Shown: positions 1 through 64,000 of the stretch, in pieces
How positions within the stretch are numbered: the stretch's first letter is position 1
Layout: each line of letters begins with the position of its first letter
DNA from: Branchiostoma floridae
Taxonomy: Eukaryota; Chordata; Leptocardii; Amphioxiformes; Branchiostomatidae
Length of the DNA stretch: 64,000 nt
Direction of reading: 5' to 3'
Assembly (NCBI RefSeq): GCF_000003815.2
Contig: NC_049981.1
Location: 28,794,917-28,858,916, forward strand
Position numbers and translations under genes: made by a program
The notes under the pieces: generated by a model
What the model was told of the DNA's origin: nothing
The model's database searches: none
The model's input: the letters and a program-made list of their open reading frames with translations, nothing else

Positions 1-3000
1 TGCCCAGGTAGAAGTTGATATCGTTCAAGGTTTTCAAAGTAGACACCAGATTTTAGACAAATGGTAGACAGTGGACTTCCTATTACTATGTACCATAAGT
101 TGAACCAGAATGGTGTGTCACAGTAACGACATATACGGTCTATAGTTAAAAACAGCAGAACAGATACTTCTCAGTCTAGTAGTGATAAGCAGTTGTGGGA
201 TGCTGGCATCCCATCACCTTACTCTCACAACAGTACAGCCCCTCTTCCCCGTACCAACACACATACACTAGAATCTCCTGTAAGGTTATCCCTGTAAAAC
301 TAACTCACGGGACATTGTGATTTGTGCAACTTAATCATCAATTGGAGCTCAGTGCAGCCCAAGTTGATGAGCCATGATTTTAAAACACAGTGTGACGGAG
401 AACACAACATTTTATGTTACATTTTCACAGCACGGAAATGATGACTTTTAGCAGCTTTACATATCAACTTTTGTAAAGAGATTAATTTCTTGGTATTGAC
501 GGTAGGAGAAATAGGAAGATTTGGTCACTTTTTGCATACCCATCCTTGTCTGCTAAAAAGATTTCTATCAACTATCTTTTTGTGAAAGACTACTTAAGGG
601 TAAAATCTTCTAGAAGACATACCTTGAAGAGTAAGACCACATTTTTTGAAAGGAAGACACTCCAATGCTGAGTTACAGAATTACTACAGGCAATCATTGG
701 TATGTAAACAGTGATAAAAGAGGGAGAGACAAATGCTGTACTGGACAAATCTGTGCCATCAACATGATTTAGACTTTTAAATTATTATCAGTATATCTAT
801 AGATAATAATGTATTCATGTCGATTAAAAGAGGAGTCTTGATTTTGAAATTACACTGATATTTCTAGTGGCAATTGGTCCAATAACTTAAGAAAATGACC
901 ACTGAGAAATGATTTCACGCTGTCAATAATGTTGGTGGTGTTTAAATATCACTGAAAAGGTCATGATCGCAGTTTGGTGAAGCAAGGTATGGTACATCGA
1001 TGACTGGTAAAATGACGAGGTATGGTATGGACAAGCCAATTAAAACAAACAACCATCTGCAATCAACATAACCCCATACCAGCTGTATGGTTCCCTTGGT
1101 TGTGGATGGTTAGCTGGCAAAATGGTTTGTACTTTGTAGTATTTAGTGACGGTGAGAAATCATTACAAAAGAATTCTTATTGAAATTACTGTATTGTAAT
1201 CATGGCTGTGAATGGTAGATTTGGTCTTAAATGATACATAAAGGTATCAGGAAGATGTCTCCTGAATGAGGATTAGGTAAAAAAAAGTAAGAAAACTGTT
1301 ATAAGGAGTATTTGGTAGAGATGAAAGTTTTTATGATGTATTCTCTATAGCTGAATCTTGATAGAGATAGACATTCTCCCAACTGTAAATATATCCACAA
1401 GCCACAAGTTTGTAAACAGCTTTTGTATATGTTTGTTACTTGACATTGTTGGTTAAATATGGTTTACCATTATCATTACTAACCAAGTTTGTAAACAATT
1501 AACAGTTGATGTTGTGCTGTTTTCTTCTGCTGTATGTTACAGATGTGATATCAAAATGTTATAGTGATAACCACCTTATCTGCAAACTGGTCAGATTGGG
1601 TGAATGTTGACCTGTTGAGAGGTCATCAGGGGGACTGGTATGCGAGTACATGATAACTTGTTTATCAGTTACGATTTGTTCCTATTTATCACATACTTAA
1701 GGTACACATTATGTAGAGAATGTTTTATCACTAGATTTCAAACTTACAGCATCAGAGGATGTGAAAGGGGGGTTGCTTTTGAGAATTTTTGATTTAAAAA
1801 AAATCCTTTCCCCAATGTGGCATTTAAAAATAAAGATTTCTGTAGCCATTGTTATATTTTTAAAAAAAAGAGGGGGGGAACAAAATGTGGTTTCCTGAAA
1901 GTTTGATAGAAAGGATGATTATGTATCACCTTTCATAGCCTCTGAAACACTTCCCAGTACCCTGGATGGTAACATGCGATTGCCATTCTGTGATATTACT
2001 TCCTAACCTGATAACTGGATGTCATGTTGTAAAGCCAAACACAAGAAAATGTCTCCTGTAGTGTATAAGGTCAAATGTCCATTGGTAAAAGTAATGTGCT
2101 TGATCCAGGTGTTGGGAAGAAATATTATTGGATTAATGTGGGGGACTTGAAGTAAGAAATGTTTTTCGTTCGGCCCCTTGTATAGCCATTTCAGTGATGC
2201 ATTGCCACACTGTCTTATTGAAATAGTTGTGAGATATTAAAGTTTTATCATGCTTCCATTTTCAAACCTTTGGTGTTTGTGTATTTCTTTGCAAGCTTAC
2301 TGGCAAAGATAATTATCTACTAATTGAGCCCAGAAGACTGACTCGACTTGAACACACAGTGGATGGTGGTTTAAAAGCGATATCTAGAGATTTAAGATAT
2401 TATTGCCATACAACGGGTTGTTTGTTTTGGGAGCTACCGTAATTATGTTGATCGCCAGGTGTCCCCATTGTCACGTGGAGGAGTCAAACTATCACATTAT
2501 TGGCAACAAATGTCGATAAAGAAAACAAGGTAATCTCTACATGTACTCTTCATCTGCATACAAAAATAACACCGCAGTGCTAATTTGATGGTTTTGATCC
2601 AAAAGTTGCATTTAGATCTTAAAATATTAACATAAAAAGACGGGAAGAAAGTCACCAAAGAAGTAGCAGTTTATGGTAACGTTACTTGAGAGGAGGACAT
2701 GCCATTGTCGTGCTAGTTTAGTCAGGTGCAACACAATGTGTTGGAACTAGGTCTTAGTTCGTGCGCACATGCACAGTTATTTTTGGCTCTTTATTTATCC
2801 GGATGGTAACATGTATCGGTACCGGCCTTCCGAATTCATCCGCTCACGATTGTTTGATATCGTACATAGTTAAACGATAACATGGATATTGTTTGATCAT
2901 GATATAACCGAAGTGCACCTGTTATTCTCCCATGAACAGACAAATACTAGTGCTGAATATGAGCGCACACGAAATGTGTGTGTATTAAAGAGTTGTGCGT

Positions 3001-3065
3001 GCGTGCGGAATTACTATGCACTTGAGCTCCATTCTTTTCTTAGAACGCACAGATGAACATGCAAC
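1..3065. other. No recognisable gene; possible 3' UTR of a gene to the left
   Basis: All six frames are broken by frequent stops and I find no splice-bounded coding block. The stretch is AT-rich. An ATTAAA at 2236-2241 is followed about 30 bp later by a GT-rich run (about 2267-2290), the arrangement expected of a metazoan cleavage/polyadenylation site. The first 2.2 kb could therefore be the 3' UTR of a plus-strand gene that begins outside the window. From 2260 to 3065 I see nothing specific. The small open frames that run into the gap at 3066 are open only because of the N run. Confidence 0.3.
2236..2241 (+). promoter_or_regulatory. Candidate polyadenylation signal ATTAAA
   Basis: ATTAAA followed by a GT-rich stretch (TTTGGTGTTTGTG near 2270-2282). 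It could end a transcript entering from the left. Weak by itself. Confidence 0.3.
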
Positions 3066-3705
3066 NNNNNNNNNNNNNNNNNNNNNNNNNNNNNNNNNNN
3101 NNNNNNNNNNNNNNNNNNNNNNNNNNNNNNNNNNNNNNNNNNNNNNNNNNNNNNNNNNNNNNNNNNNNNNNNNNNNNNNNNNNNNNNNNNNNNNNNNNNN
3201 NNNNNNNNNNNNNNNNNNNNNNNNNNNNNNNNNNNNNNNNNNNNNNNNNNNNNNNNNNNNNNNNNNNNNNNNNNNNNNNNNNNNNNNNNNNNNNNNNNNN
3301 NNNNNNNNNNNNNNNNNNNNNNNNNNNNNNNNNNNNNNNNNNNNNNNNNNNNNNNNNNNNNNNNNNNNNNNNNNNNNNNNNNNNNNNNNNNNNNNNNNNN
3401 NNNNNNNNNNNNNNNNNNNNNNNNNNNNNNNNNNNNNNNNNNNNNNNNNNNNNNNNNNNNNNNNNNNNNNNNNNNNNNNNNNNNNNNNNNNNNNNNNNNN
3501 NNNNNNNNNNNNNNNNNNNNNNNNNNNNNNNNNNNNNNNNNNNNNNNNNNNNNNNNNNNNNNNNNNNNNNNNNNNNNNNNNNNNNNNNNNNNNNNNNNNN
3601 NNNNNNNNNNNNNNNNNNNNNNNNNNNNNNNNNNNNNNNNNNNNNNNNNNNNNNNNNNNNNNNNNNNNNNNNNNNNNNNNNNNNNNNNNNNNNNNNNNNN
3701 NNNNN
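3066..3705. other. Assembly gap (640 N)
   Basis: Run of N. It lies directly 5' of the prokineticin-like exons and probably hides that gene's first exon(s), and it ends inside a MITE whose right half is at 3706-3783. Confidence 0.99.
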
Positions 3706-3783
3706 CTCCCCTAGCGTACTCTTGACTCTATTTGTCCAATTTCGACAATTAGACCATCAAACCACGGAGCCTGGTAGAGGCTA
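3706..3783. mobile_element. Right half of a TAG...CTA MITE
   Basis: This 78-bp stretch aligns well with the right half of the complete element at 46074-46236. Shared landmarks are the run from TAGCGTACT through GACTCTATTTGTCC, then ATTAGACCA, and the terminal AGCCTGGTAGAGGCTA. The left half would be in the adjacent gap. Confidence 0.75.
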
Positions 3784-3970
3784 TGCGACATATACGATAT
3801 AACGTTACCGCTGTCGCGCTCGGTCATACAAAATCGTACAATAGCCCAAAGTAACAGTGAGTGTTCTTGTGTGCAATACTGCCCTTAAGATGCCCACTGT
3901 TCTTCCTTGTGTAATGCTACAGTACAGAACAGAATAAAAGTTTGACTCTCCGTTTTTCCCCCCTCTTCAG

Positions 3971-5127
3971 GCCAAGATCTGCCAGGATGATTCCGAGTGC
4001 GATCCCGACGAGTGCTGCACTCGTGGCAACCTTCTCCTCATTAGGGTAAGGCATAAAACAACGAGTTTTAGTAGCTTTCCTTTAGGCCACAGCAAGTAAA
4101 TTTTATGGATGACATCAACACGCGCATTAATTTTTGCCTGATTTCAGAAAAAAACAAGAATTTCTTTTCTTCGGAGATGGTCAACATGACGAGGAAGTAC
4201 CAAAATGTGCAAATATGTTGTGTTGTAAGCTAATGGTTGTACATGTGTACTTGTAGAAGTGACACTAGCCAGATAGCCATGACTTTAGTTGTAGAAGTGA
4301 AACTAAACATTTGGTTTGACAGTTGTAAAAGTGACCACAATATGGAAGCCATGAGTGTTGTTGCCATGTTGGTAAGTGATACCAGTCTACCACACTAGTG
4401 TCACCTTTAATACACTAGTTCACGTCTTGAATGCAGAAATGAATGCCTTGTAGGCTGTGATACGATATGTTTCGTCACTTCAATGCTTTTTCTACGTTTA
4501 TATTGCATATATTTGGAAAATGTAGTCATCTTGTTTTTTCTCACCCATCTTGTTTTTTGTTGCCCTATCGCACTATTTTTGCAGTCTGCAGAGGATGTCA
4601 TCCATAAAATTTACTTGCTGTGGCCTTATTTAAAAAAAAAACATGCGACATAACAAAATTTATGAATAGGTATAGTAAGTGCGCTTAGTGGTTAGGCCAT
4701 TGGGCGCGGCACGGATTCAATCACTGGCTCGACGTTCTTTCCTTGGTAAAGGCACATAACTGTGGCGACGTCTATGCTCAGCCTTGGTGTAAACTTGCGT
4801 TGTGGGAGAGGGTTTCTGTTAAAATTTTGCTTTTTGCACCATCATCTAGTATAAATATATACTAGATTCCCTTGGACTTTTTCTGAACTACTTGAATTTT
4901 TCTAATATCTCCCGGATTCTTATTTGCCTTTTGACTGTCTTCTCTAGGAGTGCTTCAGGTACGCTCAGGTTGACGAGGACTGCCACACTGGCGACTACTC
5001 TCTAGTCGGCTACTGCCCATGCGCAGCCGGCTTGTACTGCGAAGACGCCGGCAACAGCGGCTTCGTCGACTTCTTCGCCGGGGACGGATGGTGCAAGCCC
5101 GTGCCCGCCGACCAGATACCCGCCTAA
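3971..5127 (+). CDS. Secreted ten-cysteine protein, prokineticin/colipase-like (5' end missing)
   Basis: Two exons are visible: 3971-4045 (acceptor CTCTTCAG, donor GTAAGG) and 4948-5127 (acceptor TTCTCTAG, stop TAA). Both are phase 0 and give 84 residues. The residues form C-x5-C-x4-CC-x10-C-x9-C-x10-C-x1-C-x5-C-x17-C, ten cysteines. The CC pair, the CPC trio followed by GLYC, and the acidic segments match the colipase-fold family that includes prokineticins, astakines and dickkopf C-terminal domains. Such proteins are usually short, secreted and disulphide-rich and act as ligands; a function here is inference only. No signal peptide exon is seen; it is expected upstream, probably in the gap at 3066-3705. 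The intron holds a Harbinger-type MITE and a SINE. Family assignment rests on cysteine spacing alone, so an unrelated lancelet cysteine-rich protein is possible. Confidence 0.7.
4085..4625. mobile_element. PIF/Harbinger-type MITE with perfect 29-bp inverted repeats
   Basis: A 541-bp element whose ends begin GGCCACAGCAAGTAAATTTT. The two terminal inverted repeats are identical over 29 bp. It is flanked by TTA on both sides (4082-4084 and 4626-4628). A three-base TTA/TAA duplication with GG-starting termini is the PIF/Harbinger signature. No transposase frame is present, so it is non-autonomous. It lies in the intron of the prokineticin-like gene. Confidence 0.85.
4673..4860 (+). mobile_element. 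tRNA-derived SINE
   Basis: The head resembles a tRNA: an A-box-like TTAGTGGTTAGG near 4685-4696 and a B-box-like GGATTCAATCAC at 4713-4724, separated as in a pol III promoter. It is followed by a body with CCTTGGTAAAGGCAC (from 4741), a segment typical of SINEs in marine deuterostomes. The 3' end is uncertain. Confidence 0.6.
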
Positions 5128-5190
5128 ACGGGCGCAGGAAAAATGCTTTTGGAAATTACGTTTCCAAGCTAATCACCATTAAAGGTTAAC

Positions 5191-5217
5191 CAAGGAGGTT
5201 AATTTTTAACCTCCTTG
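5191..5217. repeat. Nano-palindrome, 27 bp, with 7-bp direct repeats
   Basis: Two perfect 12-bp arms, CAAGGAGGTTAA and its complement, surround a TTT loop. The palindrome is flanked on both sides by GGTTAAC (5184-5190 and 5218-5224). It lies in the 3' flank of the prokineticin-like gene. Three further copies are at 23108, 39959 and 54739. The structure looks like a very small transposon insertion with a 7-bp target duplication. Confidence 0.7.
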
Positions 5218-7059
5218 GGTTAACGAATAGCATAGCGTGCGTGTGTCTTCATTGTAGCAACGTGTTGAATTGTTGTATTGCCTTGTTTGACCAAGGACGT
5301 TATATGAGGAGTTTGACGTTATACTTTTCTTTTCTCTTCTTCCATAGATACTTGTATTTCATCAGCTTAGCAAATCAACATATAATGGGTTCTTCGCTAT
5401 ACTTCAAAGGGACTGCCGGGTTGTTATGTAAAAATGCGCTTTACTGGTTTAATAGGCAAACACCCGGAAAAGTCACCATGGATTAAAAACGCCACGTAGC
5501 GATCAAGTATATCAAAGCAGTACTCCATGCAAGCACCATAGCTAACACTTTGTTGCAGTGCTTCAATCAACTGTTAGAAGTCGCTTTTGATTCACGCTCG
5601 TTTACCTTGGTAATTTTATAACACCTGTAGTCGTAAGTACTGCTAATAATTGTTGTGTTGTAGAGTGTTCTAATTATCGATTGATAAGTTTAACTTTATA
5701 GGCAGATGTGTCAATAACTATGTTCTATGGTCTGGAAACAAAAGCATAAAGCTTAGAATTAGCCCGGTAACATCACATAACACATTATCAAAATCGGGAA
5801 TAAGCATTATGTTTCATTAAAGAAGTTGTCCCTGAGCAGACGAGAACAGATGAGACCAGATGATGATAGTGGCCTTTTGCGACTTCCCAGTTTCTCGAAA
5901 TGATGAACATTTGGCAATTTGATGGTCCCCTTTGCCACTTTTATTACCCGAAACGGTACTGCTACTAAGGCCGTGATAGGGTATGTAGTCCAGACTTTTG
6001 ATATGTGAAAATATACAAGAATGTATCTTAGGCTTTGTGCTGGTGAAACCTTTCCCCGGTAGCCCAAGACATCTTTTCATACATGTTAAATAACATTTAC
6101 TACACTTGCTGACATAAATATAATTATTTTAGGTGCTGTGCGAGCATCCTGTATATAATGGTACAGATTGATATCAACACAAAGAAATCATATCAACAAT
6201 TGCTTTATTAGGTTCTCAGTCATCAAAAAGTTCTTGTTGCAACAATGTGTTAGCTTGGTGAGTTCCAACATGCCCAAACACTCATCAATTATGATAGTAG
6301 TGATGGGAGAATTTTAAGTGGTCATCATGAGGCATTCTTCATCAAATCTTCTACAAATACTTCAATTTGAGGTTTTCAGGAATTACTAGTAGCCATTATG
6401 ATAGCAAGCAACGTCCTCTAGCTATAGGATCCAGCCTGTGAATTATGGATTTTACATATTTTAATGTACCTTTAATCTTTTGATCACAAGACACTTCAAT
6501 ATATCTTCTCTGTCAATAAAGTAGTGGCATTATTAATGACACACTTAATATCTGTATAAATCTCAGCCTTGACAAGACCATTATCTGAATTTGCAAAAAG
6601 GAATCAGGTTTTTATCATTAAGAGCACATTGTCAAGTTCCATATCTTACTGCACACTGCCACAAAAATGTTGCACTTGATAATCATGATCGCATATTAAA
6701 AAATAGCAATGATTTAGTACCTTAGATTCAATTCATAAACTCCAAGTTACTAGTACTTCTTGGTTTTGTCCATCGAGACTTTCTACCAACTCCATCATAG
6801 ATGTAGTGGTAATTACTAATTAGTGTCTAACATACCAGACTAAACAGACTGTCTATCTAACATCCGTGAATAGCTTCATCAGGTTGGCAATTATTCATAT
6901 AGTAAGGTTCTTTTAGCACAACCAGAAAATAACTTACATCCAACGTTTCAGGTAGATCAGACACCATAATCAGGCTGAATAACGGGAACTACTTCTTGCT
7001 GCTACAATAGCCGATGAAGGTGGCCGTTTCCCCCTCCCCCAGAAAAACCCGAAAAGGGA

Positions 7060-7159
7060 NNNNNNNNNNNNNNNNNNNNNNNNNNNNNNNNNNNNNNNNN
7101 NNNNNNNNNNNNNNNNNNNNNNNNNNNNNNNNNNNNNNNNNNNNNNNNNNNNNNNNNNN
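7060..7159. other. Assembly gap (100 N)
   Basis: Exactly 100 N, a conventional scaffold gap of unknown true size. Confidence 0.99.
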
Positions 7160-7574
7160 TATATGAGACTGTCTATCTAGTTTATGGTTCTAGTTCTACA
7201 ACCCTTTTCAGATCCAAAGTTGGAAGCATAGCACCACACACATAGCAAAGTTCATAACAAGCTGTCAGGAATCACAACTGTAGCCAGAGTTAAGCCAAAT
7301 TTAAGCATCTGAGTATTCATTATGCAGCACGAGAGCATCCCCTCCCTCACAAAATATGCATAGTCTCTAACGCACAGTTTGTCCTACTAAAAGTATGATA
7401 TTACTAATATCTACATCATGTTCTATCTACTGCACCATCTTATAATATGGAAAGAAGCTAGAACTTAAAACAACTAACACTGGACATTGCAAGGACAGTA
7501 ATCAAGATATTGGCTATAATCAATAGTTGCCCAAATTCTACTGACCAATAAACAGCCCAACAAAATGTCAGATG

Positions 7575-7668
7575 TGCCAAAAAGTAGTTAATCAAGCATG
7601 CAACTGGATATGATTTTGGAAACGGTTTTAAAATCATATCCAGTTGCTTGAGTAACTGCTATTTGGCA
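7575..7668. repeat. Hairpin-forming inverted repeat
   Basis: TGCCAAAAAGTAGTTAATCA on the left pairs imperfectly with TGAGTAACTGCTATTTGGCA on the right. The inner arms CAACTGGATATGATTTT pair with AAAATCATATCCAGTTG. A related sequence (CAGTTGCTTGAGTAA, then a GGGATGTC box) recurs near 22848-22895, so this is probably a MITE remnant. Confidence 0.55.
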
Positions 7669-7722
7669 TATCTTATTACCTGGATGTCTAATCTTCAATG
7701 ACAAAAAAGTCCAATGCTAGTC

Positions 7723-7728
7723 TTTATT
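7723..7728 (-). promoter_or_regulatory. MTTP: Candidate polyadenylation signal of MTTP
   Basis: TTTATT on the plus strand, AATAAA on the MTTP strand, about 145 bp beyond the MTTP stop codon. It would give a short 3' UTR. Not otherwise tested. Confidence 0.45.
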
Positions 7729-7872
7729 TAATACCTTTTAGATGTATCTAAAAATCCAAATACATTTTGGGTGTACATATCAGAGACAGATGAATTTTTT
7801 ATAATCTTACAGAGAAGTTCCAAACGACAACTGTAGCTGCACTAGTTAGCACATGAGAAGTATCCATCCTAT

Positions 7873-10800
7873 CTAGTCTTCAGAAAACATGGCTCGACAT
7901 TGAGCATTGTTCTGCCCTGTGAAAAGCGGGAACGATTTCTCTGGGATGCTTCTTGTCCGCTCTCGTTTTAACCGGAACTTGGCATCTTTACCAGGCACTT
8001 TTTCGTATAAAGATATATTTCTCCTGAAAAAGAGAAGACAAAAAGTTTTTAAACACTTCATTCTCACCATTGACACTGATCTTCTTAAAGTGTTTAAGTC
8101 CACACAAGGAATACAAAGGAATTGGTCACTTTTGATACCTTAAATGAGTCAAGTGCATATCTATACCATCAATAACCCTTAGAAGTATTTAGCAAGTGGC
8201 AGCACACAGCTGAAAGGGCTAGTCACCATACTATGATTATATAAACAGAGCAGCAGTTTGATAGGCTACACCATGTAAAACTAAACAATGTATATCTGCC
8301 TGAAAATGTTACATCAATTGTCAACTCACTTGTATTGGAAGGCTTTTTGCTCCATCTGTAGACACATGGTAAACGGCATGTCTGAGAAGTCCACTGACGT
8401 GGTGAAGTCGATGGTGGCCTCAGCCTCAGCGGACAGGTCCACTCCAACCTTCACCAGGGGGGAGTCCACCGTGGCTGACCCCTTCACAACCAGAGCACCA
8501 CTAGTGGGAGGGGCAGAGGAGAAATGTGAATGGGAAAGTCCTCTACAAAAGCACACAGCCAGGGTTGTACAGAAATGTCCAAAGATAAATAGATATGGAC
8601 AGTAAGAATCCTTAGAGCTACATGTATTCTATGACAAGAAAACGTCTAGATGTAGATGAGGCATTGAAAATCATTATGTTTCTAGCTTTGTGCTAGAATA
8701 AGAGAGATATCATTTGCTTTAAATTTGGAAAAAACCTAGACATTTAGAATTTCTCCCATTTCATATTTTGTGGTATGGGAAGTTTCAACATATCAAAACT
8801 GTGTTGACTGACTTGTTGGAGACGAGTGTGACGGAGGCTCTGTTCCACAGACTGATGTCTACACTGCCCCCCAGCTCCACAGAGACGCCTCCCTGGAAGG
8901 TAGACTCTACCACAACACCGGACTGGAGGTGGTGGATCTGGAAACAATGACAAACTATAAATCAGCATGCCATAGTGCAATATACTGTAAATGCAGAAAT
9001 GTTCGCGGTGGATTAATGTTCGCGGTTTTCACGGCGGCCGCTTCACCACCGCGAACATTTTTCCATAACAGTAAGAGACTGCAGTGCATGGTGCTACCGC
9101 GAAATTAAAACCATTTTCCCACTACCGCGAAATTAAATCCCCGCGAACTTAAATGCATTTACAGTACTGAGCTTCATGAATTGTTATTTTTGAATGGGCA
9201 GGCCGGATCAGAGCAGGCAGACAGGCTTGATTGTACATAGTACTGATATACATAAATATGCTCACACGTTGCAGCCCTTCTAGCAGTCAATTTTAACTAA
9301 CAACTTTGCATCAACTAACTGGGAACATAAGGACAGAAAGCCACTTAACCTCCCCAGTGGATTCCCACATTTACTAGACATGTTTCTTAGCTTTACCCAT
9401 TCTTCTGGCAATGATAATATCTAACTTGATTGAAAGGTATGAAATATAAGAAATACCAGTGGTACCAGTACTTAGTTAGCAGCATTTGTTTCTTACACAT
9501 GTATAAGTAATGCTAGTTCACCTTTATTCGCAGGGTAACCTAAATCCGTTCTACCTAAAAACAGGATATTTAGACTGTATTTAGAAATATCACGTAGATG
9601 GACGATGGTTTCAAATTGCTTTTTTTTTCAATGTAATGCAGTTTGAGACCACCATCAGTTGACTTTCTATCCCGAAATACACTGGTGTTAGATACAACGG
9701 ATAAAGGTTAACTCGCGAATAAAGGTCAAGTAGCGTTAACCACTTCCCCTTGTTGCCAAGCCTGACCTGAAAGTGATCCTGCATGAGAACAATCCCAGTC
9801 ACAGCAGACATGCGCACACCGGAGTAGGACCAGGCCGCGGCCATCAGCTCAGCCTGCCCGGCAAACAGCTTGAAGGGCCGGACCTGGACGTCCATGAGAA
9901 TGAGGCCCATCCCTCCGCTGGCCGACGCCTCCTCATCTTCTGCCTCCTCCCCCATCATAGCCTCCAGACCTTCAGCTTCAAGAGCAACCTGACAAAGACG
10001 ACAGGAGGAATCAAACTGTGAAGTATTGAGAGAGTACAGCTTTAAGAGAGTACAGCTACTGGTTTGTTTCCTCCATATGCTTGTATTCTGTAGTTTAAAT
10101 GCAGTTTGAAGGGAAGCTTTCAGGAATAAACATTGCCTCGTCTCATCTATCTCTCAGTTCATGTATGACTGTTTGGGTGCCACAGAAGATCTGGCAAACA
10201 GTTTTCTTCACCCTTCTCAATTTTCTGTTTTTCTTAGTTTCCCTTCCTCTATGTTCCAATGCCCACTCCCCTAACCCTAAACCTAACATAGGGGTGTTGG
10301 AATGTAGGGTACCAGTGTTGGAACATAGCAGACTCCTCATACTTTGTAGGCTCTACAGCTGCCCCCCTCCCCACAAATTGCCTGCACCCACCTGTAGGAT
10401 CTGTATAGAATTGTCCTGGCCATGCAGGAACACGTCCATGTTGGAACGCCGCATCAAGGCCGACTTGGCAAACTCAATAAACAGTCCGTAGGTGGCGACA
10501 GCATTCAGCGTGTCTGCCATGATGTTGGAGTATGCAGCAGACAGACCATTTTGTGCCAGCGTGTAGTAATTGGCTGCCGTGACGTCCTTCAGCACCTCTT
10601 GGATCACAACACTAAGAACACATGCAAGGAAATAAACAGCTCAGTACAGTATATGTTTCACAGACAGACCATTTTGTGCTAGTGTGTAGTAATTGGCTGC
10701 CGTGACGTCCTTCAGGACCTCTTGGATCACAACACTAAGGACACATGTGAGGAAATAAACAGCTCAGTACAGTATATGTTTCACAATTTAAACCAGTAGA

Positions 10801-13800
10801 AGACTTGGGCAAAGTGGTGTTGTCATTCCTTACCACCTCGAGAAATAAATGAAAGTGCAATGTTATCATACATTCATGTACACTCCACCAGTGGTGGCAG
10901 GTTCCAGACAATCATCTTCTAAAAGAGCGATTTTGCATGAAATTGTTGGTGTCTTCAAGCTGATACTTCAGATAAATATTGATGAGTGAATGCTGCATTA
11001 CTAGGACCTGTGTACAAATGAGTCATGGATTATACTGACAAGGGATAAAAAACATGATAGTAAGAGGGTCACCTGGATGGGTGGTTGGTGTCCAGTAGGT
11101 CCTTTATTCTGGCCCAGATAAAAGTGGACACCTCCTTGGGTTCCTGGGTGGACAGTGACAGCAGGATGTTCCGGACGTCCCACGGTGAGGGGTTGACCAT
11201 CAGGAGGAGGCTGGCTGCTGCCGTGCGGACAGTGTTCTCGTATGTCTTCTTGTTCTGGTGGAAGATCCGACTCAAGGACCTCCTCACCTAAAGAGGATTT
11301 TATCAGGGGTAGAACATAAGAACCTGTTATGTCTTATTGATATGGGACATATTTCTAATGTACCCCGTCACATTCCAAAACTACAACCAGAAATATCAGT
11401 TAAGTTGCCTCAGAAAGCCTGTTACTAATACATGTTATAGACAAAAATACAAAGACCACTCATCACTGTGAAACGTCACTATAGGAGTTCTGAAAAAAAA
11501 AGAAACTCTCACCCCATTACTGTCCAGCAGTGTTGAATCAAACCTGCCGAGTGCCTTCAGTGCCGCCATAGACACAGCGTTTGACTGTGCCCCCTCCGCG
11601 TGCGTTAGGAGGACCGTAATGGTGTCGGGAAGGCGGGCATTGCCGAGAGCACGGAGAAACATCAGCTGACCGTCCTCAAATTCAGCAGATTCCAATCCCT
11701 CCAAGAAAGCTGTCTTCACCTCGCCTACAATCTGAAGAAGAAAATAAAGATTTGTTTGCGACAAACTTCTCATACATCACAAAGGTGTGTACAGGAAGAC
11801 GCTTAGCATAAGAAAACACCACATGATTTACCAAGCATGAGCCTTACATTGCACAAAATATCAGTGGAAGATCGCAAAACACCATGCATGCAAGTAAAGT
11901 TTTCCTCCTTACCGGTTGTTCACATTGCTGTGGGTCCAGGCAGTAGGTATACACCAGAGCTCCCAGGGTCAGAGCCATCGCTTCATAAATCTTCTCACTA
12001 CCGATCTCCCCAGATAATTTCTCCTGGAAAAATTGAACAAAAAAAAATTAAGTGTAGAGTAAAGTCTTCGTTTAAGAATTAAATTGGATTGCAAACAATA
12101 TGTCGGATGGAAAAAGATTAAGTTGAAGACAGCCCTGATTTAGACACTGATCTCTCACCAGTAGCATTGACAGTGTTTTGTCAGTCGGGTGGGTAGCAAA
12201 TCCCAGGATGAAGAGGAATCTGTCCGGCAGGTCAGTGTCCTCCTCCACACTGAAGTCCAGGAACTCCAGCAGGGCCTCCATGGCGGAGTCTGTCTGGGCA
12301 GCTGTGGCAATGTCAATCAGCTGGGGCCTGCGAGGGAGCAGGCACAATGGGCATTGTTATGTTTCAACGAGTTCCTGAAACAGACTCCAACCACTTACCC
12401 AAGAACACTATTACATGTAGATCACATGAGGATTTGTACTATTAAACACAATTTATCAAAAAGACCATGGGCATAAAAAAGGGAGATTTGAAAGCAAGGA
12501 AAATATTGGGCATGTATACCAATGTAGAAGAGTAGACACAATCTACAGTAGGGCTGGGTGCCGGTACAGAATATTCAGGTCCAGGTCCGGTTCAGGTCCA
12601 AAGGATCAGGTCCAGGTCCGGACCTGAACCTGGACCTGATGCAGTATGACTCATACCAATGGTCCATTTCACTACAAAGAGATCAGTTTGGTGGAGCATT
12701 AGACTTGCACTGGCGTTTTAAAATCCTACAACGCTAACTGCACCTGTACGATTGGCTGTAAAACTTGGTCGAAATTACTATAAACTCTCCTCTACTTCAC
12801 TCTTGTTATTTTCTTCCACCTGCAAATGCCAAAACGTCTGAATGCCTGATAAAATAATCTGTTAATTTTCTAATCGGTCCAACATCCGGTCCACCTAATT
12901 TTTTCAGGTCCGGTTTTTCTGGACCGGTCCAATAAGAAAAACCGGTTTTGTACCAGCCCTAATCTACAGTGATGGGACTTTCATAACTTCAATTTCAAAC
13001 TCAGTCCAGGGAAGAATAAGTTTGAAGATTTTTTATCTCTAATTCACATACAGAATTGTAATGCATTTTACCTTGCTCTTTATTGTTGTTTTACCTACAT
13101 GTAATGACAACCCCATTTATTATCAGACATAGAGTCCTCCCCAGAGGATGGAATAACGGAGGCCCTCCACTATACTCCTAGCCAGCTCCACTATACTACT
13201 TTTGAAATTTAGTGTGTTTCTTCCCTATTTTCTTGGATAGTTTTGCTAAAATAAATGAAAATTCACACATTTTTGTGCCAAGTGGCATCACTTTTCCAGT
13301 CAGCATTGTCTGCAAAAACTTGTGAATGGGCAATGATCAAAACAATAGTTGTTTTGCCACTTCACAACAAAGGAATCACTATTGTAATTCACTTTGTCTT
13401 CACGGTACCAAACTTTCACGGTCTGAGAAAATTTAACTTGTTCTCGGAACTTGATGTTCACGATGGCAGCAGGTGCGCATAGACAAAGTCTGTGAATTAT
13501 TTGTTATCTGTAATGATAAGTTCACGTTACAGACGTCACAGTGAAAACCGTGAACATAAAAGTACAGTGAAAAAATCAAGAATTACAGTATACTATAGTA
13601 TATTATGCTTGTAGTATTTGACATCCTCTGTCATTGCAAAATGAACCCATTTTCTTGAAAGCACAGCGCATTGGTTTGGCTTATTTTTGCAGCCCCTCCG
13701 CTATACTAAAAAATTCTGGGGAGAACCCTGCTGACAGGACATGCTTTGCTTTTACTAAGTTTTAGGTGCTTTTTGTTGCACAGTCTTCACTGAGACCTAC

Positions 13801-16800
13801 AGAACTTACACAATGTCTCCATTTGCTTCATCTGTGAGGATGTTGAGGATGGTTTCCTTCCCAGCATGCCTCAGTCTTTTTAAGACCTCCAGGAAAGCGT
13901 TGGATGAGCTCAGGTGGGCCAGTGCTTCCGTGCTCAGGTCGTCACGGTAACGGGTAACAATCTCAGCTGGCTGAAAGTGTAGTCGTGTTCATGCTCACTG
14001 GTAAGTCATCATTTTGATATTTGTACCCAAAACTAAATGACCATCACTTCACTTTAAAGTTTAAAAAACTGTTCTACAAAACCTGGTCACTTTGGATACG
14101 AAACATTAGTTCCAAACTTTAGGTGGGTACTGTTGGAAGCCCTGACCTTCAAAGTTTCTGGTGAATATCATACAGTAAGATATATCACTTGAAAAAAAAC
14201 ACTTCTTGTACAATAACATGGCTTGATTTGACATGTGATAGTGAATTTTACGTAAGATAAAATGCACAGCTTAGAAAATTAGTGGAAAAGTTATCCGGTT
14301 CTATCGAATCATCCATAACTTACAGACTCACCGACTCACAGTCCTCTGTACACTCCTGGATAATTTCCTCAGTTGCGAGGGAAACCTTCAAAAACTTTTC
14401 TCCACCTGCTGCTGCTGTCACAGCTTCCTCCACACTGGCACCCTGTACAGCAGCGCCCCCTGTCCCTTGCTTCTCTAACTTCAGCTCTTGACTAAGTGGA
14501 TGAGACAATAGAACATGATGAACACAGAGTTGCAGGAATATCTGAACCATCAAGAGTACCCTCTAAAACATATGACCCCAAAAATTTGTCGTTCTTATTC
14601 TTCAGACAATCAATTTTCAGATTTTGTCAAAATCCTCCAAAGAATAACTTGGACATTGAATAAATGGCACAGTTGGTCAAAATGTCTTTGACTTGAAGAA
14701 CAACACATCAAACTCCGGTTGCTCATTACTTTATGATCCTTATAGACAATTGTAAAGATCGTTAAGCCCACATCTTGTCTAGACATGTTATTGTGATACC
14801 AGTGTGACTAACCCAGAAAAGATGATGGTCCCGAGTTCATCTCTGAGATTGACCCGGGTCACATGATTCTCTTCAGCAATAGCTGATTGGATGATGGGCT
14901 GGTCACCTGACAGCTCATACACAACACTTGATGCTGACTTCACATCAACTCCAACAACCTGACATAGTTTGAAATCAAACATTAGTGAACTCATACCATC
15001 GCTGAGCTTACAATTCTATACATTGATCATATTCTATGGATCTACTATTATCATTATTGAATACTGGATATGGACTGAATGATCGCCATTGTGTGATGGT
15101 GACGCACTGGCAGGCAGAAAGACAAAAAGATCAATTTACATTTTAATTTGTTATTTTATCTGCTAATCTAGATATTGATACATAGTTTAATCTGCTGATG
15201 TCCTGATAGACATCAGTAGCAAAAACAGTGATCACTCATATTGTGTGATTTTCCTATGCAAAGAAACTTTTTTTCTGTCACCCTCCCGAATTTCAAGCCC
15301 CTTAGGCCATACCAATTTAATTGATTGGTTCACGGATTCGCTCGCTCCTATTTTTTTGGGAAAAAAAATACAAATAGAAATTATTTATCAGCAAATTTTC
15401 ACCATTAATGAAACCATTCACCAACTTTTTGGTGTTAGCAAATTGGCCTTTATATTATCTTAAAATGTAGGTATAATTATTGCAGTTATATTTTTCATTC
15501 ATGAAGAATGGGACAAACATAAAAACTGACACTACTTTTGTAATTTTCAACGAACAGGTGCTGTTACTGTACAGTAATAGTATTTTTGTACTTTTTTCAA
15601 GCTGAAAACTTTTTATTCTTTATGTTTTGGACCAGCCCTTATCTTTACCCTAACCATTTTACAATTTTTATTTTTATTTTTTTTTCGCCCTATCGCTCCA
15701 TATCTTTTATGAAAAAATCCGTGAACCAAGAAATTAAATTGGTGTGGCCTTACCTTGTTATTGTTGGTAAAGCCTGTTGTCAGTAGGCAGTCCCTGGTCT
15801 TCATGACTTTAGACTTGCTGACATCATACAGGGCCATGCATTGTCCTGATACGTCCATCTATGGAACAAAATCATTATTATCATGGAAAGTCAATATTGA
15901 TACAGAATATGCTGTACAAGAATTGCACATTGGATCCATACGGCAGTATCTACATTGTAAGATAGATTTCTTCTGATACATATTGTTGAAACCGCCAGGA
16001 ATATTTTTTCATATCAATCCTCATACAGACATTTCAACAACTATTTTAAGGGCAGTTGTCAAAAACCTGACCTTACAGTATTGTATTGTGCCTAAAAACA
16101 TCTTGACTGTACTCAAGATTGCTGTCCAAGACTACCCTCACCTCTTGCCTCTCCCCTGCAGCTGCCTGCACCTGAAACAGGCTGACCACACCCTTCTTCA
16201 GGTTAACAGCTTGAGTGGTGTCCTTTTCTGCTCCATACACAGCCTCAACCTGTAGAAGTAGACATCAATGTTGTTGGCAACAATTGGCGGGTGCTCGGCA
16301 CGGTAAATCCTCGTTCAAGTTCGTTATCGGCAACACAGCGGAAAAATAGAGTGTTCACATCTTTCTACTCGGCACTATACAACCTCATCACATCTAGTTC
16401 AAATACCATGGAGCCAGCGGCCCAAGTTCGTATCTGGGCCTGAAAATGACTGGAAAAGAGTCGCATTGTCCTATAGGAGGGAAACGTAAAAACGTAGTCA
16501 AGGACAAAAACAAAGATTACTAATAGTGCACTGATATATACATCACGTATAACAATGGTTAGCACTGGTCAGAGCAGTACAAATAGAAAAAAATAGATCT
16601 CAGCCTTATATTATTCTGACTAAAATCACGCACGTAGCAGCCAGCCCTATAGTTGCCGTCACCTAGGAGTCATTAACCCCTGCCAGCAAGAGACTGTGCA
16701 AACACAGGCTAAGGCTAATATGTGATTCAAAAAGAGATCTCTGTTTTGTGTTACCTGGCCAGCCCTCCAGTGGAACATGACAGGATGGGCCTGTAGGTTG

Positions 16801-19229
16801 GTGGTGGAAACTTTTTGGAACACAGCAGCCTTTCTCTCCCCAATGTGGGATAGCTGTGCATCCTTCAGCTGCAAGGAGATAAAACACAACTGTTAGTAGG
16901 AAATGATTTGGATACACACTTATATTTTGTTTCAATTACTGGTGGTGGACATCAAACCTTCAAAAACGACTGTAATTCACATTCACATAACTGTTAACAT
17001 TTGCCACTCATCCATCTTAGAGAAAAAAACAAGACGCGCTGGCTGAAGGGACAAGATCAGTTATATATTGTGACAACACAAGAGGAAAATAATCCAGCAT
17101 TTGCAAACAGATGGTTTTACCTGTACTCTGACCAGCTGGTCGTCTCCACTCCCCCACACCACAGTAACGTCCACCCCAGCTGATAACTGGAAGCCCACAT
17201 CAGGCTTGTCTGTGTCCGGCTCATTCAGCCGGAGTCGAGTCTGGTAGTTGTAATGGTAGGCGTGGCCTGCCTGGTAACCTGGGAGACCAGCTTCACCTGT
17301 ATCAAACAGCCATGAAGGTGTCACAGTTAAGTACAACAAAAAGCACTTGCCACTTGTCACCAGCAAGTCTGAGACAGGAGTTTTGTAATTATATTATTAG
17401 AGACCCTGCCTCTGGAGCTGGAGGTCAAGAGATCAAGTCTTGGTTTGTCAGATTCCTAAAACTTAAGTTAGGTTAAGTTAAGTTAGTCCTTCCAACACCA
17501 AATGGTGAATTGGGAGGCACCCATCTCCATTTCTGAAGCCCTGGGCCACACAACTTTGTACAATCACTACAGCAGGAGGGTAGTCCACTTGTAGTGGTCT
17601 GTATGTTTGCCTACCATACCCTATACCTAACGCTATAAAGTGCTCGTAATTTAGTAAGAAAGCAGCATGTACCATTTTTAAAGTCTTTGGCAAGACTGGG
17701 ACCAAACTCACGTCCTACCGACTGCAAGATGAACAATCTATCCACTTAGCCATTGCACCAGGTCCATTCCACACAGACACACTTTTATTATCTAAATGCG
17801 ATGTTCTCACAATACATAATGAGTAAGACAACATGACGTCATCAATATCTAGTACAGGAACAGGATGTAATTTTTTCCTGCTTATGATCCTGCCCTTTGT
17901 AATGAGTCTGTGATAAAATCTGTGAGGAAGATGAAACAGATACGAACAGGATCCTAAACATACGTCAAACCACCTGTTAAAGGAAAAAAAAACTGCTGCT
18001 GAGCTTGAACTGGACATTTGAACCTTTTTGCTAACAGGTTTTTATAACCTCCAAAATGTCACTACAGAAATATCTGTACAACTAGGCATAAAAGAAGGAA
18101 CAACTCCCAACATGTCATAAAATAACAATCATATATAATGACAGCTGAAAGTCACAATCCTAGCCTTAGTAACATTTTGCATAGGTCAATTCATAAACAA
18201 TTGTTTTTTCACACCCATGAAGAAATTTAGCACAACTTGATGTTGTTGCCATAGATATCTCTAGAATCATAACCCGCCCATATATGTACTGTAAATAAAC
18301 TATGCGTGGAATGTGTCCACGTGGTCTGGACTCTGGTCGCTACCTGGAGATCTGTGATTGGATGATCTGATCTGATATCTGAATTGGAGAATGAATTATT
18401 CAATGGCATACATATCTTAACAAAAGAGTGGGAACATAACTGCAAAGTGCAAACAATACATTGTGCCATTTATGAAAGTAGGGGAGTTGAAGAGTTTATC
18501 ATATAGTTTTTATATACTGTACTGTGTTTTGATGTACAGACTATAGAAATGCCATTAATTTTGTTTTGTGAACCTTATTTTCTTTTTATCATAAATCATG
18601 AATAATGGAAACTTGGTAATTCTTTAAAACACATATGGGAAAGTCTATTCCTTTTATCTTTCTATCAGAAGAATTCTTTTGATGAAGTTAGAGTAAATTC
18701 ACAAACCAAAAACAATTGATATTGCGACATTGTATGTTGAAGCTGCATGAGGTACTGACTTCAGTTAATTTAAGTTCAGGCGAGGAAATGAATATGATTC
18801 TATTAAAGCACTCTAGGATTTAATGTTACTTTTTTGTAACTTATTTAAGAAGCCTAGCGTCAACTTCATATCATTCGTATCTTCAGATTTGCTGAGAAGA
18901 TCATGAAAGCCTATCAAATAGGATCTGGAAGCCTATTAAACACCAAGAGACTTGAAATGTAACACTAGTAGTCAAGGACAAAAACAAAGATTATTAATAG
19001 TGCACTGTTATTATACAGTCACGAATAACAAGCCTCAAACAGTCTAAATGAAGAATTCTCTTTAGACTGAATATCACAATGAAGAACACAATTATTATAG
19101 CAAATAATTGTTTGATGTGTTTTTTTCATAAGAGGAAAACAATGCTTGTATTAGGAAAAGACAAAAACAGCTACACCACAACTCACCCAGCACAAAAGAG
19201 CACAGCAGCAAGAAAACTCCCGACCACAT
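7873..19229 (-). CDS. MTTP: Microsomal triglyceride transfer protein, large subunit
   Basis: MTTP, as a complex with protein disulphide isomerase in the ER lumen, moves triglyceride, cholesteryl ester and phospholipid onto nascent apoB-type lipoproteins. Seventeen coding exons in transcript order: 19229-19187, 17296-17121, 16868-16755, 16249-16142, 15858-15754, 14958-14813, 14491-14332, 13970-13810, 12327-12159, 12023-11913, 11731-11513, 11287-11073, 10611-10392, 9988-9767, 8937-8813, 8500-8330, 8023-7873. All junctions are GT-AG and phases agree; the total is 2616 nt, 871 aa plus stop (human about 894). A signal peptide begins MWSGVFLLLCSFVLG. Exons 2-6 correspond to the N-terminal beta-barrel, exons 7-13 to the helical domain (for example RTAAASLLLMVNPSPWDVRN and LMRRSNMDVF), and exons 14-17 to the C-terminal lipid-binding sheets (VQVRPFKLFAGQAELM, FSDMPFTMCLQM). 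Length and exon-by-exon similarity exclude vitellogenin or apoB. The intron 5 donor is partly made by a MITE, and part of exon 13 is duplicated in intron 12. Confidence 0.96.
8985..9164. mobile_element. 180-bp MITE with TA duplication (mariner-like), copy 1
   Basis: Termini CTGTAAATGCA...TGCATTTACAG are flanked by TA (8983-8984, 9165-9166). The interior repeats ACCGCGAA and its complement TTCGCGGT. A second copy of exactly the same length is at 29439-29618. It lies in an MTTP intron. The TA duplication suggests Tc1/mariner mobilisation; no coding capacity. Confidence 0.8.
10538..10783 (-). repeat. 123-bp tandem duplication spanning the MTTP exon 13 acceptor
   Basis: Units 10538-10660 and 10661-10783 differ at only a few positions. 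Each contains the intron 12 acceptor (TTAG on the MTTP strand) and the first 24 or so codons of exon 13 (VVIQEVLKDVTAANYYTLAQ). The copy nearer exon 12 (10661-10783) runs straight back into intron sequence, with an in-frame TGA and no good donor, so it is a broken exon copy carrying a live-looking acceptor. Confidence 0.9.
12549..12961. mobile_element. hAT-type MITE
   Basis: 413-bp element with ends TAGGGCTGGGTGCCGGTAC and GTACCAGCCCTA, flanked by the 8-bp repeat ATCTACAG (12541-12548, 12962-12969). An 8-bp duplication with TAGGGCTGG termini is typical of hAT. The interior is rich in CCGGACCTG/CAGGTCCGG motifs in both orientations. It lies in the MTTP intron between exons 8 and 9. Confidence 0.85.
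13131..13729. mobile_element. Possible degenerate hAT-like MITE
   Basis: Left end AGAGTCCTCCCCAGA and right end TCTGGGGAGAACCCT are imperfect inverted repeats resembling hAT termini (CAGGGTTCTCCCCAGA). Subterminal blocks CCCTCCACTATAC and CCCCTCCGCTATAC also recur. No convincing target duplication is seen. Confidence 0.45.
15305..15749. mobile_element. Harbinger-type MITE at the MTTP exon 5 splice donor
   Basis: 445-bp element with inverted ends GGCCATACCAATTTAATT and AATTAAATTGGTGTGGCC, about 36 bp each with a few mismatches, flanked by TTA (15302-15304, 15750-15752). On the MTTP strand the TSD is TAA. It forms donor positions +2 to +4, and the element's terminal GG forms +5 and +6. Confidence 0.85.
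16495..16533. repeat. Dispersed repeat, two copies in MTTP introns/flank
   Basis: TAGTCAAGGACAAAAACAAA followed by GATTACTAATAGTGCACTG is nearly identical to 18968-19007. Both copies lie in the 5' part of MTTP. The family is not recognised. Confidence 0.5.
17463..17765 (-). mobile_element. tRNA-derived SINE, minus strand
   Basis: On the minus strand the element starts with a tRNA-like head: A-box-like TGGCTAAGTGG near 17755-17740 and B-box-like GAGTTTGGTCC near 17710-17699. It ends with a short pentamer-like tail of TTAACT/TTAACC units at 17487-17463. It lies in MTTP intron 1. Confidence 0.55.
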
Positions 19230-19321
19230 GTTGTTAAGGATGATTTTCGATCTGTGTAGAAGATCAGAAGGGGTAAAGGTAGGTGGTTCTGTTCTCTGTG
19301 GAGAGGCCGATCAAAGATTGA

Positions 19322-19334
19322 AGTCCAAAGGTCG
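19322..19334 (+). promoter_or_regulatory. HNF4-like direct repeat near the MTTP start
   Basis: AGTCCAAAGGTCG, about 95 bp upstream of the MTTP ATG, resembles a DR1 site for HNF4 (two hexamers one base apart). HNF4 is an established activator of vertebrate MTTP; its role here is inferred. Confidence 0.35.
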
Positions 19335-19817
19335 AGAACACGTTGGTAATGGTGACTCAACCCTGTTGTGAGGACTTGTTTACACAAATCATGATGCAAC
19401 CCAAAGTACAAGGATCCATAAACAACACCAGATAGTTACAAAAAGAGCGGGAAAGTAAGAAAATGACAGGAAAATACAAAAAGAACCAAAAGGGGGAAAG
19501 AAACCAACCAAAGCTAACAGAAAGAACTGAGTGGACGGCTGAGATTCAGCAAAAATTATAACCAGATACAATCAGCTGACTCGTACAAAACAGCTGGAAA
19601 CCACGTGATCTTTAGCCAAGACCACAAAGGTTGACACATCGTATAATGATCGCTAGATTTAGTCAAACGAAGTTGAAATTTGTAAAACAAATCAATCTAG
19701 TCTAAGGATTCAAATCATAAACATGAATATTTTTTTAATGAATATCTCTTTATTTCTTTTCGGTAATTTTGATATACTCATCACTTCGAGTTCGACCCCT
19801 CTAAGTCGTCCTGTTTC

Positions 19818-19828
19818 AAGATGGCGGC
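19818..19828 (+). promoter_or_regulatory. YY1-type motif in the TRMT10A promoter
   Basis: AAGATGGCGGC is a full match to the YY1 consensus, which in housekeeping genes lies just downstream of the transcription start. It suggests that TRMT10A transcription starts near 19800. Confidence 0.5.
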
Positions 19829-20286
19829 GCCCATGGACATACATCGGCATTAGGACAGATATTTCGTGATTTCTTCGTGATTATCTCGTATTGTGCAATG
19901 TGACTGACTGAGAAACCATTGTCATGACTACTGTTAAGGTATCGGCTCTGTTTCACGTGCTAGGATGTTAGGGGTTGGTTTATTACAGCGGCAACTGATG
20001 CCCCCCCCCCCCTCCCACACTTTACCAATTCCATAATAATATCTTCCTATCCCAAAATATTGCCTTATTGTTGACTGCATATCCATCCAAAATCGCTTTG
20101 GCCAATGAGAGATTATTAACGAACATTTAAAAGAGACTAAAATCATTTTAGGATCCTGGTGTATTATTTGTTGTTTAAGGACAATGACAACAGTAGCAAA
20201 GGAGACCACAACTAACGTTAGTAGTACCAGTAAGTAACCAGGCTGACAAACAATCACTGAAATTAAACAGGGAGACAACGTTGAAG

Positions 20287-23200
20287 ATGGAAACTACAGA
20301 CACGCATTCAGAACCAGACAAGCTGAATATCAATGCACCAGGGAGGCCCGTTGAAAAGGAATGCAATAATGTAAATCAAGACACAGACTGCAAGAACAGT
20401 GCTACTGATGTGAACATTAATGAGAAGTGCTCAGGAGAGGTTGAGGGGGGAGGCACCAAGGATATGGACCCAGAACAGGCGTACGCAGAGGGGAAAATAT
20501 CCAAGAAGCAGCTCAAGAGATTGAGGAGAGAAGAGGCATGGAGGAAGAAAAAAGAATTCCTCAAGTTAGTGAACAATCTATTTATGAATATTTAAGATTG
20601 GACACAGCATTAGCAAATCTTTAGGTGTATCTTGAGGGCCTCAAGTTGAGGCCATGGATTGTCATAATGAGTTTTACTCATGCATAATGTTGTGATGAAC
20701 TCCATTCCTGTGGAGGGACTTATAAGTATAGTAGTGTGGGTTAGGATTGAGTTAGTGCCAGGAAGTGAATGGACTGACAGCCATAGAGGTCATCAGTTCA
20801 CTGCCCCCTGAAATAGCCCAAATCGTGGGTCATTGCTTACAGGTCTATGTAATAACGTTACATAAACTTCTAGCGGCCGGCAATCATTGAAACTGAGTGA
20901 AAAATACACGTAGTACATTGAGCTCTATCTAAGACACGATCTACACACAGTTTTTTCCGATATCGGCGAGCCTACAACCTCTCGCCGACAGCTTTTTTTC
21001 ATCGTCTAGATGGAACTACTATATCGCCATGACGATATCGGGAAAATTTCTCCCGAAAGGTCCGGACCATTCGTACGATACCTTACCGATAGCTTAGCAG
21101 GGGTCCCCGACAGCTTCGCGCGCGTGTAGATGCTTCCTGACTTCGGGAAGGCTCATTAGCATATAACGCCATTTGGAAAATCGCGCTATATGTTTATGAC
21201 TGCAAGCGCCATGGGTGTCCGGCCCCCTACGTTCTAGATCCCTCCCGACATCTCCACAGATATCGGTAAAAACTGTGTGTAAATTGGGCCTAAAATGGCA
21301 GATGACAATCATTTTTCCAGAACAAAGCGGAAAGAGCAGCGTCGCCTGGAGGCACAGAAGCGGAAAGAGAAAGGAGAGCCGAACAAGAAGCGGCTGCGGC
21401 TGGAGTTTGAGAAGCGGCTGGAGACCAGTGACATCACCATCTCTGTGGATCTCAGCTTTGATGACTTGATGATGGAACAGGTGGGCTCATCGGGGGGCTA
21501 GTCTTCCACATGTTGTAACTAAAAAGACATTAATTAAGGGTTAATGACCCGCCCCGAGGTGTATGTGGTGTCATAACGNNNNNNNNNNNNNNNNNNNNNN
21601 NNNNNNNNNNNNNNNNNNNNNNNNNNNNNNNNNNNNNNNNNNNNNNNNNNNNNNNNNNNNNNNNNNNNNNNNNNNNNNACTCTTTGTCGATTTTTGAAAT
21701 TTACATTTGTTCTTTGGTACATACATTTGTAAGGAGATTACAGATTGCATTTTGAAACCAAAATTTCCACAGAAAATATTCGAAACATTGCAGTCTTTGG
21801 CTTTTCGGCCCATCCTATAGGTCGCAACCGCTTCCAGTAGTCTGCATGTCAAGTGACAACAGTTGGGATTTGAACTCCCAACCTGTAAAATGGTACAGAG
21901 GTGGAGGTACCAACCACTGGACTATAAACTCTAGAGAAATTATGAGAATCTGTTTTAAGCTTTTAGCCATATCGAATATACCTTTGTTTTGCACTCCAGG
22001 ACATCAAGAAGCTGATGAAGCAGATTGAGCGCTGTTATGCTGTGAACAAACGAGCGCCCGTCCCCGTACAGATGCACCTGTCCAGTCTGGGGGGGAGGTG
22101 CAGACACAGGATGGAGACAGCCATTGCTGGCTGGCAGGGATGGAAGGTAACGTTACATCAGGGCTCTAGCCAGCGTCCGTTTTTTCGTCAATTGACGGAA
22201 ATTTGCTGTGTGTGACGGAAAAATTTTTAAACCAATCCGTCAACTTTGACGGACAAAAATCCTTGTTGGAAGCTACAGGCGGCTTGTGGACGCCGTAAAA
22301 GCCACACACTGTTTGTTTTGCTATTGTTATTATTGTTGATGAAGTGTGTCGGCGCCCTTTCGCATACGATAATCTCATTAAAAACCCGTTTTTCAAGGTC
22401 TCAGTTCAGTCTTTCTAACTCCTGGAATAGTGTTTTCGCGGTTTTCGCGACAATGGGAATTGGCTGACGGAAAAAAAATTCGAGCTGGCTAGAGCCCTGC
22501 GTTACATTCTCACCTCACCTAGTCCCATCCTCATCAGGAGGGTCAGGGACCATGGTTGCCTCCAGCACAAGTCTCCTCCATCCATCCCTGTTCTAAGCCT
22601 TCTGTGTGCAGACAGCTAGAGAACTGCCTGTCCAGTCCCTGATTACATTTTACATTGAACAAAAGACATCAGTGCAGGGACAGAGTTACGATATTTGGTA
22701 TAGGTGCAAAGATATAGATGAGAAAAAATACGTGCGCATCAAGATTTTACTTGCACAACATAATGCTATGCAAGGTAACAGGAATTGGGTAGAATTTAGA
22801 AATAGACATCACCTTTTGCCTATTTCCAAAATCTTCCTGTTTCCAGTTGCTTGAGTAAAAAAAAAATCTTGCGTATCTTATAACCGGGATGTCAAACAAA
22901 GAGCAGTCAATTACGTACACACTTCCAATTTGACATGCACATAGTAGTGCATGCATGTGGTCATTTGAGCCCAACAGTTTCATATCATCACAGAAATATG
23001 GTGGATTATATCCAAAACATCTGAAAGATTTTCATTGCTTGGTGCAATGTGTTATCAATGTGTAATACTTAGTATAATCAATGTGTTGTGAATATGTTAT
23101 GTTAGTCCAAGGAGAAAAGCTCCTTGGTTAGTCCTAGTTGTGTATGGTCCAGCGTATTCAGCAGCACCTCCTAGAGGACAGGGTCAGTACTGCACCACCA

Positions 23201-24361
23201 CAGATAATCAAGTCAAAGTTTAGTGCACAGTAATTGTAACAGATACAAGGTAAGGCAAAGCTACTGGCTAGTAACATTAATCTATGACACCATGTCCTGA
23301 CGACAGGTGGGGATGGACAGTGACCTGTACACAGAGGTGTTTGAGAGAGAAAGGATCGTCTACCTCACCTCAGACTCTCCCAACACCCTCAGCACCCTGG
23401 AGCCAGGCAAGGTCTACATCATCGGGGGGCTGGTGGACCACAACTCACATAAGGTTGGTTTGTTGCAAAGGGCTTTGGAGCAGGCATTGCAGTGACTATA
23501 ATCCTTCCCTGGTGTTGAATTAATGTGTTACTGCGATAGCTCACGTGATATAGGTTGCTGTAAGGTGGTTGCTGATCCAAGGATATTTGATATTGGTGGC
23601 TATAGCAGGCTTTATTTCAGATGCAACTGGTTCAATTTTGTTGCTTGCTTGATTGCTTGCTAGGTAGCTAGCTTGCTATACAGAATATCTAGTTAACTTC
23701 TAAATGAAATCTTCCAAATATCATCCTACTTTCTAAAAATAATTGTTGTAACTTCAGCTTTTTGTTGTGTGCAGGGCCTTTGCTACCAACGGGCCTGTGA
23801 GGCGGGTGTTGGCCATGCACAGCTTCCCATTGCACAGTTTGTGAAGATACAGTCACGAAAAGTGCTGGCTGTGAACCATGGTAAGTGCAGTACCTTCTCT
23901 TGTTATTAGGAGGCGCTGTTGCGCTGTTGGTTAAGTTAGGCTTTACTAATATGGTTTTACACCTGTTCATGTGGAGTTGATTACATCTAAAGTACGAATT
24001 TCAGATGACAGAAATCTCTCAATAGCAAGCTACATGTAGACTACTAACATTGGTTATGTATATTCATTTGTGTTCATACACTTTCCATGATGCTATTGGT
24101 GAACTGGTATCCCACAATGCTTTCCTTACCATATCCCATGATTCTCTCCTAGTGTTTGAGATCATGCTGGCGTACTTGGAGCTGCAGGATTGGCAGGAGG
24201 CCTTCCTCCGGGTCATACCACCGCGTAAGGGGGTGGAGGCTATCACTGCAGACCAGGCTGGAGAGGTAGTTACGGAGATAGAAAAAGGAGAAGAACCCCC
24301 AAACAAAGGTGGCCCAGCCGTTGGAGAGGGTAATTCAGCTTTATTAGATAGAGACTCATAA
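20287..24361 (+). CDS. TRMT10A: tRNA (guanine-9-N1) methyltransferase 10A
   Basis: A SPOUT-class enzyme that uses S-adenosylmethionine to methylate N1 of guanine 9 in tRNAs, expected in nucleus/cytosol. Six coding exons: 20287-20564, 21321-21480, 22000-22146, 23307-23453, 23775-23880, 24153-24361. Phases agree and give 348 aa plus TAA (human 339). The chosen ATG has A at -3 and G at +4. Residues 1-125 are acidic and then lysine/arginine-rich ([26 protein letters not shown]). The methyltransferase domain follows: [47 protein letters not shown] (the aspartate-containing catalytic loop), [29 protein letters not shown] and [15 protein letters not shown]. Exons 3 and 4 have the same length as the matching human segments (49 codons each). 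An ATG at 21295 just before exon 2 is not the start, because it lies upstream of the exon 2 acceptor. The C-terminal codons are repeated downstream at 24418-24477. Confidence 0.96.
20932..21291. mobile_element. MITE in TRMT10A intron 1, ending 29 bp before exon 2
   Basis: Inverted ends TACACACAGTTTTTTCCGAT (left) and ATCGGTAAAAACTGTGTGTA (right) define an element of about 360 bp. The terminal dozen bases match less well and no clear target duplication is seen. Its right end falls in the branch-point/polypyrimidine zone of exon 2. Confidence 0.6.
21579..21678. other. Assembly gap (100 N)
   Basis: Exactly 100 N in TRMT10A intron 2, conventional unknown-size gap. Confidence 0.99.
22159..22499. 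mobile_element. hAT-type MITE, copy 1 (intact, perfect 8-bp TSD)
   Basis: 341-bp element, ends CAGGGCTCTAGCCAGC and GCTGGCTAGAGCCCTG, flanked by perfect CGTTACAT repeats (22151-22158, 22500-22507). CAGGG termini with an 8-bp TSD are diagnostic of hAT. Interior motifs TTGACGG/CCGTCA recur. The left TSD begins at position +5 of the TRMT10A exon 3 donor. A second, inverted copy is at 28464-28804. Confidence 0.92.
23108..23126. repeat. Nano-palindrome, 19 bp, with 7-bp direct repeats
   Basis: CAAGGAGAAAAGCTCCTTG flanked by GTTAGTC on both sides (23101-23107, 23127-23133). Same termini and TSD length as the copies at 5191, 39959 and 54739. It lies in TRMT10A intron 3. Confidence 0.7.
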
Positions 24362-24477
24362 AAAATGCAGTTTGTCAAAGATGTGATTACAGAACAAGAA
24401 AGTGACCAAATCTAAAACGAAGGTGGCCGCAGTGATTGGGGAGGGTAATTTGACATTTTTAGATAGAGACCCTTAAG
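24305..24477 (+). repeat. Tandem duplication of the TRMT10A C-terminal codons
   Basis: 24305-24361 and 24418-24477 align along their length (GGTGGCC, GAGGGTAATT, TTAGATAGAGAC shared). Both copies end in a stop when read in the same way: [13 protein letters not shown] versus IGEGNLTFLDRDP*. The second lies in the 3' UTR of the model given here. Confidence 0.7.
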
Positions 24478-24779
24478 ATAGCTAGACCTTTTATTATCCC
24501 ACTAGCAGTACCTTCACATTGGTACCTCTGTGCAGATAATTTAGCTTGTTAGAAATTCAATAATTTCTTTTTAGGACTGGGAAAAGAAGGAATTTATAGA
24601 TATTGAAATGACAATACTTTCAAAGCAGCAAATCTAAGTAGACCAAGGCAACTTCAGCACTTTGGAGCTCAGCAAGCAAGAGAGGCATCGTTCAGGCACT
24701 AGTAGAATAATGCAAATTTTAGGTTGCAAATGCTTGAAGCGTTGTAAGATGGTGGCTTCAATGCATGCCTGTAGCCAAG

Positions 24780-25100
24780 ATTTTGTTTGGGGGGTTTCAT
24801 TTTAGTACTTGTTGGACCACCGAGCGCCGCAGACGCGAGACTCACGCCAAAGGCGTGAGATGTCTAGGGGGGTTCGGGGGCATGCTCCCCTGGAAAAAAT
24901 TGAAATCTTGACCCTCTGAAACGCTATTTCTAGCTTTTTGAGGGGCCATTAAACTAAGCTAAGTGTAAAGAATTTTTTATCAATCAGAAAGGTTTTTGAG
25001 GGAGATGCACCCACCACATCATGTTCACCGTGTCCGACCCCCAGGCTGCAAGTCGTCGAAAGGGAGGTCCGGGAAATTTTGAAATTTGGACCTCTGAAAT
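24780..25100. repeat. Dispersed repeat with GGGGGTTCGGGGGCATGCTC motif
   Basis: The block contains CCAAAGGCGTGAGATGTCTA followed by the G-rich motif and GACCCTCTGAAACGC. A related tail (GAAATTTGGACCTCTGAAATG) recurs about 190 bp on. I recognise this type of sequence as common in marine invertebrate genomes but cannot name the family. Confidence 0.4.
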
Positions 25101-25319
25101 GCTACGGGCATGCAATGTCACTATCTGCCATGGCTTCATTTAGTGTTTTATGGTTGGTGAAACTTAATTACTAAAGTGGGTACAGACACACATAACTCCA
25201 ACATGACAATTATTGCTTGAGTTTTTATTGAGTTCAGCCAGCCCGTATCACAACAGATGTGCCAAGTGAAAATCACTGGAAAACAAGTGAAAATGTTACC
25301 CAAGGCTATATTCAAGTCA

Positions 25320-25325
25320 AATAAA
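25320..25325 (+). promoter_or_regulatory. Candidate TRMT10A polyadenylation signal
   Basis: AATAAA about 960 bp after the TRMT10A stop, the first clear plus-strand hexamer noted downstream. Confidence 0.35.
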
Positions 25326-26133
25326 CCCTGTACATTATGAATTTTGTACATTCCATTGATCCTTTTCAATACTAAAAGCTTTAAAGGAGAGTAGCAGTAG
25401 AATGTACCTCAACCAGCAAAACAACTTACTAAATATACATACATGTACTTGCTCTACATGATTATACATTGTAATATCAATCTAATTCTTAACCTATAGA
25501 GAAAGAATTGCATCTTAAAGTTGTAAAGATGCCCATGGACTATCATGGGATGGAAAGGTGGACCTACTGCACATCTACATGAGGTCTTCACCCTGCACCC
25601 TGCTAATGTAATCGTAGGTGTTTGGTAATCTCGAACCAGATCCACAGTGCGTAATGTATAGTATCAAACTTCCCGTTTGACTCCCTTGCCCGGCTACACT
25701 CCTTGGCCAGCTTTGATACTATCTTATGGCACTGTAGGATCTGCTTGGAGATTAGGTGTTTGGCATCACACCTGTAGTGGTTACAGGGTCACATTGTAGG
25801 TAGCAGGGAGAAGGCAGCACTTTTATACATTGTACAATTAACCGCAAATTGAAAAAGCTTTCTCTGGCTCTTCTTTTTTTAGATCCAATAGAACAATGGG
25901 TTTATATAAATTGATATCTTCTCGAGCTAAAACCAAGCCCTTCCATAATTTGATTTATTGATATGAAGTACAATAACATAAACGATATACTTTGTTGTGT
26001 TGTATAGACCCTAAAACATTTTTCATTCAAAATATATCAATGTATCAAAATGTAACAAGACTAGACATATCTTTTGCAGACTAACTTGAATTACAGTATA
26101 GACATATATGTACAGAACACTGTGAATTATCTG

Positions 26134-26619
26134 TAGCCTGGGTGCCATCCCATTTAGTTTACCAGTGTCCCACACTCTTTCCCTCACAAAAAACTCTTTC
26201 CCTCGTCCCTCGGATAGGACGTTAAATGGAGGTCCCGTGTCTGGGGAGAGCCACACCCCAGGCACGTTAAAGAACCCGTCACATGTGCGATGGTGCGGTG
26301 TGAGTGGTCCAAAATCCTACAGTTCCTTGGCCGCACCTGGGGCAATTACTGTCGTATTGAGGTCACCTGAGTGGCGCCGAATGGCAGCTCGCTCCAGACA
26401 CTTGCGACAGTCGTATTGAGGTCACCTGAGTGGCGCCGAATGGCAGCTCGCTCCAGACCCTTGCGATTTAGCCCCGCCTATTGTAAGCTCCTCGCAATTC
26501 AGCCCCTGGCTGCAAAGAGTGAATAGTTGGCCCACCCAATAACCCAATAACAATAACAAAAATGGTCAGCTGGTGAGTATGGCAGCCGTGAAACAGTAAC
26601 TAGGATGGCACCTGGGCTA
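26134..26619. mobile_element. TAG...CTA MITE (486 bp) with a 59-bp internal tandem repeat
   Basis: Ends TAGCCTGGGTGCCATCC and GGATGGCACCTGGGCTA are flanked by 9-bp repeats AATTATCTG (26125-26133) and AATTACCTG (26620-26628), one mismatch. Inside, a 59-bp unit starting GTCGTATTGAGGTCACC is repeated at 26351 and 26410. It also carries GGACGTTAAATGG and GCACGTTAAAGAACCC motifs, related to sequence near 40529 and 63653. Confidence 0.75.
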
Positions 26620-27183
26620 AATTACCTGTACTTAATTCCAGGATTTGTCTTGTAGACCTTCACCATTTTCAAAGCTATTCTAGACTCTGCAAGTATTCAA
26701 CTATAACTTAATCCTGGAACAATTTACCCTAGAAGGATCTTTATAAGAATATCTACAATACAATAACACTTTTTTAACTTCAGCAGCATCAGCAGAATGT
26801 ACTTCCAACCCATAAAACAAAAACAAACCGTTATACAAACAAATCCTTGATAGTATAAATTGCTATATAAAGTAACTGCTAACAAATAACCTTTTATAAG
26901 GAGTAGCAAGATTATAAGCTTAGAATAATTGAAGCTTTCCACCAACATATATGAAAATAAGAGTACCAATTCTTAAATTAAAGTGCTTAAGCATATAACG
27001 TTAGTATCATTTAGCAGCAAAATCTAACATTTTTGTATACATAAACAAAGTTACCCTCATGTTTAAACTCATTATAAGATATGAATACTTTTGTGAAAAA
27101 AAAATATTTCCAAATAGAATTGAGTTGATCCAGGAAATATCCTATCCAAATATCACAACTTTTCCACACATCTCTCCCCTGCA

Positions 27184-30100
27184 CTACTGCATGTTGTCAG
27201 CAGGGGGCTCTGGTGTCATGCCACCTGCCCTTCCTTGCGAGGTGGGTGTTTTCGTGTACCGTAGCTTTGGCTGCTCGGGAGCCTCCATCTTCGCGGTTGC
27301 TGATTGGGCCTGGCGGCTGTGCGATGTTTTTGCTGGTGACGGCGTGCGATGTGCCGGCGGGATCCTGACCGGAGGTGCCGTCTGCCCCTCCTGTGGGGAG
27401 TCTATCCTCAGCACCTCTGGGGGGTGAGACTGGCGACCGGGGTCAACTGGACCTACAAAAGAACAGGAGATCCCTCAATGAAATAAGGAGTATATGTATA
27501 TTGGAGCATGAAATTTTTCTTCTCTTCTGATATCGCGAATTGATTAATTTTGTAGACTAGATTTCAGAAAAAGATGTTTTTGCAATGTTCTCAGTTTAGT
27601 AGTGCTCATACAATGGAAATGCATGTTTGCGGTATCATGATTTAACATTTAAAAAATTTTTGCTGCTCACCTTCTTCAGGGATCGGCCCTCCGGCTGATC
27701 TCCTCACATCAGTGGCAAACTTGCTCATGTCCCCTCCCGCAGACCAGGAGTACCTGGTGTAGTTGGCGTCCCTGTCGGAGGTGTACGGCCGTTTCTCGTC
27801 AGGGTAGAACTCAGGGTTGACGTGATGCTTGTAGTACTCCTCCTCGCTCAATATCGCTGACTTGATCATGTCCAGAACAAGGTCCTTTTCTGTAATACAT
27901 CAGGTATGATATAAATATATTGGGTGTATTTGCAGCCAGTAGGTACCCAATTTTTTTTAAAGTACATTTTTGTAATGTCAAGGCTGATTGACGTGGTTCA
28001 GGTGCCTCCTTGAACACGGGACCCCCCCTAAGCCCACGGACGGGAGATCTAACTAAACATTGTATCCTTTATTTAATAGGAAAGTACCCAGGTGTAGAAT
28101 GGGCATACTTGACTTTGGTTAGGGTGAGCACGTCACCGGAACGTACTGCGCCTGCGCGAAAAGTATAGACATGCTTAACCTTGCTAAACCCCCGGTTTAC
28201 TAAAGGGCCGCATTTAAGAAAGTACGTGCGTATATAAGGGTAAAATCCCGTGTACGTTTTACATGAAACCATGTCTCTAACATATACTGTGCAACAAGCG
28301 GGATTTCAATGCAACGTTGACCAAACCAAGCCCCAAACCACCAGGGTTCACGCAGGCGCAGTACGTTCCGGTGACGTGCTGTTAGGGTGGTAACAGGTGG
28401 TGGAGGGAGAGAAATGGTCTCTACCTTCCAGTACCATGCCTGTAGGGATTGCAACCCACTGCCCATGGCTCTAGCCAGCTCGACATTTTTTTCCGTCAGC
28501 CAATTCCCATTGTCACGAAAACACTTTTCCAGGAGTTAGAGAGACTGAACTGAGACCTTAAAAAACGGGTTTTAATGAGATTATCGTATGCGAAAGGGCA
28601 CCGACACACATTGTCAACAATCATAACAATAGCAAAACAAACAGTGTGTGGCTTTTACGGCCGTGGACGGCGCCCCCAAGCCGCCTGTAGCTTCCACCAA
28701 GGATTTTTGTCCGTCAAGGTTGACGGATTGGTTTTAAAATTTTTCCGTCACACACAACAAATTTCCGTCAATTGGCGGAAAAACGGACGCTGGCTAGAGC
28801 CCTGTGTCTGATGCCCAAAGACTATCTTAGCAGGCTTATCAGGTTTATGTAAGTTGCACCTACCTCTCCCTGTTGCATTCACCAACCACTGCTGCACAGC
28901 TTGGATAGAGTCTGTCTGTAGGATCTGGCACAACATTTCCAGAACCTGGATGGAAGAACAGTCACAAGTCAAGTCAAGTTTATTGCACAACGATTGTATC
29001 AGGTACAATGTATGGCAAGTAACATGTATTACTAGCAACTACGAACTATCTACATGAGTATACTAATCTAACATAATAGAAAATAAGGCGGCATAGTGTA
29101 TTTTACATTGTTAAGGCACGACTTCTCTTTTGCATAGCATTATATATATATTGGCCTAGGTGGACAGATATGGAGTCGGAACATGATAGAATTACATTGA
29201 ATATTTCTCTACTGTCGACCAAAATTAATGTAGTGACACATGTAACTTGATTGGCATGACATATGACAATGACATCTCAGAGGACAACATGGAGTATAAT
29301 TTTCACAAAAAATTTTTATTTCAGCTAAAGTTTAGGAACTTGATTTGAAGCAAACACTACAGCTACTTTAACACATCCTATTTAATGAAATTTTAGCCTT
29401 TTTTGTATTTTTGACATGTATGTTGTAACTGTCAACTACTGTAAATGCAGAAATGTTCGCAGGTTTACGCGCTGACCACTTCACCGCGAACTTAAAACCA
29501 CCGCGAACATTTTTCTACTATAGTATTAGATTGCAGTCTATGGTGTTACCGCGAACTTAAAACCACCGCGAAAAGTCATTTCTGCCTCTACCGCGAAATT
29601 AAATCTCTGCATTTACAGTACCCGGTATTGTACAGAGTATGATTACAACTTTGTACAGATTTACCAAGACTTCTGCATTAGGATCGGGTGAGATATGCAT
29701 GAAGTGGTTGTAGCGACCCCCTTGGCGTGAGCCCTGTCGTGAAGCCTGGCGGGACATGGCGCGAGACGGCGGGGGAATGAGACGACCCGTCTCCTTCGAA
29801 TACTTGGTCTGTCGCTTGGGCAGGAGGTCGCGATCCTTGAGTTCCTGCTCTGTTGGTGGCGCCAGGCCGGCTTTCTCTACGATGTCTTTCAGTTCGTCTC
29901 TCCACGTGTTGTTCATGGAAGCTACAGGAACTAATAGAGGGCACAAGAGTACTGGTCAATTTATTTTTTAAATGTGAAAATTTGTATTTCAAGTGTTCCA
30001 TACTGGAAGCCCTACATTCTACATTGATTGGATGTACAACATAGCTTACCATGTCAATTATAAGAGTATCCTTCCCTTTCTTTTATGGTATCTATACATA

Positions 30101-33100
30101 TTTTTTACCCCATATTTAGCTAATTGTCTGAGATTCCAATGATTGTAGACTAGCATTTACATATGCTTGTTCACTGTTCATTTAGTCTTCTATCTTAATT
30201 TAGATTTAGGGGCACAGGGGACCACAGCAACTATAAGAAACTCCCTGTTCAAATACCATTGACATGTTAGATGGTTTTAACATTGAGAGAATGGACATTC
30301 TTCGTCCAAAATTGTGAGTAGAATCAATTCATATGTTCAACATAGTATACAGGTCATATCTTTTATTTATTTTCAATCAGAAGTGATAACAATAGGCCTG
30401 AATGTTGCTAGATTGAGAGCTCACCAAAACAAAAGATCATGAAAGGAAAAGTAACCTGTTGTAATGGTCTATGTAACATTCATGTGTACGTTTTGAAGCC
30501 CATCCAAGCGGCCATGTAACCTTATGATATGTTACTGTTTCTCTACATTGTTGGCCAGCCAACTGGTCCAGTTATTTGAAGCTGCACTGAACAATGTTGT
30601 GTTGATACGACGGTGTCATGTGACGTGGGCTATGGTACCTGATATGTTTATGATAGCTCATGCAAGGCAGGCTGGCATTTGTAGTATTTATGATGGTGAT
30701 AGGGATACTTTTACTGTTGATGTGTTTGGCCACAGGAGAAACAAAAAAAGCCATGGAACATTTAGTCCTTTCATTTGTGACAGCAGAGCCTGTAACCAAT
30801 GCTTCAACCTTTAAAAAACTTGGTCTCTTGACAGCAAAATGGTGTTCCCTTTCAGTCATAGATGTTTGTCAATGCCTACTAGATTAACGACAGCCAAGTC
30901 CAACTTCTTTTACCTTATAAGGATTACAACTCGAGTTGTTTTATTGCTGTTTGCTTTGTGTGAGTGGGTCAAAGGAATTGTGGTCCAATTATCCACTTAC
31001 AGGAGGAAATTGGTGGTAGATGGCAAGAGGTATGACAGGTAATAACATAATGCAAAAGCCCTACATTCTACATTGATTGGATGTGCAATATAGCTTACCA
31101 TGTCAATTATAAGAGTATCCTTCCCTTTCTTTTATAGTATCTGTACATATTTTTAGCCCATATTTTGTTAGCCAATTTTCTGAGATTTCAATGATTGTAG
31201 ACTAGCATTTACATATGCATGCTCACTGTTCATTTAGTCTTCTAATGACATTTCTATCTGAAATCCACAACGATAAAAGAGTTGCGACTGCAAAAAACAA
31301 ACTACAAACATACAGACTATTAAAACAATATTTACGTTATAAAGAAGAAGAATATCTGAAGATTGCCAATGTATGCCACAGATCTACCATCACAAAACTA
31401 AGAATCAGTTGCCACAAATTACGAATCGAATCAGGAAGACATAACCACACTCCTCTAGAGCAAAGAATATGCCAATTTTGTAGTTTAGGGAAAGTAGAAG
31501 ATGAAGTACATCTTACTATGGATTGTCCTTTCTATGATAGCGATAGGAACATTTTATTTGACTATGTGTTAAGTAAATATCTCCACTTTAGACACTTGAA
31601 CAGTAAAGAGAAATTTATATTCCTGACAGCTTTTGATAAACCAACTCTAACCAACCATACAGCTAGCTACATTTATGCAATTACCAAGAAGCGAGAGGAA
31701 GTCGAATGTCCTAGAATAGATTAGACGCACATCTGCATATATAGTTGTGTATGATTGTTTCCATTGTTACATATATGTGATTCTTACCGTGTGACCTGTA
31801 CTTAGCCCAGTGGGGCAAAAATGTGCAATAAAGGTCTTCATTCATTCTAATTTAGATTTTGGGGCACAGGGGAGCACAGCAACTATAAGAAACTCCCCGT
31901 TCAAATATCCTTGACATGGTAGATGGTATGACAGGTAATAACACAATGCAAAAGTCACTGTTCATGTTCAGTTGTTTCGCATGGTCTTTTTAGCGAATGC
32001 CCACAAACGCCCACTCTAGAGAAGTCCGCGCTGCACGAATCTCATTTTTTTTGCTTGGAATATGTCCACGTTGTGCTCCCATGTATTAATCCTGAGTTTC
32101 AAGTCAATCCATTGACCCGAAGTGACATAAATCAAAGTTTTCGATTCTCGATGGTCTTTTTAGCGAACGCCCAGCAAAATGTCTTTTTAGCGAATGCCCA
32201 CTATATCCACAAAAATATCGGCCGTCGCGCAACGACACCTAAATCTACCGCCACAAACATGTTCAAGATGGTGTCCCATTGATGTGTACGGAGTTTCCGT
32301 GCTTTACAAGCATTTTAAATCCCTGTTTTTGGTCAAAATGTACGGCGACGATACTACCATACTTTAAATATAGCAATTCAAAATGGCGGGCACTAGTCAT
32401 GTGACCTCCTTGCGGGACTGTTCTATAAGTATCGCGGGAGGGACTGTTGTAGCATAGCTTCTCATACAACCATTTTAGAGTGAATTCTGAACAAGATTTT
32501 CATTTCATAGTGCTATCATCTGACTGATATTTACAATGTGGTCATTTTTTCTGTGCTATTATTACCCAGGTTTGAGGAACTTAGTGCAAATTTGGATATT
32601 GATTCACCTCAGTGCCCAATTAATGTACAAAAGGCTCAGACACATTAGTGTTATAAACCTGAATAGGGGCAGGTAACCAATACTAGAAAAACATAGCTAT
32701 TTATTATTAACAATACTATTTACATTATAATAATAACTCTTCACCAAACTGGACTTTTCTTATCTTTATTTATCACAGAAACATTGTTACAATGAGGATT
32801 TGATTAGATGAGTATCTGTTACAGTGTGTACAAACTTATTTCAAATACAAAAATGTATTTCGTTTCACTTCCTAAATATTTTTAAAGTATTGGAAGAAGT
32901 TGACACATAAACAATATTAATTGCATTATTTATGTGCAGTAAAATGTGACCACATGCTATCAATAGCCTAATAAAATGTTGGAACATGGCACAAGCGGGC
33001 TCCCCTTCTGAGTACAGAAAGGAAATGTTTTATAACATTTAGTTATGACGTAGAAAATTTCAATTGTAAAATGTACCTTTATTAACATTTACAAACAAAT

Positions 33101-36100
33101 TGTTTTTTCTCTTCTTAATAAATGACAACATTACAGGTAAGTAAGGTGTGTTTCCTTTTATAACAGGCCAGGTAAGACGCCGTACAGGTAATTAAGGTGT
33201 GTTTCCTTTTATAGCAGACCAGGTAAGACACCGTACAGGTGAGTAAGGTGTGTTTCCTTGACTACAGACTAGGTAAGACACCGTACAGGTGAGCAACGTG
33301 TATTTCCTTTCATTACAGACCAGGTAAGACACCGTACAGGTGAGTAACGTGTATTTCCTTTGAATACAGACCAGGTAAGACACCGTACAGGTGAGTAAGG
33401 TGTGTTTCCTTGAATACAGACTAGGTAAGACACCGTACAGGTGAGTAACGTGTATTTCCTTTGATTACAGACCAGGTAAGACACCGCGCAGATGAGTAAG
33501 GCGTCTTTCCTTTGCCTATAGACCAGATAGGGCATTATACAGGTAAGTAAGTTGCTTTACTCACCTGTTTAATACCTATCTGGTCTATAGGCAAAGGAAA
33601 GTTGCTTTACTCACCTGTATAATACCCTGTCTGGTCTATAGGCAAAGTAAAGACATCTTACTTACCAGTATAATGGCCTATCTGGTCTATAGGCAAAGGA
33701 AAGACATCTTACTCACCTGTTTAATGGCCTATCTGGTCTATAGGCAAAGGAAAGACACCTTATCCACCTGTATAATGGCCTATCTGGTATATAGACAAGG
33801 GAAAGACACCTTACTTACCTGTATAATGCCCCATCTGGTATATAGGCGAAGGAAAGACACCTAACTTACCTGTATAATACCCTATCTGGTCTACAGGCAA
33901 AGGAAAGTTGCTTTACTCACCTGCATAATACCCTATCTGGTCTATAGGCAAAGGAAAGACGCCTTACTCACCTGTATAATGGCCTATATGGTATATAGGC
34001 AAAGGAAAGACGCCTTACTCACCTGTGTAATACCCTATCTGGTCTATAGACAAAGGAAACACACCTTACTCACCTGTGCGGTGTCTTACCTGGTCTGTAA
34101 TGAAAGGAAATACACGTTACTCACCTGTATGGTGTCTTACCTGGTCTGTAATCAAAGGAAATACACGTTACTCACATGCACGGTGTCATACCTGGTCTGT
34201 TATAAAAAGAAACACACCTTACTTACCTGTACGGTGTCTTACATAGTCTGTAGTCAAGGAAACACACCTTACTCACCTGTACGGTGTCTTACCTGGTCTG
34301 TAATCAAAGGAAATACACGTTACTCACCTGTACGGTGTCTTACCTAGTCTATAGTCAAGGAAACACACCTTACTCACCTGTACGGTGTCTTACCTGGTCT
34401 GCTATAAAAGGAAACACACCTTACTCACCTATACGGCGTCTTACCTGGCCTGTTATAAAAGGAAACACACCTTACTTACCTGTATTGTTGTCATTTATTA
34501 AGAAGAGAAAAAAACAATTTGTTTGTAAATGTTAATAAAGGTACATTTTACAATTGAAATTTTCTACGTCATAACTAAATGTTATAAAACATTTCCTTTC
34601 TGTACTCAGAAGAGGAGCCCGCTTGTGCCATGTTCCAACATTTTATTAGGCTATTGATAGCATGTGGTCACATTTTACTGCACATAAATAATGCAATTAA
34701 TATTGTTTATGTGTCAACTTCTTCCAATACTTTAAAAATATTTAGGAAGTGAAACGAAATACATTTTTGTATTTGAAATAAGTTTGTACACACTGTAACA
34801 GATACTCATCTAATCAAATCCTCATTGTAACAATGTTTCTGTGACAAATAAAGATAAGAAAAGTCCAGTTTGGTGAAGAGTTATTATTATAATGTAAATA
34901 GTATTGTTAATAATAAATAGCTATGTTTTTCTAGTATTGGTTACCTGCCCCTATTCAGATTTATAACACTAATGTGTCTGAGCCTTTTGTACATTAATTG
35001 GGCACTGAGGTGAATCAATATCCAAATTTGCACTAAGTTCCTCAAACCTGGGTAATAATAGCACAGAAAAAATGACCACATTGTAAATATCAGTCAGATG
35101 ATAGCACTATGAAATGAAAATCTTGTTCAGAATTCACTCTAAAATGGTTGTATGAGAAGCTATGCTACAACAGTCCCTCCCGCGATACTTATAGAACAGT
35201 CCCGCAAGGAGGTCACATGACTAGTGCCCGCCATTTTGAATTGCTATAGTTAAAGTATGGTAGTATCGTCGCCGTACATTTTGACCAAAAACAGGGATTT
35301 AAAATGCTTGTGAAGCATGGAAACTCCGTACACATCAATGGGACACCATCTTGAACATGTTTGTGGCGGTATGTTTAGGTGTCGTTGCGCGACGGCCGAT
35401 ATTTTTGTGGATATAGTGGGCATTCGCTAAAAAGACATTTTGCTGGGCGTTCGCTAAAAAGACCATCGAGAATCGAAAACTTTGATTTATGTCACTTCGG
35501 GTCAATGGATTGACTTGAAACTCAGGATTAATACATGGGAGCACAACGTGGACATATTCCAAGCAAAAAAAATGAGATTCGTGCAGCGCGGACTTCTCTA
35601 GAGTGGGCGTTTGTGGGCATTCGCTAAAAAGACCCTCCCCAGTTGTTTGAGTAACTATTATATTGTGATAAAGGAGTTAATAGAAGATTTTCTGCTGACC
35701 TGCTGTAGATTGATTGTACAAATTTACTATTGATATTTTGGCATGAACCCCACCTATTGTTAGACTACTCCATGTTTGATCATAGTGTAGTAACAGACTG
35801 TACATATTCCTTAAGGTTTCCCAGTATTTTGACAAATGTACTACATGTATTTGTCTTTCCTGACTGTTCCACTGCCCATGTACTGCATGTTAAGTTACAC
35901 ATGTAATTCGTCCAGACACACCAGTATATGTTATCCCTCCATGTGCAATAGTACTCGACTGTACAAACACTAGTCTTAGTGGTTGACAAATGTACCTTTG
36001 TTGTTGTTGTTCTTAATAAAATAAAATAAAAAAAAGATTTCTGCTGACCTAAGCCAATCCTGGGGACTGCCTTCTCCTTGAAGGGGAAGTTCTGCAGGCC

Positions 36101-37638
36101 TGTGACGGTGTTGATGGGGAACTTGGTGCTGTTGATCCCGATGGCGTTAACGGGCATGTGGTGCTTGAAGATCCTCTCGCGCTGGGCGGTACCGGGCGTG
36201 CTGAGGTTCCATCGGGGACTGGACACGAACCCCGTGTCGTGTACCGCACAGATGGGGATGTCGTTCAGACCTGTCAGGCGTAAAAAAAAACATTTATATT
36301 TCTGTTAAAATCACAGAGCCGACTAATCATTAAAGAAGTGGGACTTTTCATCAGCCACTGCCTCCAAAGGAGAAGTCAAACCACCCAGTAAAGAATGTAG
36401 AAGCATGTACATAGATAGCTGACGTGTGTGTATATAGAATAGACACTTGTTACTTTTTACTGTCTGTATCATTGCAATTAGCCTACGGGCATGGATTTGC
36501 AAATAAATATATCATATAATTCCAGTGAAACATGTACAACTTACCACCTGCACATATGCGGTACACCCAACCATTGTGGCCACTTTTGTGGTCCCCTGGA
36601 TAATTTTTCCCACAGACACAAACATTTAACAATGCTGGCTATAATGACAACCTGGCCACACAGACTAGATTTGAGTGGCACCCTGAGTGTACTCTCCAAG
36701 CAGAGGTTAGGCTCCGGCTGTTTTTTTNNNNNNNNNNNNNNNNNNNNNNNNNNNNNNNNNNNNNNNNNNNNNNNNNNNNNNNNNNNNNNNNNNNNNNNNN
36801 NNNNNNNNNNNNNNNNNNNNNNNNNNNGCCCAGCGTATCGAACAGCCTGGTAAACGGCTATAATGTGCTGAAGTGATTAGGTTTATGGGGGATTGAAAAT
36901 TGCGACTGCTTGCAGAGGTTAGGCCGGACACAACGAAAAAAAATGACAAAATAGAAAGCCCGATAAAAACGACTAAAAAAACAGCCGGAGCCTAACCTCT
37001 GCTTGGAGAGCACCCTGAGTGGTCTTCTTGAGCAGTTTTGACTGTATGTTGATATTTCTTTTGAAAAGGAGATCATATGGCTTTGACAAGTTTTATATCA
37101 GGCCCATCAAACTTCACCTGTATAGAACAGGGGCAATGGAGACAAGAGCCTTTGATCTACTCCCAAGATGACATGAGTGGGTTGTTATTTCCGTTGAAAA
37201 CTTGGTAAGTTAACTTTGCATATGTGAGAAAATTTCATTTTGAAACGAAATGTGATCCATTATTTCGATGATAACTGATATTCATAAGAACCACCAAAGT
37301 ATGGTATTCCATGTACTAATGATTGATAAAAACATAATTTCAAATCTTATTGTAATTAAAAGAAGAAGAAAAGCCGTACCCTTGATATGCCTGACCCTGA
37401 CGGGATGTGGGTTGTGTCTGGAGAAAAACGAACTTCTGCTGAGTTCTCCAAACCGCGATCCCGGCGAGGTGGCGGGGCGCGAGGCTGGCCAGCTGTGGGC
37501 GGGGCTCGGGGTGGGCCGCTTGTACTGGTGCCTGTCGTGAGTCGTCGACTTCAGGTGTTTGACGGAAGTGTCGAACGGTCCTCCGATCGTCCCACGGACC
37601 AGGAGGGGCTCGTTACCGGTCGGCGTGAACACGGGCAT
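27184..37638 (-). CDS. C4orf17: C4orf17 orthologue, function unknown
   Basis: Six coding exons in transcript order: 37638-37380, 36270-36049, 29930-29665, 28945-28864, 27889-27671, 27452-27184 (stop TAG). All junctions are GT-AG with consistent phases (1,1,0,1,1); 438 aa (human about 359). Two blocks support the assignment: SRHNPHPVRVRHIKGLND followed by IPIC across exons 1-2, matching the conserved N-terminal motif of vertebrate C4orf17, and EMLCQILQTDSIQAVQQWLV in exon 4, matching its central helix. The rest is polar and probably disordered: exon 3 has SRQASRQGSRQGGR, and exon 6 is proline/threonine-rich. The start ATG follows a likely acceptor (TTTTTCCCTACAG) by one base, so an upstream non-coding exon is expected. 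Vertebrate C4orf17 is uncharacterised; I assign no function. Intron 2 contains the giant palindrome and two retroelement insertions. Confidence 0.88.
28127..28380. mobile_element. 254-bp MITE with perfect 9-bp TSD
   Basis: Ends AGCACGTCACCGGAACGTAC and its exact complement are identical for at least 29 bp. It is flanked by GTTAGGGTG (28118-28126, 28381-28389). Non-coding. It lies in the C4orf17 intron between exons 4 and 5. Confidence 0.88.
28464..28804. mobile_element. hAT-type MITE, copy 2 (inverted)
   Basis: Same 341-bp length as 22159-22499 in reverse orientation; left terminus mutated to CATGGCTCTAGCC. No clear 8-bp duplication remains. It lies in the C4orf17 intron between exons 4 and 5, ending 60 bp from exon 4. 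Confidence 0.88.
28965..29055 (-). mobile_element. LINE/SINE 3' tail ending near the C4orf17 exon 4 acceptor
   Basis: On the minus strand the sequence ends GTGCAATAAACTTGACTTGA, that is AATAAA followed by an ACTTG pentamer tail, typical of retroposon 3' ends. A diverged relative is near 23205-23265. The tail stops about 20 bp before the exon 4 acceptor. Confidence 0.5.
29439..29618. mobile_element. 180-bp MITE with TA duplication (mariner-like), copy 2
   Basis: Same termini and length as 8985-9164, flanked by TA (29437-29438, 29619-29620), with internal ACCGCGAA repeats. It lies 46 bp downstream of C4orf17 exon 3 on the minus strand. Confidence 0.8.
30008..31926. repeat. Direct duplication, one copy interrupted by a LINE
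   Basis: 30008-30274 and 31057-31926 share long near-identical runs (GCCCTACATTCTACATTGAT; ACTAGCATTTACATATGC; CAGCAACTATAAGAAACTCC). The second copy is split at 31243-31848 by a LINE fragment that the first lacks. A short block GTATGACAGGTAATAACA also recurs at 31030 and 31926, indicating further rearrangement. Confidence 0.75.
31243..31848 (+). mobile_element. 5'-truncated non-LTR retrotransposon (CR1/L2-like) 3' end
   Basis: About 160 codons are open to a stop at 31724 and encode a C-terminal reverse-transcriptase tail with a C-x2-C...H-x4-C knuckle (ICQFCSLGKVEDEVHLTMDC). A short 3' UTR follows, with AATAAA at 31827-31832 and an ATTC-repeat end. A relative lies at 54148-54540. Pre- and post-insertion sites can be compared within the window (30008-30274 versus this copy). 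Confidence 0.8.
31978..35639. mobile_element. Giant foldback (palindromic) element, 3.66 kb, 9-bp TSD
   Basis: The sequence reads almost the same on both strands: a left arm from 31978 to about 33552, an axis near 33554, and a right arm to 35639. The outer 1.15 kb of each arm differ at only scattered positions. Flanks are CAGTTGTTT on both sides (31969-31977, 35640-35648). The motif TCTTTTTAGCGAA(T/C)GCCCA occurs three times near each end. The core (33132-34488) is a 51-bp minisatellite. There is no transposase-like frame. Long inverted repeats, repeats within the arms and a 9-bp duplication fit a Foldback- or MULE-like non-autonomous transposon. It lies in C4orf17 intron 2. Confidence 0.85.
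33132..34488. repeat. 51-bp minisatellite with splice-site-like units, inverted at its centre
   Basis: About 26 units of 51 bp, roughly 8 left of the axis and 18 right of it, in opposite orientation. Read outward-in on the left (plus) or on the right (minus), each unit contains CAG|GTGAGT, then TTTCCTTTG...ACAG or TATAG, then about 21 bp such as ACCAGATAGGCCATTATACAG in segments, returning to GTGAGT. Because 51 is a multiple of three, 17-residue repeats appear in open frames; these are not evidence of coding. Confidence 0.85.
35702..36033 (+). mobile_element. Short retroposon with A-rich tail and long TSD
   Basis: 332 bp ending in AATAAAATAAAATAAA and an A run. It is flanked by AAGATTTTCTGCTGACCT (35684-35701) and AAGATTTCTGCTGACCT (36034-36050), a 17-18 bp duplication with one indel. 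The right TSD overlaps the C4orf17 exon 2 donor (exon ends at 36049). Long TSD plus A tail indicate LINE-mediated insertion; internal identity unknown. Confidence 0.75.
36690..37010. mobile_element. MITE interrupted by an assembly gap
   Basis: Inverted ends CTCTCCAAGCAGAGGTTAGG and its complement at 36692-36720 and 36980-37010 match over about 28 bp. They are flanked by CACCCTGAGTG on both sides (36679-36689, 37011-37021). The exact terminus is ambiguous by a few bases. It lies in C4orf17 intron 1. Confidence 0.75.
36728..36827. other. Assembly gap (100 N)
   Basis: Exactly 100 N inside the MITE at 36690-37010; foldback structure probably stopped assembly. Confidence 0.99.
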
Positions 37639-39958
37639 GCTGTAGGGAAAAAGGAGGCAGAAAGAAAGGTCTCAGTCTCACTTTTTTCATAGATTAAAAC
37701 CCAGAACGTCGAAGGCGTCGTTCGTCTTTCGTCGTCCGATTTTTTCTCACACAGTTGAATTGCGTACGCGCTGAACGTCAACATTTAACTGAATGAGAGA
37801 AAAATGATGACACGACCAAATAAATTTCCAGTGGTCAAAACGCTCATTGACGTTGCCTATTGTAGTTCGCTCTGATTGAAACCTTTTTCTGTACAGATCG
37901 CCATACGTACTTTACAGTCCGACCATTTTTCCTTGAACAATCCGTTTCTTTGTCGAACTGATGACTGAAGCAGGAAAATGAAAACATGGTGGGGTACTAC
38001 TGCTGCCTCCGATACAATATTGTGAAAGTTCCTACCAACCATATCCTATAGTTGTTTTGAAAAGAAACTCTAACGTACTTCCGAGAGCAGCTCAATGGCC
38101 ATTCAAGTTGCCGCAGCTGAATATTAAATCGCAAAGCCAAATGTTATCATCTCAACAATGAGAACAAACGCCATTATAAGAGCCGCATTTGATACGCAAC
38201 GTCTTTTCACTCGATTGTTTCGGATCTAAATATTTCGTATCAAGAGGCCCTCCGTTACATGGAGTCAGATGCAACAAGAGGACACGCTTAGCGTGCTGTG
38301 ACGTCTAGCGGAAAGTGGTCTTACGTTTTGTCCTGTCGTCGCATGGCAAACTCACGGTGAAATACAATTCCCAGTCACGAAGATCGCTGCTCTAACGCGG
38401 CTACAACTTTCCCTGGGCTCTACATTTGGCCAAGTCAGAGTCGACGCCCGCTCGCTAACGTCGCAAATGTTTGTCTCCATGGCGACACGCCCCAGCTGTC
38501 CGACGTCCTACCTGGGTGTCCCAATCTGATGTGTGTCCGAAAAACACCGGGCTATTCATCAAGGGCCGCTTCCTTTCTTAAGGGTGCCCGCATTGACGGC
38601 TGGATTAGGCACTGTGCATACCACGAGTGGAGCGACAAACACCGGTATATGTCTGCATGGCAACAAACACCCCTATCATCCCGCTGTTGGGCATGGCGGA
38701 ATATGTGCGTCGATTTAATCACGACTGTTTCATTGTTGCCCGACAGGTGGGTTACAGGTACCGACAGCTACGTCATGGCAGTCAATTCCGACAATCAATC
38801 AGTACTTTTTAAAAGAAAAAAAAATGACTCGACAACTTGGTAGAGATAACAAGACGATAGGTCCTACTTAAGAATGTAAAATCCCTTGCTTTTGACGTTT
38901 CCTTAATATCGATATTTATACGAAGAGTGGTATGATTTATAATGGTCGGTTCTCGTCGCCAAGACCCGCCCTCTGCAAATATCGAGTTACCAAGGGACAC
39001 ATGTCGTGTGTACCCACCGTTTATATAGTAAACTGTCTTATCCTTCTATTGGCCTTAATTAGTCCGGTCTGGAGAGCAACGTCGTGCGAGTAGGTAGCCA
39101 ATGATAGTACTGTATCCGTATCCATATAGCCAGTCTTTCAGTATAACGCACCAGCTATGCAGGAACCCAGCACCGCAACAGCTGGACATATTACACTGCA
39201 CAACCCGTCACACCTAACCTCTGCACATCTCGCTGCAAATGTTGTTTGAAGCTTTCTACACTGCCTAGTGAGAATGCTTCTCTTGTACTTAGTGACCCTT
39301 AGTGGCAACGAGCTCCACTCCATGATACGTCTTAGGAAGTCGACATTCCTTTACCTAAATAAATAACGTTGCGGCTCTTTATTAAACTAACGTATCATGG
39401 CCTCATAAGATACAGGTACAGCTATTGTCACCTGGCTTTTACCGATTTGATGGTCAATTATTGAAACATCGCACTGTCCATTTAGCACCCAATATCCATG
39501 AAATCACTCGTCATTCCTCCACACGACACACCCTTTGTTGGTTTTGCCTCTGTCTGGTTGTATGCAGAGGTGTCCGTGTGTGTAGCTGTGTTTGGTAGAT
39601 ATATTTATTTTGACGTACAACGTTCAGCATCGAGTGACATGCTCCTGTATTCAAATTTGCCTAACACGTCCTTTCAAGGGGCGGTATTAAACATAGATGC
39701 CACATCAGGGGACATCGACAATAAAATTAGTTTGTACGGTTCCGTAGAATAGGAAAAGAAAGGTAGTTTCTGATTCTTTTTCTTGGGTCTAGCATTTATG
39801 CCAGGGCACGCAAAGATGCAACGTCAAAGAGACGAAAAATCTTAAGAGAGAAAACTACGCGTTCCAAGAGGTAGTTTAGAAACACACTGGTGAGTTGGCT
39901 GATTATCATGATATCACATGATAAACAGAATTATGATATAAGACGAAGTGGTACACAT

Positions 39959-39988
39959 CAAGGAGGTTGACAAAACTTAACCTCCTTG
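39959..39988. repeat. Nano-palindrome, 30 bp, with 7-bp direct repeats
   Basis: Arms CAAGGAGGTT and AACCTCCTTG, flanked by TACACAT (39952-39958, 39989-39995); the repeat can be extended to GTACACATCA depending on where the terminus is drawn. Third copy of the 5191/23108 type. Confidence 0.7.
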
Positions 39989-40440
39989 TACACATCAAAC
40001 GTCAGTGCTGTTAGGGCCACACAAACATCAACGTCACAAAAAGGTTACGTCACGCCACGTCACAACTTTTCGGGTACCTCTTCGGATTCCGGTCCTTTGA
40101 GACTGGTCTCATCTCCACTTTCCCTGTCATCTTTCACTTTTCTTTCACACCTGCTGAAGAAAATCACTGGTGAGCACGTTAACAGGTGACTAAAAACCCG
40201 ACACACACCTACTCTTCTCATGTACTCAAGTAAGCGGAAATGACGTAAGCAAAACGAAAAAGTTTCTGAAACCTTACAGAGCGGATATACTAGTAGTTAA
40301 CGTTACATCTAGTCTAGATATGCGTAGAGTGAAATGTTTTCATCTTGACATAAAGTACTACAACCCAGCTGTATTAAGAAATGCATTTGATAGCTTTGTG
40401 GTGGGGAGTGAAGTAAGGTAAAGCAGTTACTCATCGAGGT

Positions 40441-40560
40441 GGCTTGGTAGTGAAGCATGATGCTTTGGCTAGCTTTTTTTGGCCAAGCCCACCGGGTCTC
40501 TCCTACTCTTTTCGATAAGTGTGTTGGGTTCTTTTACGTGGGGATTGCAAAACGATATAA
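40441..40560 (-). repeat. SINE-like dispersed repeat
   Basis: On the minus strand it contains CACGTAAAAGAACCCAACAC followed by CTTATCGAAAAGAGTAGGAG. Related CACGTTAAA motifs occur at 26258 and 63691. Boundaries and family are uncertain. Confidence 0.35.
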
Positions 40561-43500
40561 ACACACATCTGATGTTACATGTACAGTTCGTTATTTTTTC
40601 GTTAGGTTTGTCTCTTAACCTGCCTGTTTATAGCAACGTTGTAACGACGGCTCAAATCAAGAGGGGTGGTGACGCATCGCCGTGGGTCACGCGGAGCTGA
40701 CAAAATATTTGCGTACCGATTCGGCACACCTCCCATCACAGGCCACTGCGAATCTGTGGTGTAGCCGGACCTCCCGGACATTAAGGAGTTTGCCCAGCCC
40801 CATTTAACTCTTTAAGTCGCAGTTGACCGGGATATGGGATGGGAAAGGGTCTCGGTCCATTTACTATGATAACAAGAAGTACAAGGCAACATTACAGTCT
40901 CAGTCGTGGAAGACTTGCAAAGATAACGATAATTGTTACAACTATGTTGACCCTGGAGACTTTTAATTGACTCCTTTTATAATTACTTTTCCATGATCCA
41001 GATACAGGTAATGTTTGGCACCGGAAATGAGTATAAAAGACAGCAGAAAACTTCCCCGGGCGTCTTTCAAGTTCAATATTGATGTTGAAAGTCAACTTTT
41101 TAGTTCTACCCCGGGGACAGAAATCTATTGTTTTAAAAGAAGAAGAAAAGTGTTCGGGTATCCGATAAAGGCATTAAAGAGGGAATAGCACCTTCAGTTT
41201 TGTAAATAATACATGTACAGTCTTGTAATTTTGATTTTGGAGCTCTCGACAGTGCCGCAGTTTTTCATACCCCAAAGTTTAAAGTGCGCTTTGATCAACA
41301 TGTTGTAAAAGCACGTTAGAATACATCAGGACGTGTATATTTCTATGATTCTGCGCACGAAGCGCGACACGAAATGAACCAGTCCGCGGGTTCCCCCACC
41401 TTTGGACTCCTACAAGTTTGACATGTTTGCGTTTCCAAGCAAGCGACTTCTGTCAGCAGAACCGCCACTTCAAACCAGTTCAAACACAGAAGGTCAGCAA
41501 TGGTGAACCGACTTCAATTCATCACCAGCAAAACACTCACCTTACCTCATAAAGATTCTCGCTTTTTTCCAAGTTTCAGATTTTGGTAGCATTGACAATG
41601 GCAAGAAGAAGACTTTGCCCTTCCGACAGAAATGTTACAACATAATGGTAACGCCGCATGTCCCGGTGCTACTAAATCAACTACTGTATCTAACAACCAC
41701 TTTATCTAGACCAAACAAGCTAAAAGTCAATACATTACTACATTTATGGTAGTCATAAGCATGAGTCCGGTGTTTCCTACGCTTTTCACAAGCCCGATGT
41801 AGGACTGAAAAGGTTTAACTTTGCCTCTACCGTCTGGGAGCCGTAATTGTATGGGCCTGTCTCTTTGTGATTGACCGTGATTCCACAGAACAGTATGGTA
41901 GGTTGGCAGACTGTTTACCTCAACCGATCGGTCAATATTTGTCCATTTCTGCCCTTCTCGGATTGGTTTTGGGGCTATGTCATCTTTTCAACATCCAGGG
42001 CATTTGTAACCACGTAGATTTTCAATTTGGAACATTTCCAAAACGTTAATCATACATTCATACCAAACATGCAACTGTTTCCTTAGTGATATATGTTTAG
42101 AATGCATCTCCTGTCGACTTGTCGGAAGTCATGTTGTACCTTTGCTTTAGTTGGGGTTGCTGGGGTTGTAAAATTCGGCTGAAATGGTTAAAAATGGGTC
42201 CATTTGGATCAAAATTGGATTTTCCACTGTTTTTCCCCGCCTCAAGTTTCAGCTGGATATGACGATATATTAGGTGTAGGTAGGGACGAAGCCATTTTAC
42301 TCAAAACCAAGATTAAAGTCTATGATGTTTAAAAGTTATGAAAACACACATCTATAAATTGTCGATTTATCATGCGTCACTATAGGTCGTCTTCATAACG
42401 CGCAAAGAGCCAAGTCCGTGTGGCCTGTCACTAATTGCTCAGTGTTTACCTTCCCTTTCACTGTGAATAAAAGCTTCCCCCGGCTTTAGGGAATGTTTGT
42501 GGTTTCAGCAGGTGTGGAAGGAATAAAACTGTCTGGGCTAAAAATTTAAAAAGAAATACGTATGATATGAAATACAAATGCAAGTGTTGTAATTCATTTT
42601 GCTGCAGTGGCTGCAGATCTTTTATTTGAATTGCAATAAGAACCTAACTTTTGCTGTTGTCTCTGAAACGCAATTGGTGTAACAATTCATCTTGTCTGAC
42701 TCTTTGTGGCAACAATTTTGGTTTAGGAATCCCAGGGGGTACAATCAGTGAACGTTTCTTGCGGTTCACCGTTCCATTTTCTTGGAACTTATCTCGGCTA
42801 TACACATTTTGCAATGCTATGCAAAACTTGGCGTTAGAAATTAGCTGTAGTGTGGGTAAAAAAATCCGCAACTTATCCCGTCTTGGCATGGAACAGTCCA
42901 ACAGCCTGACTTGGAAGGACATATCGTTTGACTGTGACGTAAGACGACGTAATGGGGAAGTCAAGTGTGTCCATATACAGTAACCAAGCGGGCGGGCGTT
43001 CCGCTTAAACTGTGGACACGCTCGTTGCACTCAAGGGAACATGAACCTCAAGTACATGACTTCTCGGGGTTCAAGTTCATCTCACAGTTCATCTGAAATC
43101 TGGCGGAAAAATGCAAATAATAGACGATGTATCGCGTGTGCTTTTTTATATGAAAACAGAACAATGGGAGTAATGAAAAGTATACCCACTTGTTAAAAAT
43201 TCAATCAATTGGCAAAGTATCGTGTGTTCTTTTCGTTGCTTTGTTTTTCTTTGTCTTAAACCCATTGAAAACATAACTAAACCCTAAACTAAACATGTTG
43301 CTTGTAGATACGCCCTAAATGACATAGCCTATTATAATATCTTGTGTACATGGGAGCGTACGTACCTACTCAGTCTCAAATATTAAACAGAACTCAAGCC
43401 CCCTCACACTAATTGGATTTGTGTCGTTTTGCCTTGATATCCCGAGGTCTAGTGTTTGTTTCCCACGCGATTCAAGAGAGATTGTGCGACAGCTGGCTGG

Positions 43501-46036
43501 ATTTAAGAAATACCGTTCATGGATACAAAAGTTACGTCTTTTAGAATATGCACTTGTATCTGTTGGAAAACACATGTGTTAGACTGCGGGGGCACTTCAT
43601 TTTAATAATTTCTGTCACCAGATATGAATTGTGGCTTTCAGCTTGCGTCAGTTTTGAATTTCAGATCACTGACATATCTTACATGGTCTTATAGTCTTTG
43701 GCAATAGGCACCTCAAAAGAATGGTGCGTACAAGCACCGTGAACGCCACTATTTGACTTCTGCTTTTTGTAGTTGATCTCTTGAAGCGATACAAACCAAG
43801 AACTCTTGGTATTCTGGCTGGCAGCGTTGCCTGAACGTAAGTATGTGGGAACAAATTCTTCATTTTTGACATTCATGGCTTCAATCGAGCACAGCATTCC
43901 TCGGCGATAACAAACTGAATGCTTGATTAAGATCTAGGCGACTATCTGGTATTGTGAAGATGTCCTACCGACACACGTTTGACATACTGACAATGAGAAC
44001 GTCCTGTGTTGTTAGTGATAGGCACGTGTTCGGCACATAGTTACTGTCAGTGGCACTGAAGTTTACCCAACAAAACACATGCATGGGAAGAGCCCGTCTG
44101 TCTAGTCACTCATTGTCAGAAATATGACGATTAGGGCTATCCTGACTTCATTTTCTATATTCTGTCTAATTTTTTTTTGTCCATCGCGACCACGACATTA
44201 TTAGTCTTACTCATGACATAATTGAAGCGATAAAATGTTCTTAATCACACACCCTATCCGTGATGACCTACAAATGTGTCCGTAAATCGTGCGCGCATAC
44301 AATGACAGTGCTGTGTCATTTGCCTACTGGATATCGAGCAAACACTCACGTTGTAGGTAGTGTCTATAAAGGATTTAGAAATGGACAAACTACGGTGTTA
44401 AGCACAAAGCACACTGAGAATAGTCTTTCCAGCTAGGAGACAGTGTTTACAGTACAGTACACGCCTTTAGGAGAATCTGAGATACATCAGTATGTCCTAA
44501 GTCGATCATGGAAGGTTTGCTGAGCGCTCTGCCTCAGTTTACAGTGAGGTGCCCCCGGGCGATCTGATGGCAGTACCGTAGAGCACGAACTGGCGTGTAT
44601 CCAGGTGCCAAAGGTGGGCCTCACACAACACTGGCAGTTTGGGGGAATGTTTCATGTGCATACGGCGTAACTCTGCCTTCCAAATAAACCATTCCAGCAC
44701 CGCGAAACACGTCGTGAGTACATCGTTCCTGGCTTCCCATAACGTTTCCGGAAAATTCTGGGTTCAGGACAACATCAACCATTTTTAGCTGAATGAAATA
44801 TTCACAGGTGGTTTATGAAATAGAGAGACAAGTCAGATTTCGACTCTCAAACCGTGTACGGCCGGTGTGATTGCAAAACCATTGACACAACTGTACATGT
44901 ATCGATCTCCTAACTTAGCACGGTGTTGACTTCTTGTTTGTAGAAAGAAAAATCAATTTACAATCCCATTATAGTCTAAACAACACATAAGTATACAGAT
45001 GCCTTTACTGAAACCAACTCCGTGTATTGCCACTTCTTATCTAACTGTAATAACATGGGACTTATGATTGGGTGATTTTCTATTGTAGTTTCAAGTACTG
45101 CGTACTGAAATTGTCCTCAGATTGTAACACTTGGGTTACCACGACCACGAGTTTGTTATAGCAATAGTGATGTCCACTACAGGTAGTACTTAGGAGTAAT
45201 ACGAGACGTCTCCCATCACAGTCAGTGCAACAAAATACAGAAAGAGTAGAGTAAGAAATCTCTCCTAGTCTCCTAGCCTAGTCACAGAGGGACTAGCATC
45301 GTTCTTAACTCACCTGTAGAAGAAGGTACAGTTCAGCTGTGTGACCGGAAGCTATCTGGTTCCTATACCGACGAGGTGTGGGAGAAGCCCTACCCGAGTC
45401 AATCAATACTCGATCACGGCACGGTCTGGGCGTCCTGAGCTCGATTTCCACACGCGAGCGAAGACTACACCTGACTTACAAACTTTCCTTAGTTTTCCCA
45501 ACACACCTGTTCCTTGAGAGCGTCCCAGTTGAGAAGCGTGGGACTTGTATATCGTAAGAGTCGGGTCTGGCTTTGTTAACAAGGCAGTGTTTGCCTGTGT
45601 TGTGGTGAGGCCGACTCAGGTTGGACGGGGTAGTGATTGTTGAAGTTGCTAGGCAACAGCGCCTTGTCGCGCGACAGGTGACACAATGATAGCACCTTAG
45701 GCCCGGGGCAGTGAGCGCACACAAACGCTAACAACCACAGCAACTAGCCTTAGACAGTTTTTAGAAAAAATACAATCGTATGTATTTGGTTGTTTTTGTA
45801 TGAAATAGCTATTTGAAAGCAACCCGAGGTACATGTACTTCTTAACTTCAATACTTGCTTCGGATTGTAAAGTGTTCTGACCGCAACAAAACGACCGAGT
45901 TCGCCCGAGGTGATCTCAACGAAGCCTTGTTTATGGGCCGCCACAAAGATTGTATAAAATCCTAGCAGCCGACAGCACAGACTTGGCGAATCAACCTTTC
46001 CACACAAAATATGGAGTTGCGTATAGTGTCCCGAGC

Positions 46037-46275
46037 TAGCCTGGTATCCAGCCGTATTATAGCCGAGCTAAATTAGCCTCTACCAGGCTCCGTGGATCGG
46101 TAGAATCATTATCCTCACCACCTTCGTGGTGAGGAAACGTACTCTTCTGGCCGGCTAACTCCCTTAGCGTACTATAGACTCTATTTGTCCGATTTCTACA
46201 ATTAGACCACCGATCCACGAAGCCTGGTAGAGGCTAGAGCTAAATACGGCTCAGCCGCAGCTGGATACCATGCCA
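46037..46275. mobile_element. Small TAG-type MITE split by a second MITE
   Basis: Outer ends TAGCCTGGTATCCAGC and GCTGGATACCATGCCA, flanked by GTCCCGAGC (46028-46036) and GTCCCAAGC (46276-46284), 9 bp with one mismatch. Without the inner insertion and its duplication the element is only about 67 bp, almost entirely palindrome. Confidence 0.75.
46074..46236. mobile_element. Inner TAG...CTA MITE, 163 bp, perfect 9-bp TSD
   Basis: Ends TAGCCTCTACCAGGCT and AGCCTGGTAGAGGCTA, with ATCGGT/ACCGAT further in. Flanked by GAGCTAAAT on both sides (46065-46073, 46237-46245). Inserted inside the element at 46037-46275. The right half is also present at 3706-3783. Confidence 0.88.
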
Positions 46276-46994
46276 GTCCCAAGCTACTCATGATACTTGT
46301 ATGTCGTATGCCGAGCTTTCATGGGAATATCATGAGCGAATTATAGCTGGTTTGTTTAATTACATGGTCGAAACGTTTGTCGAAGTACAACGCTTTCCTG
46401 GAACTTTTCTTGTGGCCCTGAAATTACACAATCTGTAGAAAAGCAGCATAAGGTCTCATTACACAATTAGATCGCCCCATTGAATTCAATGCTTTAACAC
46501 ACAACTTCTATGTCCGCAAATCCAATTAAAACACAGTCTATTTGGAGATGTTTTGCTTTCTAATGTAAGCACACACGTTTGTTAGACAATAAAAAAATGT
46601 TCACCCAAATCTAGCCGACGCAACGATTTCTATCACATTTCAAAATGCACCTAGCCGCTATCCGCTAGAGGTCGTTTTCAATACCCGGAGCCTGACCGGA
46701 GCACTCAGTACAAATAAACGTAAACGTCCGAGGATCGATCGGGTCACGAAACTTTCGTGCATGATCATGCCAGTAATACACAAGCTTTCATCGAAATTCC
46801 TTTTCATATCAGTTATGGTTTATTAATGGGAATTTATGGTCCACCTAAAACAACACACTCGAAGTAATGCAGGAATGAGACCATAACCACGCGGTGACCT
46901 ACATAGAATGCCACACTGTTTCTTGGCCTTCAACCCAAGACAGTCTTTTCACAGAACAAGAAGGGTAGAGTAGAGTAGAGTTCACATAAAGAAA

Positions 46995-47060
46995 CTCTTT
47001 TTACACAACCACTGCTTTATTTCCACATACGTTTCGGAAATAAGCCGTGGTTGTGTAAAG
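46995..47060. repeat. Hairpin inverted repeat
   Basis: CTCTTTTTACACAACCACTG...GTGGTTGTGTAAAG with an inner GCTTTATTTCC/GGAAATAAGC arm; loop ACATACGTTTC. Possibly a small MITE; no TSD identified. Confidence 0.5.
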
Positions 47061-48809
47061 ATGTAAAGAGCGCCAATCCGATTAAACAATGACTAGTATT
47101 CATGGCAGCCTGTGCACAGTTGAATTGCGCCTCTCTTCTGTAGTGTATGGAACTGCAACGTGGAGGCTTTGCCTAGCGTTGCAACATACACCACTTGTGA
47201 CACACACACGTGGTCAACTTTTTGAATCCAAATTAGTACACGATCATTCATCCATTCATCTAGCCTGCTACAGAAAAGGTTAAACATGAGATGAACATGG
47301 TTATACTTTTTTACCAGTTCAGTCTAAGGAAACGTCTGCAGTACTCACCTTCGTCGCTAGAAAAAAAACCTGAATTGCACACGTCTCCATCTTCCATCAA
47401 AACAGGTCCCCGTTTTATGATCTCTAACAGGCTTTTAGCACCTCACTGTGAAGTCATCGAGGTTTATCACGAGGTTCATTTTTGCAGGCCCTTGGTGTTG
47501 GGTGCTGGGGTGAAAATCCAACAGCGTCAATATAGAGATCAATACAAGTTTATATTACATTGTACATGTTTTGTACAACTATTGATGTTTTGTTTTTTCC
47601 CTTGAACCCACAGACGTGAAGTCTCTTCAAGTTCAACCTATTCACGCATTGAACCTCCATCGCCTTTGAACTTCTGTGGTAAAAAAAAGCTTAAAACTAC
47701 TTGTCTCATCGTCAATAAAGAAAGAAAGAAAGAAAGTGAATGCTCATGTCTATTGGAAAGAAAGGATATCAGGTGATATCAGGTTTCTGGTAAAAAAAAA
47801 AGGATCTCACCGTGACGTACAAACGTGACATGAATGCGACAACAATCTCTTGGCTTTGGCATTTATCAAAACCAGACGACTATTAAGAGACGATGACGCC
47901 ATCACCAGAACCATTGACCCGGAGATGGCTCCCTATAAAAGTGCCCCCTTCTCTCCTCCCTCTTCCCACGGAGCTCCCACGGCGTGCTACCGTTTGACGG
48001 GTTCCTGTGAAGTGCTTCTGTTTATATTTCCTAAACTCTGGTGCAGTCTAATAATCTTCAAGCAGGCGTGAGATGGAAGATTGTAACCTTGTATAGCCTG
48101 GCTGTCCAGTTTTGCTGACGGGCGACCGTTCCATGTAAGGAAAAAAGGATATCCATAGAACGTTTCCCAAGCAACTTCAAGCAGAAGTTGAAAATCTAAT
48201 ATTTTAGTAATAATCTATACCGTTTTTTCAAACATACGATGATTACTCTACAAATTTACAAAAGCGGGACAACTTTTGAGAGTGTTAGTAACTTACGACC
48301 TTGTCTTCCTGTATCTACTCGGAGATTAGCCTCAAAATTGCATCCAGATTAGGATGATTTATCTGGTCGTAACAATAAATTCTACACTCAACTAGTGATC
48401 ACTAGTCTACACTACAAAAAGGTTAACATCTTTGTAGATTCCCGCAGCCACGCTCTCTGGATGTCCTGCTGGATATTTGGACATAATTTGTACCCGGGTT
48501 AGGTTCGCATGAGTAATGTTACAAGCTATGCCTTCAGAGTCCCCTGAGACTTCTGTCTTGTAAGAACATAAACATACGGACCTTGGTGGGAGGGGCGAGA
48601 AAACAGCGCGAAACAAAGTACACATCCATCGTCTTCACAAAAAAATCAGAAAGGAAATATTTACATTAGTACAAGCGAACGATTGATTGATTGACACGCG
48701 AAAGTTGATTTATTTTACAATATATACATATGTATCATTTTTTTATTATAAGAAACATAACATTTTAACAAGCCAGTTGAATAAAATATACATTTGTATC
48801 TGAATCTGA

Positions 48810-49206
48810 GTGTACGTTATCTTTATACAATGTAATACCGTTCCCATGTCTTTATGTATTAATATTACGTCCAGCCTACGTGTTATATGTTTTAAATGTA
48901 ATGTGAAAATAGATCTCAAAACCATCATACTAGGTCATAAAACAGATTATCCATTCAAAGTATCCGATACCTATGGCACCAGTAATTTATTGATTAATAT
49001 AGTAAAATATGTGATATTCAAGAACTGGTGCAGAAACCAAAGTAAGGGAAAACAGACTGGTGATGTATCCAGATTTTTTAAAGCTGACTGCTTATTGTAT
49101 CTTAGCGTTGCTAAGAAACAGCACAGAATTGTCCTGGCATACTTGTGATCTGTAATGTGATGTTGTATTTTATTGAATAAAGCTTGTAAAAAAAAAATAA
49201 AAAAAA
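48810..49206 (+). mobile_element. 5'-truncated non-LTR retrotransposon with poly(A) tail
   Basis: A 112-residue open frame ends at 49148. It includes NLLINIVKYVIFKNWCRNQ, which resembles the C-terminal tail of L1/I/RTE-type reverse transcriptase proteins, though without a clear family match. AATAAA lies at 49176-49181 and an A-rich tail at 49187-49206. The 5' boundary is not defined. Confidence 0.55.
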
Positions 49207-49587
49207 GTAAGGCACGTTGATCAAATCAAGTGTTACAACTCCACAACAAACGATGGTAGTACATAGGATGGCAACGAGTTCACCACAATCGTGCTTTACA
49301 CTATTACAGTACATGTACTATAACGTTATGTACATTACCGTGATTACACAATTGAACTTTTAAAGTTAGAGTAGAGTACTAGTAGAGTAGAGTTCGTAGG
49401 AGTTGTGATACGTGAATATCTGAGGACTACAAACTTGTCCCAAACCTGCGCTGTGGAGGAATCGGAAACTATGTAATATATACGAAGCCAGTTGAGGATC
49501 TTGACCCTATAGCCAATGAGTCAGCTTCAGTTCAGTAGACCCTGGAAACAGTCCTGGATCCAGGCTAGGCTAGCAGTCGGTCCAGGT

Positions 49588-49786
49588 TAGTCTCTACCAG
49601 ACTCCGGATCGCTGGAAAATCGTAGAAATGGAACAAATAGAGAGGAATATAACCGGCCAGGGAACAGCTCGCGATCCGCGGTCGCGTTACTGTTGCCTAG
49701 CCGGCTATATTCCTCTGGCCGGCATACTCCTCTATTTGTACCATTTCTACGATTTTTTGCAGCGACTCGGAGTCTGGTAGAGACTA
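49588..49786. mobile_element. TAG...CTA MITE, 199 bp, perfect 9-bp TSD
   Basis: Ends TAGTCTCTACCAGACTCCG and CGGAGTCTGGTAGAGACTA, flanked by GGTCCAGGT (49579-49587, 49787-49795). Long internal arms (ATCGTAGAAATGG, CAAATAGAG) make it a near-complete palindrome. Same superfamily as 46074-46236. Confidence 0.9.
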
Positions 49787-50104
49787 GGTCCAGGTAGAGC
49801 TCACGCCCGTCGGTAATGTGAGCCGGGCCGGATACGGTACAGACTCAGCCGGTACTCCACAAGGGCAGGGAGAGGTTTCCAGCACGGCGCGCTGGGGCCT
49901 CGGCTTTGGGACAAAACATCTGGAAACCATTGCGTTTTGACAGGAGGGTGCCAAACGTGCCACGGTGCTGAACTTTCACCCCGGCTAGCTGAGGGGCCCT
50001 GGCGAGACATCCTCAGAAAATAACAAAAGAGTAGAAAATGGAACGCTATTGCATCTGACGGTACAGATATAGCGGTACAAACGAGCGCCGTTGTCCTCAC
50101 GTGT

Positions 50105-50630
50105 GGATAATAACGGTTCTCAACAGCTGCAGTTAGAGTGCTAACGGGCAGGGGCCATCCAAGTTGTCTGTGTGTGTGTGAGTGTGAATGGTGTGAGAGA
50201 CGAGATTAAAATGCACACGGTTCCCTGTTGAGGCTTTTACACATCGTGTGGAAGGAAGAAGTGATGTGATAGATAGAAGAGAACACACCGAGCACGTCCC
50301 ACGAAGCCTTAAAAGTCCCTGCTGGGTTCTGGGCGGCCAAAAATATTGAGATTTATTTGTCAGCGCCGATAGCGGGGACCGTAATTGGTTGCCACGCATT
50401 CCTGAAGTCCCCCTTCGCCCCGATTTGCAAATTTTATGATTATGACTTTGATTGGCTCTTGGCCGGGTCCGGCGCGGGGAAAGGGGCGGTGATTGACGTG
50501 GCTGGAAAACAGGGAGAAGTTGGCAGGGGTAGGGCCGCTGTGGAGAGAGTATCGGACCGTACGGGCGCCACCGGACCATTGCTGGGATAGCCTCGGCACA
50601 GGAAGGGACTTCCACCGAAGGGCGGCCGCG
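50105..50630 (+). promoter_or_regulatory. ZCCHC24 promoter and 5' UTR region
   Basis: A GC-rich interval before the ZCCHC24 ATG. It contains two CCAAT boxes in reverse (ATTGG at 50384-50388 and 50451-50455), an octamer-like ATTTGCAAAT at 50423-50432 (POU-type) and a GC box GGGGCGG at 50483-50489. No TATA box is evident. A transcription start between 50490 and 50600 is plausible. Confidence 0.5.
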
Positions 50631-63617
<12,987 letters not shown>

Positions 63618-63637
63618 TGAAGTTTCCACGAAATCGT

Positions 63638-63760
63638 CTTCCGGGAGGGACGTAAAACGGGGGTCCCGTGCTCGAGGAGGTGCCTCGACCACGTTAAACA
63701 GCCTCATTACTCATACTGGGTACCTACTGGCTGGCAAAATACACCAGATGATTATTATTA
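63638..63760 (+). repeat. SINE-like dispersed repeat
   Basis: GGGACGTAAAACGGGGGTCC and CACGTTAAACAGCC resemble the internal part of the MITE at 26134-26619 (GGACGTTAAATGGAGGTCC, CACGTTAAAGAACCC). The family is not resolved. Confidence 0.35.
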
Positions 63761-63786
63761 TATGCTGTTAGGACATGACGTCACGG

Positions 63787-63868
63787 TAGCCTGGATACCA
63801 TACCCCAACCTCAAAATATATCTTTCGTTAGATACTTGAGATCGGGCTGGGGTTTGGTAACCAGGCTA
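63787..63868. mobile_element. Tiny TAG...CTA MITE, 82 bp, perfect TSD
   Basis: Opposite orientation to the copies at 62224 and 62592. Flanked by GACGTCACGG on both sides (63777-63786, 63869-63878). Confidence 0.9.
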
Positions 63869-64000
63869 GACGTCACGGCAGCCATACTAGTTTATTAACC
63901 TGGAAGAGTCAATAGCTCTGCATGTGTAGTCCGTGACCGATAGTCAGATAAATTCAAATTTACCCGGGGACTTGCGTCATCGTTACGTAAGTGAAAACTT

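Follow-up and report, generated by a model that had tools for sequence, protein, structure and literature searches.

Short palindromes between 7-bp duplications as probable excision scars of P-superfamily-like transposons

The window (the whole stretch of DNA analysed here, 64 kb) contains a reading frame at 63003-63617 in which a CCHC zinc knuckle was detected (PF13696, E 8.7e-12), along with a weak match to terminal uridylyltransferase 4, and other frames matched the MTP lipid-binding domain (PF19444) and SPATIAL (93 of 131 frames scanned). Taken together, these domain matches point to an animal host. An earlier note had reported palindromes at four loci, each enclosed by exact, locus-specific 7-bp repeats, and all four were found as described, none of them with an assigned strand. 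The first (5184..5224) is composed of GGTTAAC, a 27-bp palindrome (5191-5217) in which TTT lies between two joined CAAGGAGGTTAA arms, and a second GGTTAAC. The second (23101..23133) displays 19 bp (23108-23126) between two copies of GTTAGTC, and the third (39952..39995) displays 30 bp (39959-39988) between two copies of TACACAT. At the fourth (54732..54783), 38 bp (54739-54776) are flanked by GTTTATG; the right arm is just TCCTTG, and the term palindrome does not cleanly apply here. One more CAAGG...CCTTG pair was encountered in the window at 27979-28012, with no flanking repeat (2/7).

A third copy of GTTTATG inside the insert of the fourth locus looks like templated filler, as judged from this single locus; such filler is known from polymerase theta-dependent joining according to PMC2895639. 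Two similar cases elsewhere in the genome (L140 and L147) were considered as well; their internal target copy also belongs to the normal arms found in other subfamilies, and thus provides no evidence for filler.

Agreement of this kind is rare by chance. In 20 first-order shuffles of the window, 7-bp repeats bounding an insert of 8-80 bp with at least six inverted end bases occurred with a mean of 0.1 per window, against seven in the real window, which bears out the earlier view that four perfect repeats were unlikely to be fortuitous. The seven were composed of the four loci above, two cases in a tandem array and an unrelated one at 52585-52606, where an 8-bp palindrome, CACCGGTG, is flanked by exact 7-bp repeats ACACGAG; the latter may have been left by another family or be a chance match. 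A scan of all CAA...TTG inserts of the window added a fifth, diverged candidate at 58462..58504 (GTCACAT, CAATATTATATAAAGTTATAACCTCCTTG, GTTACAT; flanks 6/7; no strand assigned), the remaining 6/7 matches of that scan looking like chance. Two one-armed candidates, likewise without assigned strand, were also noted. That at 61563..61586 reads CTTCTAT, AAGCTCCTTG, CTTCTAT, its arm being identical to the outermost 10 nt of the parent end presented below. That at 5285..5317 reads GTTTGAC, CAAGGACGTTATATGAGGA, GTTTGAC, and its insert repeats GACGTTATA, a sequence that extends across the second duplication into the right flank. Both are weak on their own, as shuffled windows yielded a mean of 0.735 cases per window in which an exact repeat accompanied one arm or more.

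The genome from which the window derives (513.4 Mb, 431 contigs) was searched for CAAGGAG-N2-25-CTCCTTG, which was present at 3069 places as compared with 41 for the reversed control, a 75-fold excess. Flanks were inspected at 50 of these 3069 places, all fetched, being the first on contig C1 and not a random draw. Exact repeats were displayed by 29 (28 of 7 bp in register and one exact 8-bp repeat, at L128), 6/7 repeats by 11 and lower agreement by 10, so that 40 of the 50 reached at least 6/7; the ten palindromes below this level speak against reading them as scars. At random positions in 20 of the 50 loci, exact matches amounted to 326 out of 400,000 (0.08 %) and matches of at least 6/7 to 1552 out of 400,000 (0.39 %). 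The comparison with controls that the earlier note had proposed thus leaves the genome-wide excess standing. This genome seems to keep thousands of such scars, although extending that reading to all 3069 palindromes is an extrapolation from the 50.

Another conceivable origin is that these palindromes arose by chance or are hairpins with a function, for example as sites of protein binding. Similar palindromes do exist elsewhere, at least 123 of them (gap 6-20) being found in viral contigs. Among the viral matches listed, none had 7/7 flanks and one had 6/7 flanks, and these served as a null set; three long viral matches showed no 7-bp duplications. Set against 0 of the 123 viral matches listed, the 29 exact, locus-specific duplications among 50 and the 75-fold excess over the reversed control make this explanation almost negligible.

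Longer elements with matching ends and a duplication were found neither in the 64-kb window nor in the 262 kb scanned. Genome-wide, a 16-nt arm, CAAGGAGCTTTTATCA, which is the outer end of the CAAGGAGCTTTTATCAG subfamily, served as search word; it occurred at 549 + 559 places and at none in the control. Among 100 matches listed, at least four facing pairs lay 1187-1190 bp apart, and at least four intact elements of ~1.19 kb accordingly end in CAAGGAGCTTTTATCAG. Three of these four parents displayed clean 7-bp duplications (ATAAAAC, GCCTACC and GTATACC), while the fourth (L168) sits in a CA repeat, where a duplication is unreadable. Parents L168, L169 and L170 were 98.3-99.6 % identical as aligned, the remaining one being in the other orientation. 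Agreement between their inverted ends is perfect over 17 nt and continues with mismatches to about 27-31. In parent L169, nine of the eleven listed reading frames were scanned and no transposase domain was detected in them; two matches below the cut-off were both to unrelated families. The ~1.19-kb parents look non-autonomous. Within the window, the right arm of the second locus, AAAAGCTCCTTG, is identical to the outer 12 nt of this parent end and fits the parent directly. The arms of the first, third and fourth loci are of GGTTAA/GGTCAA type, a parent being known for the CAAGGAGCTTTTATCAG subfamily only.

The remaining 92 of the 100 matches listed corresponded to 84 sites; all but one, on contig C2, were fetched (83). 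Sixteen were excluded from the count, namely 15 copies belonging to a single dispersed repeat and L180, a duplicate of L179; the 67 sites left represent one subfamily and come almost entirely from one contig. Since one arm had to match the 16-nt search word from its tip, this set is informative just on where arms end beyond nucleotide 16, and arms shorter than that are outside the sample. Agreement with the parent end was seen in 38 of the 67 at position 17, dropping to 19 at position 18, with 27, 13 and 10 at positions 19, 20 and 21, respectively. The unbroken match to the parent ended at 16 in 29 sites and at 17 in 25, together 54 out of 67. In a further 11 it ended at 18-21, and in two, L176 and L178, it extended further. 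Two sites counted among the 67, L178 and L219, represent ends of elements and not scars; in L178 the parental sequence runs on, and in L219 it resumes after a short repeat of the tip.

The dispersed repeat is characterised by the flank TAGCTTCCAC or near variants, and a one-armed CAAGGAGCTTTTATCAG remnant was present in its 15 fetched copies (L172-L174, L182, L190, L200, L229, L231-L233, L237, L238, L241, L243 and L244). The same repeat occurs in the window at about 28698 and 22260, with a shorter CAAGGA at the place of the remnant. Since the remnant is common to the 15 copies, it seems to be an old scar amplified inside another repeat.

Loss of parental sequence at nucleotide 17 bears on whether the short forms could simply be internal-deletion derivatives, formed by aborted gap repair of any cut-and-paste transposon with nothing special in its cut geometry. 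Gap repair followed by joining is described as common after P excision (PMC2895639), and L176, which retains 34 nt of the left end together with exactly 17 nt of the right end, would suit such a process. A broad range of retained lengths would be predicted, yet agreement with the parent drops at 17 to 18, and an unbroken match past nucleotide 21 was found in just two of the 67, one of them an element end. This general form of the explanation is therefore judged quite improbable. L176 is as expected if some copying came before joining.

Exact 7-bp duplications flanked 40 of the 67 sites, and duplications of at least 6/7 flanked 52. The search scanned 59 offsets, and 7-mers located 8-14 bp further out were used as shifted controls; these gave 6 out of 462 exact and 60 out of 462 at 6/7. 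The exact duplications are thus far above the control, while those at 6/7 (11-12 of the 67) are no better than chance given the many offsets scanned; 27 of the 67 sites were without an exact duplication. Base composition of the duplications revealed a GT...AC-like consensus with a preference for GTnnnAC: at positions 1-2, G was found in 22 and T in 33 of the 40 exact sites, and at positions 6-7, A in 29 and C in 23. The corresponding figures for 25 exact sites of the palindrome set, five of which are shared with the 40, were 12, 15, 20 and 15.

Inserts at the 40 exact sites were 18-51 bp long, 38 of them not exceeding 38 bp. Their junctions comprised 19 with extra bases, a class inflated by later point mutations in the arms, 11 that were blunt and 10 with an overlap of 1-2 nt. 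One 31-bp join was shared by five sites with different targets, and another four inserts occurred twice each. Centres differed between most short sites, with a few inserts recurring, and the sharing of whole sequence expected of MITE copies was not observed in them, though it was in the 1.19-kb parents.

The earlier note had offered three readings, a minimal transposon among them. On a view of this kind, the 19-38-bp palindromes would themselves be mobile and moved in trans by a transposase recognising CAAGGAG. Exact 7-bp duplications agree with it, as does the identical 31-bp insert at five different targets. Most loci, however, differ in their centre, yet their outer arms match the 1.19-kb parent until nucleotide 17, and one-armed and filler-bearing forms occur as well. 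In a Drosophila P experiment, too, one and the same join was recovered 14 times (PMC2895639). Mobility of the palindromes themselves is thus highly improbable; they are probably not minimal transposons, and the insert would be what remained of an excision. The word insertions in the title of that note is likewise unsupported, insertion being recorded by the 7-bp duplication alone. Its other two suggestions, an excision remnant and a repair-generated sequence, gain support from the existence of the ~1.19-kb parents and from the point, nucleotide 17, at which arms of that subfamily depart from the parental sequence.

From these sequence comparisons, the palindromes are very probably end-joined excision scars of P-superfamily-like transposons. 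A DNA transposon of this kind, with inverted ends starting CAAGGAG, would insert and duplicate 7 bp of its target (GTnnnAC). Its transposase, presumably of P type, would later excise it by cutting one strand at the edge of the element and the other about 17 nt inside, and about 17 nt of each end would stay on the broken donor chromosome. End joining would then fuse the two overhangs, either directly, by an overlap of 1-2 nt, following some trimming or with the addition of a few bases, and the two facing end remnants would form a palindrome between both copies of the duplication.

The assignment to the P superfamily is suggested by cut geometry, duplication length and target motif. Target duplications of 7-8 bp, typical of this superfamily, were found in the parents (7 bp in three out of four) and in the scars (7 bp, one of 8 bp), and the palindromic GT...AC target preference was present too. 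Retention of ~17 nt of each end at the donor cut was indicated indirectly, in one subfamily. Members of the superfamily combine terminal inverted repeats with internal transposase-binding sites; of this combination, inverted ends were observed in the parents. Their transposase is characterised by THAP, RNase H and GTP-binding insertion domains. No transposase domain was detected in the 93 of 131 window reading frames scanned or in the nine frames of the parent, and a profile search with PF21788 gave no match in this genome, nor in any of the control genomes, and is hence uninformative.

As no transposase was identified here, the elements could instead come from a different superfamily that duplicates 7 bp of target and likewise leaves long remnants of its ends. 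Dada transposons, for instance, generate duplications of 6-7 bp. To our knowledge, however, transposon groups other than P cut with shorter overhangs. The GT...AC preference, the CA...TG ends and the remnants of about 17 nt all fit the P superfamily, whose 17-nt stagger is termed unusually long in PMC7776569, and another superfamily is accordingly regarded as unlikely.

P transposase is described as making this 17-nt staggered cut at each end of the element (PMC7776569), and scars left by Drosophila P consist of one copy of the duplication, remnants of the two ends (17 nt at most) with the join between them, and the other copy (PMC2895639, Table 1). By our own reading of that table, 63 out of 66 P{wa} junctions keep both duplications, and inserts range from 4 to 44 bp with a median of 30. 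The sites reported here resemble these footprints in that both target duplications are kept together with inverted-end remnants of up to 17 nt, in their joins by short overlap, blunt ends or inserted bases, in the recurrence of one join and in insert size. Drosophila P differs in its 8-bp duplication and in that excision was laboratory-induced, whereas duplications here are of 7 bp, the scars are natural and numerous in one genome, and the end sequence is different. By the same reading of the table, 20 of the 63 Drosophila junctions leave at most 7 nt and 40 have at least six inverted end bases; the former class would be invisible to the searches used here.

Galileo, a Drosophila member of the P superfamily, is reported to generate duplications of 7 bp and occasionally 8 bp, with a target consensus of GTAGTAC, GTANTAC or GTATTAC (PMC2775673, PMC4168063). 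The elements described here are similar in their 7-bp duplications, in their GT..AC-like target and in the single 8-bp case (L128). Galileo's inverted ends are long, unlike the 17 perfect nt found here, imperfect to about 27-31, and the resemblance concerns duplication and target. In a comparison of rice species, footprints of DNA-transposon excision were described from 94 putative excisions between two aligned genomes (PMC4423477). Filler-bearing scars serve there, as here, as a record of past excision; unlike those of that study, the present scars are recognisable within a single genome. Among the matches listed from a literature search on bivalve or mollusc P elements and on palindromic or P-element footprints, no description of such sites was seen, subscription papers being largely uncovered, and the listed matches to the arm sequence as literature text looked unrelated, as judged by title.

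P-type excision scars are already known from Drosophila experiments, and those reported here are natural. They can be recognised in one genome because each retains the two copies of the target along with part of each end. Such natural scars, probably thousands, would amount to a countable record of sites since vacated by P-like elements and to an extensive collection of junctions from natural double-strand-break repair, arising from a known starting structure. They also provide indirect evidence that a cut of 17 nt is not confined to Drosophila P, and they call for caution, as such scars can be mistaken for miniature transposons. In the CAAGGAGCTTTTATCAG subfamily, scar sites with exact duplication outnumbered intact elements by 40 to 4 among the 100 matches listed. 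One speculative and rather doubtful explanation is that the lineage clears P-like elements efficiently, through a burst of transposase or a retained one, so that scars exceed intact copies and the assembly is an excision fossil record. If true, that record would also preserve the natural end-joining spectrum of an animal.

Two further structures of the window were distinct from the CAAGGAG group. At 26087-26129, a CA...TG insert with other ends, CAGTATAGACATATATGTACAGAACACTG, lies between exact 7-bp repeats TGAATTA. A 3.65-kb foldback at 31983-35634 is composed of two inverted arms of 1.57 kb, 96.8 % identical, with 51-bp tandem repeats, and is bounded by a 9-bp direct repeat, CAGTTGTTT, located 5 bp outside the matching arms. 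Its 9-bp repeat and different ends led to its rejection as a relative; it is possibly a Mutator-like foldback element.
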